This document shows positions 1 to 64,000 of a stretch of DNA of 64,000 nt, piece after piece. Within the stretch, counting starts at the first letter, position 1. Each line of letters opens with the position of its first letter. Origin of the DNA: Bacteroidota bacterium (GTDB lineage Bacteria; Bacteroidota; Bacteroidia; B-17B0; Aurantibacillaceae); the NCBI GenBank assembly GCA_016185125.1, contig JACPOC010000007.1, positions 1 through 64,000 on the forward strand, in the 5' to 3' direction. Made by a program: the position numbers and the translations under genes. The notes below the pieces were generated by a model. That model was not told where the DNA came from. It did not search any database and saw nothing but the letters and a program-made list of their open reading frames with translations.

Positions 1-294
1 TTACAAGGCCCTTCATTCTTCGAAGTAAATCATATTGCTGATTGGTTGCTCTCCAGCAGAGCCAATGTCCTCTTTTGACTTACGGCGCTATAATATCAAT
101 TATTTTACTAAAAAGCACCAACTATTTTTGGCGTCATTAGCTATTTGCTTGAAAAAGTATTGCAGCACATTTTAACAATGGTGGTGGAAAGAAAAATGGG
201 TCAGCCAGCCAGAGATAAATTTATATTGAAGATAAATAAAATATAATTATTTTTTATCACCCATTAAAAAACGCTTTTCCGAATTATTGGTGAT
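1..294. other. gene-free left edge
   Basis: No open frame with protein-like composition is visible on either strand. The TAA at the very edge on the minus strand is preceded in frame by another stop five codons earlier, so it does not end a gene. A weak bulged hairpin (ATTG..GCTC paired with GAGC..CAAT) lies near positions 40-66. I assign no function. Confidence 0.5.
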
Positions 295-1146
295 TTAATA
301 CACCAAAAAACTTTTATCATCTTTAGCTTTTTGCAGTAATTGCTGTTTGTATTGCTTAATTAATTGTGTTTTTCGGCTGTTGATGATAAAATTTTTAATA
401 TTTTGTTTTTCAAAATTAAGTGGCGATAAACCATTTTTTACTTTTACATCTTTTATTTTTAAAAAATAATAATAGAGTTCGTCGGTAAATTCAAAAACCC
501 TGCCTTTGCCAATAGTGTAATCTTCCTGATCTTTTAATTTGGGAATTTCCTTTTTAATATCGTCAAGATACAGCCAGGTACTGTCGTTGGTAAAATAATT
601 TTCGGCATACTGCGTGCAAAGCGTTTGCAGTTGGTCTATATCCTTTGGCGAAATGGCGTAAAACAAACGTTTCATTTTATTCAATGCTTTTACCTTGGCG
701 GGAATTTTATAGTAATTTACTTTTACAATATTATCCTTTAAAATAAAATTTTCGCGGTGGCCTTCGTAATATTGCTGTATTTCGTCTTTAGAAATTAGGG
801 TATCTAAATTAGCCTCTACAATACGTGATTGATAAATATGATTTATCAATGTTTTTTTATATTCATCCACTTGTCGCTGCACCTGAATTTCATCTTCAGT
901 TAATTTTGTTAAAGCCTCTTGGTAAAATAAAGCTTCGGTTGCCCAACTCTCAATGGTGCGTTTAATTATGTAGGCGCTGTCTTTTGAATTTGCCGGAGCG
1001 ATAAAATTATCCTGCAATTCTATTTTACTTAATTCCTGTTCCCCGGCTTTTGCGGCAAGTTCAGTATTATGCTGATGCGAAGGCTTGCTGTTGCAAGAAA
1101 TCAGCACACTAAAGAGTAATAAATAAATATATAGAGGTAAACGCAA
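295..1146 (-). CDS. parvulin/SurA-related lipoprotein
   Basis: This 283-residue protein starts with a hydrophobic segment ending in a lipobox, LISC with Cys18, so it is probably a lipoprotein of the periplasm or outer membrane. The rest is charged and helical, with lysine-rich stretches and a pattern (QYYEGHRENF near 125-134) typical of the linker between the SurA N-terminal chaperone region and a parvulin domain. No convincing parvulin active site follows, so I read the domain as degenerate. The start must be TTG at 1146, because an in-frame stop lies two codons upstream and no ATG is available. It lies 396 bases beyond the SurA-like gene on the same strand. Family assignment is inference from pattern and neighbourhood; a chaperone role for outer-membrane or secreted proteins is the likeliest use. 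Confidence 0.6.
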   Translation of the reverse strand: MRLPLYIYLLLFSVLISCNSKPSHQHNTELAAKAGEQELSKIELQDNFIAPANSKDSAYIIKRTIESWATEALFYQEALTKLTEDEIQVQRQVDEYKKTLINHIYQSRIVEANLDTLISKDEIQQYYEGHRENFILKDNIVKVNYYKIPAKVKALNKMKRLFYAISPKDIDQLQTLCTQYAENYFTNDSTWLYLDDIKKEIPKLKDQEDYTIGKGRVFEFTDELYYYFLKIKDVKVKNGLSPLNFEKQNIKNFIINSRKTQLIKQYKQQLLQKAKDDKSFLVY

Positions 1147-1366
1147 TAATTACTTTATGTGTAAAAATAGGAAATTTGTTTTTAATTATACTTTTGGGGT
1201 TTTAATACCATTACTCGATATAAAAAAGGCCAAAGAAACAAAGTAGTTTTTTATTTAGACAATGAAAAAATTGTTGCATAGCCAATGTTATGAAACTATT
1301 TTTTAAAGAAGTATAAATGAAAAAGAACAAGTTTATTGGGCGGTTTTATATTGAGTGATTGTATAA

Positions 1367-1415
1367 GCCCAAGCCGGAACAATTGTTCAAGCTCATTTGC
1401 TTCAAATGTTTGGGC
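1367..1415. repeat. nested inverted-repeat element
   Basis: GCCCAA at 1367-1372 can pair with TTGGGC at 1410-1415. Inside sit a perfect 12-base palindrome, GAACAATTGTTC (1377-1388), and a second hairpin, CATTTG-CTT-CAAATG (1394-1408). Two inner hairpins enclosed by an outer stem would suit a small structured RNA, a protein-binding site or a REP-like element. The pairing is directly visible; the function is unknown. Confidence 0.4.
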
Positions 1416-1504
1416 GCGGCTGGAAGGAAATGAGCGTTAAAATACAGCGGATAGTTTTACTCATTTTTTTATTTTGTTGTTTAAAAATTAAATGGCGTTA
1501 AAGT

Positions 1505-1531
1505 AAAACGGCGACTAAATTGCCGCCGTTT
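1505..1531 (-). terminator. probable intrinsic terminator of the SurA-like gene
   Basis: Just after the stop of the SurA-like gene, AAACGGCG and CGCCGTTT (1506-1513 and 1524-1531) form an eight-base stem around a ten-base loop. On the minus strand it is followed by a short run of T. The T run is weak, hence moderate confidence. Confidence 0.5.
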
Positions 1532-1542
1532 ATTTAAGATAG

Positions 1543-3660
1543 TTACTTTATGGTGTTAAGCACTGTGTCATCCACCTTAACGGTGTATTTATCTTTTAAA
1601 TATTTTAACCACTCTGTTTCAAGATTATTTTGGTAATCGGCTGTTACCAAACCTCTGCACTCAGAAAGTTGCTTTGGCGATTTTGGAAGAACTTTATTAA
1701 CCACAATTACAAGGGTTTTATTTTCCTTTTCATCTTTTATATCTGAAGCAACAACTCCTTCTTTCCAGTTTGCATCCACATTTTTATTTTCTCCTTTTAA
1801 ATACATTACGTTTTCAACGCTAACATTTAATTGAGAAGTTTTGTTGAGAGTTTCAATAATTTCTTTTTCCTGTTTTTTAACTTTTAAAAGTTTGCGTAGA
1901 TCTTTTGCTACTTTTTCATTTAAACATTTGTAGGTGGTTACATCCGCGCGTTCGGCCCATAAATAATTGTTTTTATTTTTCTCATAAAACTCTTTTAAAC
2001 CAACTGTATCTTTTACGGCTCTGCTCCACACTTTTTGATCGGTAAGATCGAATAACAAAATGCCATCTCTGTATTCGCGTAAAAGGTTTTTAAAATCGGG
2101 ATATTTTTTCTCCAATAAGGCATCTTCGTAATTTATCACACAATCGTCCACCCATGTTTTATACATTCCGCGAGCTAATTCAAAAACATCCGTTGGGCTC
2201 CTGAACATCATTTGCGATTCTAAGTACTTTGCATAATCGTTTTGGGTAAAAGATTTGCCGCCAATGTTAATGATTTCTTTGTTGCCAAGCTTCGCAATTT
2301 TATCAGATTTCCAGGTGGCTTTTAAATACGTACTGTCTAACTGCTTTGCAACTTCATCACGGTTTTTTAAGTTTTCTTTAAAATTATAATCTTTTTTAAT
2401 TTTGGTAATTAAGGCTGTTCTGCCCATCTGCGAGCGACTGTCTCTGGCAACTTTAGATTTAAGTTCGTTTTTTACATCCGCAAAAGGAGGGGTTGTTTTA
2501 AGATCTAAACGTTTAATAATGTGCCAGCCATAAGGAGTAAGAACCGGTTCGCTGATATCGTTATTATTTTTTAAGGAGTAGGCCGCATTTTCAAAATCGG
2601 CCGGCAAACGCCCGCTTTTAAATGGCTGTAGCTGGCCGCCTCTGTCGCTGCTTTGTTTATCGTCGCTAAACTGACGGGCAACTTCTTCAAAGCTCATTGT
2701 TTTTAATTTATCTTTCAGTTCATTTATTTTGGTTTGTGCATTAGCTTTATCCTGTTCGGTGCCATCTTTAGGTAATTTTACCATAATGTGTGCCACTGTA
2801 ATTTCGCCGCGGTTGGCACGTTTATCATAAACTTTTAAAATATGATAACCAAACTTTGTGCGAATAACAGGACTAACGTCTCCCACCTTTGTATTAAATG
2901 CGGCATTTTCAAATTGGTAAACCATATCCATAGATGAAAAGTAATTCAGTTCACCTTTATTGTCAACTACCGAAGGGTCATCACTTGTTTTAGGGGCAAT
3001 ATCCTGAAATTTATCTTTGGCATTTTTGTAAAATTCAGCTAAATTTTTAATAGAGTTGTACTTAAGCTTGTATAAAGAACTGTCTTTGCCTTTTAATAAT
3101 TTAGCAACTTCGGTGGAGTTTTTAAGGAGCTTGTCATAGTTAGCAATTTCGGAAGACGTTGGCATTTTGCCCGTTACCGCGTTGCGTATAAGTGTAGCTC
3201 TGGTCCATGCCTCCAGCGTATCTTTAGGAAGCGCGGTTTCATCTACACGAATTAAAATATGACTCGCTCTTACTTCCCACTTCATGCGGTCGTAAGCTTC
3301 GGTTAATAAACTTTCGTTTGTGTTTTTATCGGTTAAATAAGGCGCGGCTAACTGACGGCGATACCCCGCAAGTTCGTTTCTGAATGAAGAAAGCGTATCC
3401 AATCCCAGGCTTTCCGCTTCGTACACTTTGCTTTTGAAGAGGGAAAACAGATCAACATATTCTTTAACAGACTTGGACGCGTTGTTAACTTCCTTGCCGT
3501 TATTTTTTTTATAAACAGCTTCAAATTCAGATTTTGTTACAGGGTAGTCGGCTTTTTTTTCTTTATTGGTAATAGTCATTACCACCGGATCTTGCGCTTT
3601 AGTAATTTCAGTACAACTTAAAGCTACAATAATTGCAATAACATGTTTTATTTTCATCAT
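1543..3660 (-). CDS. SurA-like peptidyl-prolyl cis-trans isomerase with two parvulin domains
   Basis: This 705-residue periplasmic foldase has an N-terminal signal segment (residues 1-22, cleavage near KAQ) and an N-terminal chaperone-like helical region. Two parvulin (PpiC) domains follow: one with VRASHILIRVD near 130-140 and FGYHILKVYD near 270-279, the second from EITVAHIMVKLP near 286 to YGWHIIKRLD near 390. The long helical C-terminal third may hold clients. SurA-type proteins chaperone unfolded outer-membrane beta-barrels across the periplasm and isomerise prolines. It is much longer than E. coli SurA (about 430), which is usual for Bacteroidota versions. A TAnnTTTG box lies 15 bases before the start. 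Its neighbours, a TlpA-like thioredoxin and the type IX genes, fit an envelope-protein folding job. Confidence 0.85.
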   Translation of the reverse strand: MMKIKHVIAIIVALSCTEITKAQDPVVMTITNKEKKADYPVTKSEFEAVYKKNNGKEVNNASKSVKEYVDLFSLFKSKVYEAESLGLDTLSSFRNELAGYRRQLAAPYLTDKNTNESLLTEAYDRMKWEVRASHILIRVDETALPKDTLEAWTRATLIRNAVTGKMPTSSEIANYDKLLKNSTEVAKLLKGKDSSLYKLKYNSIKNLAEFYKNAKDKFQDIAPKTSDDPSVVDNKGELNYFSSMDMVYQFENAAFNTKVGDVSPVIRTKFGYHILKVYDKRANRGEITVAHIMVKLPKDGTEQDKANAQTKINELKDKLKTMSFEEVARQFSDDKQSSDRGGQLQPFKSGRLPADFENAAYSLKNNNDISEPVLTPYGWHIIKRLDLKTTPPFADVKNELKSKVARDSRSQMGRTALITKIKKDYNFKENLKNRDEVAKQLDSTYLKATWKSDKIAKLGNKEIINIGGKSFTQNDYAKYLESQMMFRSPTDVFELARGMYKTWVDDCVINYEDALLEKKYPDFKNLLREYRDGILLFDLTDQKVWSRAVKDTVGLKEFYEKNKNNYLWAERADVTTYKCLNEKVAKDLRKLLKVKKQEKEIIETLNKTSQLNVSVENVMYLKGENKNVDANWKEGVVASDIKDEKENKTLVIVVNKVLPKSPKQLSECRGLVTADYQNNLETEWLKYLKDKYTVKVDDTVLNTIK

Positions 3661-3674
3661 AATTAAAATTTAGG

Positions 3675-3682
3675 CAAATTTA
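3675..3682 (-). promoter_or_regulatory. -7 promoter box of the SurA-like gene
   Basis: On the minus strand this reads TAAATTTG, an exact match to the Bacteroidota -7 box TAnnTTTG, and it ends 15 bases before the start codon. No good TTTG -33 box is found at the usual spacing. Confidence 0.4.
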
Positions 3683-3705
3683 CTTTTTTAACTGAATTGT
3701 ACAGT

Positions 3706-4824
3706 TTATTTTATTATTTCAGCAAGTTTTTCTTCCAGAGCAGAGCCGCGAAGATTTTTAGCCACAATCTTACCATCTTTCCCTATTAAAAGATTTTGAG
3801 GAATACTGGTGATGCTGTACATTTTACCAACTTCATTACCCCAGCCCTGAAGATCACTTACATGTGGCCAGGTTAAATTATCTTTTTTAATAGCTTCGAG
3901 CCATTTATCTTTATTAGAATCGAAGGAGACACCTAAAATAATAAAGCCTTTATCTTTATATTTTTGATAGGCCGCTACTACATTTGGATTTTCCTGACGG
4001 CACGGGCCACACCAGCTTGCCCAAAAATCTACAAGAACAAATTTGCCTTTAAAGTCAGATAATTTTACGGGTTTTCCTTCCGGTGAATTTTGCGTAAAGT
4101 TATTTGCAGGAAATCCAACCATTGTTCCTTTTATTGAGGCAACTCTTTTGTTTGCCAACTTAATAAACTTTGTATCTTCAATGCTTTTATCAATATAACT
4201 TAAAGCTTCCATAACATCTTCCTGTGGAATATTAGGGTTATTCATATCGTTATAAATTATAAAACCACTAACGGCAGATTTAGGATGCGCTTTAATAAAA
4301 CTTTTAAGCCCTGTAATAAATTGCGTGTTGAGTGAACTGTATTGTCCGCGAATGGCGTTAAGGGCATTTTGATCGTTGGCCTGAGTAGCCGCGTTGTAAT
4401 CGTTTTGCATTTTTTGCTGAACGGCCACAAAACTGCTGATCATTGTTTTGTATTCCACGTAATCTTTTTGTGTTTGTCCGGCCTCAACTGAAGAATTGTA
4501 AATGGAATCTCCGATAAGGCGGGCTTTAACCGGGGCGGCATCTGCAAAAAAGATATAATTTGGCTGTGTATTAATATTGGAGGAAGTTGTGAACCAATAC
4601 ATATTCGGATCAATACTTTTTAATTGAAACGAAAATTTTCCGTTTTTAATTTCAGTGGAATCTGTTACATCTTTTTCGTCCCATTTATGATGCAGATAAA
4701 TATATTTACCGGTGTAATTTCTGATAGATCCTTCTATTTTTAAAGGAAAAGGTTTAGCTTGTTTTTGTGCGAAAATAACTAGTGAACAGATGGTGAATAA
4801 TAATACAAGAATGTTTTTTTTCAT
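3706..4824 (-). CDS. TlpA-like thioredoxin with N-terminal DUF4369-type domain
   Basis: This 372-residue exported disulfide oxidoreductase has a signal peptide (1-19, ending FAQ). A beta-rich N-terminal domain of the DUF4369 type (about 27-110) is followed by a helical linker and a C-terminal thioredoxin/AhpC-TSA fold (about 240-372). The redox motif WCGPC has Cys272 and Cys275, and the cis-proline loop is TSIPQ. Proteins of this architecture are common in Bacteroidota and are thought to keep periplasmic thiols reduced or to serve cytochrome maturation; the exact client cannot be told. It has its own -7 box (4842-4849), and a terminator separates it from gldN, so it is not part of the type IX operon. 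Confidence 0.85.
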   Translation of the reverse strand: MKKNILVLLFTICSLVIFAQKQAKPFPLKIEGSIRNYTGKYIYLHHKWDEKDVTDSTEIKNGKFSFQLKSIDPNMYWFTTSSNINTQPNYIFFADAAPVKARLIGDSIYNSSVEAGQTQKDYVEYKTMISSFVAVQQKMQNDYNAATQANDQNALNAIRGQYSSLNTQFITGLKSFIKAHPKSAVSGFIIYNDMNNPNIPQEDVMEALSYIDKSIEDTKFIKLANKRVASIKGTMVGFPANNFTQNSPEGKPVKLSDFKGKFVLVDFWASWCGPCRQENPNVVAAYQKYKDKGFIILGVSFDSNKDKWLEAIKKDNLTWPHVSDLQGWGNEVGKMYSITSIPQNLLIGKDGKIVAKNLRGSALEEKLAEIIK

Positions 4825-4841
4825 GGTGAGGGGCTATAACA

Positions 4842-4849
4842 CAAATATA
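4842..4849 (-). promoter_or_regulatory. -7 promoter box of the TlpA-like gene
   Basis: TATATTTG on the minus strand, 18 bases before the ATG. The four bases at the usual -33 spacing (TTCG) match TTTG only partly. It lies between the gldN terminator and this gene, as expected for a separate transcript. Confidence 0.45.
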
Positions 4850-4901
4850 CCAAGGTTTGTAATAAAAGCGAATGGTTTTAGAAATTTTAACCTTTGGTTT
4901 A

Positions 4902-4933
4902 AAAAAAAAGCGACCCTGTTAAAAGTCGCTTTT
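4902..4933 (-). terminator. intrinsic terminator of the gldKLMN operon
   Basis: Twenty bases after the gldN stop, the minus strand reads AAAAGCGAC, a ten-base loop, then GTCGCTTTT running on into more T. The stem is perfect and the T tract long, so this is a strong intrinsic terminator. It insulates the type IX operon from the TlpA-like gene. Confidence 0.85.
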
Positions 4934-4951
4934 GGAAATAAGTTATAATTT

Positions 4952-5788
4952 TTAAAAATGCCAAAGATCGTGTTCCCAACGGAAGATATCTCCTTTAATT
5001 CTGTCGGATTCCAGAAGAGCATCAATCCCTTTGGAGTATTCCATAATGGCACGGTCATACACATTGGATTCTTTAGTGATGGTGCTGTTAAACTGGCGTT
5101 TCCAGAACACATCTTCAAAAGTGCGACGCTCACTATCGTTTTTTGTATTAAACACTTCGTGCTTGGCAAAAAATGGGCGACAGGCCGGAAAATAAACCCA
5201 AAATTGCTCTCTCGGCGCATCTTTTTCCTCATCATAGGTATAAACCCCAATGCCAATGATGCGCACTTCTAAAACTGATTTTTGCTTATCAAAAAACCAA
5301 TCCTCTTTTAGTTGATATTTACGAATACCGCGGAACATCCAGGTAGAATCACATTGAAAAATTTTAGTGAGTACTTCAGCTCCATCGGGAGTAAATGAGG
5401 ATTGTTCAACTGAATCACATTTATTAATTTTTTCTCTGATGGCATTCAGTTCCATTGGAATTTGAAATTCCTGATCAGAAAAAGCTATGATCTGCCCTTG
5501 AAGAATATATTTTGATAAAAGCTGAAAAAGAGAAATTCGGCCGTTAACTGGTTCCACCGGATAGTATAAAGACTGGTTGGTTTTTTCGCGCATATCTAGC
5601 TCTCTCCACACACGCTTTTGCCATACCACGTCTCCTTCACGCAAATGCGTATAAGGGATAAATCGGCGGTTTACCGCATTTTCTTTATCATAAATCCCAT
5701 CTCTGTAATCGCCCGGCTGAAAAACACCCGGCTGACTGAAAGCCGCTAACGATAATACCGTTAATATGGATAAAAATAAATTTTTCAT
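4952..5788 (-). CDS. gldN: type IX secretion system protein GldN/PorN
   Basis: A 278-residue periplasmic protein with a signal peptide (1-18) and the conserved GldN body: the early block FIPYTHLREGDVVW, followed by LYYPVEP, and the late block KGIDALLESDRIKGDIF. GldN/PorN binds the outer-membrane lipoprotein GldK/PorK, and together they form the large periplasmic ring of the type IX translocon. It is last in the order porP-gldK-gldL-gldM-gldN, 80 bases after gldM and followed by a terminator. No gldO duplicate is seen beside it, unlike in Flavobacterium johnsoniae. Confidence 0.95.
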   Translation of the reverse strand: MKNLFLSILTVLSLAAFSQPGVFQPGDYRDGIYDKENAVNRRFIPYTHLREGDVVWQKRVWRELDMREKTNQSLYYPVEPVNGRISLFQLLSKYILQGQIIAFSDQEFQIPMELNAIREKINKCDSVEQSSFTPDGAEVLTKIFQCDSTWMFRGIRKYQLKEDWFFDKQKSVLEVRIIGIGVYTYDEEKDAPREQFWVYFPACRPFFAKHEVFNTKNDSERRTFEDVFWKRQFNSTITKESNVYDRAIMEYSKGIDALLESDRIKGDIFRWEHDLWHF

Positions 5789-5868
5789 GTCTTTTTTTTT
5801 AAATTAACCTATTAGCATTAATAAATAACCATTATCATTATAATACCATAATCTATAATGGTTACTTA

Positions 5869-7515
5869 TTATTTTACTTTTAATGTAACTCCGGGAATGT
5901 TACGGATAGTTCCGTCTGGTCCCTTTGCTTTAACGTTCTCAAAAAATATTTTACTTCCTACACCTGCAGAGTTTAAAATAGCTCGGGCTTCAGAATTCAC
6001 GCTGTTACCCACGCATGTAATAGATTTTAAAGCTCCTTTAACCACGGCGCTTAATTCAAAGGATATCACAGCAAATTTAGCGTCAAAATCAAAGCCAACC
6101 AATTCGGCACCAACCCCACCAATTTGGCCTAATTCTACTTTTTTAACGTCAACGTTACCTGTTTTACCTCCCACTTTTGATACGGGATCAGGAATCTTTT
6201 TAACACGAATTGGAATTGCAGGCCCCTGGGCTTTACCTTTTGCGGAAACACTTACCATACAAGTTCCCGGAGTGGTTGCTCTTACTATAAATTTTCCGCC
6301 GGAGCCTGTTTTTGTAGCACCGCAGCCCGAAATGTTAACTTGTAAATCGGTGGGAGAAACTCCTGCCGCTGAAACCAGGATAGGATTTTCCACGCCAATG
6401 TACATTACATTCATTTTTACTAATTGAACCGCCACTGCCGGAGCAGCTACCATGTAAGTTTGAGAGAAGGGATAGTATTTGAAACTTCCATCAGGGTTTT
6501 TGTACTTGATAACACCTTTGTAGGTTTGCTCACCCTGACCGCTTGTTCCAACTAAATATTTTCCTTCGCCGGCTTCAATAGGCACTTCAGTTCCGGCTTT
6601 ACCGGCAGCAGCTTCTGCAGAGTCAATTCCAATATACACTTTCATGTCTTCTTTAGAAATTTTACTGGAGGATGCTGCGATAAATATATCTGCGGTATAC
6701 TGCGCTCCGGCTTGGATGTAGGAGCTTGGCGCAATTACACGGGCTTTCAGGTTATCAAATTTAATGGCTAATTTACCACTGGCACCTGAAAATATATTTA
6801 AAATTTCGGCTTCCATATTGCTTAAATCGGCGGCCATTTTATTTAAGTTACACACAACGGCAGCCATTGGGAGGTGATAAAAATTCTCAACTTCCCAGGT
6901 CATTTTAATGCCATCTTCTTCGGCTCCGCTTTCAATGGGTTTTAATCCTGCAATTTTGCGTTTTAAAGATTCGTAATCATCCTTTAGTAACTTTGCGGGA
7001 CTTGCCTGCATTTTATCGAGCAGGCTTTGCAGATCTGTAGTTAATTTGTTCAGTTTATCCTTTAACTCCGAAGCCGTAAGTGAACCTGTAAGCGGTGCGG
7101 AAGGTTCGGCAACCCCTAAAATACGGGACGGATCGTCGTAATTTTCCAAAACTTTAGCATACTTTAACTGCATGGTATCGCCGCCGCCTGGAGGTAATTG
7201 CTCAGATATAGTAATGATGTTAAACTTAACTTTATCAACATACTGCTCCATTTCTTTAAGCATTTTTTGGGCTTCCTTAGCTCTGTCAAAATAAGGTTTA
7301 GCGCCTGCATTTCCTGCAATGGTATTTTCAAAAGCCTGAGATACGCGCTTATTGTTTTCAATAAGGTTTTCGCGGCCTCTTACTATACTTTCGTTTACTT
7401 TAACATATCCCTGTAAAATTTGTTTTGATACATTCATTGCGAGAAGAGCGGTAAGTACAAGGTACATCATACCGATCATCTTCGCCCTTGGGGTTTCTTT
7501 TCCTCCGCCTGCCAT
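5869..7515 (-). CDS. gldM: type IX secretion system motor protein GldM/PorM
   Basis: A 548-residue inner-membrane protein. The short cytoplasmic start (AGGGKETPRAKM) is followed by one membrane helix (about 13-30) and a long periplasmic part: a helical D1 region, then beta-rich D2-D4 domains with Gly/Ala-rich strands. GldM dimers couple the GldL proton channel to the GldK-GldN ring and turn with it, passing energy across the periplasm. Length and domain order match the family. It is 72 bases after gldL and 80 before gldN. A 189-codon open frame on the opposite strand is only a shadow of this gene. Confidence 0.95.
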   Translation of the reverse strand: MAGGGKETPRAKMIGMMYLVLTALLAMNVSKQILQGYVKVNESIVRGRENLIENNKRVSQAFENTIAGNAGAKPYFDRAKEAQKMLKEMEQYVDKVKFNIITISEQLPPGGGDTMQLKYAKVLENYDDPSRILGVAEPSAPLTGSLTASELKDKLNKLTTDLQSLLDKMQASPAKLLKDDYESLKRKIAGLKPIESGAEEDGIKMTWEVENFYHLPMAAVVCNLNKMAADLSNMEAEILNIFSGASGKLAIKFDNLKARVIAPSSYIQAGAQYTADIFIAASSSKISKEDMKVYIGIDSAEAAAGKAGTEVPIEAGEGKYLVGTSGQGEQTYKGVIKYKNPDGSFKYYPFSQTYMVAAPAVAVQLVKMNVMYIGVENPILVSAAGVSPTDLQVNISGCGATKTGSGGKFIVRATTPGTCMVSVSAKGKAQGPAIPIRVKKIPDPVSKVGGKTGNVDVKKVELGQIGGVGAELVGFDFDAKFAVISFELSAVVKGALKSITCVGNSVNSEARAILNSAGVGSKIFFENVKAKGPDGTIRNIPGVTLKVK

Positions 7516-7587
7516 TTTAAATGCTTTGTTTTATTGTGTGATTAAACAATTTGTAAATAATAAATTTGTGAGCCTTCAATGCGCTTA

Positions 7588-8391
7588 TTAAGCCTTGTTA
7601 TTGAAGTTCATAGCACTTAACATGTTACCATAAATGGTATTTAAAGCTGTTAAATTACCTGATAACGTACTCATTTCCTGACGGTATTTTTTAGTATCGT
7701 CAACAGAGTCATGCAAGTTTTTCATTAATTCTTCTAAACCACCATAAAACTTAGAAGTTGCATCTATATGAGATCTGCTGCCTTCTAACTGTAATTCGTA
7801 AGTGGCATTTAAAGCAGAAAGATTTTTTGAAACTTTATTTAAGGATTCACCGATAGAGTATCCTGCATCATTGGAGTTAGCAAGCTCTTCCATAGAGGAA
7901 GCTGCTTTTTGATAAGTATCTGCAAGTGTAGAAACACTGCTTGAAGCTTTTTTTACACTGTCAACATATTCGTTGGTAGCAATGGTTGCATTACTGATGT
8001 CGGCCATTTTACTGGCGTTATCTCCTAAGGAACGCATTCCGGAACCAAGACTTTCTAATAATTCAGGGCCAATTTTGGCTTCTGCTAAAAGATTATCTAA
8101 TTGATTGGTTATAGGCAAGTTAGAGTCAGCGTTTTCTTCAATCGCTTCTTCATGACCCATTCCTGCTAATTCAGGATAAGCTAAAGTCCAGTCAACATCT
8201 TCGTGTGGAATATCGGAAGCGAACAAACAGAATAAAAACGCTTCTGTTCCTAAACCTACGATAAGCATTTGATTACATCCCGGCCAGTGCATAATTTTAA
8301 ATAAAGCACCTAAGATTACGATGGCCGCGCCAATACAAGATGCAAGGTGTAAGAACCTTTTAAACCCTTTAACTTTTCCTAATTTACTCAT
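7588..8391 (-). CDS. gldL: type IX secretion system motor protein GldL/PorL
   Basis: A 267-residue inner-membrane protein with two membrane helices (about 17-34 and 41-58) and a long cytoplasmic helical tail rich in Ser, Asn and Leu. GldL pentamers form the proton-driven stator around a GldM dimer. Lys32 at the end of helix 1 and Glu50 in helix 2 sit where F. johnsoniae has the charged pair needed for proton flow (Lys27 and Glu49); the alignment is by eye. The leader before the start is an unusual G-free A/C-rich stretch (see 8394-8440). Confidence 0.95.
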   Translation of the reverse strand: MSKLGKVKGFKRFLHLASCIGAAIVILGALFKIMHWPGCNQMLIVGLGTEAFLFCLFASDIPHEDVDWTLAYPELAGMGHEEAIEENADSNLPITNQLDNLLAEAKIGPELLESLGSGMRSLGDNASKMADISNATIATNEYVDSVKKASSSVSTLADTYQKAASSMEELANSNDAGYSIGESLNKVSKNLSALNATYELQLEGSRSHIDATSKFYGGLEELMKNLHDSVDDTKKYRQEMSTLSGNLTALNTIYGNMLSAMNFNNKA

Positions 8392-8393
8392 AG

Positions 8394-8440
8394 CTGTGTG
8401 TGTTTGTGTGTTTTTGTTTATGTTTGTTTGTGTGTTTTTT
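8394..8440 (-). repeat. low-complexity CA-rich leader between gldK and gldL
   Basis: The 51-base gap between gldK and gldL is made almost only of A and C on the transcribed sense strand, as CACACA and AAACAAA runs (seen as TG/TTTG runs on the plus strand). It should give an unstructured ribosome-loading region in a lineage that rarely uses Shine-Dalgarno pairing. It could also be a slippery microsatellite. The composition is seen; the role is inference. Confidence 0.5.
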
Positions 8441-8442
8441 GA

Positions 8443-9987
8443 TTAAATATCATCGCCTTTTGCACGGCCAAGATAGGTCATTACGTTACGGAAACCAAGG
8501 TAACATTTAGCAGTATCCTGATATTCGTAAGTACGGGCACTGGTTTGCATATAGTATCCTACATCTTTCCAGCTTCCTCCGCGAATAACTTTGCGTTTTA
8601 GAACGTTCGCGTCTTTTTCCTGCGCTTCGTAAACATAATCAGGGTTTAAGTCGTGATTAAAATCATACGAAGATTCATCATAAGCATTGCTTGTCCACTC
8701 GGCAACGTTACCGGCCATACAATATAAACCAAAATCATTTGGGTTATAAGAGTAAATATACACAGAGTGGAAACCTCCATCATCAATATAAGAACCGCGC
8801 ATTGGTTTAAAGTTACCTAAGAAACAGCCTCGTGCGTTACGGATGTAAGGGCCACCCCATGGGTACGGAGATTTATCCAGACCGCCACGTGCGGCGTATT
8901 CCCACTCACTTTCGGTTGGTAAACGAAAATCGTTAACAATGGTTTGCCCGGTGCCAATTAAATAATTATTTAAAAGTAATGAGCGCCAGATGGAGAAAGC
9001 GCGCGCTTGCTTCCAGGTAATTCCAACAACAGGATAATCATCATAAGCCGGGTGCCAAAAATACATATTGGTTAAAGGCTCGTTAAATGAATATGTGTAA
9101 TCATGAACCCAGGCTAAAGTATCGGGATAAACGTTGATAACATCCTTTACAATAAACACCGAACGATCTACACCCTTACGCTCACGCGGAACATAATTGG
9201 TTTGGCCAACTGAAACTTCGTCCTTTACATTATAAGTTCCTAAAGTTTTGCTGTCTTTTGCCGGATCTCCAACTAAGGTAGAGCCGGAACCGGGCGCGCC
9301 GTTTTGCCCGTCGTTTAAGTGAACACCGTTATTATAATCCGCTTTTTTATATTCGTGAGCGGCATCCTGAACATCGGGGGATTTGTTAGGGACAAAACGA
9401 TTGGATTTAGAAGCTGCCAAGCGAATATCAATTCTGTAATATTCGTAATTTAATTTGCGGGCATCAATTTCTTTACGGTTGTAAAAGCGCTCGCCTTCAG
9501 GTAGGTAAAGTGGTTGAAGATCAGCACGATAGTCATCATCTTCGCTATCCCATTTAATTTTTGTTTCCCAATTAATGTATGGATCTTGAAGATTAGCATC
9601 GCCTTTGTAAATTGGCCACATGCTTAAAAATTCATCCTGAGAGATCTGATAATCTTCTGCCTGTCCGTTTGATCCGTAAGCCAACAATTTACGGGCAATA
9701 GAGTCGCGCACCCAATAAACAAACTGGCGATATTCATTATTTGATATTTCGGCATCATCAATATAAAAAGCCTGCACCGAAACCATTTTAGATTTGGTGG
9801 TGTGGGCCATTGGAGCTTCCTCATCATCAGGGCCCATGTGGTAGCTTCCCATAGGGATATAGAGAGTACCAAACGGGTCAGGTTGATACCATTTTTCGCG
9901 GCCCGCTACCCCAATGAGTTCGCCGGTACGCTTGTTACACCCGGTAACAATGGCCACAAATGAAGCTAATATCAAAAGTTTTTTCAT
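8443..9987 (-). CDS. gldK: type IX secretion system lipoprotein GldK/PorK
   Basis: A 514-residue outer-membrane lipoprotein with a lipobox ending VTGC (Cys17), then a formylglycine-generating-enzyme-like fold across most of the protein. Visible fold markers are IPMGSYHMG near the start, RLPTESEWEYAARGG in the middle, and GNVAEWTSNAYD plus RGGSWKD near the end. In GldK the fold is structural and not enzymatic: it forms the periplasmic ring with GldN. Membership is clear from the neighbours. It follows porP after 131 bases, a gap that may hold its own promoter. Confidence 0.95.
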   Translation of the reverse strand: MKKLLILASFVAIVTGCNKRTGELIGVAGREKWYQPDPFGTLYIPMGSYHMGPDDEEAPMAHTTKSKMVSVQAFYIDDAEISNNEYRQFVYWVRDSIARKLLAYGSNGQAEDYQISQDEFLSMWPIYKGDANLQDPYINWETKIKWDSEDDDYRADLQPLYLPEGERFYNRKEIDARKLNYEYYRIDIRLAASKSNRFVPNKSPDVQDAAHEYKKADYNNGVHLNDGQNGAPGSGSTLVGDPAKDSKTLGTYNVKDEVSVGQTNYVPRERKGVDRSVFIVKDVINVYPDTLAWVHDYTYSFNEPLTNMYFWHPAYDDYPVVGITWKQARAFSIWRSLLLNNYLIGTGQTIVNDFRLPTESEWEYAARGGLDKSPYPWGGPYIRNARGCFLGNFKPMRGSYIDDGGFHSVYIYSYNPNDFGLYCMAGNVAEWTSNAYDESSYDFNHDLNPDYVYEAQEKDANVLKRKVIRGGSWKDVGYYMQTSARTYEYQDTAKCYLGFRNVMTYLGRAKGDDI

Positions 9988-10118
9988 ATTACTTATTTTA
10001 GTTTTATAACCACAATATAATCAAAGGTTACACTTAATTTTTTGATTATTGTTATTAACATTATTGTTAGTTGTAAGTGGTTTAAACGGTGTTTTTGGAA
10101 AAAGGTTGCAAAAATATA

Positions 10119-11084
10119 TTAATTTAAGAAGCGATCATCACCATAAGCGGTGATTTTCTTTACTTTTTGAGTTAAACAAACCCCTAAAATAATTTCATGT
10201 GTTCCGCTGGAATAGCCTTTTATTTTAGATAAAGTGAAGTCGTAAGAATATCCCATTTTAAAGGTATAGTTGCGGTAAGGCATCTGATAACCTAATAAAA
10301 GAGCGGCGGCATCACCTAAGCGGTAGGATGCACCGGCAGAAATTTTCTTATCAAACGTGTACATTCCGTTAATATCTAATGCGCCTGCAGCTAAATCTGA
10401 TTTATATTTAAGGTTAACTGCAAAATCGTTTCTGGGATTAATATTAAACGTGTAACCTGACATTAAGTAATAGTGACGGGTTAAATCATATTTAACAGCT
10501 CCTGAACCAATAACCTGCTGAGCGGGTAGGTGGGTGCTTGATAAACCTGCATAAAATTTTCCGGGAATTTGATAAAAAGCGCCAAAACCTAAGTCGTAAG
10601 TAGCTTTTCCTAAGGCCGGGTTGCTAAGCGCATCGCCATACGTGCCGGGAATTGTAGGATCCACTTTTCCGGGTTCAGGAACAATCCAGCTTGCATTTAT
10701 AGATTTTTGAAGGATACCAACATCTAAACCCAAACCCAAAGTACCTAGGCCAAGTTGTTTGTTCCAGGCACCCGCTAATCTTGCAAATGTTGTATTCATA
10801 GGGCCTATTTTATCGCTTAAAATACTTAAACCCAAGCCAAGGGCAGGCACATTTTGCAAACGCATATCGGCGGCTACTGCAATTGATTGTGGCGCTCCGG
10901 CAAAACCAACCCATTGCTGACGAAATTGTAAAACCCCGCAAATAGCGCCGGATGTACCGGCATAACCAGGGTTATAAATTAGCCTGTTATGCATCCACTG
11001 AGTGAACTGAGGATCTTGCTGAGCCACGGCTACACTGGTAAACCCAGCTAATGCAATTGCAATTTTTGTAAAAAGTTTTTTCAT
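10119..11084 (-). CDS. PorP/SprF family type IX outer-membrane protein
   Basis: A 321-residue protein with a signal peptide (1-21, ending AVAQ) and the family opening QDPQFTQWM..RLIYNPGYAG, followed by a predicted 12-14-stranded outer-membrane barrel rich in Gly, Tyr and Ala. PorP/SprF proteins assist secretion or surface attachment of particular type IX cargo. Its place immediately ahead of gldK is the classic order in Bacteroidota. Several paralogues are usual per genome, so the exact orthology to PorP or SprF is left open. Confidence 0.92.
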   Translation of the reverse strand: MKKLFTKIAIALAGFTSVAVAQQDPQFTQWMHNRLIYNPGYAGTSGAICGVLQFRQQWVGFAGAPQSIAVAADMRLQNVPALGLGLSILSDKIGPMNTTFARLAGAWNKQLGLGTLGLGLDVGILQKSINASWIVPEPGKVDPTIPGTYGDALSNPALGKATYDLGFGAFYQIPGKFYAGLSSTHLPAQQVIGSGAVKYDLTRHYYLMSGYTFNINPRNDFAVNLKYKSDLAAGALDINGMYTFDKKISAGASYRLGDAAALLLGYQMPYRNYTFKMGYSYDFTLSKIKGYSSGTHEIILGVCLTQKVKKITAYGDDRFLN

Positions 11085-11123
11085 ACTTTGCTGTTAGTAA
11101 AATTGTTAAATATATTTTATATG

Positions 11124-11154
11124 CCAATATACTTAGGGTGCTAAATTAGTTAAA
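11124..11154 (-). promoter_or_regulatory. possible promoter of porP-gldKLMN
   Basis: The minus strand reads TTTA, 19 bases, TATATTGG, each box one base away from the Bacteroidota consensus (TTTG and TAnnTTTG), about 40 bases before the porP start. The spacing is right but the boxes are imperfect. Confidence 0.3.
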
Positions 11155-11250
11155 GAATTTTAAAAAACAAATACATGCTTAATTTTTTTTAATTTTTATA
11201 TAATTTAAGTAATTTAGAAGTTCAATTGGCTCAATTATGGGCAATTTATT

Positions 11251-11281
11251 TTTGTTTTATAAAATTTATGTTGTATATTTG
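11251..11281 (+). promoter_or_regulatory. consensus promoter of rpmE2
   Basis: TTTG at 11251-11254, exactly 19 bases, then TATATTTG at 11274-11281: a perfect match to the Bacteroidota primary-sigma promoter. The ATG of L31 is 26 bases further on. This is the best promoter in the window. Confidence 0.75.
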
Positions 11282-11307
11282 CAGCCCAAAATTATACAAA
11301 CGATACC

Positions 11308-11559
11308 ATGAAAAAAGAAATACACCCTGCAAGCTACAGATTATGCGTTTTTAAAGATATGAGCAATGGCTTTCAATTTTTAACCCGCTCTTGCGCAGAT
11401 ACTAAAGAAATGGCTACTTGGGAAGACGGAAACGAATATCCTTTAGTTAAATTGGATATTTCTATGACCTCTCATCCTTTTTATACAGGAAAACAAGTTC
11501 TTGTTGATACTGCTGGTCGCGTTGATAAATTCCGCACCCGTTACAGTAAAAAGAAATAA
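11308..11559 (+). CDS. rpmE2: 50S ribosomal protein L31 type B
   Basis: An 83-residue ribosomal protein beginning MKKEIHPASYRLCVFKDMS and ending in a basic tail. The length and the family segment SHPFYTGKQ are those of type B bL31, which stabilises the contact between the ribosomal subunits. It lacks the CxxC zinc-binding cysteines of the type A form; only Cys13 and Cys35 are present, far apart. It stands alone between a consensus promoter and an intrinsic terminator, so it is a single-gene transcript. Confidence 0.95.
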   Translation: MKKEIHPASYRLCVFKDMSNGFQFLTRSCADTKEMATWEDGNEYPLVKLDISMTSHPFYTGKQVLVDTAGRVDKFRTRYSKKK

Positions 11560-11586
11560 TTTTTTAATTTTTTTAAATAGACCAAG

Positions 11587-11614
11587 AGCCTGCGTTTAAA
11601 GCGCGGGCTTTTTT
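11587..11614 (+). terminator. intrinsic terminator of rpmE2
   Basis: AGCCTGCG (11587-11594) pairs with CGCGGGCT (11602-11609, one G-T pair) across a seven-base loop and is followed by six T. It overlaps the last bases of the convergent thioesterase gene. Confidence 0.8.
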
Positions 11615-12050
11615 ATTTTAGCGTGTAAGGTTTTGAGATGATCATGGTGGTAAAGCGGCTCACACAACAAAGTTCCTCCTTGCTGTTAAATATCCGGATA
11701 TCCCATATATGTGTTTTTCCTTTTACTTTTAAAGGAGTGCAAACAGCGGTAACCAAACCTTCGGTAACAGCTTTAAGGTGACTGGCGTTTATTTCTATGC
11801 CCACCCCTATAAACATATTGCGGTTAATGGCGCACCAACTGGCTACGCTTCCAATAGTTTCAGCCAAGGCTACTGAGGCGCCTCCGTGTAGCAACCCAAA
11901 AGGCTGCTTTGTTTTATTTCCTACCGGCATGGTGGCTTTTAAAAAATCAGAGCCTACTTCGGTAAAATTAATTTCCATAAATTCTCCTAAAGTATTTTTA
12001 TTAAGATCATTTAAAAGTTGAATGTTGATATCTCCGTTCCAAATGCTCAT
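11613..12050 (-). CDS. hotdog-fold acyl-CoA thioesterase (PaaI/MenI type)
   Basis: A 145-residue single hotdog domain. It carries the motif GLLHGGASVALAETIGS (52-68), with Glu64 at the position of the catalytic acid of this family, and the central strand HIWDIRIFN. Relatives hydrolyse aromatic or 1,4-dihydroxy-2-naphthoyl-CoA thioesters (menaquinone synthesis) or phenylacetyl-CoA. The substrate cannot be told from the sequence, and no men gene is nearby. It follows the deacetylase-like gene by five bases, at the end of the left polysaccharide operon, so it may simply ride on that transcript. Confidence 0.85.
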   Translation of the reverse strand: MSIWNGDINIQLLNDLNKNTLGEFMEINFTEVGSDFLKATMPVGNKTKQPFGLLHGGASVALAETIGSVASWCAINRNMFIGVGIEINASHLKAVTEGLVTAVCTPLKVKGKTHIWDIRIFNSKEELCCVSRFTTMIISKPYTLK

Positions 12051-12055
12051 GATTT

Positions 12056-12862
12056 TTATTTTTCGAGTTCTAGAATTGCCTGGTTGTAATTTACAAATTC
12101 AATTTTATTCTGAATGAGGTAATCAATAAGCCACACGTACCAATCTAACCACGTTTGAAAGGAATGCGAAAAGTACCGGTCGTGAAAATCGATTCCCAAA
12201 TATTGTAAGTTTTCATTATGCGCTTTGTCAATTAATTTAAGAGTACTTTGTTTGGCTTCTTCCAGGTTACGCGATTGCCAGCTTTTACCATTTTCAATAA
12301 TCCATCCATCCATTATTTGAAAGGGGAACTCCCACATGTTGCCTATTTTATAGGGATTTTTAAAACTATGTTCTGTGGTATCGTATTTATAACCGCAGTT
12401 TTCAAGAAGCTGAAAAGTTTTAGAAGTATTGCGCACATAATGCATACGAATGCCAAATGTGTTAATTTTTGTTAAGGAAGAGAAAAGGTCATACTCTTTT
12501 TTTATCGCATCTTCATTATCAAATTCAATTCCGTGAATGCCAATTTCGCTGCCGCGTAATTTCATTTGTTCAATCCATAATAATGCAGAAACGTTTGAAT
12601 AGTTTAATCCCACTCCTTTATTTACGGCAATAAAAAAAGAAGAAGGGATTCCGCGCACATTATTAAATGTAATGAGTTCATCAATATTCTGCCATTTGTT
12701 TTTAAAAAAATCTGACCATCTTAAAATATATTCGCGCACTGAAATTTTGCCACTCATTAATTCCATGCTCATGCGCGCCATAGATTTGGGCACAATCAGA
12801 TCTCTGAATAAATGTTCGGTAACCTTGATGTGATCTATGTCGTGAGAAATGATGGCTTTCAT
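12056..12862 (-). CDS. polysaccharide-deacetylase-like protein
   Basis: A 268-residue cytoplasmic-looking protein with features of the NodB/carbohydrate-esterase-4 fold. Residues 6-11 are SHDIDH in the place of the catalytic TFDD motif, a middle SEIGIHGIEFD supplies the usual His-containing strand, and a late LGIDFHDRYFSH supplies the last motif. Such enzymes remove N-acetyl groups from glycans. Here the metal-binding triad is only partly recognisable, so activity is uncertain. Its last base overlaps the start of the neighbouring acyltransferase gene, showing coupling, and the acyltransferases and glycosyltransferases around it suggest it modifies the same glycan or its precursor. Confidence 0.65.
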   Translation of the reverse strand: MKAIISHDIDHIKVTEHLFRDLIVPKSMARMSMELMSGKISVREYILRWSDFFKNKWQNIDELITFNNVRGIPSSFFIAVNKGVGLNYSNVSALLWIEQMKLRGSEIGIHGIEFDNEDAIKKEYDLFSSLTKINTFGIRMHYVRNTSKTFQLLENCGYKYDTTEHSFKNPYKIGNMWEFPFQIMDGWIIENGKSWQSRNLEEAKQSTLKLIDKAHNENLQYLGIDFHDRYFSHSFQTWLDWYVWLIDYLIQNKIEFVNYNQAILELEK

Positions 12863-13836
12863 TACAGAGGATTATGTTTTTTTAATGCCAAAAATGTTTT
12901 TAAAACAGGTTTAATTTTATGCACACCCGGATAAGTTACCAATTCTCCGCCAAATTCCCGGAAGTAACGTTCTATTTTAGGATCCATCGATCCTTCAAAA
13001 TCGAAATGCTTTAATCCAAGTTCTTTTGATTTTAAAATACTTTGCCACATGCACGAAACTCCGGCTCCGTGATGTTTATTTTCAGCATCAAATCCGCCGA
13101 ATAAGTACACGGCTTTGGTTTTATCAATCAAGCAAAAGGTGGCTCCGATGGCTTTATCTCCATTATATGCTGCAAATGCGAATGAATTTTCTTTTGACGC
13201 AAAAGAGAAAAGAATATTTTTAATTATCATTTTATTCTTTGCAACATCATTTCTTTCAAGTGACTTAATGATAAGCGAATAAATTAATTCAGAATCATTA
13301 GTTTCTTTAACAATAAGTTCATCTTTGAGGGCCTTGTTTATACTTTTTCTTTTTTCAGAAGAAAGATTATCCCATAATTTTTCTTTTGAAACCGCTAAAT
13401 CGATGAGATACGAATAACGTATTTTTGAAGTATAACCTTTCCAGATAAAGGGCTGAATATCGACAATTGTTTGGGGAAGATTGATGTTGATATATGGAAC
13501 ATTTAATGATTCAAAGTAGGTGGCAATTGCCTCAAGCACTTCTTTATTAAACGAATTTTTCCCAACAACCGATTCGGCAGGATTAATAAAAAATACATTG
13601 ATATCGGGAGAATAAGGGGCTGAGATAATAAATTTAAAAACTGATTTTTTAAACTGAAAATAATTAAAACAACCAATTACATTATTATTATTGTTTAATA
13701 TAACGCATTGAAAAATTTTTTCTTCCGGATAATTTTTTAACCATTTTTCGGAATTAAAAAGCAGCGCATTTTTAGTGATAAAATTCTGTAGTGGAGGATA
13801 AACTTCCGAATTTTTATTTATAATTTCTATCTTCAA
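12862..13836 (-). CDS. GNAT/FemAB-like acyltransferase, copy 2
   Basis: A 324-residue protein whose second half has a GNAT-type fold: SFAFAAYNGDKAIGATFCL, then YLFGGFDAENKHHGAG and a C-terminal HFDFEGSMDPKIERYFREFGG. This layout is that of FemAB-like and GNAT_6 proteins, which move an acyl or aminoacyl group onto an amine on a sugar or peptide. It is a clear paralogue of the next upstream gene: both share QPFIW..Y, RYSYLIDL/NYTYRIDL, a K/NR..INKALK.EL block and FDFEGSM. It starts at TTG, overlapping the upstream stop in the string TTGA, so the two are translationally coupled. The substrate is unknown. Confidence 0.7.
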   Translation of the reverse strand: MKIEIINKNSEVYPPLQNFITKNALLFNSEKWLKNYPEEKIFQCVILNNNNNVIGCFNYFQFKKSVFKFIISAPYSPDINVFFINPAESVVGKNSFNKEVLEAIATYFESLNVPYININLPQTIVDIQPFIWKGYTSKIRYSYLIDLAVSKEKLWDNLSSEKRKSINKALKDELIVKETNDSELIYSLIIKSLERNDVAKNKMIIKNILFSFASKENSFAFAAYNGDKAIGATFCLIDKTKAVYLFGGFDAENKHHGAGVSCMWQSILKSKELGLKHFDFEGSMDPKIERYFREFGGELVTYPGVHKIKPVLKTFLALKKHNPL

Positions 13837-14798
13837 AATAGTTGTCTTTTTTTAAACTTTAAAAGCAACTCAAGAGCCAGTTTGCCTTTGTTTACAGTAT
13901 AGTAGGGAACTAATTCAGGCCCAAAACCTCTAAAGAATTTCTCAACGCCCTTAAGCATAGAGCCTTCAAAATCAAAAATGGAGCATTCCAAAGCTTTGGC
14001 TTTTTCAATGCTTAATTGAATCAATAGATTATTTACCCCGGGCACGCCGGATGTTTTATTAACGCCACCTAAGAGGTAATAACAATTTTTGTTATCATAA
14101 ACGCAAAACACCGCACCTACTAATTCATTATTTTTTTTTGCCTCAATGCTAAATGAATTTGTGGGATCAGAAAATGTTTCAAATATATTTTTTAATTCCT
14201 CTTCATAAATATTGGCTTCGGTATAACTGAGCGAATTCATAAAAAAAGAAAAGAGCTCTGTTTTACTCATTGTATTTTCACTCAATACCAGTTCTTCTTT
14301 TAAGGCTTTGTTTATTACATTTCTGTTTTTGGAATCGAAATTGGCTTTTATGGTTTCAATCGGCCGGCTAAGATCGATCCTATATGTGTAATTAGGAATA
14401 ACTTTGTATTTGGCCCAGATAAAGGGCTGAAGATCTATAATGTTGCTAGGAAAGGCTAAAACCGTTAGTGCGCTTTTTTGAGCGGAAATATAATTGCAAA
14501 CTTCGGTAATTACTTCTTTTGTAAAATTATTATTTGAAGATTGGTTTTTGCTTTCTGAGTTAAAAAATAAGCCGCAATGCGGGGTATAGGGCGGTAATTT
14601 TAAAAATGATGCGCCATAATTTTTAGTGTTCATATAATAAAATCCGCCTATTAATTGATGTTCGTCTTTATAAATACCAATAAGGGTTAGTTTATTTCCG
14701 TAAATATTCAGCCATGCTTGGCTCCCAAAAACGCCAAGGTGCGCTTTTGCCGCTTCACAAAAAACTTCAATATTATTTACCGGTTTTAAAATCATCAA
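13833..14798 (-). CDS. GNAT/FemAB-like acyltransferase, copy 1
   Basis: A 321-residue paralogue of the downstream gene, with the same order of blocks: a variable N-terminal half, LQPFIWAKY, YTYRIDLSRP, NVINKALKEEL, then the GNAT core SFSIEAKKNNELVGAVFC and DFEGSMLKGVEKFFRGFG. The two copies are well diverged, so the duplication is old and they probably handle different acceptors or successive steps. It overlaps the upstream glycosyltransferase by 26 bases and the downstream copy by four. A role in acylating or aminoacylating a surface sugar is inferred from the operon, not from a known motif. Confidence 0.7.
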   Translation of the reverse strand: MMILKPVNNIEVFCEAAKAHLGVFGSQAWLNIYGNKLTLIGIYKDEHQLIGGFYYMNTKNYGASFLKLPPYTPHCGLFFNSESKNQSSNNNFTKEVITEVCNYISAQKSALTVLAFPSNIIDLQPFIWAKYKVIPNYTYRIDLSRPIETIKANFDSKNRNVINKALKEELVLSENTMSKTELFSFFMNSLSYTEANIYEEELKNIFETFSDPTNSFSIEAKKNNELVGAVFCVYDNKNCYYLLGGVNKTSGVPGVNNLLIQLSIEKAKALECSIFDFEGSMLKGVEKFFRGFGPELVPYYTVNKGKLALELLLKFKKRQLF

Positions 14799-15879
14799 TC
14801 AGTTTTTTATATTCCGCAATCATCTGAAGTAAATTGGCATCCCAATTATAATTATTTAATACATGTAAACGCGCATTTTGTCCAATTGTTATGCACAGTT
14901 CTTTATTTAAAATTAGTTTTTCTATTGCCAAGGCCGTTTCCTCAACATTACCTATCGGCACCTTTAATCCCACGGCATCGGTTGCCACCACTTCGGCTAA
15001 GCCACCTACATTTGTTACAACAACAGGCCTTTGGCAGGCCATTGCTTCTATAACCGAAACGCCAAAACTTTCGTATTCACTTAAATTGGCAAGCACATTG
15101 ATTTGATTAAAGTAATCACTAATTTTTTCAAAAGAAATTCTACCAGTAAATTTTACTTTGTTTTCAATTCCTAATTCTTTACAAAGGTCTTTTAGTTGGG
15201 CTTCCTGCGAGCCCTCTCCAATAATAAGTAATTTTATACATTCATATTTTTTTTCGAGAACGCCAAAAGCTTTAATAAGGATATCGTTGTTGTAGATAAG
15301 TTCCAGAGCTTTTATGCTCCCAATCACAAAAGTTTTCTTATCAAATAAAGAAGAAACTTCTTTTGGTTTAAACAAATTAGTATCTACACCAAAGGGTATT
15401 ACTGTAACCGGTTTACTTGTAACCTGGTGAATATATTTTTTTATGGTATTGGAAGTTGCACAGAGTAAATCAGCTTTTTTTAAATTGTATTTTAAAACAA
15501 ATTTTCCAATAAAATTATTTTGAGGAAATTTCATTACATCTGTTCCCCAACAGGAAATTACAAAGGGATGGAAACCGCTTAAAGCGCCCACTAAGCCATA
15601 ACTTGTAGCGTAATGAGCATGGAGAATATCAGGTTGAAATTTTTTTATTTCTTTTTTTAATACACGCACATGTTTTAAATAAGAAAGTTTGGTAAAAATT
15701 TTATCGGCTTCAATTTTTTTATCCGGCTCAAAAAGTACTGTTATATTTGGGTGCTGATGCCAAGGGTAACTTGCTTTATTAAAACTGAACAGTCCTATTT
15801 TAAATCCGCTTTTGGCGAGTGCAAGCGCCCATTTCTCGGTGTGCTCACTATAAGTATCTGATAGAAGAAGGATTTTCAT
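14773..15879 (-). CDS. GT4-family glycosyltransferase
   Basis: A 368-residue retaining glycosyltransferase with the GT-B fold. The N-terminal domain contains KILLLSDTYSEHTEKWALAL and LHAHYATSYGLVGA; the C-terminal domain has the nucleotide-sugar site ESFGVSVIEAMACQRPVV with the family E-x7-E pair. It adds a sugar from a nucleotide donor to a lipid-linked glycan on the cytoplasmic face. Donor and acceptor cannot be read from sequence. It is 30 bases after the GT2 gene and overlaps the acyltransferase gene that follows. Confidence 0.88.
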   Translation of the reverse strand: MKILLLSDTYSEHTEKWALALAKSGFKIGLFSFNKASYPWHQHPNITVLFEPDKKIEADKIFTKLSYLKHVRVLKKEIKKFQPDILHAHYATSYGLVGALSGFHPFVISCWGTDVMKFPQNNFIGKFVLKYNLKKADLLCATSNTIKKYIHQVTSKPVTVIPFGVDTNLFKPKEVSSLFDKKTFVIGSIKALELIYNNDILIKAFGVLEKKYECIKLLIIGEGSQEAQLKDLCKELGIENKVKFTGRISFEKISDYFNQINVLANLSEYESFGVSVIEAMACQRPVVVTNVGGLAEVVATDAVGLKVPIGNVEETALAIEKLILNKELCITIGQNARLHVLNNYNWDANLLQMIAEYKKLIDDFKTGK

Positions 15880-15909
15880 AAGGGCTTTGGTACAATAAAA
15901 GTAAGGATT

Positions 15910-16815
15910 CTATCTTAATTTTTTTTCTTTAAGAAATATATACTTGAAAAAAAACGTCTGAGTGAAAAGATAAGCATTCAATTTTTTTCGGTATTGCGAT
16001 TCAAATAAGGCTAGGATACCGAATAAAATTATTCTTAATAAAATATGAAGCTCAGTAAAAAGAACAGAAATAATAAAATCAGCCAACAGGTTATTTTTTT
16101 TAAAGAACTTTAATTTACTTATAAGTTGATTGGCAATAACTGTATTATAATTTTTTTTGCTCGATACCCCAATGGTGTGCACTACTGTCCAATCTTTATA
16201 ATACAAAAGCTCAGCACCATATTGTTTTGCGCGATAGCAAAGGTCTACATCATCCATCCAAAACAAGTTTTCATCAAATCCATTCAGATTTTCAAATAAT
16301 TTTCTATTCATTAACAAACATGCGCCCGACAAGGCATAATTGTTGTTTTTTAAAAGATCCTCTGTTTTATAAGAATTAAAAAAATAGCTCAGAAACAAAG
16401 CTTCTTTAATAACGGATAAACAGCCGGTTATCTTAATCACAGACTCCTGCAAGGAAGCGTCGGGATTTAAAATTTTTGGACCTACCACCAAATGGTCATT
16501 ACCCTCCACTAGTGCCATGGCGTTAACAATATTATTATTGATAAGTTTAGCGTCAGGATTTATAAATAATAAAACATCACCCTTCGACATATTAAAACCC
16601 TGGTTGTTGGCAGCAGAAAATCCAACGTTAAAGGAATTACTTAAAAATTCTACCTGCGGGAATTTAATTTGTAATTCAGCAACAGTATTATCTGAAGAAG
16701 CGTTGTCAACTACAATAATTTCAGCATCACTTTTCACAAACCGGGCAATAGATTCAATCGCTTCCGAAAGAAATTCTTTACAGTTATAACTTACAATAAT
16801 TATACTTAATGTTAT
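15910..16815 (-). CDS. GT2-family glycosyltransferase without a canonical start codon
   Basis: A GT-A-fold glycosyltransferase of the rhamnosyltransferase-like GT2 group. It has the opening TLSIIIVSYNC, then IIVVDNASSDNTV, a donor-site LLFINPDAKL with the DxD-like acid, a late FWMDDVDLCYRAKQYG, and a hydrophobic C-terminal tail that may touch the membrane. The open frame runs back to an ATG at 17001, but those 62 residues are antisense to the divergent glycosyltransferase and look non-coding. No ATG, GTG, TTG or CTG lies between that region and the conserved fold. I place the start at ATA (16815), where ATG would give the usual MTLSIIIVSYN; ATT at 16851 is the alternative. Confidence 0.75.
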   Translation of the reverse strand: MTLSIIIVSYNCKEFLSEAIESIARFVKSDAEIIVVDNASSDNTVAELQIKFPQVEFLSNSFNVGFSAANNQGFNMSKGDVLLFINPDAKLINNNIVNAMALVEGNDHLVVGPKILNPDASLQESVIKITGCLSVIKEALFLSYFFNSYKTEDLLKNNNYALSGACLLMNRKLFENLNGFDENLFWMDDVDLCYRAKQYGAELLYYKDWTVVHTIGVSSKKNYNTVIANQLISKLKFFKKNNLLADFIISVLFTELHILLRIILFGILALFESQYRKKLNAYLFTQTFFFKYIFLKEKKLR

Positions 16816-16859
16816 TTTGATAGATAGATTTTTTGTAAAATTAGTCTTAATTTTATAAG

Positions 16860-18002
16860 GTGAAGAACACTTCGTTAAAAATAGCGTACTTATCTGCGGA
16901 AAGTCCAACAAACAAAAAGGTATGGTCAGGCACTCATTACAGTATTTACAAAGCTTTGCAGACCATGGGCAAAGTAACAATATTGGGGCCTTATCAGCCA
17001 AAATTACAGCTTATGGTTGGCAAAATAGCAAATCAATTTTTTTTAAAGCTTTTTAATAAACGATTTGATTACCGTCACAGTATTTTATTAAGCAAGGCTT
17101 ATGCACATTTTTTTACCCCTAAAATAAATTCGCAAAAGTTTGATTTAATAGTAGCGCCGGCGGCATCTAGTGAAATTGCTTTTTTAAACACAACAATTCC
17201 AATCATTTATATAACTGATGGAACATTCCAATCCTGTTTAAATTATCATAAAAGTTTAATCGGCCTTACCAAACAATCTATTGCTTCCGGAACTTTAATT
17301 GAAAGCAAAGCCATTTCAAAAAGTAAATCGGTGATAGTTTCCTCTGAATGGGCTGCTAATTCATTAAAAGCAGACTATAACACATCTATAGGAAAAATAA
17401 AAATTATTCCCTTCGGTGCCAACTTTGAAACTTTACCTTCGGAACAAGAATTGGTATTTGAACCACCTGCCGACTGGAAACTTTTATTTGTGGGGGTTTA
17501 TTGGGAGAATAAAGGCGGTGATATTGCTTTTAATGCTTTTGTAAAATTGCGCGAAGAAGGCTACAACGTATCTTTAACAATAGTAGGATGTATTCCGCCA
17601 TTGGATGTTAAAGATGATAAATTAAATGTTATTCCTTTTATTGATAAAAATGAGCATGAAGGACAAAAAAAACTTTCTGAAATATATGCACAACATCATA
17701 TACTCATACTCCCTACACGTTTTGATTGCTCGCCCATTGTTATCAACGAGGCAAGTGCCTTTGGAATGCCTTGTATAGTGGCTGATACAGGCGGAGTGCG
17801 GGGTCATTTACGCGAAGGTGTTAATGGTTATTTGGTAGATTACTCTGATAGAGGAGAAAAATATGCACAAATTATTTCTGAACTTATCGGTGATCCATTA
17901 AATTATATTGCATTGCGGCAAAGTTCAAGAAAGGAATACGTGGATAAATTAAACTGGCATCACTGGATAAAAAAATTTCAGGAAGTTTTAGAACAGCTTT
18001 AA
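16860..18002 (+). CDS. GT4-family glycosyltransferase (opposite orientation)
   Basis: A 380-residue GT-B glycosyltransferase. LKIAYLSAESPTNKK begins the acceptor domain, LLFVGVYWENKGGD starts the donor domain, and DCSPIVINEASAFGMPC carries the nucleotide-sugar E-x7-E site. The start is GTG at 16860. It is the only plus-strand gene inside the polysaccharide locus: it diverges from the GT2 on its left with almost no intergenic space and overlaps the end of the GT2-GT4 fusion gene on its right by 15 bases. It must therefore be transcribed separately from both operons. Confidence 0.87.
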   Translation: MKNTSLKIAYLSAESPTNKKVWSGTHYSIYKALQTMGKVTILGPYQPKLQLMVGKIANQFFLKLFNKRFDYRHSILLSKAYAHFFTPKINSQKFDLIVAPAASSEIAFLNTTIPIIYITDGTFQSCLNYHKSLIGLTKQSIASGTLIESKAISKSKSVIVSSEWAANSLKADYNTSIGKIKIIPFGANFETLPSEQELVFEPPADWKLLFVGVYWENKGGDIAFNAFVKLREEGYNVSLTIVGCIPPLDVKDDKLNVIPFIDKNEHEGQKKLSEIYAQHHILILPTRFDCSPIVINEASAFGMPCIVADTGGVRGHLREGVNGYLVDYSDRGEKYAQIISELIGDPLNYIALRQSSRKEYVDKLNWHHWIKKFQEVLEQL

Positions 18003-19937
18003 ATAGTCTGAGCGGAACCTTTCTGCGGAAAAATTTTCTTTGGCATATTGATAGGAATTCATTCCCATTATTTCGAGCTGATCTTTTTCATTCAGCATAT
18101 TTAATATTATTCTACAGGTGCTTTCAACCACAGCTTCTTCCGAACTGTCATCAAGCATTACCCCCCGGTCATCTGTAACATGCAACGGTATATCGCCTAC
18201 CGGGGTTGATACCGTTACAAGTGCGTGCGCCATGGCTTCCATGATGACCATAGGAAAACCCTCGCTAGCAGAGGTAAGCAAAAGAACCTGATGCGCGTTT
18301 AGTATCTGAAGCATTTTTTCTTTTTCATACACCACACCATAAAACGTTACGCCATCAATCAACTGGTTATCAAAATCGCCAACAAAAGAAAATTGAATTT
18401 CCTTGGTTTGTTTTCTGATACGTTCAATTGTTTTGAAGACAAGGTGCGGCCTTTTTTCAACGGCATTTCTGCCAATAAAAACTATTTTTAGATTGGCATA
18501 ATTCTTATGAGGACGCTCTGCCGGTATTGAGGTACAATTCACTATCCACTTTAAATGTTCCTTTGAATTTCCCGGAAAGCCAAGATAATCATATAGTTTA
18601 CATGCCTGTTGAAGGGCGCGGTTACTGATAAAAATCCGATATTTGAGTGCTTGGAGCAGATGTGCATTTTGAATTGTCCACTCATCGTTTTTATTAAATG
18701 TATAATCGTGAATGAGTTCAGAAACTTCGTGCGTTTTTGAAAATATTTTTGCCAGCTCGTAAAAATAAAACGCGTTACAGCCTAATATTTTTATTTTAGC
18801 ATTCTGCTTTAATTTTTGTTCAATAATTTTTTTAGTTGAACGAGCAGTTATAAAATAATTTAAAGCCAAACCCACATTATACACACTTGCCCCGTTTACT
18901 AAAAAATTCTTAAGATATTGTGTTTCCTTGTGAATGCCAGCGAAAATAACCAAAGGTTTTTTTTCTTTCAGAGCATACACAATATTGGCGTGCACTCGCT
19001 CTGCACCCCCAACATGGGAGTATGGAAACACAAGTAAAATTTCGGGTTCTAATTTTACAATACCCTTTTTAAGTTGGTTGTATTGAGTGATGGCGGTATA
19101 AGGATTAATAGTGAATAACCGCTTAAAAAAACTTAAATGGCGCGGTAAATAATTAAGCTTAAAAATTCGTCCTTTTGTTCGCGTGTTTGCATACATGCAC
19201 CGAAGTACAGTTTGATTAAACGCGAATTTTTTGAAACTACTTTTTATAAATTTCTTTCTTACCTCCAGTATTTTATATTCAATCGGTTGTTTTCGGTTAT
19301 CGGTTTGAGTAACTGAGCCCGAATGGCTCCTATAATTTAAAAGTACTTCAGGAGTTTTTACGATTCTGTAATTATCCCGTATAAGCCTCAACCATAAGTC
19401 CCAATCCTCACTCCCCTTTTGATCAGGATTATATCTGTATTTTTTTAATAAAGCTGCTTTAATTATTACAGAAGGATGGGCCACACAATTATGAAAAGGC
19501 AAGGCCTGCTTAATAGATTTTTCAGAAATGGTTTTACGGTCTAAATCCCAAACACCCGTTACCTCACCAGCAGTATCTATAAAATTAACAGGACTACATA
19601 CAACATCCGCTTCGGAAGTTTCAAGCAATCTTAACTGAACCGCAAATCTTTCAGGCAAAGCAATGTCATCCGCATCCATTCGCGCGATATAGTCACCACG
19701 TGCTATATCAATTCCTTTATTTAGTGATGATATTAATCCTATATTTTTTTCATTTTTTATGTATGTAATTCGCGAATCCTTTAAAGACAAAATAATACTT
19801 TCAGTATCATCAACGGAACCATCGTTAATAATGATCAGTTCAAAATCTGCAAAGGTTTGATTTAAAATACTTTCAATAGCGGCCGCTAAATATTTTGCTG
19901 CATTGTAGGCAGGCATTAGAACAGATATTTTTGGCAT
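17988..19937 (-). CDS. bifunctional GT2-GT4 glycosyltransferase
   Basis: A 649-residue fusion. The N-terminal part (about 1-240) is a GT2 domain with ISVLMPAYNAAKYL, LIIINDGSVDDTE and ARMDADDIALPERF, holding the DxD metal site. The C-terminal part (about 300-649) is a GT4 domain with VFIGRNAVEKRPH and SEGFPMVIMEAMAHAL, holding the E-x7-E site. One protein could add two sugars in sequence. The GT2 half is closely related to the GT2 gene at 22814. An upstream TTG in frame at 19946 is possible, but the ATG at 19937 gives the standard GT2 opening. It is last in the right operon. Confidence 0.85.
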   Translation of the reverse strand: MPKISVLMPAYNAAKYLAAAIESILNQTFADFELIIINDGSVDDTESIILSLKDSRITYIKNEKNIGLISSLNKGIDIARGDYIARMDADDIALPERFAVQLRLLETSEADVVCSPVNFIDTAGEVTGVWDLDRKTISEKSIKQALPFHNCVAHPSVIIKAALLKKYRYNPDQKGSEDWDLWLRLIRDNYRIVKTPEVLLNYRSHSGSVTQTDNRKQPIEYKILEVRKKFIKSSFKKFAFNQTVLRCMYANTRTKGRIFKLNYLPRHLSFFKRLFTINPYTAITQYNQLKKGIVKLEPEILLVFPYSHVGGAERVHANIVYALKEKKPLVIFAGIHKETQYLKNFLVNGASVYNVGLALNYFITARSTKKIIEQKLKQNAKIKILGCNAFYFYELAKIFSKTHEVSELIHDYTFNKNDEWTIQNAHLLQALKYRIFISNRALQQACKLYDYLGFPGNSKEHLKWIVNCTSIPAERPHKNYANLKIVFIGRNAVEKRPHLVFKTIERIRKQTKEIQFSFVGDFDNQLIDGVTFYGVVYEKEKMLQILNAHQVLLLTSASEGFPMVIMEAMAHALVTVSTPVGDIPLHVTDDRGVMLDDSSEEAVVESTCRIILNMLNEKDQLEIMGMNSYQYAKENFSAERFRSDYLKLF

Positions 19938-19964
19938 TGAAATCAAATCTCTTTTTTAAATTAA

Positions 19965-20753
19965 TTATAAATTATCAAGATAATTAAAAAGATCGTTCTC
20001 TTTTGGTTTTACATTCATCCAATATGAACCATTAAAACTGTGCAGCCAGTCGCCAATTAACTCCATTTTATCCGACTGAACAACATCACCTTCACGCAAG
20101 CTGATATATTGATGTGAAGGAAATATTATTTGTTCCTTATTCAACTTAGAAAAAAATAATTTCCAATTCGCGCCGCCGGTATCCAGATGCCGTTTGCCCA
20201 AAGCGGAAGTTAAAAAATTCAAATGAATGTCTTTCACTTTTGAGAATTTAAAAAAGGAAAGACCCGGCCATAAAAACCAATAATCATCCATGCCTTGCCG
20301 GTGACCGTACACATCCTGCTCTTCAAGCATCTTAATCAGAGAAGTGGATTTAACGGGATACACATCGTGATCAATAAATCCAAAGTAGTCAGGCTTTACT
20401 ACTGTAATGTAATTTTTAAAAATCCAATTTAAACATATTCCGTGTGAATCGCTGCATATTTTAAAGGGATTTTCAGGCATGGATATGTATCCTATTTTAC
20501 TACGCAGACAAATCTCTTTAATCTGTTTTCGCTTCTTTTTATCGCTGGAATTATCGACCACGATAAAAACAAAATCATCTTTTAAATTTTTATTGAGTAG
20601 ACGAATCTGGTGGGCAAGCAGCAATTCATTATTAAAAGCTACCGTTAAAATATGTAATGGCACTTTATTATTAACAGAAATATTACACTGTTCTGTTTCT
20701 GAAAGCGGAACATTAAGGAACTTTTTATTTTTAAAATACTGTATGAATCTCAT
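19965..20753 (-). CDS. GT-A-like glycosyltransferase, poorly conserved
   Basis: A 262-residue protein with a GT2-like Rossmann start (LHILTVAFNNELLLAHQIR, then FIVVDNSSDKKK) and an acidic metal-site candidate, GFIDHDVYP, in the right place for DxD. The C-terminal half is rich in Trp, Phe and His and matches nothing I recognise. It is 13 bases after the fucosyltransferase gene and 27 before the fusion gene, so it is in the operon. I read it as a divergent GT2-type enzyme that has lost the common GT2 acceptor region. Confidence 0.6.
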   Translation of the reverse strand: MRFIQYFKNKKFLNVPLSETEQCNISVNNKVPLHILTVAFNNELLLAHQIRLLNKNLKDDFVFIVVDNSSDKKKRKQIKEICLRSKIGYISMPENPFKICSDSHGICLNWIFKNYITVVKPDYFGFIDHDVYPVKSTSLIKMLEEQDVYGHRQGMDDYWFLWPGLSFFKFSKVKDIHLNFLTSALGKRHLDTGGANWKLFFSKLNKEQIIFPSHQYISLREGDVVQSDKMELIGDWLHSFNGSYWMNVKPKENDLFNYLDNL

Positions 20754-20766
20754 TTAAAAATTATCA

Positions 20767-21642
20767 TCAAATTACTTTCCAGGTGTCAGGAATAATATCA
20801 AGCTCTTTACTCTTAATAGTTTTAAACCAGTATTCAGGAGCCACTACAATCTTTCCCCGATTCTGGTTAAGCCAAGCTCCCCACCAGCTGAAGCTACTAT
20901 TGGCAATGATGTTATGTTTACACAGGCTCATTAAATACAGGTCTCGGCACGCGCCATTATTTTGTGCAACAAAAGTTAGAGGAACATCAAAAATTAAATT
21001 TTGCCGACACCATTCAATATCATCAGAAAAAATAAAAAGTTCAATTTTTTTAGTGTGTGATAAAAATTCTATTGCTTTTTTATAATAATCCAGCCCACAG
21101 GAACCATGAAAATCACTCGCGCTTTTTAATGTAACATAATCGCCCCTTCTAATATGCAGAGACACACTTTCCCTCTGTTCAATTCGTTTCTTCACATCCA
21201 TTAAAGCCATAGGTAAAGGCGCGGCTGGTGTAAACTCTGCGCGTAGAACACTTGCGAATTTTTCAAAGTACTTTTCACTTTGCCAGAAGCCATACAAATA
21301 CGTGTTGTTAGGCAATTGAAAAAATTCAGGATAATACTTTTTACCTGGTTCATAAAACATATTTTTCTTTTCCAGGGCAGGAAAAAATCTTTTTACAATC
21401 CGTTTAATCAAAGATATTTTTTTTGGAAAATAAACATTTCGGTCTTCTTCGCTTACCAGTCTATAATTTAGGTTAAAACAATTCAACTCAAAATTTCTTT
21501 TGGTGTATTCATTACCCGCCTCAGCTTCAAGATGGCTTATATCCAATTTAAGTTCAGTTCCGTGATGCAACGCCAGTGCTTTTCCAGCCGCGTACTGAAA
21601 CATCTGATTGCCTAATCCACCTATGAGTTGAACAATGATCAT
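20767..21642 (-). CDS. GT11 alpha-1,2-fucosyltransferase
   Basis: A 291-residue inverting glycosyltransferase of family GT11. It shows GGLGNQMFQYAAG (8-20), the GDP-fucose-binding peptide HIRRGDYV (163-170) and NSSFSWWGAWL (248-258), all diagnostic. Members transfer fucose, or a related 6-deoxysugar, from the GDP donor in alpha-1,2 linkage to galactose or a similar sugar. The length is that of bacterial members. No GDP-fucose synthesis genes are in the window. It overlaps the preceding GT4 gene by four bases and points to a fucose-like branch on the exported glycan. Confidence 0.93.
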   Translation of the reverse strand: MIIVQLIGGLGNQMFQYAAGKALALHHGTELKLDISHLEAEAGNEYTKRNFELNCFNLNYRLVSEEDRNVYFPKKISLIKRIVKRFFPALEKKNMFYEPGKKYYPEFFQLPNNTYLYGFWQSEKYFEKFASVLRAEFTPAAPLPMALMDVKKRIEQRESVSLHIRRGDYVTLKSASDFHGSCGLDYYKKAIEFLSHTKKIELFIFSDDIEWCRQNLIFDVPLTFVAQNNGACRDLYLMSLCKHNIIANSSFSWWGAWLNQNRGKIVVAPEYWFKTIKSKELDIIPDTWKVI

Positions 21643-22811
21643 TTTGACAATAAATTTAAATACAATTTTTCATACTCTTTCGCAATTGCTTCCCAACTGT
21701 ATTTTTGTTTCCAGATTTCGAAAGCCTGTTTCCCCATTTTATCACGCCTTATTTGATCCTCATACATTTTGTTCAACATGTGTACCCCTTCTTTTATAAT
21801 AACATGACTGAAGCCATTGGCATCTTTATGTGTCGGTAATATCTCGCCACCTTTGGTCCATTCTGCAATTTCACGGGAGTTGCCAACATCGGTAGACAAG
21901 AACGGGAGCCTTGCAGCGGCGCACTCAAACAGAACAATTGGCGAACATTCAATATTGGAAGGAAAAAGAAACAAGTTGGCTTGCTTATAAGCAGCCACTG
22001 TGAATTCACGGGGTAAATATTTAAAAATAATTTTTTTTCTTCCCGATACCCTGTTCCAAAATAAAAGCAAAGAGAGTAAAGGGTTTTTCAGATAATCCAT
22101 TTTAAAACTTTCGTAATTGTTTCCAATCATCAAAAGGGTAGCGTTTTTTAAATCCGATCGTAAAAACAATTCAATTGCTTCCTTATGTCCTTTCCAGCCT
22201 GTATATGAACCTACGAGCAATAAAAGGAAATGATTTTCATCAATTTTTAATTCCTTCCTTACATCCACTTTAGATGCGACAAGAAACTCATCTTCCCCGG
22301 CTCCGTTAGGTATCAGGGTCAAATGCTTTACATTATTTTCCCTTGCGAAATTAATATCGCGGTAATCGTTACTGAGATATACATTCATGTCGTAATCATG
22401 AATCCATGTTTTCATGTCCTCAAAATAAGATTTGAATTCAGGCCAGTATAGACCCGAATAACCCGTAGGAACAGATACCTTTTTAGCATTTATTTTTTTT
22501 AGCAAAGGTAAAGCGAGATTAGTGGCCCATTGCTGCGCGGCAAAAAATGTAATAATGTCGGAGGAATTACTTAACAGAAAATCAACATATTCCTGATCGT
22601 TCTCGGTCTCAGCTTTTTTGGGATTACCTTCAATACAAAACGTTTTTATTTTTACTCCATTAAGCTCTTTAAAATCACGCTGAGGGTGAAAGCGTGTTAG
22701 TACAATTACTTCATGTCCCAGTTTGACAAGACGTTCAGAAAGCTGTTTAACAACTTCCTGCATGCCACCAACGGAAGGAAAATAAGACTCTACACAATGA
22801 AATATTTTCAT
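21639..22811 (-). CDS. GT4-family glycosyltransferase
   Basis: A roughly 390-residue GT-B enzyme. The acceptor domain has FPSVGGMQEVVKQLSERLV, the donor domain starts LLLLVGSYTGWKGHKEAI, and the donor site is ECSPIVLFECAAARLPFL. The ATG at 22811 gives the normal opening; a TTG two codons earlier would overlap the upstream stop by four bases and cannot be excluded. It lies between a GT2 and the GT11 gene in the right operon. Sugar specificity is unknown. Confidence 0.86.
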   Translation of the reverse strand: MKIFHCVESYFPSVGGMQEVVKQLSERLVKLGHEVIVLTRFHPQRDFKELNGVKIKTFCIEGNPKKAETENDQEYVDFLLSNSSDIITFFAAQQWATNLALPLLKKINAKKVSVPTGYSGLYWPEFKSYFEDMKTWIHDYDMNVYLSNDYRDINFARENNVKHLTLIPNGAGEDEFLVASKVDVRKELKIDENHFLLLLVGSYTGWKGHKEAIELFLRSDLKNATLLMIGNNYESFKMDYLKNPLLSLLLFWNRVSGRKKIIFKYLPREFTVAAYKQANLFLFPSNIECSPIVLFECAAARLPFLSTDVGNSREIAEWTKGGEILPTHKDANGFSHVIIKEGVHMLNKMYEDQIRRDKMGKQAFEIWKQKYSWEAIAKEYEKLYLNLLSK

Positions 22812-22813
22812 TT

Positions 22814-23827
22814 TCAATTCAGGAGTTTTTTATTGGTAAGAAACAGCCATTTGCGCGCTATTGATGCCTTCAACTTGTCCATCTTGCTATATTTATCTGA
22901 ATAGATAATGGTATTATATAAAAGCCGTTTAAAGTTCAGTAACTGACCTTTAATCATTTCAGAGAGATCTGCCGTTGCGATTTTTTCATGCTTACAAAAA
23001 GAATCAGCCACTTCATTTAATAATTTATTATAGGCCGATAAAGCATCTTCATGATTTTTACTTTCACTGATTAAACGTTTAGTATCCACAAAAAGTTCAA
23101 TATTATTTAAAGAAATTCCGGGGCAATAAAATTGAATGTTTTTTATACTTTGTCGTTTTACCTTTTCTTTATAATCTGCTGCTGATTTTGACATTCCGGT
23201 AAGTACTTCGCGGTATTTAAGAAGATATTCATTAAGGTTAGATACACTTGCAACACGCGCAATACGCGACCAAAGGTCATAATCTTCAAACACAGCCGTG
23301 TCTGTTGAATATGACCCTGTTTTTTCGATAACACTTTTTCGGAACATAACGCTGCTATGCACAAACGGATTATTAAAAAGTAGAGTAAACTTGAGCGTGA
23401 GTGAATCAGAACTGTGACGATGAAAGCGGCCAGTGGGCCTGCCTTGTTCATCTGTTATTTCCGCCGCCGTTCCTAACAGGGCAACATTAGGGTTCTTTTC
23501 GAAAAACATTAACTGTTTTTCAAAACGTTGAGACAAACTGATATCATCATTATCTTGCCTGGCAATAAACTTGCCCCTTGCCAACCCAAGGCCTTTATTC
23601 AAACTCGCGGCTAAGCCAATATTTTCCTGATCAATAAAAACAATACGCGTGTCGTTAAAAGAATTAATAATTTCTTTTGAATTATCTTTTGATCCGTCGT
23701 TAATAATAATCAATTCAAAATCAGAAAAAGTTTGATTTAAAATAGATTCAATAGATTCATGAAGAAATTTACCGGCATTATATACCGGCAATAAAACTGA
23801 AATTAAAGGACTATTATTACTCTTCAT
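22814..23827 (-). CDS. GT2-family glycosyltransferase
   Basis: A 337-residue GT-A enzyme with PLISVLLPVYNAGKF, FELIIINDGSKDNSK, NIGLAASLNKGL and ARQDNDDISLSQRF (metal-binding acids). It shares long stretches with the N-terminal half of the fusion protein at 17988, so the two come from one ancestor. It follows the methyltransferase gene after 12 bases. Its role is to add one sugar to the growing glycan. Confidence 0.87.
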   Translation of the reverse strand: MKSNNSPLISVLLPVYNAGKFLHESIESILNQTFSDFELIIINDGSKDNSKEIINSFNDTRIVFIDQENIGLAASLNKGLGLARGKFIARQDNDDISLSQRFEKQLMFFEKNPNVALLGTAAEITDEQGRPTGRFHRHSSDSLTLKFTLLFNNPFVHSSVMFRKSVIEKTGSYSTDTAVFEDYDLWSRIARVASVSNLNEYLLKYREVLTGMSKSAADYKEKVKRQSIKNIQFYCPGISLNNIELFVDTKRLISESKNHEDALSAYNKLLNEVADSFCKHEKIATADLSEMIKGQLLNFKRLLYNTIIYSDKYSKMDKLKASIARKWLFLTNKKLLN

Positions 23828-23839
23828 GTATTTACAAAA

Positions 23840-24583
23840 TCAATCTCTTTCCTTTATGGCTATAACACCGCAAAAAGGCGAATACGCAGCTCTTCCTGCC
23901 TTTAGTTTTTTTAACCGATGGGTATAACGGATGAGGCGTTCAAAAATTTTCTTCTTAAAGTAGCCTGTTGGTTGTTTATCCACCCAAAACTGGAACTCAC
24001 CGATAAAGCCACATTCCATTATTTTAAAACCATTCTCTTTACAGATTTTAGCCCACTTATCGGGTCTCATTGAGGGTATGTAATGTCTGTTATAATTTTC
24101 CCGATCAAGGAAATAATGAATCATGCGCTGAACAATTCCTCTGAAATTAGGAGTTGTAATAATGACATAACCTTCTTTTTTTACGAGCGATAAATGTTTT
24201 TCAAATACTTCCTGCCAGTTTGGGAAATGTTCAATAAAGCCGAAGGAGCAAACCACATCAAATTTCCTATCCGTCTTATATTTAAAAAAATCTACTTTTT
24301 CAAACGTGCCTGTATCAAATCCCTTGCTTTTTAACCACTCCGGAAAATCCTTTTCAACGCGTGGCGTAAGATCAATCCCATTCAGCTTATAACCTTTTCT
24401 TCCTATTACGGTAAGGTATCTTCCCGGGAAGCATCCAATCTCAAGACAAGAACCGTTAGTTGTATCGGGCAGATTTTTTTTAATCCAATCCTTAACCATG
24501 TCCTCATCATCCGCAACCTCGCGAAGCTCGTAATTAGAATATCCGTCATCCCAATAGGATTGTTCAGCAAGATTTTTATTCAT
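23840..24583 (-). CDS. class I SAM-dependent methyltransferase
   Basis: A 247-residue Rossmann-type methyltransferase. The SAM site is CLEIGCFPGRYLTVIGRKG, the next acidic strand is LNGIDLTPR, and CSFGFIEHFPNW is the motif after strand 4. The start overlaps the end of the Wzt-like gene by eight bases. A methyltransferase next to a Wzt with a C-terminal domain recalls O-antigen systems where a terminal methyl group caps the chain and is read by Wzt before export. That it is the capping enzyme is inference, not seen. Confidence 0.82.
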   Translation of the reverse strand: MNKNLAEQSYWDDGYSNYELREVADDEDMVKDWIKKNLPDTTNGSCLEIGCFPGRYLTVIGRKGYKLNGIDLTPRVEKDFPEWLKSKGFDTGTFEKVDFFKYKTDRKFDVVCSFGFIEHFPNWQEVFEKHLSLVKKEGYVIITTPNFRGIVQRMIHYFLDRENYNRHYIPSMRPDKWAKICKENGFKIMECGFIGEFQFWVDKQPTGYFKKKIFERLIRYTHRLKKLKAGRAAYSPFCGVIAIKERD

Positions 24584-25775
24584 ACTTATTGGCTTTGCAA
24601 GTGGTTTCGGGAACTACAAGTACATCTTGCCGTGCATACTGCGGAAGGCCCTTGTCACTTGGCGATAAAATCGCACAATTTTCCACAACTATGCTGTACG
24701 GCTCATCTACACAATCCCTGATTCCCACATCCATTCTTAATTCAGAATTGGAAAAACCAATATTTTTTATTGTAAAAGTAATTGCATTGGCTTCCGGATC
24801 TAACGACGAGAAGTTTGGAAAAGAGTGACTTTGAAGTGCAAATAATTTTATTCCGTCAAAAGAGTAACATGCTATATCGCAGTGCCAGCCGGGTTTAAAC
24901 CTGTACTTTTCCCAGCTTACGGTAACTTGCGCATCGGTATTGATTTCCCACTCCCCGCTATTGCTTAAATGTTTAATGCCTACACTTATTCCTTTCGAAA
25001 TATTTTCTTTAAAATAATTTTGGTACTGAGTAATAACTTTATCTAGCGCCCCGGTTGCAGCTACATTTCCTTTTTCGAGATAGAGGGCAGAAGTACACAT
25101 GGAGCGTATGGTATTCATATTGTGGCTTACAAATAAAACGGTTCTGCCGTAACTTGTACTTAACTCATTCATTTTAGTGATGCACTTTTTTTGAAAAGCA
25201 GCGTCACCAACAGCCAATACCTCGTCAAGTATTAATATATCCGGACTCATATGCGCCGCCACGGAAAAAGCGAGCTTTACATACATGCCGCTACTATAAC
25301 GCTTTACGGGTGTGTCTATAAATTGCTCTACCTCACTGAAACTAACAATTTCATCAAACCTGGCTGTAATTTCTTTTTTGCTCATTCCTAAGATGGAACC
25401 GTTCAGGTAAATATTTTCCCGCCCGCTTAAATCTCCATGAAAGCCCGTTCCAACTTCAAGAAGACTGGCCATTTTTCCATCGTACTCAATTCTTCCTGAT
25501 GTAGGTTTAACTATCCCGCTGAGTATTTTTAATAAAGTAGATTTACCGGCCCCGTTTCTTCCAATGATCCCTACCCTGTCGCCTTTATTAATAATAAAGC
25601 TAACATCTTTTAAAGCCCAGAATTCTTCTACACTCGTACGTGAACCCGTGCGATTTAATATATTTTTAACGCCATCGCCTAGGGCACTTAAAAGAGAATC
25701 ATTCGTACGACGTGAGCGGTGAGAAATGTTATATTTCTTTCCAATGTTCTCTACTTTGATTGCAGCCTCGCTCAT
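24576..25775 (-). CDS. Wzt-like polysaccharide ABC exporter ATPase
   Basis: A 399-residue ATPase with Walker A GRNGAGKST (72-80), signature YSSGMYVKLAF (160-170) and Walker B LILDEVLAVGD (181-191). It also has an extra beta-rich C-terminal domain (about 255-399) of the Wzt_C type, which in E. coli O8/O9a binds the modified end of the O-chain and licenses export. With the Wzm-like permease it would move a finished lipid-linked polysaccharide across the inner membrane. The gene starts four bases after the wzm-like stop. Confidence 0.9.
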   Translation of the reverse strand: MSEAAIKVENIGKKYNISHRSRRTNDSLLSALGDGVKNILNRTGSRTSVEEFWALKDVSFIINKGDRVGIIGRNGAGKSTLLKILSGIVKPTSGRIEYDGKMASLLEVGTGFHGDLSGRENIYLNGSILGMSKKEITARFDEIVSFSEVEQFIDTPVKRYSSGMYVKLAFSVAAHMSPDILILDEVLAVGDAAFQKKCITKMNELSTSYGRTVLFVSHNMNTIRSMCTSALYLEKGNVAATGALDKVITQYQNYFKENISKGISVGIKHLSNSGEWEINTDAQVTVSWEKYRFKPGWHCDIACYSFDGIKLFALQSHSFPNFSSLDPEANAITFTIKNIGFSNSELRMDVGIRDCVDEPYSIVVENCAILSPSDKGLPQYARQDVLVVPETTCKANKYE

Positions 25776-25778
25776 TTT

Positions 25779-26606
25779 TTAAATGTAGTCGGTAAACGAT
25801 TTTTCAAAATTTAAAAAGTACTTCACCGAAAAAATTAAAACAAATAATGTAATTACCGCAGAAACCATTGCATAGGTAACATTATAATTTTCGAAGGTTC
25901 CGTAGAAACAGAATTTAAAAGCATTGATGATAAACACGAAAGGGTTTAATTGATAAAGCACTTTTATCCAGGCCGGAATATTCATACTCAAAATAAATTC
26001 AGAACTTAAAAAAATAGGTGAGGCGTAAAATAAGATCTGAATAAAAAAAGGCAGAATAAATTTAACATCCCTGAATTTCACAGATGCAGTGGCGCTGAGA
26101 AGCCCGATGCCAAAGCATAATATCACACCATAAGTCACAACCATGGGAAGAAAAATAATTTGCCAGGGTGGTAATCCTTTAAAAGAAAAAAACAAGATCA
26201 AAAAAATAATGAACGCAATTAAAAAATCAACAAGGCAAACCAATAGGCTTGATAAAGGCAATATCAATTTAGGAAAATAGACTTTAGTTAAAATATTTGC
26301 ATTGGTAGAAAGTGAATTACTCACATCTGTAATAGTTGTTGATAAAAGCTGCCAGAATACAATACCTGAAGAGACCGCTACAAAACTTTCAACGAAACCC
26401 GAAGAGCGATCTACAAGGTAACGCAGAATTCCAAATATAAAAATATTAATTACCGGTCTGATAATACTCCAAGCAAAACCCATTTTTGTTTGTTTGTAAC
26501 GCACCGAAACATCGCGCAGAGATAAGTACCTGAATAAACCACCATACCGTTTTAATTCCGGTATGTTTAACAGCGATTTATCTGTACTGGTGATAACGGT
26601 TTTCAT
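25779..26606 (-). CDS. Wzm-like polysaccharide ABC exporter permease
   Basis: A 275-residue ABC-2 permease. The N-terminal cytoplasmic helix has the typical LSLRDVSVRYKQTKMGFAW, followed by about six membrane helices and the conserved ATASVKFRDVKFILPFF. It pairs with the Wzt-like ATPase next door. It is first in the right operon, behind a -7 box only eight bases from the ATG. Confidence 0.9.
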   Translation of the reverse strand: MKTVITSTDKSLLNIPELKRYGGLFRYLSLRDVSVRYKQTKMGFAWSIIRPVINIFIFGILRYLVDRSSGFVESFVAVSSGIVFWQLLSTTITDVSNSLSTNANILTKVYFPKLILPLSSLLVCLVDFLIAFIIFLILFFSFKGLPPWQIIFLPMVVTYGVILCFGIGLLSATASVKFRDVKFILPFFIQILFYASPIFLSSEFILSMNIPAWIKVLYQLNPFVFIINAFKFCFYGTFENYNVTYAMVSAVITLFVLIFSVKYFLNFEKSFTDYI

Positions 26607-26614
26607 AGGGCTAA

Positions 26615-26622
26615 CAAATATA
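26615..26622 (-). promoter_or_regulatory. -7 box of the wzm-wzt-glycan operon
   Basis: TATATTTG on the minus strand, an exact TAnnTTTG match with eight bases between it and the ATG of the Wzm-like gene. Transcription would start within a few bases of the start codon. No TTTG is seen at the usual -33 position. Confidence 0.45.
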
Positions 26623-26743
26623 CTTATTTAAAGCTTTTAAGAGTAGCAGCCTTTGCGTTTTTATAAACATACAAATTGTAAAAATCAGTAGTAAAATACT
26701 TGTGATTTAATTCGTTTGGTGAAGTTCTTGGGCTTTTAACTCT

Positions 26744-26751
26744 TACCTTTG
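26744..26751 (+). promoter_or_regulatory. -7 box giving a leaderless mRNA
   Basis: TACCTTTG, an exact TAnnTTTG match, four bases before the GTG at 26756. The first transcribed base should be at or next to that GTG. A TTTG exists upstream, but at 25 bases, longer than the usual 19-21. Confidence 0.45.
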
Positions 26752-26755
26752 CTTT

Positions 26756-27325
26756 GTGCATACCATTGAGCCATATTATAACTGGAGACACTTATACATT
26801 GCTTCCGAAGATGAGCAATCTCCATTTTATGGACGCGAATACAGCGAATTTGAGTACAGCAATACAATTTATAATTTTTACATTCATCCTCAGTGGGATG
26901 ATATTGGCAGCAGCACGCTTTATATCAAAATATTGTTTGTTGATTATTCTGAAAAATACGCCATCATTGAGTTAATAGGTGAGTGGAATGACGCCATTAC
27001 CAATGATATTATGCTTTTAAAAAGAGATTTTATTGATGAACTGAATCATTTTGGCATTAATAAATACATTTTAGTTGGCGAAAATGTATTAAATTTTCAT
27101 AATAGCGACGACAGTTATTACGAAGAATGGTTTGAGGATAACGGAGAAGATGGCTGGATTGCTTTAATTAATTTCCGTGAACACGTTTTAAAAGAATTTA
27201 AATGTTCCCACATTGATTATTATTTTGTTTTTGGCGGAGAATTGGATGATTTTGACTGGCGTAAATTCTCGCCGGGTCAGGTTTTTGGTAATGTGAGCAA
27301 AGTCATTAATAAGCGGCTTACCTGA
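26756..27325 (+). CDS. acidic protein of unknown function
   Basis: A 189-residue soluble protein with no signal peptide or membrane helix and a strong excess of Asp, Glu, Tyr and Trp (for example YYEEWFEDNGEDGW near 122-135). The N-terminal region, HPQWDD..STLYIKILFVDYSEKYAIIELIG, looks like a small beta sheet. I recognise no family. The only usable start is GTG at 26756, since the next in-frame Met is about 80 codons on, and it sits right behind a promoter box. It is divergent from the polysaccharide exporter operon and ends base-to-base against the convergent channel gene. Confidence 0.7.
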   Translation: MHTIEPYYNWRHLYIASEDEQSPFYGREYSEFEYSNTIYNFYIHPQWDDIGSSTLYIKILFVDYSEKYAIIELIGEWNDAITNDIMLLKRDFIDELNHFGINKYILVGENVLNFHNSDDSYYEEWFEDNGEDGWIALINFREHVLKEFKCSHIDYYFVFGGELDDFDWRKFSPGQVFGNVSKVINKRLT

Positions 27326-28264
27326 TTATCGTACTTCATCATAAACATGAATGTCGTTTACCGTAATATAAACTTTTCCTTTGGCATCTGCTTCCTGTTT
27401 TAAAGGCTTAAATTTGGCATTTTGCACCATTTCTTCTGCTTTATAAGAATGGCGCGAATATACATTTTGCGAAAAAGTATCATTGATGGCCTTTATTAAA
27501 ATAATAAATTCCGCATCTTGCTCAGCCAGATGTTTAAGGGTTAAATTTTTGAGGGGACTCTCATCGTCAATCGGATGAACGATTGTCCAGCTTAATGTTA
27601 AAAAATTAATTCTGTTTATTTCCAGTTTAAGTGTTTCAAAAGCGCGTTTTCCGGTGTTTGTATCGTTATAAACCATTGTAACGCTGGCTTCGCACTCAAT
27701 TAATTCATACTGCATTTTATTGGTTATTCTAAACATTAGTGCTGTTATATCTTGATATGGCGCTATCAAAGCTTTGTTGCTGTATAAAAGATCGGCTTTT
27801 GGCCGCGAAAATCTACCAAATAAAATTCCGGTTGCTAGGGCAAAACTTAATAAACCCATTAAAGATTCTATTGCCGATATTGTGCTTGCTGCGTTACCAA
27901 TTGGAAAAACATGGCCGTAACCAAGGGTTGTTAAAGTTTGGGCACTGAAAAAAAATAATGACATAAATTTATTAAATTCAGTAGCAGAATCTATTCCTCC
28001 AAAATGGCCACTTCCTATTATATAATAAAGTGAAGCGAAAATCAAATTGGTAATTATATAACTGCTAACTATTACCACTAATAACTTTGTAATAGAGGTA
28101 GTGATAAACCAGTGAAAAATATCCAGATTTCCTAAGCCGGGCAATCCGCGGCGCCGAATATTAATGCTTCCGTCGCGGTTGATGAACCTTACCGCTTTGT
28201 GGTAATTCTTTTCTCCAAACCCCAACTCAGGTTTCTTTTTAGTTTTATTATTAATTGGCGACAT
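27326..28264 (-). CDS. KirBac-type inward-rectifier potassium channel
   Basis: A 312-residue channel with two membrane helices (about 58-82 and 122-147) around a pore helix and the selectivity filter TLGYGH (113-118). An IgG-like cytoplasmic C-terminal domain of inward-rectifier type follows (RITNKMQYELIECEASV, LTLSWTIVHPIDDESPL). An N-terminal amphipathic slide region precedes helix 1. KirBac channels conduct K+ and are gated by lipids, pH or cations; the gating signal here is unknown. It is convergent with the acidic protein gene, with no bases between the stops. Confidence 0.92.
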   Translation of the reverse strand: MSPINNKTKKKPELGFGEKNYHKAVRFINRDGSINIRRRGLPGLGNLDIFHWFITTSITKLLVVIVSSYIITNLIFASLYYIIGSGHFGGIDSATEFNKFMSLFFFSAQTLTTLGYGHVFPIGNAASTISAIESLMGLLSFALATGILFGRFSRPKADLLYSNKALIAPYQDITALMFRITNKMQYELIECEASVTMVYNDTNTGKRAFETLKLEINRINFLTLSWTIVHPIDDESPLKNLTLKHLAEQDAEFIILIKAINDTFSQNVYSRHSYKAEEMVQNAKFKPLKQEADAKGKVYITVNDIHVYDEVR

Positions 28265-28284
28265 TCTAAATGAATTATAGTAAT

Positions 28285-28292
28285 TACCTTTG
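28285..28292 (+). promoter_or_regulatory. -7 box of the SCO1-thioredoxin pair
   Basis: TACCTTTG, an exact TAnnTTTG match, six bases before the ATG at 28299. The mRNA would have almost no 5' leader. A -33 TTTG at the usual spacing is not visible. Confidence 0.5.
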
Positions 28293-28298
28293 CATTAA

Positions 28299-28967
28299 AT
28301 GAATAACAAATTTAATTATTATTGGCTGCTAATTCTAATTCCTTTAGGTTTTATAGCTTGGTATTTTATTTCAAAAAAAGAAAATGCGCCTATTCGTCAT
28401 TTAGCTTATTTTGGGCCTAAAAATGCTTTTAAAATAAACGATACTACGTACCACACAATTCCTGATTTTGAATTTATTGATCAAAATGGTTTAAAAATCA
28501 ACAGAGAATCTTTAAAAGGTAAAATTTATGTTACTGAATACTTTTTTACTACCTGTAAAAGTATTTGTCCGGTAATGAATAATAATTTGCAAGGAGTTTA
28601 TCAAGAGTTTAAGAATGAAAAGAATCTTTGGATTTTATCTCACACGGTTGATCCGGAAACGGATAGTGTGTCTGTTTTAAAAAATTACGCTAATGCCCAC
28701 GGTGTTAGCGATGAGCGTTGGCATTTTGTTACGGGAAATAAAAAGCAATTGTATGAACTTGCGCGAAAAGGTTATTTATTAAATGCGGAAGAAGGTAATG
28801 GGGGCGAAGAAGATTTTATTCATACTCAGAATTTTGCACTGATAGATAAGGAAAGCCATATAAGGGGGTTTTATGAAGGAACCGACAGTTTGGAAGTGCA
28901 GCGGCTTAAACAAGAAATTAAAATTTTATTAAAAGAATATGAATACAAAAATAATAGTAGTCTTTAG
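28299..28967 (+). CDS. SCO1/SenC copper chaperone
   Basis: A 222-residue membrane-anchored protein with one N-terminal helix (8-24) and a periplasmic thioredoxin-like domain. It carries the SCO copper site: Cys86 and Cys90 in TTCKSICP, and His175 in DFIHTQNFAL. SCO1 delivers copper to, or reduces the thiols of, the CuA site of cytochrome c oxidase. No oxidase gene is in the window. It overlaps the following thioredoxin gene by 29 bases, so the two proteins are made together. Confidence 0.92.
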   Translation: MNNKFNYYWLLILIPLGFIAWYFISKKENAPIRHLAYFGPKNAFKINDTTYHTIPDFEFIDQNGLKINRESLKGKIYVTEYFFTTCKSICPVMNNNLQGVYQEFKNEKNLWILSHTVDPETDSVSVLKNYANAHGVSDERWHFVTGNKKQLYELARKGYLLNAEEGNGGEEDFIHTQNFALIDKESHIRGFYEGTDSLEVQRLKQEIKILLKEYEYKNNSSL

Positions 28968-29418
28968 TCTTTTGTTTTTCTCCGTTTTAGTACATTCGCA
29001 AAACGTGGCTTATGTTTATAAGATCAATGAATTAATAAACAGAATTGATACCTCTCAACAAACATTGGTTATTAATTTTTGGGCTACCTGGTGTAAACCC
29101 TGCATTCAGGAATTACCTGCATTTGATAGTTTAACCGCGGCAAATAATACTTGCAAAGTGATTTTGGTGAGTCTTGACTTTAAGGAGGACATCGATACTA
29201 AAGTAAATCCATTTCTTAAAAAAAATAGAGTGATATCAGATTGCATTCTGTTAGATGAAATAAATGGTAATGATTATATCAATAAAATATCTGAAAGTTG
29301 GAGCGGTGCAATTCCCGCAACACTTTTTATAAAAAAAGGAAAAAAAATATTTGTTGAGAAAAAAATGAAACTCTCAGATCTTCTATATTATGTTAAGGAA
29401 GTTCAAAAACCTAATTAA
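28939..29418 (+). CDS. secreted thioredoxin-like protein
   Basis: A 159-residue protein with a signal peptide (1-20, ending VHS) and one thioredoxin fold. The redox motif is WCKPC (Cys52 and Cys55) and the cis-proline loop is AIPATLF. WCKPC resembles the TlpA/ResA group, which reduces periplasmic thiols. Given the 29-base overlap with the SCO1 gene, the likely job is to keep the SCO1 or oxidase cysteines reduced for copper loading; that pairing is inference. Confidence 0.85.
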   Translation: MNTKIIVVFSLLFFSVLVHSQNVAYVYKINELINRIDTSQQTLVINFWATWCKPCIQELPAFDSLTAANNTCKVILVSLDFKEDIDTKVNPFLKKNRVISDCILLDEINGNDYINKISESWSGAIPATLFIKKGKKIFVEKKMKLSDLLYYVKEVQKPN

Positions 29419-29761
29419 CATTCAGAAGCTTTAATGCATCTTCTTTAGTTTCGGCTACTTTAAAAAGAGTATGAAGTTTTGTAATTAAAATTAATTCATT
29501 AATCTTTTTGTTCATATTATAAAGTACAGCTTCGCCGCCCGCCACCCGTGCTTTTGTAAGCAGTTGAATGAGGGTATTTAAACCACTGCTATTCATGTAT
29601 TTTAATTTTTCAAGATCTATTGCCCATTTATTGCAATTTTCTTTTGTGAGTGTTTCAGTATGTTCAAGCAAACCGAAGGCTTGTCCTTTTTCTATTAATT
29701 CGCCGGATAAATGGATAACAGCGTAATCTACTTGTTTACTAATGTCAAATTCAAAAACCAT
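29411..29761 (-). CDS. STAS-domain protein (anti-sigma-factor-antagonist type)
   Basis: A 116-residue protein that is a single STAS domain. After the opening beta strands comes IDLEKLKYMNSSGLNTLIQLL (split by loops, 48-68), in which Ser58 or Ser59 is where SpoIIAA-type proteins are phosphorylated by a partner-switching kinase. No kinase or phosphatase gene is next to it. It follows the Fur gene after eight bases on the same strand and overlaps the thioredoxin gene tail by eight bases on the other. Confidence 0.85.
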   Translation of the reverse strand: MVFEFDISKQVDYAVIHLSGELIEKGQAFGLLEHTETLTKENCNKWAIDLEKLKYMNSSGLNTLIQLLTKARVAGGEAVLYNMNKKINELILITKLHTLFKVAETKEDALKLLNVN

Positions 29762-29769
29762 AATTATAT

Positions 29770-30240
29770 TTAATTTTTTTTATGCTCGCAAATTCCTTGT
29801 TCAGTAAGCATTGCGCACTTAGCGAAAAAATTTAACGAGTGATGTATTACTTTAAAATTAAGCATGCTTTCCGCGCTTCTTTGAATCTGCATAATTCTTG
29901 GATCGCAGAATTCAAAAACCTTTTCACAATCCATACAGATTAAATGATCATGCTGTTTGTATTTGTAAGCTTTTTCAAATTGAGCCATGTTTTTTCCAAA
30001 CTGATGTTTTATCACCAGTCCTGCATCAAGCAAAATCTCAATGTTATTATATAATGTGGCACGGCTCACCCTGTATTTTTTATTTTTCATCATCAGGTAC
30101 AATTGCTCTATGTCAAAATGCCCTTCTTGAGAATATATTTCATTTAAAATAGCAAACCTCTCGGAAGTTTTCCTGTGTTTGTTCTTTTCTAAATACTCTG
30201 TAAGAACTTTATTAACCGCCTCCTTTGTCTCCTGGCTCAT
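29770..30240 (-). CDS. Fur-family metal-dependent repressor
   Basis: A 156-residue regulator with an N-terminal winged helix (recognition segment [19 protein letters not shown]) and a C-terminal dimerisation domain with the metal motif HDHLICMDC. The second structural cysteine pair is replaced by [11 protein letters not shown], an altered spacing. Whether it senses Fe, Zn, Mn or peroxide cannot be settled by eye. It shares a transcript with the STAS gene. A TAAATTTA box ten bases upstream is one base off the -7 consensus. Confidence 0.9.
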
Positions 30241-30391
30241 TTATAAAAACTAAATTTAGGTATAATTTAAATTTTTAGCAAATAACATAGTTAATAGGCT
30301 CAAAATCAGTCTTATGACTCTTTAGTAAATCGTTTGTTTTAAGAATCAAAATAATGAAATTCATAAACCAAATTTGTATTTTTACCGTTTT

Positions 30392-31171
30392 ATGCAATAC
30401 GGAATTTGTATATTGAGTGTTGTGCCCGGTAGGAAACTTCCTGACAATACCTCGGAAATGGTTACTCAGTTGCTTTTCGGCGAGCATTATTCAGTAATTG
30501 AAGCAACCGAAGGCTGGCTTAAAATTAGTGTTTCTTTTGATGAATATGAATGCTGGATTAACAGTAAGCAGCATCAGCGTATTTCGGAATCTACCTTTAA
30601 ACAGCTTCAAAAGCAACAAGCCGTTTATAGCTCTGAGTTAATTCAGGTATTACATAATAAAGTAAGCGATGCGCGTTTTCCAATAAGCTGTGGTTCCGTA
30701 TTACCGTTTTATTCTGAAGGTAAAGTAAGTTTTGAAGATCATGTGTTTAGTGTGAGCGGAGAGGTGTGCAAGAGTTCACAAAAAGGTTCTGCGCAACAAA
30801 TTATTTCATCTGCATTTTTATATTTAAATACGCCTTATTTGTGGGGCGGTAAAAATGCCTTAGGAATAGATTGCAGCGGCTTTACGCAAATTGTGTTTAA
30901 AATTAACGGCTTTCAATTGCCCCGGGATGCTTATCAGCAGGTGGAATTAGGATCTCCTCTTAATTTTGTGGAAGAAGCTGAGGCCGGCGATCTTGCTTTT
31001 TTTGATAACGAAGATGGAAAAATTGTGCACGTGGGCATTTTACTTGATAATGAGCGCATCATTCATTCCAGTGGCTCTGTAAGAATAGACAGGTTTGATC
31101 ATTATGGTATTTTTAATACGGATACTAAAAAGTACTCACACACTTTACGGGTGATAAAAAAAATAATTTGA
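30392..31171 (+). CDS. NlpC/P60 cell-wall peptidase with SH3 region
   Basis: A 259-residue protein without an obvious signal peptide. The N-terminal part (1-60) resembles an SH3 domain (QYGICILSVVPGRKLPD, EGWLKISVSFDEYECWI). The C-terminal part is an NlpC/P60 C40 peptidase with Cys161 in GIDCSGF and two His in KIVHVGILL and IIHSSGS. Such enzymes cut gamma-D-Glu to diamino-acid bonds in murein peptides. An extension to a TTG at 30374 is possible, but the family begins at MQYGIC. It is convergent with recQ, three bases apart. Confidence 0.88.
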   Translation: MQYGICILSVVPGRKLPDNTSEMVTQLLFGEHYSVIEATEGWLKISVSFDEYECWINSKQHQRISESTFKQLQKQQAVYSSELIQVLHNKVSDARFPISCGSVLPFYSEGKVSFEDHVFSVSGEVCKSSQKGSAQQIISSAFLYLNTPYLWGGKNALGIDCSGFTQIVFKINGFQLPRDAYQQVELGSPLNFVEEAEAGDLAFFDNEDGKIVHVGILLDNERIIHSSGSVRIDRFDHYGIFNTDTKKYSHTLRVIKKII

Positions 31172-31174
31172 ATT

Positions 31175-33079
31175 TTAGTTTCTCAGATTAAACGTATCCT
31201 CATTTTGAATGAGAATTCCATCATCAACCAATTCATTAAATGCGCCTATCCATGTTTCATCATTTACACTTGTCATTCTTGTTTTCAATTGCTGAAGAGT
31301 GAAAGATTCTTTTTTAAATAAGGCAATAATTTTTTGTTTTACCTTTTCAAATCCTTTAGGCTTTTTAGCAAGGCAAACATCACAATAGCCGCAGTCTGAA
31401 TAATTAAATTCATTAAAATATATCAATAATTGAACTTGCCTGCACAGTTCATCATTATTGGTATAATCAATTACAGCGTTAATTTTCTCGAGGTATAATT
31501 GTTTTAATCTGAAATAATTTTCGGGATTAAATTCTATAAATTTAATGTTTACCCTATCTTGCAAAAAAATAAGTTTTGGAAGCGTGGTTTGCGGCAAGTA
31601 AGTTAAAATTTGTTGCTTATCTAATAATTGTAAATATTCAATAATAGTAAACTGATTTGTTTTAACCCGATAGGCCAGATCTTTTTCGCTTATAAAAACA
31701 AAATTTTCAAACAAGCCGCCATAGCTTCTCAGTAAAGTTTTTATCAATGGTTCATATTTCGGGTATTTTACCTGAAACTCATAAATATCTTCTTTGGATG
31801 CCTTCATCATTACTTTTGCAGGTTCAAAGCCGGTGTCTAATAAGGCCAGATAATTATCTTTTTCTAAAAATTTTATGCTGTTATAAACAAGTACGGGAAG
31901 TAAATTATAACTGTTGCATACTTTATCAATATCAAATTCAAAACTCCATCCTTGACCCGAACTTACCGCCACCTGATAATAATTGCAAATTGCCTGATAG
32001 GTTTGTTTGATGTATTCAATTTCAGGAAAGGCGTATTTGAAATTATCTTTAAGTTTTAATTGATCGGCTTTTGAAAAAAACACTGTTGCATAGGCTGTTT
32101 TTCCATTACGCCCGGCGCGTCCCGCCTCCTGAAAATATGCCTCAAGCGTTTCAGGTAAGTCGAGATGCACTACAAAACGCACATCGGGCTTATCAATACC
32201 CATTCCAAATGCATTGGTGGCGCATATTACCTGAGTTTTGTTATCTATCCATTGTTGTTGGATGTTTTGCCTGTCATCATATTTTAAACCCGCATGATAA
32301 GCTAGGGCCGATATGTTGTTGTTTTTTAAATATTGCGCCAGGTCAGCTGTTTTTTTTCTATTCCTTACATATACAAGACCCGAACCGCCAATGTTTGCAA
32401 TCAGTTTAAGCAATCGGTTCACTTTGTCTTCTTCTAACTGAACAATATATCTTAAATTTTTTCTTTGAAAAGACTGACGGAAAACGTTAGGAATTTTAAA
32501 CTCCAGCTTAACTTGTATGTCTTCCACGACAGGCTTGGTAGCACTTGCGGTTAGTGCAATAACAGTAATTTTATTAAAATAATTTCGAAGCGTGGCAATG
32601 GTTAAATAACTTGGCCTGAAATCATAACCCCATTGCGAAATACAATGCGCCTCATCAACTGCAATCAAAGTAATAGGCAAAAAACTGAGCTTAGTTTTAA
32701 AATCTTCATTCTGCAATCTTTCGGGCGAAACATATAAAAATTGAACATGGCCAAAGGCGGCGTTATTAAGAGCAATTTCAATTTCTTTAAAATTCATGGC
32801 AGAACTTATTGCCACAGCCGAAATACCTCTTTTTTTAAGATTCTGAACCTGATCCTGCATCAAAGCTATTAATGGCGAAATCACCAGGCAAGTACCGCCA
32901 AGCAAAAGTCCGGGAACTTGAAAACAAAGCGATTTTCCGCCGCCCGTAGGTAGCATGGCCAGCGTATCTTTTCCTTCCAGCACCGAAGCAATAATGTCTT
33001 CCTGCAAAGGCCGGAAAGAATCATAATTCCAGTACTTTTTCAGAATTTGATGAATATCTTCTTTAATGCTGCTGCTCAA
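31175..33079 (-). CDS. recQ: RecQ-family ATP-dependent DNA helicase
   Basis: A 634-residue 3'-5' superfamily 2 helicase. It has Walker A LPTGGGKS (43-50), the DEAH box VDEAHCISQWG, motif VI QEAGRAGRNGK, and a zinc-binding subdomain with CGYCDVC, followed by a winged-helix region. It ends without an HRDC domain, so it is a shorter form, as in many Bacteroidota. The role is unwinding of recombination and stalled-fork intermediates. The start must be TTG at 33079, as the next Met is inside the Walker A region. Confidence 0.93.
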   Translation of the reverse strand: MSSSIKEDIHQILKKYWNYDSFRPLQEDIIASVLEGKDTLAMLPTGGGKSLCFQVPGLLLGGTCLVISPLIALMQDQVQNLKKRGISAVAISSAMNFKEIEIALNNAAFGHVQFLYVSPERLQNEDFKTKLSFLPITLIAVDEAHCISQWGYDFRPSYLTIATLRNYFNKITVIALTASATKPVVEDIQVKLEFKIPNVFRQSFQRKNLRYIVQLEEDKVNRLLKLIANIGGSGLVYVRNRKKTADLAQYLKNNNISALAYHAGLKYDDRQNIQQQWIDNKTQVICATNAFGMGIDKPDVRFVVHLDLPETLEAYFQEAGRAGRNGKTAYATVFFSKADQLKLKDNFKYAFPEIEYIKQTYQAICNYYQVAVSSGQGWSFEFDIDKVCNSYNLLPVLVYNSIKFLEKDNYLALLDTGFEPAKVMMKASKEDIYEFQVKYPKYEPLIKTLLRSYGGLFENFVFISEKDLAYRVKTNQFTIIEYLQLLDKQQILTYLPQTTLPKLIFLQDRVNIKFIEFNPENYFRLKQLYLEKINAVIDYTNNDELCRQVQLLIYFNEFNYSDCGYCDVCLAKKPKGFEKVKQKIIALFKKESFTLQQLKTRMTSVNDETWIGAFNELVDDGILIQNEDTFNLRN

Positions 33080-33218
33080 GGAATGCTAAGTTACTAAATT
33101 AAGGTTTTGGTGCGTGTGAAAATACTTAAGTGCTTGCCAAATTCTGTTCTCTTCTCTTTCTATAAAAAATAATAACTTTTTCAAGTAATAATAACTAAGT
33201 ATATTCGTTATCTTATTT

Positions 33219-35720
33219 GTGAAGTCGCTTTTTAAATATTTATTTCCCCTCTTTTTGTTTATTTCGGTTTTAGCCGGGGCGCAAACTGCTACTTTAACCG
33301 GGGTGGTTAAGGCTATTGATGGCGAACCTATTCAGGAAGTTACGGTAGCGATAAAAGAAAATGTAAAGCAAACTGCCACTACCAATGCAAACGGCGAATA
33401 TTCTTTAATCATTGAGGCGGGGAAGCCGCAAACCATCATTTTTTATAATAGCAGCTTTGAGCAAATCATTTATATAATTACTGCAAAAGAAGGACAAAGT
33501 CTTACTTATTCACCAAGACTTAAATTTAAAAACACACTTGTTGAAGTGGAGGTTACAGATATTAAAAAACGCAGCGAAGAAATTTTGACAATTGATCCCA
33601 AAGTATATACTCAACTACCAACTCTTACGTTTAATGTAGAAGATATTATTAAAACACAAATTGGAGTAAGCAGTAATAATGAGTTGAGCAGCGGCTATAG
33701 CGTAAGGGGCGGAAATTTTGATGAGAATTTAGTGTATGTAAACGATATTGAAGTGTATCGTCCTTTTTTGGTAAGAAGCGGCCAGCAGGAAGGTTTTAGC
33801 TTTGCCAATCCTTATATGGTTCAGAACATAAATTTTTCTGCCGGAGGTTTTGAAGCAAAATACGGAGATAAACTAAGCAGTGTTTTAGATATTACTTATC
33901 GTAAGCCTCTTAAATTTGAAGGAAACGCTTCGGCAAGTATTCTTGGCGGAAATATACAATTAGAAGGCATCAGTAAAAATCGTTTGGCCGCATGGAGCAT
34001 TGGTACCCGTTACCGCACAAATTCATATCTTCTCAAAAATCTGGATACTAAAGGTGAGTACAGGCCAAGCGCTTTAGACGTGCAAACTTTTTTAACCTTT
34101 GATGTAAATCCAAAGCTAAAGATTGAATTTTTAGGAAACGTAGCCAATAATAAATATTTGGTTATCCCCTCCAACAGGCAAACTAATTTTGGCACAGTTA
34201 ACAACGCTTTAAGGTTTACTGTTTATTTTGATGGGCAGGAAATGATGCAGTACACCACTTTTATGGGAGGCCTTTCCACTACTTATCGGCCTGACTCAAA
34301 AACAAAATTAAAATTTATTACTTCGGCCTATCGCGCAAAAGAAGAAGAAATTTACACTGTGCAAGGACAATATTTTATTGATCAATTAGAGGCTGATTTA
34401 GGCAAGCCTAATTTTGGCCAGGTTGCTTTTAACCGGGGCATTGGTACGTTTATTAATAATGGAAGAAATTATTTAACCGCCAATGTTTACAATGCCGAAC
34501 ATAAAGGAACCAGATACATATCGCAAAATCAAACGTTGTTATGGGGTGTAAGAGGGCAGATAGAACAAATCAGCGATAAACTTAGTGAGTGGCGGATGAT
34601 AGATTCTGCCGGATTTATCGTTCCCTATGATCCTAATCAAATCAATCTTTTGGATGTATATAAAACTAAAATCAATTTAACAAGCACGCGCTCTCAAGCG
34701 TATGTCCAATATAATTTTAATAAATTACTAAAAGATTCTTCTAACCTCAATATTACTGTAGGAACAAGAGGCAACTACTGGACCATTAACAAACAATTTA
34801 TTTTTTCTCCGCGTTTTACAATTGCGTATAAGCCTAATTGGAAGAAGGACTGGCTCTTTAAATTTAGCGGAGGATTTTATTATCAACCGCCCTTTTACCG
34901 GGAGTTAAGAAATATCAATGGCGAAATAAATCGTAATGTCCAAGCACAACGTTCTATTCATGCAGTGCTTTCTACCGATTATATTTTTAAGATGTGGGAT
35001 CGTCCGTTCAAGTTGATTATGGCAAGTTATTTTAAACAGTTAAATTCTATTATCCCTTACGAAGTTGATAATGTTAGGGTTCGTTATTTTGCAAACAACA
35101 ACGCCAAAGGTTATGCCACAGGAGCCGATGTAAGAATAAACGGAGAGTTTGTAAAAGGAGTTGAAAGCTGGGCCACCATTGGCGTCTTGCGCACCTATGA
35201 ACGTTCGCCTGATAATATTCATTATGTTTATTACAATGCTTCCAATGAAGAGATCATAAGAGGTTATACTTTTGATCAGGTAAAAGCCGATAGTGTAAAA
35301 GTAGATCCGGGATTTATTCCACGGCCTACCGATCAGCTCGTTACCTTTGGATTATTTTTTCAAGATTATCTTCCAAAACTTCCTGCTTTAAAATTCAATC
35401 TTAATCTTCAGTTCGGAAGCGGTTTACCTTTTGGCCCACCCACGCATCTTCGCTGGCAGCAATTATTGCGGATGCCGCCATACCGCCGGGTTGATGCAGG
35501 TTTTGCGTATAATGTAATAAAAGAGAACAGAGAAATTAAACGTAAAAATGTGTTTAATAACCTAAAAGAAATGTGGATATTTTTAGAGGTTTATAACTTA
35601 TTGCAAGTTCAAAATACCGTGTCATATACATGGATTCAGGACGTAACCGGTAACCGTTATGCTATTCCTAATTATTTAACCAACCGTCAGTTAAATTTAA
35701 GATTGCAGGTAAAGTTTTAA
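33219..35720 (+). CDS. TonB-dependent receptor with N-terminal CarboxypepD-reg-like domain
   Basis: An 833-residue outer-membrane receptor. It has a signal peptide (1-20), a beta-sandwich regulatory-like domain (about 23-105, ATLTGVVKAIDGEPIQEV), a plug with GVSSNNELSSGYSVRGGNFDENLVYVND, and a 22-stranded barrel ending LRLQVKF. It lacks a SusD-type partner next door, so it is not an obvious glycan-uptake locus. The ligand is unknown; peptides, metals or a lipid-linked compound are possible. The start is GTG at 33219. It ends with a perfect terminator, so it is a single transcript separate from the MoxR/Bat operon. Confidence 0.88.
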   Translation: MKSLFKYLFPLFLFISVLAGAQTATLTGVVKAIDGEPIQEVTVAIKENVKQTATTNANGEYSLIIEAGKPQTIIFYNSSFEQIIYIITAKEGQSLTYSPRLKFKNTLVEVEVTDIKKRSEEILTIDPKVYTQLPTLTFNVEDIIKTQIGVSSNNELSSGYSVRGGNFDENLVYVNDIEVYRPFLVRSGQQEGFSFANPYMVQNINFSAGGFEAKYGDKLSSVLDITYRKPLKFEGNASASILGGNIQLEGISKNRLAAWSIGTRYRTNSYLLKNLDTKGEYRPSALDVQTFLTFDVNPKLKIEFLGNVANNKYLVIPSNRQTNFGTVNNALRFTVYFDGQEMMQYTTFMGGLSTTYRPDSKTKLKFITSAYRAKEEEIYTVQGQYFIDQLEADLGKPNFGQVAFNRGIGTFINNGRNYLTANVYNAEHKGTRYISQNQTLLWGVRGQIEQISDKLSEWRMIDSAGFIVPYDPNQINLLDVYKTKINLTSTRSQAYVQYNFNKLLKDSSNLNITVGTRGNYWTINKQFIFSPRFTIAYKPNWKKDWLFKFSGGFYYQPPFYRELRNINGEINRNVQAQRSIHAVLSTDYIFKMWDRPFKLIMASYFKQLNSIIPYEVDNVRVRYFANNNAKGYATGADVRINGEFVKGVESWATIGVLRTYERSPDNIHYVYYNASNEEIIRGYTFDQVKADSVKVDPGFIPRPTDQLVTFGLFFQDYLPKLPALKFNLNLQFGSGLPFGPPTHLRWQQLLRMPPYRRVDAGFAYNVIKENREIKRKNVFNNLKEMWIFLEVYNLLQVQNTVSYTWIQDVTGNRYAIPNYLTNRQLNLRLQVKF

Positions 35721-35743
35721 ATGAAAAGTCTTTCATTTTTTTT
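35719..35743 (+). terminator. intrinsic terminator of the TonB receptor gene
   Basis: AAATGAAA (35719-35726), loop AGTC, TTTCATTT (35731-35738), then more T. The stem is perfect and the T tract long; it overlaps the stop codon by two bases. Confidence 0.75.
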
Positions 35744-35800
35744 AGTTTTACCTTAACAAATTTTAACGGCAAAATCAACATCTAAAAACCAAGCCGTTGC

Positions 35801-35808
35801 TATCTTTA
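35801..35808 (+). promoter_or_regulatory. possible -7 box of the MoxR/Bat operon
   Basis: TATCTTTA, one base from TAnnTTTG, 24 bases before the ATG at 35833. It lies inside the longer open frame that starts at TTG 35797, which supports the shorter MoxR protein. Confidence 0.35.
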
Positions 35809-35832
35809 CCACTGTCTCATTTAAAAACAGTT

Positions 35833-36822
35833 ATGGTAGATATAAAAGAAATTAATGAACGGATACAACGCGAAAGTGCATTCGTAGATTTATTAACCAA
35901 TGAAATGGATAAAGTAATCATTGGACAAAAAACAATGGTGGAACGTCTCCTTATTGGTTTGCTCAGCAATGGACATATTTTGCTGGAAGGAGTTCCCGGC
36001 CTTGCAAAAACTCTTGCCATTAATACATTGGCAAAATGTGTGGATGGTCAATTCAGCCGTATTCAATTTACTCCCGATCTTTTGCCTGCCGATGTTATCG
36101 GTACACAAATTTATAATCAAAAGCAAGAAGCCTTCTCCATTCGTAAAGGTCCTATTTTTGCCAATTTTGTTTTAGCGGATGAAATTAATCGTGCTCCTGC
36201 AAAAGTGCAATCAGCATTATTAGAAGCCATGCAGGAAAAGCAGGTTACTATTGGCGATCAAACATTCAAGCTGCCAAATCCTTTTTTAGTATTGGCTACT
36301 CAAAATCCGGTGGAGCAGGAAGGAACTTATCCTTTACCTGAAGCACAAATGGATCGCTTTATGTTAAAGGTGGTAATCGGGTATCCTACCAAAGAAGATG
36401 AACGAAAAATTATCGCTTCTAACATTGGCCCTAATGGCATGCCGGTTCCAAACTCAGTGTTAAGGCCTGAAGACATTGTAACGGCTCGCGCTGTTGTAAA
36501 AGATGTGTATATGGATGAAAAAATAGAGCGTTACATCGTTGATATAGTGTTCGCGTCCCGTTTCCCTAAGGAATATAAGTTGCAAAAATTTGACGGTTTA
36601 ATTTCCTATGGAGGTTCTCCGCGTGCCAGTATTAACCTGGCTTTGGCTGCCAAAGCTTATGCATTTATAAAACGCAGAGGTTATGTAATTCCTGAAGATG
36701 TGCGTGCGATTTGTTTGGACGTAATGCGTCACCGTGTTGGTTTAACGTATGAAGCGGAAGCGGAGAATATCACTTCGGAACATATTGTTACTGAAATTTT
36801 AAATACTGTTGAAGTTCCTTAA
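35833..36822 (+). CDS. MoxR-family AAA+ ATPase
   Basis: A 329-residue AAA+ ATPase with Walker A GVPGLAKT (53-60), Walker B LADEINRAP, the sensor NPVEQEGTYPLPEAQMDRF and the C-terminal lid. MoxR ATPases act as chaperones that load or remodel von Willebrand factor A proteins and their metal-dependent complexes. It heads the operon with DUF58 and Bat genes. I chose the ATG at 35833 and not the TTG at 35797, since a promoter-like box falls between them and MVDIKEINERI is the usual family opening. Confidence 0.9.
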   Translation: MVDIKEINERIQRESAFVDLLTNEMDKVIIGQKTMVERLLIGLLSNGHILLEGVPGLAKTLAINTLAKCVDGQFSRIQFTPDLLPADVIGTQIYNQKQEAFSIRKGPIFANFVLADEINRAPAKVQSALLEAMQEKQVTIGDQTFKLPNPFLVLATQNPVEQEGTYPLPEAQMDRFMLKVVIGYPTKEDERKIIASNIGPNGMPVPNSVLRPEDIVTARAVVKDVYMDEKIERYIVDIVFASRFPKEYKLQKFDGLISYGGSPRASINLALAAKAYAFIKRRGYVIPEDVRAICLDVMRHRVGLTYEAEAENITSEHIVTEILNTVEVP

Positions 36823-36899
36823 CAATGTTAAGTGTTTAGTTCTTAGTTTTAATAATGCTTTTATTTTAAAAACAAAACACTAATAAAAAAACTAATTAC

Positions 36900-37766
36900 A
36901 TGGAAACTTCGGAGTTACTGAAAAAGGTTCGAAAAATTGAAATTAAAACCCGGGGACTGAGTAGTCAGATTTTTTCAGGGGAATATCATAGTGCCTTTAA
37001 AGGAAGAGGAATGGCTTTCTCCGAAGTGCGTGAATATACTCCCGGCGATGATGTAAGAACAATTGACTGGAATGTAACTGCGCGATTTAATAGTCCTTTT
37101 GTGAAAGTGTTTGAAGAGGAGCGTGAACTAAGCGTTGTATTGGTTGTAGATGTAAGTGCTTCCGGTGCGTTTGGTACACACAATCAGTTTAAGCAAGATT
37201 TAATAACGGAATTGTGCGCGGTGGTTGCTTTCTCTGCTTCACAAAATAACGATAAGATAGGAGTGATTTTTTTCAGTGATAAAATTGAAAAATATATTCC
37301 ACCGAAAAAAGGTAAGTCGCATATATTAAGAATTATCAGGGAGTTGATTGAATTTAAACCCGGCCAAAAGAAAACCGATCTTCAAGTGGCTTTAAAGTAT
37401 ATGACCAACGTAATAAAAAAACGCAGCGTTGTATTTTTAATAAGCGATTTTTATTCAGATAGTAATTATCGTGACGCTCTTAAAATTGCCAATAAAAAAC
37501 ACGATGTAGTTGCATTGAGAATAATTGATAAAACAGAAAATGAATTACCAAAAGTAGGTCTTATTAAATTGCGCGATAACGAAACCGGCGCTGTAAAGTG
37601 GCTTGATACTTCGAGTGCATCTTTCAGAAAGCAATACGCCATTAATCATTTAAAGTTTGAAGAAGAATTAAAAGATATTTTTAACCGAAGCGGAATTGAC
37701 GCCACCCGGATATTTACACACGAAAGCTATATTAAACCCTTGATGAATCTTTTTAAGAACAGATAA
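36900..37766 (+). CDS. DUF58 protein with a von Willebrand A-type fold
   Basis: A 288-residue protein with the DUF58 signature REYTPGDDVRTIDWN (44-58) and a VWA-like domain with the metal site DVSAS (84-88). DUF58 proteins pair with MoxR ATPases in Bat operons and are thought to be partners or substrates of them. No membrane helix is seen, so it is cytoplasmic. It is 77 bases after the MoxR gene, and the next gene starts directly after its stop. Confidence 0.9.
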   Translation: METSELLKKVRKIEIKTRGLSSQIFSGEYHSAFKGRGMAFSEVREYTPGDDVRTIDWNVTARFNSPFVKVFEEERELSVVLVVDVSASGAFGTHNQFKQDLITELCAVVAFSASQNNDKIGVIFFSDKIEKYIPPKKGKSHILRIIRELIEFKPGQKKTDLQVALKYMTNVIKKRSVVFLISDFYSDSNYRDALKIANKKHDVVALRIIDKTENELPKVGLIKLRDNETGAVKWLDTSSASFRKQYAINHLKFEEELKDIFNRSGIDATRIFTHESYIKPLMNLFKNR

Positions 37767-38756
37767 GTGAAACTATTTTGCAACATATTTATTTTTGTGC
37801 TTCTATTATTTTCAACTTCTGCATTTTCTCAGGAAGTGAAAGTAAATGCAGTACTTGATTCTTCAAAAATACGAATTGGAGAACAGGTTAAGTTGGATCT
37901 GTATTTAACTTACAACGGTAACCAAAAAGGATTAACCATTAAGTGGCCGCAAATAGGGGATACGCTTACCGGTAAAGTGGAAGTTGTATCTGTAACGCCT
38001 ATAGATACCACAACTCCTGATAAGAACAATCCTGGAATGATTCAGCATCACCAGCAAATTTTTATCAGTGCATACGATAGCGGCTACTTCGCCATTCCCG
38101 GATTTAAGTTTGTATTGAATAATGATTCGAACAATGTATTATTTACCGAAACACTTTTATTGGAAGTTCACACCGTTCCAACCGACACAAGTGCTACAAA
38201 AATTAAAGACATTAAAACTATTTTTAATGAACCCTTTAACTGGAAATGGTACATCAATTATTTATACTGGGGCATTGGCCTTGTGGTATTTATTTTGGCT
38301 ATTATACTAATAACGCGTTATTATACCAAAAGAAATCTTAATAAGATTGTTGAACCCGAAAAACCGAAAATTCCGGCACATATTACCGCGCTTGCTTCCC
38401 TCGAAAAAATAAAATCAGAGCAGGTTTGGAAAGAAGGTCAGGTAAAAGAATATTACTCATCCATTTCTGAAACCATTCGTTTGTATATTGAAGAACGTTA
38501 TAATGTGCATGCTCTGGAAAGCACTACTGATGAGATTATGACAGCTTTCAGAACTCAGGTGGTAGATCAGGAAAGCAAGAATAAGCTTCAGCAATTACTA
38601 CAACTTTCTGATTTAGTGAAATTTGCCAAACTTGCACCCATTGAAAGTGAGCATAATTTTACTTTACAAAACGCATTTGATTTTGTAAACGGAACCAAGC
38701 GCGAAGATGTTGTGACGCTTGAACAAGATTTAAAAACTAATAATCTACCTTCATGA
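37767..38756 (+). CDS. BatD-like membrane protein with DUF4381-like cytoplasmic part
   Basis: A 329-residue protein with a signal peptide (1-21), an N-terminal beta-rich periplasmic domain like the first domain of BatD (VNAVLDSSKIRIGEQVKL), one membrane helix (about 167-187) and a helical cytoplasmic tail (EYYSSISETIRLYIEERY). In Bat operons this position often holds a short protein between DUF58 and BatA. The start is GTG, directly after the upstream stop. It probably links the periplasmic side to the VWA proteins; the role is not established. Confidence 0.8.
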   Translation: MKLFCNIFIFVLLLFSTSAFSQEVKVNAVLDSSKIRIGEQVKLDLYLTYNGNQKGLTIKWPQIGDTLTGKVEVVSVTPIDTTTPDKNNPGMIQHHQQIFISAYDSGYFAIPGFKFVLNNDSNNVLFTETLLLEVHTVPTDTSATKIKDIKTIFNEPFNWKWYINYLYWGIGLVVFILAIILITRYYTKRNLNKIVEPEKPKIPAHITALASLEKIKSEQVWKEGQVKEYYSSISETIRLYIEERYNVHALESTTDEIMTAFRTQVVDQESKNKLQQLLQLSDLVKFAKLAPIESEHNFTLQNAFDFVNGTKREDVVTLEQDLKTNNLPS

Positions 38757-39766
38757 TGTTAAATTATTTTAACGACATACAGTTTGCGGAAAAGCATTGG
38801 TTCTGGTTATTATTGGTAATCCCTTTAATGATTGTTTGGTACATTTTTCGGTTAAAAAAGCGTGAGGGCGAATTAAATTTTTCTTCGTTTATCTTATTAA
38901 AAGGTATCCGCTCCTCCGCTAAATCAAAATTAAGACACTCATTATTTGTATTAAGATTACTGGCATTTGCTCTAATGATTACTGCGCTGGCACGGCCGCA
39001 ATCTCGCAGCAGTTGGAAGGACAGTAAGACGGAAGGAATAGACATTGTTATCAGTATGGATCTTTCTTTATCCATGCTTGCAAAGGATTTTAAACCCAAC
39101 CGCCTAGAAGTTGCAAAAGAAGCCATGATTGAATTCATAGATCTTCGTCCAAATGACCGCATTGGGATGGTGGTGTTTGGCGGCGTAGCTTTTACACAGT
39201 GCCCTTTAACAAGCGATCATAAAGTGCTAAAAAATATGTTCCCGCAGATAAAAGCCGGCTCGCTTGACCAAGGAACGGCTATTGGCCTTGGCTTGGCAAA
39301 TGCAGTAGCTCGCATTAAAGAGAGTAAAGCTAAAAGTAAAGTGATTGTTTTTATAAGTGATGGTGTGAATAATGCAGGAGAAATTGCGCCATTAACTGCC
39401 GGAGAGTTAGCGAAAACTTATGGCGTTAGAGTTTATTGCATAGGAGTTGGTTCACGTGGCAAAGCATTACAACCTGTTGCAATTTATGCGCAGGGTGAGT
39501 ATGAATATGATTACGTTGATGTTGATATTGACGACAAAGTAATGACCGAAATCTCAAACATGACCGGCGGCCAATACTTTAGAGTAACCAATAACGAAAG
39601 TTTAAAAAACGTTTGTAAGGAGATTGATAAAATGGAAAAAACCATTATCAGCGAAAAAAGTTTTACCAATAAAGCTGAACACTTTTTGCCTTTCGCAATA
39701 GCCGCTGCAATTTTATTATTATTGGAATTTGCATTACGTTTTACTTTATTTAAATCTATTCCCTGA
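38753..39766 (+). CDS. batA: BatA, VWA-domain membrane protein
   Basis: A 337-residue protein with two N-terminal membrane helices (about 17-33 and 66-82), a cytosolic VWA domain with the metal site DLSLS (103-107) and FISDGVNNAGE, and a last membrane helix (about 311-329). Bat proteins were found through a transposon mutant of Bacteroides fragilis with reduced oxygen tolerance; their molecular function is still unclear. It overlaps the upstream gene by four bases and batB by one. Confidence 0.9.
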   Translation: MMLNYFNDIQFAEKHWFWLLLVIPLMIVWYIFRLKKREGELNFSSFILLKGIRSSAKSKLRHSLFVLRLLAFALMITALARPQSRSSWKDSKTEGIDIVISMDLSLSMLAKDFKPNRLEVAKEAMIEFIDLRPNDRIGMVVFGGVAFTQCPLTSDHKVLKNMFPQIKAGSLDQGTAIGLGLANAVARIKESKAKSKVIVFISDGVNNAGEIAPLTAGELAKTYGVRVYCIGVGSRGKALQPVAIYAQGEYEYDYVDVDIDDKVMTEISNMTGGQYFRVTNNESLKNVCKEIDKMEKTIISEKSFTNKAEHFLPFAIAAAILLLLEFALRFTLFKSIP

Positions 39767-40806
39767 TGTTCAAATTTGAGCATACACTTTATTTTTACGC
39801 GTTCGCGGCCATTCCGCTAATGTTGCTTCTTGTAATAATTTATTTTAGCAGCAGACGGAAAAAGCTGAAAGCTATGGGTGATTCTAAACTTATTGATCAG
39901 TTGATGCCTTATGTTTCTAAACAGAAAAGAATAATTAAAATAATTCTGTTTTTACTTGGGTTTGGCAGCTTGATTTTAGCGATATGCAATTTACAAACGG
40001 GTAGTAAACTTACTGAAGTAAAACGAGAGGGTGCCGACATTATTGTATGCATTGATGTAAGTAATAGCATGCTTGCCCAGGATCTAACACCTAACCGTTT
40101 AAGTCGCGCGAAGTATGCGTTGGAAAAAATGATCAATTCACTGGAAGGAGACCGTTTGGGCTTGGTTATTTTTGCCGGTGAAGCCTATGTTCAATTACCC
40201 ATTACAACGGATTATAGTGCCGCCAAATTATTTTTAGAATCTATCGGTTCCGGAATGGTGCCTGTTCCCGGTACAAATCTTGCGGCGGCTATTAATAAAG
40301 CCAGTGAATCATTTAGTAATGATGTGGCTAAAAATAAAGCCATTATATTGATAACAGATGGGGAGAATCATGATTCTGCAGCAATAGAAGCGGCGGAAAC
40401 TGCATTTAGAAAAGGAATTATGATCAATACTATTGGTATTGGTTCCACAAAGGGTGTGCCTATTCCTCTAATTGAAAATGGAGTTATAAAAGGATATCGA
40501 AAAGATAAAGAGGGTCAAACAGTTATTACAAAACTAAATGATGAACTTTTAAAAATGATCGCGTCTAAAGCAAATGGAGTTTATGTTCAGGCAAGTCAGG
40601 CTGATGTTGGATTAGGCGCCGTGCTTAATAAAATAAATGAACTAGATAAAGCACAATTGGAGAACAAAATGTATACAGATTATGAAGATCAGTATCAATG
40701 GTTTATTGCCTTGGCATTAATTCTTTTTTTCATTGAATTTTTGGTAAGTGAACGTGTGAGTGAATGGTACAAGAAATTAAATCTTTTTCAAAATGCGTCC
40801 AGATAA
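39766..40806 (+). CDS. batB: BatB, VWA-domain membrane protein
   Basis: A 346-residue paralogue of BatA with the same layout: two N-terminal helices, a VWA domain with DVSNS (97-101) and LITDGENHDS, then a C-terminal helix. BatA and BatB are thought to act together with MoxR. The ATG overlaps the batA stop by one base (TGATG), and the 3' end overlaps batC by 14 bases, which shows tight coupling. Confidence 0.9.
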   Translation: MFKFEHTLYFYAFAAIPLMLLLVIIYFSSRRKKLKAMGDSKLIDQLMPYVSKQKRIIKIILFLLGFGSLILAICNLQTGSKLTEVKREGADIIVCIDVSNSMLAQDLTPNRLSRAKYALEKMINSLEGDRLGLVIFAGEAYVQLPITTDYSAAKLFLESIGSGMVPVPGTNLAAAINKASESFSNDVAKNKAIILITDGENHDSAAIEAAETAFRKGIMINTIGIGSTKGVPIPLIENGVIKGYRKDKEGQTVITKLNDELLKMIASKANGVYVQASQADVGLGAVLNKINELDKAQLENKMYTDYEDQYQWFIALALILFFIEFLVSERVSEWYKKLNLFQNASR

Positions 40807-41503
40807 AATACATATAATTATTATTTTTTTATTCTATGCATTTGCTATAGATGCACAGAAGGATGCTAAGTATATATACGACGGCAACGAAATGTATAGA
40901 AGCGGTAAAATCCCGCAATCCTTGGAGTATTATAGATACGCTCTAAAAATAAACCCTGATAATTCAAAAGCTCACTTTAATATAGGAAACACTCTTTATA
41001 AAAACGGACTGGCAATTAAAGCAAGCAAGGAAAATTTTGTGCAAGGCGGAAAAAAAGTTACACCTGATTCATTAGCAGGACTTGTGTTTGATGAAGCTGC
41101 ACAAAGTTTCGCGAAAGTTGCAAATTCGGTTTCTGATAAAGATACTTTGCATCGCGCATGGCACAACATTGGCAACTGTTATCTACAGAAAAAAGATTAC
41201 CAGCAAGCCATTGATGCTTATAAAAAATCTTTAAAATTTAACTCTAAAGACGAAGAGACTCGTTACAATCTGGCATACGCTCTAAAGCATTTGCCAAAGG
41301 ATAAAAAAGGTGGTGGAGGTGGTGGAGGAAATGATCCAAAAAAACAGCAGGATAAAAAAGAGCAGCAGTCAAAAAATGCAATGACAAAAGATCAGGCTGA
41401 TCAACTTTTAAAAGCGTTGATGAAAGATGAGAAAAAACTTCAGGATAAAAGGAAGCAAAAGCAAGAAGATCCTGCAAATACAACAATAGATAAAGATTGG
41501 TAA
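40793..41503 (+). CDS. batC: BatC, TPR-repeat protein
   Basis: A 236-residue protein with a signal peptide (1-21, ending DAQ) and TPR repeats (YRYALKINPDNSKAHFNIGN, then a later pair with NIGNCYLQKKDYQQAIDAYKK). A seven-glycine tract follows, then a long Lys/Gln-rich charged tail. It is the usual third Bat protein and probably a periplasmic scaffold. The glycine tract and charged tail look disordered. Confidence 0.88.
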   Translation: MRPDKIHIIIIFLFYAFAIDAQKDAKYIYDGNEMYRSGKIPQSLEYYRYALKINPDNSKAHFNIGNTLYKNGLAIKASKENFVQGGKKVTPDSLAGLVFDEAAQSFAKVANSVSDKDTLHRAWHNIGNCYLQKKDYQQAIDAYKKSLKFNSKDEETRYNLAYALKHLPKDKKGGGGGGGNDPKKQQDKKEQQSKNAMTKDQADQLLKALMKDEKKLQDKRKQKQEDPANTTIDKDW

Positions 41504-41556
41504 ATTATATGATGAATTATATAAAAAAAATCAAAATTTATTAATTAATAATAAAA

Positions 41557-43329
41557 ATGTTATACGTTTTAAATAGATTTTTTCTTTTAACAGTTTCTGT
41601 TGTCTTAGCTTTTGCTGCGAGTGCTCAAGCTGTTTACACACAAGTAAGCTCTAAAAAAGTTCAGGTGGGTGTTCCCTTTGAATGTGCCCTTGTAATAACC
41701 GTGGGTGCTACAAGTTATTCTTCTCCCGGATTTAAAGACTTTGAAGTGGTGAGCGGCCCCTTTGAAAGCAGGATGACACAAAATATTAATGGAGTGGTTA
41801 GTTCTCAAATAACTTTATCCTGGGGTTTGGTAGCTCGTAAAGAAGGAAAATTTACAATAACTCCTGCGCTTGTTAATGCTGGTAATCAAAAGTATGAAAC
41901 AGCTCCTGTGGTTATTGAAGTTACTAAAGGTGCAAGTCAGCAAAGTGGCACAGAACTTAACAAGGGGGTAAGTGTAGATGATGGCGAACTGTTTATTAAA
42001 ACTGTTCCTTCGCGTACAAAATTATATGTGGGTGAGCAATTAACTATTACGCATAAACTTTTCAGCAGATTAAGTTTGGTGGGAATGAAAAAATACGACG
42101 CTCCTGTTTTTGATGGGTTCTGGACAAAAAAGTTGGATGTGCCGAATGCAGCTGTTCAGGAAAATATTGATGGCGTGGCTTATTTAACTGCCGAAATTGA
42201 AAAGCATTTATTATATGCAAGCGCGCCCGGTAAAAAAACTATTCCTGCCATTCAGCCTGTGTATGTGGTAAGAAAAACTTCCAATAAAAAACCTCGAAGT
42301 CTTTGGGAACAATTTATGAACGGGCAGCAATATGAAGATGTTGAATCTAAAGCTAAGAGCAATCCTGTAACCATAGAAATTCTGCCTTTGCCCGATGAAG
42401 GAAAGCCCGCAAGTTTTAACGGTGCAGTTGGGAAGCTTAATTTTAGAGTGGAAGCAAATTCGCAAACAGTTAAAGCAAATGAAGCTATTAATTTAAAAAT
42501 TACCATTTCAGGAACAGGCAATTTTCCTTTAATGGATGCGCCTAAACTTAACTTTCCTGAAAGTTTTGAGTCGTATGATCCAAAGATTGCAGAATCAACT
42601 TCGGCAAAATCGTTTGATTATCTTATTATCCCCCGAAGTGAAGGTCAATTTATTTTAAAGGATCTTGAGTTTAGCTATTTTAATACGGAAACAAAAAAAT
42701 ACAGCACCATTCAATCTCCCCAAATTAAAATAAATGTTCTTCCGGGGGGCCCTAATAGTGCCGGGGCTCAGGTTTTTACTCCTCAAAATCAGGTGAAAGA
42801 AACAGAAAATGATATTCGTTATATCAAAAAAGGAAATTTTGAACTTGCAAAAAGTGAAACTGAATTTTTTAATTCAGTAACTCATATTGCGCTTATTATT
42901 CTTCCTATATTAGGATTAATAGCCACCCTTATTTTCAGAAGAAACTATATAAAAAATAATAGTAATCTAACCTTGGTTAAAGAACGTAAAGCCGCCAAGG
43001 TAGCCCGAAAGCAATTAGTGCGGGCCGAACAGTTAATGCAACAGAATAAAAAAGATGAATTTTATACGGAGATTTTAATGGGGCTTAATAATTATTTAAG
43101 TCATAAATTGAATATCCCAATCTCGGATTTGTCGCGAAACCATATTCAAAACACATTGGTACAAAAGCAGATTGACGCTTCTTATATTTCAAAACTGCTA
43201 GCAACTATTGAAACAAGCGAGTACGCTAAATATGCCCCGGGTGCGGTGAGCGGTGATCTGAATACCGTTTATACGGATACAGTTAGTTTGGTAACGGAAC
43301 TCGAGAAACAATTAAATAAGAAAATTTAA
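41557..43329 (+). CDS. batD: BatD, oxygen-tolerance membrane protein
   Basis: A 590-residue protein with a signal peptide (1-25), repeated beta-sandwich periplasmic domains (for example VQVGVPFECALVITVG and VEANSQTVKANEAINLKI), one membrane helix (about 447-464) and a helical cytoplasmic tail. It follows batC after 53 bases and is two bases before batE. The domain order matches BatD, whose periplasmic part may take up or recognise envelope proteins damaged by oxidation; that function is conjecture in the family. Confidence 0.9.
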   Translation: MLYVLNRFFLLTVSVVLAFAASAQAVYTQVSSKKVQVGVPFECALVITVGATSYSSPGFKDFEVVSGPFESRMTQNINGVVSSQITLSWGLVARKEGKFTITPALVNAGNQKYETAPVVIEVTKGASQQSGTELNKGVSVDDGELFIKTVPSRTKLYVGEQLTITHKLFSRLSLVGMKKYDAPVFDGFWTKKLDVPNAAVQENIDGVAYLTAEIEKHLLYASAPGKKTIPAIQPVYVVRKTSNKKPRSLWEQFMNGQQYEDVESKAKSNPVTIEILPLPDEGKPASFNGAVGKLNFRVEANSQTVKANEAINLKITISGTGNFPLMDAPKLNFPESFESYDPKIAESTSAKSFDYLIIPRSEGQFILKDLEFSYFNTETKKYSTIQSPQIKINVLPGGPNSAGAQVFTPQNQVKETENDIRYIKKGNFELAKSETEFFNSVTHIALIILPILGLIATLIFRRNYIKNNSNLTLVKERKAAKVARKQLVRAEQLMQQNKKDEFYTEILMGLNNYLSHKLNIPISDLSRNHIQNTLVQKQIDASYISKLLATIETSEYAKYAPGAVSGDLNTVYTDTVSLVTELEKQLNKKI

Positions 43330-43330
43330 A

Positions 43331-44080
43331 ATGAAAATTTATTTCCTCATACTGATTTTTTCTTTTACATTCAATTCTCAACTTTTTAGTAATGAGTTGC
43401 TAACTAAAGCGGAGAAAGCTTACGACTCAAAAAACTATCCGGAAGCAATAAAGTTATATGAAAAACTGGTTAGTGATGGTTATAAGTCTTATCAGCTGTT
43501 TTTTAATCTTGGAAATTCTTATTACAGAAACAAGCAATTAGGTAAAGCTATTTATAACTATGAGCTCGCTCGCAAATTAAATCCTAACGATGAAGATGTA
43601 AGAATTAATTTAGGGATAGCAGCCGCTAAAACAATGGACAAGATAGACTCTAAAGAGAATTTTTTTATAAGTGCGGTGAAGTCGAATCTTCTTTCTTTTT
43701 ATGATACAAAGGGTTGGGCATGGTTAAACATTATTTGTATTATTATTTTATGTGTAAGCATATATGTTTTTGTTATTTCATATAATATTATTTTAAAGCG
43801 CGTTTCGTTTTTGATTATTCTGATTCTTCTAACAGGAGCCATAGCTACATATTTTTTAGGTTATTCGGCTTTAAAATCAAAATACGATAATAAATTTGCA
43901 ATTATTACGGCAATGGAAACAAAAATAATGAATGAACCTACAGGCAACGCCACTTCAAAGTTTAGTTTGCATGAAGGAACCAAAATACGAATTGTTGAAA
44001 ATAACGGCGATTGGGTATTGATTAAGTTAGATAATGGCAACGAAGGCTGGGTAAAGATGGCCGATGTAGGAGTGATTTAA
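43331..44080 (+). CDS. batE: BatE, TPR and SH3 protein
   Basis: A 249-residue protein with a signal peptide (1-21), two TPR units (AYDSKNYPEAIKLYEKLV, LFFNLGNSYYRNKQLGKAIYNYELA), two membrane helices (about 133-153 and 157-176) and a C-terminal SH3-like domain ending NNGDWVLIKLDNGNEGWVKM. It closes the Bat operon and is convergent with the dehydrogenase gene 16 bases later. Confidence 0.88.
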   Translation: MKIYFLILIFSFTFNSQLFSNELLTKAEKAYDSKNYPEAIKLYEKLVSDGYKSYQLFFNLGNSYYRNKQLGKAIYNYELARKLNPNDEDVRINLGIAAAKTMDKIDSKENFFISAVKSNLLSFYDTKGWAWLNIICIIILCVSIYVFVISYNIILKRVSFLIILILLTGAIATYFLGYSALKSKYDNKFAIITAMETKIMNEPTGNATSKFSLHEGTKIRIVENNGDWVLIKLDNGNEGWVKMADVGVI

Positions 44081-44096
44081 GAACGATATAATCTTA

Positions 44097-45266
44097 TTAA
44101 TAGAATCCTTTTCGCGAAATAAAATTCTGTTTTAATATAGGGCTGATTCTGTAGCGATCTTCTTCATAAAAATCTTTTAATGTTGTTAATTCTTGCAGCA
44201 CAGAGTCAACCGTTAGCTCGTCGCACCATTTTAAGAGCCCTTTAGGATAATTTACGCCTTTAGTCATTGCCATGTCAATATCATCACGCGACGCTATCTT
44301 TAAATATAGCGTATCGGCGGCTTCGTTTATAAGCATGCATACTATGCGTTTAAAAATTTGATTGGCCAACGCAACATTCCTTTCAGGTTCGGCTTGCGCA
44401 ACTCCTTCTTTATAATCATAAAAACCTCTGCCGGACTTTCGCCCTAAAAAGCCTGCTTCTAGTAAACGTTTTTGAGATAAGGCAGGTTTAAATTTAGGAT
44501 CATAATAAAATTGTTTCCATACAGTTTCTGTCACCACATAATTAACATCGTGTCCAATGAGATCCATTAATTCAAATGGACCCATTTTAAATCCACCTAT
44601 TTCTTTCATGGCCCAGTCAATAGTTTCTTTGCTGGCCAGCCCCTCTTCATAAATGCGTAATGCTTCGCTGTAAAAAGGCCGCGCCACTCTGTTAACTATA
44701 AATCCCGGAGTATCCTTTGCAATTACAGTTATTTTCTTCCAACTGTCTATTAACGATTTGCAACTGCTCGTAATTTCTGAATGCGTAGCAATGCCCGGAA
44801 TAATTTCTACCAAAGGCATAATAGTAGCAGGATTAAAAAAGTGAATGCCTATAACGTTTTCCGGCTTGTCGCAGGCCGATGCAATCGCTGTGATAGATAA
44901 AGAAGATGTGTTGGAAGCGAGTACAGATCCGGGTTTTATAATTTTTTCAAGTTCATGAAAAAGTTTCTTTTTAATGTCAATATTTTCAACTATTGCTTCT
45001 ATAATTAAATCACAGTTTGCTAATTGATTTAATGTTTTTATAAAAGAAATATTTGATAAAATATTATTTTCCTGTTCACTGCTTAGTTTTTGTTTTTCTA
45101 CTAATTTTTGCAGCGAAGCTTTTAAACCGGCCTGTGATTTATTAAGAGATGTTTCGTTATTGTCATAGATAAAAACTAAATGTCCTGCTGTTGCCGCTAC
45201 TTGTGCGATGCCCGAGCCCATTGCGCCACTGCCAACCACGCCAATAATTGAAGATTTGTTCAACAT
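44097..45266 (-). CDS. 3-hydroxyacyl-CoA dehydrogenase
   Basis: A 389-residue NAD-dependent enzyme that oxidises 3-hydroxyacyl-CoA to 3-ketoacyl-CoA. The N-terminal Rossmann domain has VVGSGAMGSGIAQ (9-21), followed by the catalytic SSLSITAIA, GIHFFNPATIMPLVEII and IVNRVARPF. There are two copies of the C-terminal HCDH domain, the second ending MAMTKGVNYPKGLLKW, which makes it longer than the single-domain (about 285) type. The PaaH/3-hydroxybutyryl-CoA group has this double layout. No other beta-oxidation gene is beside it, so the pathway (fatty acid or phenylacetate) is open. Confidence 0.92.
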   Translation of the reverse strand: MLNKSSIIGVVGSGAMGSGIAQVAATAGHLVFIYDNNETSLNKSQAGLKASLQKLVEKQKLSSEQENNILSNISFIKTLNQLANCDLIIEAIVENIDIKKKLFHELEKIIKPGSVLASNTSSLSITAIASACDKPENVIGIHFFNPATIMPLVEIIPGIATHSEITSSCKSLIDSWKKITVIAKDTPGFIVNRVARPFYSEALRIYEEGLASKETIDWAMKEIGGFKMGPFELMDLIGHDVNYVVTETVWKQFYYDPKFKPALSQKRLLEAGFLGRKSGRGFYDYKEGVAQAEPERNVALANQIFKRIVCMLINEAADTLYLKIASRDDIDMAMTKGVNYPKGLLKWCDELTVDSVLQELTTLKDFYEEDRYRISPILKQNFISRKGFY

Positions 45267-45297
45267 AAATTTATTTAAAGGATTGTAAAGTAGAATT

Positions 45298-47166
45298 TTA
45301 TTCTACCATTATTTTTTTCGTAATTCTATCATTGCCGCTTTCAATTTCAAGAAAGTAAATTCCTCTAGAATTTTGTGAAAGATCAATTTCTGTTGCATTT
45401 ATGTTGTTATTAGATTTGCATAAAACCATGCCAAGAGGGTTTATTAACCTGTAATTAAATATACTTTCCGGCAGTTCAATGGTTATTTTGCTTTGTGCGG
45501 GATTGGGATAGATTTTCAAAGTTGAACTCATCAAAGAATTATTTTCAATACCTGATGAAAAGCTTATGCATACCGTTTTAGTGGCACTACATCCAATAGC
45601 ATCCTTAATACTTACGGTATAGCATGCGGGTGATAAATTATTTGCAAGAGCCGCATTGCTCCCATTTGGCATCCAAGTATAGGAATAAGGACTGCTTCCC
45701 GCCGAGGCCATTACTGACGCCGCCCCGTCGTTGCAAGTACTGCAAGTAGCATTTGTAAAACTTACGGTGGCCTGCACTTGTTTTACAGAAACCGTTCCCG
45801 AAGAAGTTGATGTGCCGGAAGCATTGCTGGCTGATAAAAGAATATTCTTTATTCCTGTTGTGCTATATGTAACGGATGGATTTGTTAAAGTTGAGGTTGA
45901 AGGAATACCCCCGCTAAATGTCCAAGTATAAGAAGTGGCACCGGTGCTGGTATTTGTAAGTGTAGTGGAACTTCCAAGGCACAGGGTTCCTTGCGAAATA
46001 AAACTAACGGTTGGCGTACCTGCCGCTATCGGATTTTGATATAAATGAGTTTTTAGCATAAACAATCCATTCTTCTGATCACAGGCAAAAATATTTTTAC
46101 TTGGAAAAAAAGGATAGCAGCCCCATTGTCCGTCATAATTATCGCCGGACCAATTATTATTGTTTCCTCCGCCCGCCGGAAAAGTGTCAAAAAAACCGGC
46201 CAGTACCGGTGAAGATGGATTTGAAATATCGTACAGTTGAGTTCCGTCTTGATACGAGCTTAAAAACACATATTGATTACTGACAATAAAGGGATTGTGA
46301 GGAGTTGTTTGTGTAAACTGATTAGTGGTTGCTAAAATTTGAATGTTAGAAAGATTACTAACGTTTGCTGTTTTAATGGGCAAACCCGTAGGTACTTCAT
46401 CCGTAAATACTAAGGTTTGACCGTTGGGGGTTAGTGCGCTGCTGTGATTATAGCCCGAACCTGTATACGTAGTTATAGAGCCTAATTGTGTAAAGGTATT
46501 AAGCCCGGTATTAAATTTAAAAATATACATTCCCTGATTTCCGCAGGAGGCAAACACGGTATCGTTTCTTGCAAACATATCATGTACACTTGTAATAAAA
46601 TTGTAATCTTGTTTCAATTGACGCAGTAAAACAGGAGCGGCCGGATTGGCAAGGCTATAAACATCCAGGCTGCTGGTGGCATTATTACTGTATGTTACCG
46701 ATGAAACATATAATTTATTTCCATCAACATACAGGGCATGGCCGCGTTTAAATAAAGCCTGGCTATCATATACTTTATTTACTGATGTGGGAAGATTACT
46801 CATGTCAAATATCTGAAAACTATTTGTACCTGCGTCATCGCTTACTACATAACAATAATTTTGATAGGTTTTTGTTTCGCGCCAAACGCCATTGGTGGAG
46901 GTTCCGGCCGAGTAGGCGGATACTGTTGGCGTGAACGGGTTGGTGACATCTACCCAGTAAGTTCCGCTTTTTGAACAGGCAATAGCGTATTCTTTATTTA
47001 AATTTGCCTGATACCATCCCCAGCTTCCGGAATATTTATCGCCATACCCATTTACGCCAACTTCAGGACTGATAAGGCTTATTAAGGTAAAATTAGAAGC
47101 TGCGTAAGTTTGTGATGTGATTTTTGAAACATACAAAAAACTGAGGCAAATAAAAAAATATTTCAT
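45298..47166 (-). CDS. choice-of-anchor-B protein with PKD, SprB repeat and type IX sorting signal
   Basis: A 622-residue secreted protein. A signal peptide is followed by a beta-propeller-like choice-of-anchor-B region (about 25-380; YSGSWGWYQANLNKEYAIA, YWVDVTNPFTP). Then come a PKD-like domain (SYTWTFSGGIPSTST), one SprB-type repeat with ATCSTCNDGAASV and YTVSIKDAIGCSA, and a type A type IX C-terminal signal (LKIYPNPAQSKITIELP to KKIMVE). It should be exported by the Gld system in this window and attached to the cell surface. Its binding partner is unknown. It is a tandem paralogue of the next upstream gene. Confidence 0.85.
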   Translation of the reverse strand: MKYFFICLSFLYVSKITSQTYAASNFTLISLISPEVGVNGYGDKYSGSWGWYQANLNKEYAIACSKSGTYWVDVTNPFTPTVSAYSAGTSTNGVWRETKTYQNYCYVVSDDAGTNSFQIFDMSNLPTSVNKVYDSQALFKRGHALYVDGNKLYVSSVTYSNNATSSLDVYSLANPAAPVLLRQLKQDYNFITSVHDMFARNDTVFASCGNQGMYIFKFNTGLNTFTQLGSITTYTGSGYNHSSALTPNGQTLVFTDEVPTGLPIKTANVSNLSNIQILATTNQFTQTTPHNPFIVSNQYVFLSSYQDGTQLYDISNPSSPVLAGFFDTFPAGGGNNNNWSGDNYDGQWGCYPFFPSKNIFACDQKNGLFMLKTHLYQNPIAAGTPTVSFISQGTLCLGSSTTLTNTSTGATSYTWTFSGGIPSTSTLTNPSVTYSTTGIKNILLSASNASGTSTSSGTVSVKQVQATVSFTNATCSTCNDGAASVMASAGSSPYSYTWMPNGSNAALANNLSPACYTVSIKDAIGCSATKTVCISFSSGIENNSLMSSTLKIYPNPAQSKITIELPESIFNYRLINPLGMVLCKSNNNINATEIDLSQNSRGIYFLEIESGNDRITKKIMVE

Positions 47167-47183
47167 TTTTATGAAAAATTAAA

Positions 47184-48596
47184 TTAATGATTTACAATAA
47201 TTTTTTTTATAATTTTTTGTTCGTTGTTTAATACTGTAATAATATAAGTGCCGTTTGGCAGATCTTTTACATCTAAGTAATCACGAAAACCTTGTAAATA
47301 TTTTTTCTCAAAAAGCAATTGCCCTGTTAGATTACGAAGCTGAACAACCGACGCACTACTCGAATTATAATGAATTGCGATTTTTTCGTTTGCAGGATTA
47401 GGATAAAAAATCAGATCCGAACTTTCGGTGGTGTTTGATTTTATTCCTACCGGATTGTTGTAGGCGGCGGTAGGGTCTAAAATAAAAATTCCATTTTGCA
47501 TGTCGCTTGCCACAATTATTCCGCTTGGTAAATATGGATATGCACCCCAATTGCCCCGATAATCGCTTCCTGCGTAACTATTTGTATTAAATCCTCCCTG
47601 CGGATAAGTATCAAAAAAGCCTGATTGGGCTACGTTGCCGGGCTGTGAAATGTCATAAATATATAATCCATCCTGATAGCAGGAAACAATGGCCCATTTG
47701 TTTCCAATGAGAAAGGGATTATGCGGGGTAGTGCCAGGGTGCGGTATCCAGGTTTGTACCGGCTGTATATTAGCTAAGTTTTGTACGTTTACAAATTTGA
47801 TGGGTTGGGCCGCAGGTACTTCATCACAAAATAAAAGATATTGCCCATTCTGAGTTAGCATACTTGAGTGATTATAAGCAGTGCTGGTATAGCCTGTATA
47901 ATTTCCCAACTGAGTAAAGGTATTTAAAGTAGAGTTGAATTTTAAAACATACAATCCTTGATATCCGCAAGAAGCAAAAACGGTATCGTTGCGAGAATAC
48001 ATATCATGAACTGTGGTGATGGAGGGTACATCTGAATTTAATGATCTTAAAAAAACAGGAACACTTGGCGTGGCAAGACTGTAAACATTCATTGAAGAAT
48101 AACCACTATTAGAGTAGGTAGTGGAACTAATGTACATTTTGTCCTGATCTATCCATATAGCGTGGCCTCTTTCAAAATAAGTAGTGCCGTTATGCACAAG
48201 GGTAACTGTTGCGGGCAACGTACTCATGTCCATTATCTGAAAAGTATTCGGTGTCGCGTCATCGCTTACTACGTAGCAATAGTTTTGATACGTTTTAATT
48301 TCTCTCCAAGTGCACCCCGGTCTTCCCGGCACAAAGGCACTAACGCTAGGCGTGGCTGGCGAGGAAACGTCAATAAAATATGTTCCAATGCTCGATCCGG
48401 CAATGGCATACTCTTTGCCTGTACCTGGTTGTTTCCACCCCCATATAGCCGAATAGCGCCGGCCATCCGGACCCACGCCCGTTGTTGCCGTGTTAGGAGA
48501 AATTAATGACAATAAATTAATGTTTTGGCTGGGGTAAGTTTGCGATGAAATGTTTAAGGACAAAAAACTGATAACAAAAAGTATTAATTTTTTCAT
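47184..48596 (-). CDS. choice-of-anchor-B protein with type IX sorting signal
   Basis: A 470-residue protein with a signal peptide (1-19), the same choice-of-anchor-B propeller region as its neighbour (YSAIWGWKQPGTGKEYAIA, YFIDVSSPATP) and a type A C-terminal sorting signal (LIFYPNPANEKIAIHY to KKIIVNH). It lacks the PKD and SprB insert of the paralogue. It lies 17 bases upstream of that gene, so the pair is co-transcribed. It is probably surface-exposed; the function is unknown. Confidence 0.85.
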   Translation of the reverse strand: MKKLILFVISFLSLNISSQTYPSQNINLLSLISPNTATTGVGPDGRRYSAIWGWKQPGTGKEYAIAGSSIGTYFIDVSSPATPSVSAFVPGRPGCTWREIKTYQNYCYVVSDDATPNTFQIMDMSTLPATVTLVHNGTTYFERGHAIWIDQDKMYISSTTYSNSGYSSMNVYSLATPSVPVFLRSLNSDVPSITTVHDMYSRNDTVFASCGYQGLYVLKFNSTLNTFTQLGNYTGYTSTAYNHSSMLTQNGQYLLFCDEVPAAQPIKFVNVQNLANIQPVQTWIPHPGTTPHNPFLIGNKWAIVSCYQDGLYIYDISQPGNVAQSGFFDTYPQGGFNTNSYAGSDYRGNWGAYPYLPSGIIVASDMQNGIFILDPTAAYNNPVGIKSNTTESSDLIFYPNPANEKIAIHYNSSSASVVQLRNLTGQLLFEKKYLQGFRDYLDVKDLPNGTYIITVLNNEQKIIKKIIVNH

Positions 48597-48615
48597 ATTG
48601 AGATTGTTGTATTAA

Positions 48616-48646
48616 CAAATATAATTAAATGATAAGTTAAAACCAA
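48616..48646 (-). promoter_or_regulatory. promoter of the choice-of-anchor-B pair
   Basis: The minus strand reads TTGG, 19 bases, TATATTTG. The -7 box is exact, the -33 box is one base off TTTG, and the spacing is ideal. The ATG is 19 bases downstream. Confidence 0.5.
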
Positions 48647-48733
48647 GAGATTGCCATGAAAGATTAACCCTTAAATTCACTCAATTAAAATGTCGGAAGA
48701 ATGGTTGTAAATAATGTTAAAAGAATGGATTGT

Positions 48734-50473
48734 TTAAAACAAAGCTGTTAATCCAAAGTGAATTTTACCACTTCGGATATCAAAGCCATTTCCAAATTGA
48801 TTTCCAACAGCGTAATTTAAATTTAAAATACCGGCTTTTGTTTCAAAATTAATTCCCGTTCCAATACTTACCGGTGTGTCTTTTAAATATGTTCCATTGC
48901 TGTTATTTTCATACCAGGCTCCTTCTGTAAAAATAACAATATTGGAATTTTGCGCGAATAGAAATCTGTATTCTAAGGTAGGAATTACATACGAAGATGC
49001 AAAGATACTTTCTTCATCAAATCCTCTTAAGGTGCGTAGGCCTCCTATCCTGAATAATTCGTTTCGGAAAATGGTAGAGTTGCCAAAAACAGATGCGCCC
49101 TGAACTCCAAGCTTTAAAACGTTATTTCTATATAAGGGGATATACACCGCCAAATCTCCTTCGGTTTGATATTGTGTGGATCTCAGTAATAAATTAGTGT
49201 AGGCTATCTCATTAATTTTCGGATTTTTTTTAATATTTCTGTTGCCGGTTTGGGTATTTAAATTAAAGGATACACCCCTATGCGGATTAAATCGATAATC
49301 CAATTTTTCAATAAGTAATCCTGCCCCGTATGATTGTGTGGAAATATCAGCGTAATCGGGTAGGGTGGTGGTAAAGTTTAATCCTGAAGTAGATATTAAA
49401 TTGCTTGTACGCTGCTTATAAAAAACTTTAAAATAATTTAGGCCGTTAAAATAATATTGCAATCCTAAGTTGTTTGTAATGTCAATAAAAGTGGTATCGC
49501 GTTTATAAATTTTAAGTGAGTAATCTGTTCCGGCAGGAGTGCCAAAAAGATAAGGATAAATAACTTTGCCTTTAAAATCCTGCGTTTGCGATTGTAATCT
49601 GCGCCATTCCAAGTCAAAGGTTTCGCCGTTTCTAAAAATACCATTTACTATTTTTAATTTTACATCGCCTGTTACAATTGTTTTTTTTGTGTTGGCATCA
49701 GGCAGTAAGCCAATTATTCCATCAAATTGTGAAGCATTTTTTTTATCAAGAAATAAAATAAGTTTATTAGTTTTATTGGTTAATCGTACAATTTGTGCCT
49801 GCTTTTCATATACAAAAGGCAGTTGTTTTATTTTTTGCGAAATGGAAGCGATGGTTGCTTCATCATAAGGCATTCCTTCCTTTATTGATAAATATCGGTT
49901 TAAGAATTTTTTATTGAGTTTTACATTTCCGTTTATTATTACCGAATCAATTTTAAAAAATTTGTTTTTTTCTATATTGAACCTTGCGTTTATTTCTTTT
50001 TCCGAGGTGGTAACACTATCCAACGTTATTTCGGCAAATGGGTAACCGTTATTTTCATAATAAGTTAATATTTTATTAATGCTTCTGGCCACTTCGCGGT
50101 ATCTGAAAGGTTTATTCGTATATAGTTTTTCGCTAATGCCAAGCCGCGAGGCCAGCGAAGGATTAAGGTTGCCCGCGCGTAAATGCGCCCATTTGTAAAC
50201 TCCGTTCTCAGAAACCGTTGCAACTATTAAATTACCATTTGTGTTAATACTATCTGCGGAGGCCAATAAATATCCCTGATACTGCAAGGCGCTGATTATA
50301 TTATTGATTTCTTTATAAGCGGCTTCTTTTGTGGGATGTTTTTTTTTGTAATTTAATTTGGTTACAATTTTACTATTGCCAGGCGATTCAATTTTCAGAA
50401 AAATTTCCTGGGCAGGCGTATTAAATACGCATAATAAAAGGCTTAATAGTATAATTCTTAATAAACAGATCAC
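48734..50473 (-). CDS. Omp85-family outer-membrane protein (TamA/BamA-like)
   Basis: A 579-residue protein with a signal peptide (1-22), POTRA-like domains (about 25-250, for example FKIDSVIINGNVKLNKKFL) and a 16-strand barrel. The barrel carries the Omp85 signature RIGGLRTLRGFDEES with the conserved RGF of loop L6 and ends FGLTALF. Such proteins insert or secrete proteins across the outer membrane. It is shorter than BamA (about 800), so TamA-like or a special-purpose member fits better. The start is GTG. It stands alone between the secreted-protein pair and a gene-free gap. Confidence 0.85.
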   Translation of the reverse strand: MICLLRIILLSLLLCVFNTPAQEIFLKIESPGNSKIVTKLNYKKKHPTKEAAYKEINNIISALQYQGYLLASADSINTNGNLIVATVSENGVYKWAHLRAGNLNPSLASRLGISEKLYTNKPFRYREVARSINKILTYYENNGYPFAEITLDSVTTSEKEINARFNIEKNKFFKIDSVIINGNVKLNKKFLNRYLSIKEGMPYDEATIASISQKIKQLPFVYEKQAQIVRLTNKTNKLILFLDKKNASQFDGIIGLLPDANTKKTIVTGDVKLKIVNGIFRNGETFDLEWRRLQSQTQDFKGKVIYPYLFGTPAGTDYSLKIYKRDTTFIDITNNLGLQYYFNGLNYFKVFYKQRTSNLISTSGLNFTTTLPDYADISTQSYGAGLLIEKLDYRFNPHRGVSFNLNTQTGNRNIKKNPKINEIAYTNLLLRSTQYQTEGDLAVYIPLYRNNVLKLGVQGASVFGNSTIFRNELFRIGGLRTLRGFDEESIFASSYVIPTLEYRFLFAQNSNIVIFTEGAWYENNSNGTYLKDTPVSIGTGINFETKAGILNLNYAVGNQFGNGFDIRSGKIHFGLTALF

Positions 50474-50718
50474 TTTATTTAACGTTAAAAATAAAAATTT
50501 AGTACCTAAGTTATCGCAATAGCATTAATTTACGTAAAAATAGTATATCCATGAATAGAATTTATTTCGCTTTAAACTTGCTTTTTCATTTGCCCGGGCT
50601 TATACGTATTAAGGTTGCGCAGAATATTTAGCCTAATTGCTTAAATTTATTAAGGAATAAAAATTTTTTTTAGAGTAATTATTCTCTTATTTTAGCAGAC
50701 GTAAAACAAATTCACTTT

Positions 50719-51060
50719 ATGGAACAACATCACAATCATCCTCATTCTGAAGGTCAAAAACCCGTATCTTTTACAGTGCCTCTTATCATGGCCTCCGTAG
50801 TAATATTTATTATGGTGCTGTTATTGAGCGTTTGCGATCCTAAACATCATGGTAAATGCGAGTCAGGAGAGGAGTGTTCAAAAGAATGTATGGACAAATG
50901 CGAAAAAGGCGATCATAGCAGCCACGATAAACAAGGTAATGAATTAAAAGGTTCTACCACACAGGGCAGTGAATCTACGCATTCCAAAGAGCAGAGTTCC
51001 GCGCAAGACGCTACCCAAGAGCACAAGCCTGCCACTGATAGTGTGCCCGCCAATCACTAA
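50719..51060 (+). CDS. small membrane-anchored Cys/His-rich protein
   Basis: A 113-residue protein of no recognised family. Layout: a His-rich head (EQHHNHPHSEGQ), one membrane helix (about 17-37), then a cysteine-rich segment (Cys39, 47, 53, 57, 61, the last three at four-residue steps) flanked by His pairs. The tail is Ser/Thr/Gln/Glu-rich and probably disordered. The pattern suggests binding of a soft metal such as copper or zinc on both sides of the membrane. The reading frame has a clear start (ATG) and is followed by a good terminator, so it is a real single-gene transcript. Confidence 0.7.
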   Translation: MEQHHNHPHSEGQKPVSFTVPLIMASVVIFIMVLLLSVCDPKHHGKCESGEECSKECMDKCEKGDHSSHDKQGNELKGSTTQGSESTHSKEQSSAQDATQEHKPATDSVPANH

Positions 51061-51086
51061 CATTAAAAGATGTTTTTATTTAAATT

Positions 51087-51116
51087 AAACCGTTTCTTAC
51101 GGGGAATGGTTTTTTA
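51087..51116 (+). terminator. intrinsic terminator of the Cys/His-rich gene
   Basis: AAACCGTTTC (51087-51096) and GGAATGGTTT (51103-51112) form a ten-base stem with two G-T pairs around a six-base loop, followed by T. Confidence 0.75.
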
Positions 51117-51358
51117 GTTTCTCGCTAATTCTCTCGCAGACCATGCAGAGTTCTTGCGGTGGGTGCGGAGAAAGATATTGCCCGTGGATTGCGCTGATTT
51201 ACGCAGATAAGATGTCTCCTTCTTCGACCTGACAAACAGAGTTATTTTCTCGCAGAGTATGCAGAGTTGTCATCCGACGTTAGGAGAGGGCTTATTAATG
51301 ATATGTGTAAGAATTTAAAAATTTCTGTGCAATCACTAAAATCTATGAGCGAAAAAAC
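51117..51358. repeat. gap with degraded dispersed repeats
   Basis: No gene is seen here. Two copies of a 20-base phrase, CTCGCAGAnnATGCAGAGTT, start at 51133 and 51249. Between them lie GTGGATTGCGCTGATTTACG (from 51184) and AGATGTCTCCTTCTTCGACC (from 51210). Similar phrases recur in the next two gaps (53.4 and 55 kb). They resemble the short palindromic repeats scattered between genes in many Bacteroidota, here worn down. Confidence 0.4.
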
Positions 51359-53134
51359 TTACTTCTTCCTCTCCCCAATTTGCTGACGCCACATGGCGTA
51401 ATATAAGCCGCTTTGATTGATAAGATCTTCATGCTTACCTTGCTCTATTATATGGCCTTGCTCCAATACTACAATCTTATCGGCATGCATAATGGTGCTT
51501 AAACGGTGTGCAATTAAAATGGTAATCTGATCTTTACTGGCGCTAATTTGCCTTATGGTTTCAGATATTTCTTCTTCGGTGAGTGAATCCAATGCCGAAG
51601 TTGCTTCATCAAAGATCAACAACTTTGGATTTCGTAAAAGAGACCGCGCAATAGAAATCCGTTGTTTTTCTCCGCCGCTTAATTTAATTCCTCCTTCGCC
51701 AATAGTGCTCATAATGCCGTTTTGAGCGCGGCGTAATAAATTGTGGCAAGCCGCTTTATTAAGCACTGCAATTATTTCTTCATCGCTTGCCGTGGGTTTT
51801 ACAAATAAAAGATTGTCTTTAATGGTGCCGCTGAACAATTGCGAATCTTGCGAAACCAAACCCAGCTGCAGCCGCAACTCATTTAAATTAATTTTTGTAG
51901 ATTGTATGTTGTTGTATAAAACTGAACCAATATTTGGCCGGTATAATCCCAATAATAATTTAACCAAAGTGGTTTTGCCGCTTCCGCTGGGGCCAACAAA
52001 GGCAACGGTTTCTCCCGCTTTTATTTTTAAGTTTATATTTTTAACCGCGTAACCCTGCAGGGTATTGTGTCCGAAGGAAAGATCTTTAAATTCAACTTCT
52101 TTAATTTCACCTAAAGTATCGGGGCGGGCGGGCACATCTTCCGACCGGGCGTTCATCAGCTTTTCAAAATTATCCATGCTTACTTTAGTTTCGTTAAACA
52201 TGGTAATGGCATTGCCTAATTCCTGCAAAGGATTAAAAATAAAGAACGAAAAGAACATGAGTGTAACCAGGTCTCCGATTTTAATAACTCCGTTAAATAA
52301 AAAACAATACAAGGCAAACACCAAACAGGTTCTTACAAAGTGAACCGTTGTTCCTTGAATAAAACCAAGGGAGCGTATAAAGCGCACTTTTTTTAACTCT
52401 AGGCCAAGTATTTTTAAAGTGGTTTTGTTAAGGCGTTTTTCTTCCTGCTCTACCAAACCAAGGCTTTTTACCAATTCAATGTTTCGTAACGATTCGGTGG
52501 TGGCGCCGGCTAAGGCGGTAGTTTCGCCTAGTATTTGTTTAGAGATGGTTTTTATTTTTTGTCCTAAAAAAGAGCTGATGCTTGCAATGATAGGTACAGT
52601 TGCCACAAACAATGGCCCCAGCAGCCAATGGATGTTTACCGCGTACACCACTACAAAAATAATTCCTATTAAAAATTGAAATATGAGGGAGATAAAAATA
52701 TTAACGAAGCGCTCGGTATCTGATTTTACTTTTTGAAGTTTGCCCAGGGTTTCGCCGCTGCGCTGATCTTCAAAATCAATATAGGGCAGCGATAAAGCCT
52801 TTTTAATTCCGTCGGTATACATTTGCGCGCCCGTGCGTTGAATAACAATGTTGGCAAAATAATCCTGAAAGTTTTTAGCAATGCGCGACATCATGGCCGC
52901 CCCCACCGAAAGGCTAAGAAAGAAGATGAGGTTTTGCGCAAACTCATTAAATGTAGCGCCAATTTTCCAGTAACGCGCGCCGCTATCATCAAGGTGGGGC
53001 GTGCTGAATTTATTAATGAGTTTACCTGTTATTATGGAATCGCACAACGAAAAACATTGGTTAATGGCCGCTAAAAACAAGGCAAGAAACAATAATTGTT
53101 TATGTTGTTTTAAATAACTGATAAGAATTTTCAC
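51359..53134 (-). CDS. MsbA-like ABC exporter (fused permease and ATPase)
   Basis: A 591-residue half-transporter with an N-terminal membrane domain of about six helices (1-320) and a C-terminal ATPase with Walker A GPSGSGKTTL, signature LSGGEKQRISIA and Walker B LLIFDEATSALD. The homodimer would export a lipid, drug or peptide. MsbA, the lipid A flippase, is the best-known relative, but multidrug exporters look the same by eye. The start is GTG, only four bases behind a TAnnTTTG box, so the mRNA is probably leaderless. Confidence 0.88.
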   Translation of the reverse strand: MKILISYLKQHKQLLFLALFLAAINQCFSLCDSIITGKLINKFSTPHLDDSGARYWKIGATFNEFAQNLIFFLSLSVGAAMMSRIAKNFQDYFANIVIQRTGAQMYTDGIKKALSLPYIDFEDQRSGETLGKLQKVKSDTERFVNIFISLIFQFLIGIIFVVVYAVNIHWLLGPLFVATVPIIASISSFLGQKIKTISKQILGETTALAGATTESLRNIELVKSLGLVEQEEKRLNKTTLKILGLELKKVRFIRSLGFIQGTTVHFVRTCLVFALYCFLFNGVIKIGDLVTLMFFSFFIFNPLQELGNAITMFNETKVSMDNFEKLMNARSEDVPARPDTLGEIKEVEFKDLSFGHNTLQGYAVKNINLKIKAGETVAFVGPSGSGKTTLVKLLLGLYRPNIGSVLYNNIQSTKINLNELRLQLGLVSQDSQLFSGTIKDNLLFVKPTASDEEIIAVLNKAACHNLLRRAQNGIMSTIGEGGIKLSGGEKQRISIARSLLRNPKLLIFDEATSALDSLTEEEISETIRQISASKDQITILIAHRLSTIMHADKIVVLEQGHIIEQGKHEDLINQSGLYYAMWRQQIGERKK

Positions 53135-53138
53135 GGGG

Positions 53139-53146
53139 CAAATTTA
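53139..53146 (-). promoter_or_regulatory. -7 box giving a leaderless ABC-exporter mRNA
   Basis: TAAATTTG on the minus strand, exact to TAnnTTTG, with four bases before the GTG start. No TTTG is seen at the -33 spacing. Confidence 0.45.
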
Positions 53147-53365
53147 CGCTTTTTGCAGGGTTAATGCCATTATGATTAGTTTTTAATAGGATGGTATTTT
53201 TATTGATAAGTTAAAAAGTAAGCCGTTTATTTTAAAAAACGGAATTTTAAAGGATTTATTGTTGCTTTAGCGATGGTAGCGGCTTCAAAAAAAGCGCGAC
53301 AACTGTTCCGAGCTTTTTGTTAAGAGTTACAATAGTTGTTTACTTAAAAAATTTAGATTACACAT

Positions 53366-53446
53366 AGATGCCTCCTTCTTTGGCATGCCGGAATTAGAAA
53401 ACGTGTGTTAAAGATTGCTTCACTCGTTATTCGCAATGTCGTTTTG
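53366..53446. repeat. degraded dispersed repeat copies
   Basis: AGATGCCTCCTTCTTTGGCA begins at 53366 and matches the AGATGTCTCCTTCTTCGACC phrase at 51210. TTCACTCGTTATTCGCAATG begins at 53419 and looks like the other end of the same kind of intergenic repeat. Both are imperfect, so the element is presumably old. Confidence 0.35.
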
Positions 53447-53460
53447 AAATAGGTGAGCAA

Positions 53461-53490
53461 AAAAAGCGCCCCGTATGGAACGCCTTTTTA
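53461..53490 (-). terminator. intrinsic terminator of icd
   Basis: On the minus strand AAAAAGGCGTTCC folds onto GGGGCGCTTTTT with one bulged G and two G-T pairs across a four-base loop, and it continues into T. It lies about 60 bases after the icd stop. It is nearly symmetric, so it may also stop transcription from the other side. Confidence 0.7.
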
Positions 53491-53551
53491 ATCACTAATA
53501 AATCAAGCTAAAATTTAGAACTAACAACTTAGAATCAAAAACTAATCACTT

Positions 53552-54790
53552 TTAAGCGGTGGCTTTTACCAATGCTTGTTTTAAATTAGCATCAATGGCT
53601 CCTAAAAATTCTTCGGTATATAAATAATGCTCGCCGTGCTTAACATTATTACCATGCGCGCATACTGCAAGGTCTTTGGTCATTTTACCGCTTTCTACTG
53701 TTTCCACACACACTTTTTCAAGTGTTTGAGCAAAGTGTACAAGTTCTTTGTTGCCATCTAATTTACCGCGAAATTCCAACCCTCTAGTCCATGCAAAAAT
53801 ACTTGCGATTGGATTGGTGGAAGTAGGTTTTCCTGCCTGGTGATCGCGGAAGTGGCGGGTAACCGTTCCGTGAGCTGCTTCTGCTTCCATAATTTTACCG
53901 TTGGGAGTAATTAATACAGAGGTCATTAATCCTAATGAGCCAAAGCCTTGGGCAACTGAATCTGACTGAACATCTCCATCATAATTTTTACAAGCCCAAA
54001 CAAAGCTTCCATTCCATTTTAACGCAGAAGCCACCATATCGTCAATTAAACGGTGTTCATAAACAATACCTGCTGCTTCGTATTTTGATTTATAATCTTT
54101 TTGATAGATCTCTTCAAAAATATCTTTAAAGCGACCGTCGTATTTTTTAAGGATGGTGTTTTTAGTAGATAAATATAAAGGCCATTTTTTGTTTAAGGCC
54201 ACGTTAAAACAAGAATGTGCAAAACCGCGGATACTTTCCTCGAGATTGTACATACCCATTGCAACGCCCGCGCCGTTAAATTTAAACACTTCGTGCTCAA
54301 TTACTTTTCCGTCTTCGCCTTCAAACTTCATTGTTAATTTTCCTTTTCCGGGAATAACAAAATCGGTTGCTTTGTACTGATCTCCAAAAGCGTGGCGACC
54401 AACAATTATTGGGGAAGTCCAGTTAGTTACTAACCTAGGAACATTTTTACAAACGATGGGCTCACGAAAAACGGTACCATCAAGGATGTTACGGATGGTT
54501 CCGTTCGGCGATTTCCACATCTGCTTTAAATTAAATTCTTTAACGCGCGCTTCATCAGGAGTGATGGTAGCGCATTTGATACCAACTTGGTATTTTTTAA
54601 TGGCTTCAGCAGCGTCAATAGTTACCTGATCATTGGTTTCATCTCTATGTTCCATTCCAAGATCGTAGTATTTAATGTCAATATCAAGGTAAGGAACAAT
54701 TAATTTGTCCTTAATAAATTTCCAGATAATCCGGGTCATCTCATCACCGTCTAATTCTACTACGGGATTTGCTACTTTAATTTTACTCAT
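53552..54790 (-). CDS. icd: NADP-dependent isocitrate dehydrogenase
   Basis: A 412-residue enzyme of the eukaryote-like homodimeric NADP type. It has [16 protein letters not shown] at the start, the isocitrate-binding [28 protein letters not shown] with the metal-binding acids, and [13 protein letters not shown] near the coenzyme site. It turns isocitrate into 2-oxoglutarate in the citric acid cycle and makes NADPH. The gene is alone, with a good promoter and a terminator. Confidence 0.96.
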
Positions 54791-54819
54791 GGCTTAAGAA
54801 TATATAATTTTTAGAACAA

Positions 54820-54850
54820 CAAATGTAGAAAAGCTAATGTATTTACCAAG
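54820..54850 (-). promoter_or_regulatory. promoter of icd
   Basis: The minus strand reads CTTG, 19 bases, TACATTTG. The -7 box is exact, the -33 box one base off TTTG, with ideal spacing. The icd ATG is 29 bases downstream. Confidence 0.6.
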
Positions 54851-54919
54851 TTTTTTTGAGAGAATTTTATTGATTTTTATCAGGCATTTCTTATTTCTCG
54901 CTTAGAAACTCAAACGAAT

Positions 54920-55054
54920 TCGCAGAGATTGCTGAGAATGTTGAGAAATAACAAACCCTCTGACATGTCAATGCTTTGTTTACTCAGTACAGGCTTAGGA
55001 GACATCTTGAAACGGGTGTTTGGGAGGTCTATCTCTCTTTGGTGGAGATGACAG
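54920..55054. repeat. degraded dispersed repeat copies
   Basis: TCGCAGAGATTGCTGAGAA (54920-54938) resembles the CTCGCAGAnnATGCAGAG phrase of the 51-kb gap. GGAGACATCTT (54998-55008) is the reverse complement of AAGATGTCTCC found at 51209. CTCTTTGGTGGAGATGACAG (55034-55053) resembles the flank of such elements. Confidence 0.35.
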
Positions 55055-55198
55055 GATTGCACATGTGGTTTCAACAATCATTTAAATTTACTCAATCGGC
55101 GGCATCCGCGCTATATGCTCGCCACCAATCGTAAATCTCTATCTATTCTTCATGTGGTTAAAACCCTTATCTTTATCAAAAATTTAAATTATTAGCTG

Positions 55199-55855
55199 AT
55201 GAAATTTCATAAAGAAGGTTATATAAGTTTGGTGCTAGTGCTTGTTTTTAGTGTAATTATTATTTTCATAGGGCATCATTTTTTTCCTACTTACGCCATT
55301 GCGCATTGGTTTGCTTATTTGTTAAGCGCTTTTTTAACTATTATTATCCTTCAATTTTTCAGAGATCCTACGCGCGAATTTAAAATGGGGGATAATCTGA
55401 TTATTGCCCCGGCCGATGGAAAAGTGGTGGTTATTGAAGAAACTATCGAACTTGAATATTTTAAGGACAAACGTTTACAGGTAAGCATTTTTATGAGTCC
55501 TTTAAATGTACACATTAACCGTTTTCCTATTAGTGGCATGGTTAGTTTTTTTAAATACCATCCCGGCAAATTTTTAGCAGCCTGGGAGCCAAAAAGCAGC
55601 ACCGATAATGAGCGTACCACCATTGTGGTAAAGCATAATAACGGAAAGGAAATATTGTTCCGTCAGGTGGCCGGTGCATTGGCAAGACGGATTGTGTGGT
55701 ATTGCAAAGAAGGCGATAAAGCCGAGCAGTGCGGACAAATGGGCTTTATTAAATTTGGCTCGCGCGTTGATCTTTTTTTGCCTTTAGGAACAAAACTGAA
55801 CGTAAAGATTGGTGATGTAGTAAAGGGTTCTCAAAGTGTGTTGGGAGAGATATAG
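55199..55855 (+). CDS. psd: phosphatidylserine decarboxylase
   Basis: A 218-residue proenzyme. It has two N-terminal membrane helices (about 8-26 and 33-52), the core IIAPADGKVVVIEE and SIFMSPLNVHINRFP, and the self-cleavage site FGSRVD with Gly187-Ser188, where the serine becomes the pyruvoyl cofactor. It makes phosphatidylethanolamine from phosphatidylserine at the inner membrane. This short form is standard in Bacteroidota. It begins a four-gene plus-strand run. Confidence 0.92.
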   Translation: MKFHKEGYISLVLVLVFSVIIIFIGHHFFPTYAIAHWFAYLLSAFLTIIILQFFRDPTREFKMGDNLIIAPADGKVVVIEETIELEYFKDKRLQVSIFMSPLNVHINRFPISGMVSFFKYHPGKFLAAWEPKSSTDNERTTIVVKHNNGKEILFRQVAGALARRIVWYCKEGDKAEQCGQMGFIKFGSRVDLFLPLGTKLNVKIGDVVKGSQSVLGEI

Positions 55856-55906
55856 AATAAGGTAACGTACAATTTTAGGTTTTAAGCTCGTGCCTTTCAT
55901 AGAAAT

Positions 55907-56881
55907 ATGTCAAAAGTTAAATACAGGTTTAATACAAAATCGCTTACCTACGAGAAAGTCAGGGTTACTTTCCGTGAGCGTTTTTGGCGTGTATTATCCT
56001 ATCTGGCCATTGGCTTGGTATTTGCAACCATTACCATTTTTCTATCGCGCCAGTTTTTACCCTCTCCTTCCGAAAAAAAGCAAAACCGTGAACTGGAAGC
56101 TTTGCAGCTGCAATATGAGCTTTTAAATAAAAAAATGACTCAAGCCGAATTGGTTTTAAAAGATCTTGAAGGCAGAGATGATAATATTTACAGAACTATT
56201 TTTGAGAGTGAGCCTATTGCAAAAAGCATACGTTATGGCGGAAGCGGGGGAAGCGATAAGTACAGCGCTTTTAATAATTATGATAATTCTGAATTGTTGA
56301 TTTCAACAACCGAACGATTAGACCGATTAACAAAACGCTTATACATTCAATCTAAATCATTTGATGAAGTGGTTAGTCTTGCCAAAAGCAAACAAAAACT
56401 AATAGCTTCCATTCCTGCCATAATGCCTATCAATCAGAAAGACCTGGCGCACGCTGTTACAAGTGGCTTCGGCTGGCGCACACATCCTATTTATAAAACC
56501 CAGGAGTTTCATCCGGGAATGGATTTTGCGGCGGAACAAGGCACGCCCATATACTCAACAGGAGATGGAGTAGTGGAGAGGGCAGATAATTTAGCGCAGG
56601 GGTACGGTAATCATGTTGTTATTAACCATGGATTTGGATATCAGACCTTGTACGGGCATATGAGCCGAATTAAGGCAAGGCAGGGGCAAAAAGTTTTGCG
56701 TGGAGAATTGATAGGTTATGTTGGCAGCACAGGCTTAAGTACCGCTCCTCATTTGCACTATGAAGTGATAAAAAATGCCGAAAAAGTAAATCCTATTAAT
56801 TTTTATTATAACGATCTTTCTCCCGAACAATATCAACTCTTGGTTGAACTTTCTAAAAATTCATCTCAATCATTTGATTAA
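55907..56881 (+). CDS. M23-family murein endopeptidase
   Basis: A 324-residue protein with a cytoplasmic N-terminus, one membrane helix (about 31-47), a coiled-coil stretch (about 57-92) and a C-terminal LytM domain (about 180-300). The zinc ligands are His202 and Asp206 in FHPGMDF and His284 in PHLHYE, with His282 as the catalytic His; all are present. It cuts peptide cross-links in murein. It starts 51 bases after psd and ends one base before the permease ATG. Confidence 0.92.
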   Translation: MSKVKYRFNTKSLTYEKVRVTFRERFWRVLSYLAIGLVFATITIFLSRQFLPSPSEKKQNRELEALQLQYELLNKKMTQAELVLKDLEGRDDNIYRTIFESEPIAKSIRYGGSGGSDKYSAFNNYDNSELLISTTERLDRLTKRLYIQSKSFDEVVSLAKSKQKLIASIPAIMPINQKDLAHAVTSGFGWRTHPIYKTQEFHPGMDFAAEQGTPIYSTGDGVVERADNLAQGYGNHVVINHGFGYQTLYGHMSRIKARQGQKVLRGELIGYVGSTGLSTAPHLHYEVIKNAEKVNPINFYYNDLSPEQYQLLVELSKNSSQSFD

Positions 56882-56882
56882 T

Positions 56883-58220
56883 ATGTCCCGCCACAAAATC
56901 GGATTTAATACTGCGGTTTCTATTGTTATTGCCAATATGATAGGCACCGGCGTTTTTACAAGTCTTGGCTTTCAGGTTTTAGGAATAGAAAGTGGCTTTG
57001 CAATTTTGGCGCTTTGGATAGTGGGAGGGTTTATTGCATTATGCGGAGCACTTACCTACGGTGAAATAAGTTCCGCTTTTCCAGAGAGTGGTGGCGAGTA
57101 TAATTATCTTTCCAAATTGTACCATCCTGCTATTGGCTTTATAAGCGGCTGGGTAAGTGTAAGTGTTGGCTTCGCGGCACCAATAGCAGCCGCCTCTGTG
57201 GCATTGGGGCAATATGTTACAAAAATTTATCCGCAGGTAAATGCAACAATTTTATCATTAAGTGTTATTGCTGTTATAACAGCTGTACATTCTGTTAATT
57301 TAAAAGCCGGAAGTTTATTTCAAAGAATATTTACTGTTGTAAAAATAGTTTGTATTGTTATGTTTATTGGCTTTGGTTTGTTTCATGTGCCTTCTCACAC
57401 GGTAGATTACAGTGCAAGCCCATTTGCGTGGAAAGATATTTTTTCCTCCGCTTTTGCTGTTTCATTAATTTATGTTACTTACGCTTATAGCGGATGGAAC
57501 GCCGCCACATACATTTCGGGAGAAATTGAAAATTCTAAAAAGAACTTACCGCGCGCCCTTTTTGTTGGCACGCTTGTAGTGATGGTTATTTATACAGTTT
57601 TAAATTTCGTGTTTTTATATTCAGTACCTATTCTTGAATTAAAAGGCGTTCTCGAAGTGGGATATTTGAGCGCCAATAAAATTTTTGGTTTACAGGTGGG
57701 ACAATTTATGAGTTTGGTTATCGCGCTCTTATTGGTTTCAACCATTAGTGCCATGGTGCTTGCCGGACCGCGTGTAATGCAAAGTATGGGTAATGATATA
57801 AAAGGATTAAGATTCTTTGCTGCTTCCAATAAAAATAATGTTCCTTATGTTGCAATCATATTTCAATCATCCATAGCAGTTATCCTTGTACTCACCTCTT
57901 CCTTTCAATCGCTTATAACGTACGTGGGCTTTACCTTAAATTTATTTACATTTTTAACTGTTCTCGGGATTTTTATTTTACGTGTAAAATTTAAGCATGT
58001 GCAAACTACTTATAAAACATTTTTGTATCCGGTAACGCCAATTCTCTTTTTAATAATAGTGCTGTATATTCTTATTCATATTATGATTGAAAGGCCAACA
58101 GAATCGTTATTTGGTTTGGCTACCGTATTGATTGGATTGTTGATCTATTTTTTAACTAATACTAAAAAAGATAAAACCATATTATCCATATCTGAAAATG
58201 CACCTACTTCTCCGGATTAG
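56883..58220 (+). CDS. APC-superfamily amino acid permease
   Basis: A 445-residue transporter with about twelve membrane helices. The first helix has the GTGVF substrate-binding break (NMIGTGVFTSLG), and GGEYNYLSKLYHPAIGFISGW follows helix 2. Members are proton-coupled importers or exchangers of amino acids or amines; specificity is not readable. The start is the ATG at 56883; an earlier in-frame ATG at 56844 lies inside the peptidase gene and is unlikely. Its stop overlaps the next gene by 23 bases. Confidence 0.88.
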   Translation: MSRHKIGFNTAVSIVIANMIGTGVFTSLGFQVLGIESGFAILALWIVGGFIALCGALTYGEISSAFPESGGEYNYLSKLYHPAIGFISGWVSVSVGFAAPIAAASVALGQYVTKIYPQVNATILSLSVIAVITAVHSVNLKAGSLFQRIFTVVKIVCIVMFIGFGLFHVPSHTVDYSASPFAWKDIFSSAFAVSLIYVTYAYSGWNAATYISGEIENSKKNLPRALFVGTLVVMVIYTVLNFVFLYSVPILELKGVLEVGYLSANKIFGLQVGQFMSLVIALLLVSTISAMVLAGPRVMQSMGNDIKGLRFFAASNKNNVPYVAIIFQSSIAVILVLTSSFQSLITYVGFTLNLFTFLTVLGIFILRVKFKHVQTTYKTFLYPVTPILFLIIVLYILIHIMIERPTESLFGLATVLIGLLIYFLTNTKKDKTILSISENAPTSPD

Positions 58221-59427
58221 TGTAATGCTGTTTTTTGTACCTGTGAATTTAAAGGCGCAAACATCTCTATTCCTCGATAGTCTTTTGCGAACGAATATGT
58301 CAAATTTTGCACAGGTGTTTGCTAATCCTGATAAATTCAAAGTGCAGATTATTTACACTCAAATAAATCGTGATAAAAAAAATAAGCCTTTTTTTACCGA
58401 GTATACTTTAAATACATCTGATAAATATATTTATCCTGCAAGCACCGTTAAGCTTCCCGTTAGTTTAATTGCTTTAATGAAGCTTGAGGAGCTTAATATT
58501 AAACCTGCAACCATTATGATAACCGATAGTGCTTTTTATTGTCAGAAAAAAGTAACCAAGGATTCAACTGCAGAAAACGGTAAACCAAGCATTGAAAATT
58601 ATATAAAAAAAATGTTTTTGGTGAGTGATAATGTGGCCTGCGCCCGCGTATATGAATTTGTGGGGCATGATTACGCCCATCAAAAGCTAAAAGAAATGGG
58701 CTATAACAATATAAGATTATTTAATCGCTTAGATGGTCAATGTCCGGGAGACACCTCAAAAACAACTCCTCCTGTTTATTTTTTAAACGAGAATAATGAT
58801 ACTATTTATAAACAAGCTTTAACTCTGCCAAATGAAAAGTTTAAACATCCCATTAGTAATTCTAAAATAGGAAAAATTAAAATGGCTAATAACCAATTTG
58901 TTTCCAAGGATTTTTCGACTCATAATTATTTAACACCAACTGATCTACATTCCATAATGAAAAAGCTTGTTTTTAATGAATATTTGGGAAAGCATGAAAA
59001 AATTAAACTTAGTAATGCCGGCAGACTATTTATGTTAAGATACCTCGGGCTTTATCCTAAGGAAAGTATGTTTCCGAAATATGATAAAAAAATATATTAT
59101 GATTCTTATAAAAAATATTTTTTATATGGAAGCTCAGTAGCTACAATAAAACAGGATAGTATTCGTATTTTTAATATCGTGGGCAGGGCTTACGGCTTTT
59201 TGATTGACTGCGCTTACATTGTAGATTTTAAAAATAATATTGAATATTTATTGACCGCCTGCATTTATGTAAATGAAAAAAATACGTTCGGGAGCGGTAA
59301 ATATGAGTATGATAAGTTAGGCTTACCCTTTTTAAAAGAACTTAGTTGGAGTTTGTATAACTTTGAAAGGACAAGGCTCAAAGATTTTGCTCCTAATCTA
59401 AGTGAATTTAAAGAGTTACTCCGGTAA
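58198..59427 (+). CDS. class-A-beta-lactamase-like serine hydrolase
   Basis: A 409-residue exported protein with a signal peptide (1-20). It has the active-site S-x-x-K as Ser82 and Lys85 in ASTVKLP and an SDN motif at 143-145 (LVSDNVA). The KTG motif of true class A enzymes is replaced by GRAYG before the strand LIDCAYIVDF, and a long extra middle region makes it larger than the usual 290. It may act on murein or a peptide and need not give antibiotic resistance. It overlaps the permease gene by 23 bases and joins the M23 peptidase in one transcript. Confidence 0.75.
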   Translation: MHLLLRISVMLFFVPVNLKAQTSLFLDSLLRTNMSNFAQVFANPDKFKVQIIYTQINRDKKNKPFFTEYTLNTSDKYIYPASTVKLPVSLIALMKLEELNIKPATIMITDSAFYCQKKVTKDSTAENGKPSIENYIKKMFLVSDNVACARVYEFVGHDYAHQKLKEMGYNNIRLFNRLDGQCPGDTSKTTPPVYFLNENNDTIYKQALTLPNEKFKHPISNSKIGKIKMANNQFVSKDFSTHNYLTPTDLHSIMKKLVFNEYLGKHEKIKLSNAGRLFMLRYLGLYPKESMFPKYDKKIYYDSYKKYFLYGSSVATIKQDSIRIFNIVGRAYGFLIDCAYIVDFKNNIEYLLTACIYVNEKNTFGSGKYEYDKLGLPFLKELSWSLYNFERTRLKDFAPNLSEFKELLR

Positions 59428-59447
59428 ATTGATGTAGAAGGGAGTAT

Positions 59448-60356
59448 TTAAAAATAAATCATTCCTAAGCTCCCGCAGATTCCCTTCACAAGCATTAGCC
59501 CGTCCACCACAATTAAATAATAGAGGAGCGAACGTTTTAAATGCAGTGAATAAGCCGTAAGTAAAACTAAAACAAAGGGTACTACATTTAACAAAATCTT
59601 TATTGGATGAAAGTTTTGATGGTGACCATACCATACAAAAGTACCAAGTCCTATAATGCAAAGCGGAAGAATGATAAATAAAATTGTGTTTCTTAAACCG
59701 AACTTTACGGCGAATGTATGGAGGTTTAATTCTGAATCCGAAACATAATCCTTAATGTCAAACATAATACACAATACAGAAACGAACATGAAATTTTTCA
59801 GAAATAATAATGAACTGAGGACGGTTATTTCAAACGAATTATTTTTTTCAAGCGAATAAAAAATTAACGGATAAATTGTTACTAAGCCCGCCCAGGCAAA
59901 TCCAATTATAAAAGGTTTCAGCCATCCAATATTTCTTAAGCTGTATCGTGTTCCGCTTACACCATAATATAACAGGCCTACTAAAGGAAATAAAATAATC
60001 AAAAAAAATTGCAAAGGTTTTATAGAAAATAATGAACTCCAATGATGTTGGATAAAAACTATTCCGTATACTATTGCCAAAAAAGACAAAAGTGCCTGAC
60101 TTGTAAGCACTACTATTTTATTCTTCTTGTACCACAGCGTTCTTTCATTGACACTATTAGCGGATGTTTCTGAAATATAGGCCCATGAGTAAAACACCAC
60201 GGTGATACAAAATACTGTAATAAAATAAAAAGGGTTGTGTAATGGTAGATGTTGTTGTAGCATTGCTTCTATACTTAGTGCAATAGCGCATACACCGTAA
60301 AAATAATTTCCGTAGAAAATAAATTTGGTTACAGGATTATTATAGAAAGCGGACAT
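59448..60356 (-). CDS. UbiA-family-like membrane protein
   Basis: A 302-residue integral membrane protein with about eight helices. The second aspartate motif of UbiA prenyltransferases is recognisable (FDIKDYVSDSE, near 200), but the first (NDxxDxxxD) is replaced by ISETSANSVNER. UbiA enzymes attach isoprenoid chains to quinone or other aromatic heads using Mg2+ bound by both motifs, so activity here may be altered or lost. It follows the FecA-like receptor gene after 47 bases and may share its transcript. Confidence 0.6.
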   Translation of the reverse strand: MSAFYNNPVTKFIFYGNYFYGVCAIALSIEAMLQQHLPLHNPFYFITVFCITVVFYSWAYISETSANSVNERTLWYKKNKIVVLTSQALLSFLAIVYGIVFIQHHWSSLFSIKPLQFFLIILFPLVGLLYYGVSGTRYSLRNIGWLKPFIIGFAWAGLVTIYPLIFYSLEKNNSFEITVLSSLLFLKNFMFVSVLCIMFDIKDYVSDSELNLHTFAVKFGLRNTILFIILPLCIIGLGTFVWYGHHQNFHPIKILLNVVPFVLVLLTAYSLHLKRSLLYYLIVVDGLMLVKGICGSLGMIYF

Positions 60357-60403
60357 AGTAAACAGATTTGCTTACTGCAAATGTAAGATGTTTAAGCAAT
60401 TTT

Positions 60404-62641
60404 TTAGAACTTAAATTGTACTGTTAAGTATATGTTTACAGGATCAGCAGGTAAAATTCCGGGTCCCGGAAAACCTTCTGTTCTTCTTGTGAAATAAACA
60501 GAGTTGGTGGCATTGTTAAGGCCGGTAAAAATACCAATGAACTTGTAGGTATAGCCTGCAGAAAAATCGACTACACTGTATGCCGGAATAATTCCATATA
60601 TGGCTGAAGTTGAAGAGACGGCATTTGTAGCATCTGAAAACTGTTCTGACGTGTAAGCATATTGAGCTGTGATGCTGAATTTTTTGTAAGCGTATGTTAT
60701 TCCTGTCCTAACGATCATATCAGGGACGTACTCAACTTTTTTTCCGGTATAAGCCGTTTGTTGTCCTCCAGTATAAATTGCATTGAGGTAAGCGAAATTA
60801 ATAAAAGTTGATAATTTGTGTTTTGAATTTTTATTAAAGAGCTTTACCCAATCTAGTTCAACAAATGCCTCTATGCCTAAATTTCTGCTATCACTTACAT
60901 TGGTGCGGTAACGGATAATGTTATAGGAAATGGTATCTCTTGTCAGGATCATTCCAATTCTATCGTTATATTTTAATAAAAAACCACTTACATCAAAATA
61001 TAAAAGGTCTTTAAAAATTCCTCTAAATCCACCATCTGCAGTAAATCCTGTTTCATCCTTCAGGTTGGGATCTACGGCGTAATTTGGGTTGTTAACGCGC
61101 ATATCATTAAAATTAATTGAGCGGTAATTCTGACTGAAGTTGGCGTACCCTTCCAGCCAGTTGGTAATTTTTAATTGCGTTCCTATTCCAGCCAACACAA
61201 AACTTCTTGTGTTAGAACGATTGTCTTGAACGCGCGTGTCCAATAAAATATTTCCTGCAAGATCGCGATTAATAAGCCGATAATAGCCTTCAGACGATGT
61301 GGTAATGTTCTCAAAACGTATTCCCGGGGTAAGGTTCCAATTCTTTGTAAGCTGAAAAATATTTTCGGCAAACACCGCCACGTTAGATGACGGAAAAATG
61401 TAAGAAGAATTTTCAGGGTTATTCTCATTTAAAAAATTAAAGTTTGAGCCATCAGATTTATCAGCATCTCCTTGTTTGCGTTTAGTATTCCCTTTATAAA
61501 CGCGCGCGCCCATTAAAAAATTACTTTGCTGCTTTAAAAAAGTGTACCTACGGAGTAAACGTATCTCCGAACCAAAGTTATTATAAGTGTCCCTTAAAAT
61601 GTTTCTATATTTTGATGTATCGTCTGTTCTATCGGGGCGGCCTAAATAGCCTAGTGCGTCGCGCCCCGCGGAGAGCCCAAATCCTAAAATGGTTAAGCGA
61701 GTTTTTTCATTTATTTTATAATCAACTGAAACTGAATATAGATTCCAGTTTACTTTAAACCAATTGCGGCTACGTGTACTCTTAACAGGATCAGAATTAA
61801 ATTGCGCATCGGTAAGTCCGCCGGGTTGCTGCGAAACATAATTTAAAAAAGTATACTCCCCTTTAATAAAGAGTTTTTCATTTACCTGGTATTTTATACT
61901 GGCAAAGGCATTGTGCGAATTTATAGCGGAATTCGGACGCCAGCCATCATAATTTTTGTATTGGTAAAAAGTATTGTAGGAAATTTTTTTAACTGTTCCT
62001 GAGAGTTGATTAAAGGAATTATAAAATCCGTATGAGCCGCCGGTTTGCCTGAAGTTGCCGGAAAATTTTTTCGATTTTGGTGCGTCGTTAAATTTGTAAT
62101 TGATCATGCCGCCAAATTGTGTTCCATATTGCAGGCTCGCTGCCCCGCGTAATATTTCAATGCGTTCAATGGCTTCCGTTGGGGGAGTATAATAACTTTC
62201 AGGATAACCAAGTGCGTCGGCTGAAATATCGTAACCGTTTTGCCGCATATTAAAATTTGAAACCCGGTTAGGATTTAATCCTCTGCCGCCAATACCTATC
62301 TGAGTTCCTGAGCCATCGTTTTCGAAAATATTTATCCCTGCCACTTTAGAAAAAACCTGCCTGCTGTTATTAGCTGCAAGATTAGCGTTAAGGTCACCTA
62401 CATAAATAGCTTCGGTTTTTTTACCTGCGTAAATAGCAGTGCCCTCCACGTTATTTAGCCTTGCGATACCAAATGAATTATCTTTTTTAACTGTTACTTC
62501 CACTTCATTCAGATCAATGTCTTTTTTTTTCTTTTTATTTATAGAATCAATGGTAAGTGAATCCGTTTGTGATTGACACAAAAACGAAAAGAGAAAGAAA
62601 ATATTAAACAGTATTACTTTCATTAGTAACTTTTGACCCAA
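60404..62641 (-). CDS. FecA-like TonB-dependent outer-membrane receptor
   Basis: A 745-residue receptor with a signal peptide (about 1-24), a plug with TEAIYVGDLNANLA and IGIGGRGLNPNRVSNFNMRQ and GAASLQYGTQFGG, and a 22-strand barrel ending TRRTEGFPGPGILPADP and LTVQFKF, the C-terminal pattern of the FecA (ferric citrate) group. The likely ligand is a ferric chelate. It overlaps the HTTM gene by 19 bases, so the two are coupled. Confidence 0.87.
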   Translation of the reverse strand: MGQKLLMKVILFNIFFLFSFLCQSQTDSLTIDSINKKKKKDIDLNEVEVTVKKDNSFGIARLNNVEGTAIYAGKKTEAIYVGDLNANLAANNSRQVFSKVAGINIFENDGSGTQIGIGGRGLNPNRVSNFNMRQNGYDISADALGYPESYYTPPTEAIERIEILRGAASLQYGTQFGGMINYKFNDAPKSKKFSGNFRQTGGSYGFYNSFNQLSGTVKKISYNTFYQYKNYDGWRPNSAINSHNAFASIKYQVNEKLFIKGEYTFLNYVSQQPGGLTDAQFNSDPVKSTRSRNWFKVNWNLYSVSVDYKINEKTRLTILGFGLSAGRDALGYLGRPDRTDDTSKYRNILRDTYNNFGSEIRLLRRYTFLKQQSNFLMGARVYKGNTKRKQGDADKSDGSNFNFLNENNPENSSYIFPSSNVAVFAENIFQLTKNWNLTPGIRFENITTSSEGYYRLINRDLAGNILLDTRVQDNRSNTRSFVLAGIGTQLKITNWLEGYANFSQNYRSINFNDMRVNNPNYAVDPNLKDETGFTADGGFRGIFKDLLYFDVSGFLLKYNDRIGMILTRDTISYNIIRYRTNVSDSRNLGIEAFVELDWVKLFNKNSKHKLSTFINFAYLNAIYTGGQQTAYTGKKVEYVPDMIVRTGITYAYKKFSITAQYAYTSEQFSDATNAVSSTSAIYGIIPAYSVVDFSAGYTYKFIGIFTGLNNATNSVYFTRRTEGFPGPGILPADPVNIYLTVQFKF

Positions 62642-63969
62642 GTTTTACTTTTAAAGATTGAATTGCTTTGTTTACTTAAGTCAACCGTATCATCAATAAA
62701 TTGCCGCGAGCCTGACCCATTAATCGTAACATAACTCTGCGCTCTTACAATCGGATCGGTAAATCCTTTATGTTCATATTCTTTTTTGAGAAATTTGGCG
62801 TAATCAATCATCATGTCAGGTTGTGTGGCCATCATTTTTTCCTGCATATAGGTTAGGTAATGTTTATTATCTATTTCAATTTCTCTTTCTGATGTTTTAT
62901 CTTTTACAAAAAAGAAAGCTGTTCCCGCTTTTTCCATTAACATCACGCGCCATGAAAAGCGGTACCCTTGTTCTGTCCAGAAAAGTTTGCCCGGATATAA
63001 AAGATACCTGAAAGGGAGCAGAAATTGAATTGCAAAGAAAATGACACAGGCAATTATTACAGGTTTGCCACAATTAAAAAGGGTTGTGGATTTGTTTTCT
63101 ATTCGTGAATGCTTACACAAACGTTTGAGAATATTTAAAATTTTAATATGAAAATCTTCCCTGAAAAAAATGATGGTGATGGTGATCATAATATATGGAA
63201 ACATTCCAATGTTAAAGAAAAGGGAAGTGGCCAGGTGAAAGATCACTACAAAAAAATAAGCAATATTTACTGTTCGCTTATTAAATAAAAAGAAGCCTAT
63301 CAGCAGATCGTAAATACAGCCTATCCAGCAGAACAAAAAAGCAAGCCATTCTTTTTCCATTAAACCGCCAATAACAGGTAAATGAGAAAATGCGGGAAGC
63401 CAGATCTTAAGCGGTTGGGCTTCAAAGAGCCAGTCGTAATTGAGTTTAGCCACGCCCGCGAAAAAATACACGATGAACATTTGAAGTTGCAATACGAAAA
63501 TGAACAGGCGCGGAACAAGCGTAACCTCTGTGTTTTTCAACAGCTTATTATCAATTGAAAAATTTGTGTTAGCGGGTAAATAAATAAGTATGAATGAAAT
63601 AATACTTACAAAATAGTAATGGTTAAGGTAATTGGTTTTGTCTATTAATTCTACATAAGTAAAAAGAACAAAAAATAAAATTGCGCTGATTCTGTAAAAT
63701 GAACCAAGGATGATTCCAATGCTGGCAATTAAAAGTAAAGCGAAGACGATGTACATTCCAACTCCGCCAAAAGGTTTAACCCATTCAAATCCATAATAAG
63801 GAAAAAACATTTTTGGCAAAATATACATGTTGTAAACCCAACCTTTTAGAATAAAACGACTAATAGATAAAAACATTAAAGCTCCAAAAGCTATTCTAAA
63901 AATAACTAGTGGAGCTATGTTAACAGGCTGCCTCAAATATGTGTGAAGGCTTTTAATCGCCATCGCCAT
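62623..63969 (-). CDS. HTTM protein related to vitamin-K-dependent gamma-carboxylase
   Basis: A 448-residue membrane protein with about eight helices. Blocks match vitamin-K-dependent gamma-carboxylases by eye: LIDKTNYLNHYY (108-119), QMFIVYFFAGVAKLNYDWL (163-181) and YPGKLFWTEQGYRFSWRVML near the start of the lumen/periplasmic C-terminal part. In the second block Lys175 lines up with human GGCX Lys218, the base that deprotonates vitamin K hydroquinone. Such enzymes turn protein glutamate into gamma-carboxyglutamate. Two start codons (63969, 63963) are possible. The gene may begin further upstream operon-wise; the neighbour beyond the window edge is unknown. Confidence 0.82.
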   Translation of the reverse strand: MAMAIKSLHTYLRQPVNIAPLVIFRIAFGALMFLSISRFILKGWVYNMYILPKMFFPYYGFEWVKPFGGVGMYIVFALLLIASIGIILGSFYRISAILFFVLFTYVELIDKTNYLNHYYFVSIISFILIYLPANTNFSIDNKLLKNTEVTLVPRLFIFVLQLQMFIVYFFAGVAKLNYDWLFEAQPLKIWLPAFSHLPVIGGLMEKEWLAFLFCWIGCIYDLLIGFFLFNKRTVNIAYFFVVIFHLATSLFFNIGMFPYIMITITIIFFREDFHIKILNILKRLCKHSRIENKSTTLFNCGKPVIIACVIFFAIQFLLPFRYLLYPGKLFWTEQGYRFSWRVMLMEKAGTAFFFVKDKTSEREIEIDNKHYLTYMQEKMMATQPDMMIDYAKFLKKEYEHKGFTDPIVRAQSYVTINGSGSRQFIDDTVDLSKQSNSIFKSKTWVKSY

Positions 63970-64000
63970 CCTGGTAGGTAATAATTACCCCCAGGCGTGA

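Follow-up and report, generated by a model that had tools for sequence, protein, structure and literature searches.

Carboxylation is the known chemistry of the vitamin K-dependent gamma-carboxylase (VKGC) family, the members of which are known for acting on Glu, not Asp. A Leptospira homologue reportedly lacks an equivalent of Lys218 of human GGCX and is said to have an altered activity. To our knowledge, no role has been established for prokaryotic VKGCs with intact catalytic residues. According to the accessible portion of PMC9146348, Lys218 starts the GGCX reaction, and both Lys218 and His160 are essential. The Leptospira protein, a glutamyl carboxylase homologue, is mentioned as a bacterial VKGC homologue in the accessible portion of PMC4555120. 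For imelysins, the accessible portion of PMC3143127 describes two that were tested, neither of which bound heme or ferric ion specifically, as well as an imelysin family without the motif His (GxxxxE).

The gene set described here has one printed trace that was found in a literature that took in few subscription journals, which is a table for Riemerella anatipestifer (PMC5609570, accessible portion); no paper on HTTM and imelysin together was found in that literature. The consecutive locus tags RAYM_09779-09794 of this table denote a TonB receptor, a 'Vitamin K-dependent gamma-carboxylase', an imelysin and a hypothetical protein, and we infer that the last of these, next to the imelysin, is a DUF4856 protein. 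The four genes are listed as putatively Fur-regulated in Table 4 of that paper, where their low-iron/high-iron ratios in the wild type were 2.11-3.07. The ratios between delta-fur and wild type with iron were only 1.36-1.93, and the iron response persisted in delta-fur (2.70-3.07). The gel shifts in the accessible portion were on promoters other than that of this operon. The Fur dependence of the four Riemerella genes in this table is weak.

The window, i.e., the whole stretch of 64,000 nucleotides analysed in this study, lies at the start of a contig of 114 kb, and the genome is 3.34 Mb in size and 99.9% complete. The features of the window are given in Table 1.

Table 1. Features at the end of the window. 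Operon homologues are the best 80 of at least 556 and the window's own protein.
Feature	Position	Strand	Remarks
TonB-dependent receptor	60404..62641	-	listed TTG start 62641, more likely ATG 62623; TAATG junction with VKGC stop
VKGC/HTTM protein	62623..63969	-	448 aa, start Met1 or Met3; HTTM and VKGC lumenal domains, GGCX homology
Lys175 codon	63445..63447	-	aligned with GGCX Lys218; 81/81 operon and 9/9 second-clade homologues
His117 codon	63619..63621	-	aligned with GGCX His160; 81/81 operon and 6/9 second-clade homologues
Imelysin lipoprotein gene end	63953..64000	-	runs on to contig C52 position 65038; C-terminal DGDGD tail included

The 448-aa protein contained two Pfam domains, HTTM at residues 14-272 (258 bits, cut-off 27.7) and PF22777, the 'VKGC lumenal domain', at residues 304-446 (175 bits, cut-off 27.7). 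Their presence in one chain is characteristic of the VKGC family. A phmmer search of PDB sequences (E up to 10) returned eight distinct matches, all named 'Vitamin K-dependent gamma-carboxylase', and the top match (E ~5e-41) aligned residues 7-446 of the protein with residues 50-503 of a 758-residue chain. The matched chains are presumably human GGCX. Lys175 fell on the second Lys of GVKKLDADW (by counting, Lys218), and the partner of His117 was the His of KTSWNNH, which is His160; that residues 117 and 175 of the window protein are H and K was checked by script. Further aligned pairs, also by counting, were His245 with 287, Trp331 with 390, Tyr336 with 395 and Lys347 with Arg406. The original prediction had placed Lys175 at the position of Lys218, and this alignment agrees with it. 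Moreover, Lys175 and His117 were invariant among the 81 operon homologues (the best 80 of at least 556 and the window's own), and among homologues of a second VKGC clade the Lys was always kept and the His mostly. Judging from its sequence, the window protein is firmly assigned to the VKGC family as a true bacterial member, whose catalytic core appears intact.

Similar to GGCX, to which it is homologous over residues 7-446, the window protein keeps the equivalents of Lys218 and His160. Different from GGCX, its match stops at residue 503 of 758 without further alignment, and the C-terminal part of GGCX beyond the match is relevant to propeptide binding. Also different from GGCX, the window protein is encoded in an iron operon, no propeptide partner of it is known, and its genome has no match to VKOR (PF07884). 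Different from the Leptospira homologue, which reportedly has no Lys218 equivalent, the window protein has kept the Lys. Given that VKOR was not matched in the genome of the window, the analysis gave no sign of a classical vitamin K cycle there, and recycling of an epoxide would require a different enzyme; VKOR was present in 8 of 149 genomes of the class. MenA was also not matched in this genome. PF02621, a model of futalosine-route enzymes, was matched twice, so menaquinone is likely available and probably made by the futalosine route, in line with the earlier suggestion that menaquinone of the same cell could be the cofactor.

Loci with VKGC genes were collected by a profile search of genome contigs with the VKGC alignment alone, which yielded at least 556 confirmed relatives. 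Only the best 80 were kept, so these loci represent best matches and not a census; together with the window's own locus they are referred to as the 81 best-match loci. The imelysin and DUF4856 genes that had been predicted just past position 64000 were both found. The imelysin lipoprotein gene (contig 63953-65038; PF09375, 117 bits), whose last bases, up to 17 of them, are shared with the start of the VKGC gene, and the DUF4856 lipoprotein gene upstream of it (contig 65040-66167) are on the strand of the VKGC gene, and both recurred in the 81 best-match loci and in the class sample described below. Among the 81 best-match loci, 77 contained imelysin (two of the exceptions, L066 and L080, start at a contig edge; there are two others) and 73 contained DUF4856, 70 of them above 150 bits. 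The proposed linkage of VKGC to a TonB receptor also held, as a receptor gene was downstream of VKGC in 80 of these 81 loci, and the exception, L097, ends at a contig edge. The median gaps in the 81 best-match loci were 3 bases between imelysin and VKGC and -1 between VKGC and the receptor. The hosts named for these best matches belonged to Bacteroidota, plus some Balneolota and Rhodothermota. DUF4856-imelysin-VKGC-TonB receptor is therefore regarded, with firm confidence, as a conserved and tightly packed operon on the strength of gene order and spacing. No imelysin was found alongside VKGC in nine examined loci of the second, divergent VKGC group. A UbiA-like gene (59448-60356) downstream of the receptor was considered as a part of the system and rejected, as its model matched none of the 81 best-match loci except the window's own.

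The junction between the VKGC and receptor genes places an ATG start of the receptor on the VKGC stop codon with an overlap of one base, and in our judgement this start fits the signal peptide better than the listed TTG start. The overlap of 19 bases claimed previously would thus apply only to the TTG start, but the close packing behind that claim stands, and with either start the genes appear close enough for coupled translation. The receptor had also been called FecA-like and of iron type. It scored 92 bits with a siderophore-receptor model (curated cut-off 223.5) and 89 bits with a FecA model (curated cut-off 1100). Given that these scores are far below the cut-offs, the iron-type label draws mainly on the operon context.

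Similar to the listed genes of R. anatipestifer, the receptor, VKGC, imelysin and next genes of the window operon are consecutive; different from the window operon, the Riemerella one is known from a gene listing with expression ratios (PMC5609570, accessible portion). To look at iron regulation, Fur-box-like sites were scored against the 19-position consensus printed in the same portion of that paper, and sites with ≤4/19 mismatches were counted. Such sites were found upstream of DUF4856 in 46 of 70 VKGC loci (from the best 80 of at least 556 and the window's own). The corresponding figures were 23 of 590 for other ORFs, 3 of 700 for shuffles and 0 of 81 for the position directly upstream of VKGC in the best-match loci. 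Operons without VKGC had such a site in 12 of 18 cases. The site of the window's own operon (contig 66206-66224) had 5 mismatches, and 40 of the 590 other ORFs had an equal or better one. As this site is weaker, Fur control of the window's copy is only plausible.

The distribution of the operon was further surveyed in 395 genomes of the class, with cut-offs chosen by the analyst (imelysin >250 bits, VKGC >500 bits) and two truncated VKGC matches added by hand. The operon imelysin was found in 103 genomes and the operon VKGC in 83; both occurred in 81 genomes, imelysin without VKGC in 22, VKGC without imelysin in 2 and neither in 290 (Fisher p ~8e-61, kinship ignored). In these counts, genome G079 is taken as imelysin-less despite a partial imelysin match and G089 as VKGC-less though a contig end cuts its operon. 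Six genomes of the survey contained DUF4856, imelysin and receptor genes together without VKGC. In five of these six loci, a gene for a protein of ~310 aa lay beside the operon. All five proteins share several His clusters, and the three that were scanned all matched PF04116 (FA_hydroxylase).

A model built from the five operon-adjacent genes identified an FA-hydroxylase-type subfamily, counted at E 1e-40 or better, in 18 of the 395 genomes. These were 16 of the 22 genomes with imelysin and without VKGC, 2 of the 81 with both and none of the 292 imelysin-less ones (Fisher p 4e-12, kinship ignored). Six imelysin-positive genomes carried neither VKGC nor the FA-hydroxylase-type gene, including G089 as well as G239 and G266, the latter two being 76 and 74% complete, respectively. 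In the 81 best-match loci, the matches to this model were limited to two weak relatives (82 and 70 bits). Given how the model was built, the link of the subfamily to the operon is in part a product of that choice of genes. However, its members were well separated from other matches (≥236 versus ≤93 bits in 149 genomes), and 8 of the 18 genes were on contigs other than that of the operon imelysin, which argues that the choice does not account for the whole link. VKGC and this unrelated enzyme are near mutually exclusive in the imelysin-bearing genomes surveyed, and their exchange is the most surprising result of this study.

It is rather improbable that this pattern is a lineage effect, in which VKGC was lost where the hydroxylase was present for another reason. 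The eight genes on other contigs are consistent with such an effect, and the five of them examined had no operon gene within ~5 kb and no Fur-like site; over all FA-hydroxylase-type genes, a Fur-like site with ≤4 mismatches was found in none of the 15 examined. Arguing against it, the other 10 of the 18 genes are beside the operon, and the subfamily is absent from all imelysin-less genomes of the survey. Moreover, on a tree of 96 imelysins, from which L083 with its split imelysin ORF was left out, the VKGC and hydroxylase states cannot be explained with fewer than five changes, and five family codes contain both states. The presence of the FA-hydroxylase-type enzyme in place of VKGC rather suggests that the two may do the same job for iron capture.

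As for what is modified, the original prediction was a gamma-carboxylated, metal-binding periplasmic protein. Glu columns were compared between 77 imelysins, 70 DUF4856 proteins and 77 receptors from VKGC loci (best 80 of at least 556 and the window's own) and 20, 17 and 14, respectively, from VKGC-less ones. In none of the three proteins was there a column in which Glu was retained in the presence of VKGC and missing in its absence, and none had been found in an earlier comparison with 6 VKGC-less loci. The best column was E333 of imelysin, which was Glu in 72% of the proteins with VKGC (same best-match set) and in 30% of those without. Tethers with a recognised lipobox contained 1.79 Glu in 56 imelysins with VKGC versus 2.00 in 13 without, and 2.18 in 62 DUF4856 proteins with VKGC versus 2.00 in 15 without, so that no clear difference was found for either protein. 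With no Glu that clearly tracks VKGC, gamma-carboxylation of the partners gains no support from their sequences, and 16 genomes pair the imelysin with an FA-hydroxylase-type enzyme instead. Strict gamma-carboxylation, in which Glu of imelysin or DUF4856 would be converted to Gla with menaquinol as cofactor and would bind iron or calcium, has therefore lost support and is now a tentative possibility. The catalytic residues of VKGC, intact in all 81 operon homologues (best 80 of at least 556 and own), and its direct gene neighbours, which encode exported lipoproteins, speak for this possibility, as does the iron regulation in the relative Riemerella (PMC5609570, accessible portion). Against it count the lack of a VKGC-specific Glu in the three partners, the near-equal Glu content of the tethers and the 22 of 103 genomes with the operon imelysin but without VKGC.

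The partners were also compared between VKGC and hydroxylase operons. No imelysin column separated the two, and no partner position differed in every hydroxylase cluster; N125 and T152 of the receptor differed in 3 of 4 clusters and Y366 of DUF4856 in 3 of 5. An unlikely explanation is that the target of VKGC and its stand-in is a small molecule or a lipid, such as a quinone, a siderophore-like ligand or a lipoprotein acyl chain, that imelysin or the receptor uses. The lack of a position that differs throughout would fit it, as would the match of the stand-in to PF04116, since FA_hydroxylase relatives act mostly on lipids. However, the positions that differ in part of the clusters do not favour this explanation, nor does the known chemistry of VKGC, which is on peptides.

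Similar to the EfeUOB and PA4370-4373 operons, the window operon has an imelysin lipoprotein in an iron-related setting (PMC3143127, accessible portion). Different from those operons, no DUF1111 peroxidase or EfeU was found by Pfam among its four genes, and the operon imelysins (77 with VKGC, from the best 80 of at least 556 and own, and 20 without) lacked the GxHxxE motif in 97/97 cases and had an acidic tail in 95/97. The motif is present in an unlinked imelysin paralogue of the window's own genome (C50). The tail is a C-terminal DGD or DSD in 76 of these 77 imelysins with VKGC and 19 of the 20 without, and 70 and 18 of them, respectively, have the full DxDGD end. In the 395 genomes, the last position of the imelysin model was reached by 108 of the 110 matches that scored above 250 bits, 5 of 6 at 155-250 bits and 1 of 23 below. 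Of the candidates for a shared target, the acidic tail would be the most economical. A very improbable extension is that VKGC and the FA-hydroxylase-type enzyme with its di-iron motif are interchangeable on the DxDGD-COOH tail, where beta-carboxylation of Asp by the former and formation of beta-hydroxy-Asp by the latter would each turn the tail into a chelator that takes iron to the TonB receptor.

The explanation that we prefer, and consider reasonably probable, is that VKGC in the probably iron-regulated DUF4856-imelysin-VKGC-TonB receptor operon modifies one component of the system for iron binding or handover. On the periplasmic side of the inner membrane, VKGC would use menaquinol together with O2, and its target would most likely be a lipoprotein bound for the outer membrane. 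The modified component would then bind iron or pass it to the receptor, and in several lineages the FA-hydroxylase-type membrane oxygenase seems to do an equivalent job.

The operon provides a concrete setting for a bacterial VKGC, with iron limitation, exported lipoproteins and a TonB receptor. Together with the natural controls that lack VKGC and the apparent stand-in, this setting makes the substrate and chemistry of VKGC testable in harmless Bacteroidota. Should the stand-in prove real, one problem would have been solved by two unrelated membrane enzymes, and the nature of the modification would be constrained accordingly. If the reading of the DxDGD tail were true, a metal site would be built post-translationally in a new way, and the VKGC family would gain a role on aspartyl residues. 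Finally, the VKGC of this operon is a bacterial relative of the human vitamin K enzyme that activates clotting factors, and it is part of a widespread iron-uptake cluster.

An acidic C-terminal tail was found in nearly all imelysins of the operon type, and it ended in DxDGD-COOH in 88 of the 97 sequences. The imelysin-family GxHxxE motif was not found in any of these 97. Across 395 genomes, VKGC and a distinct FA-hydroxylase-type protein were nearly mutually exclusive. The 168-aa protein encoded in one VKGC-less operon had no match in Pfam and is probably exported.

Features of the window and of the L-numbered loci.
Feature	Location	Strand	Remark
Imelysin C-terminus	window 63953-63970; L002:8953-8970		acidic tail
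UbiA-like prenyltransferase gene	window 59448-60356	-	behind TonB receptor, same strand
Gene near operon	window 58198-59427	+	beta-lactamase-like (PF13354), weak transpeptidase match
FA-hydroxylase-type membrane protein gene	L116:3609-4535	-	adjoins VKGC-less imelysin operon
Same	L117:7793-8716	+	same
Same	L118:5873-6808	-	same
Same	L119:4038-4967	+	same
Same	L120:9811-10764	+	same
168-aa protein	L119:6373-6876	+	between DUF4856 and imelysin, one VKGC-less operon
VKGC nearer to operon type	L125:5965-7311	+	566 bits

Conservation of the UbiA-like gene alongside the operon was not found, and by TIGR00751 it is not MenA.

The host genome of the VKGC in L125 lacked an operon imelysin. A second VKGC group (L124, L126-L133), divergent from the operon type, kept the catalytic Lys, with the His present in some members only; a TPR protein was identified as its neighbor in L128 and L129.
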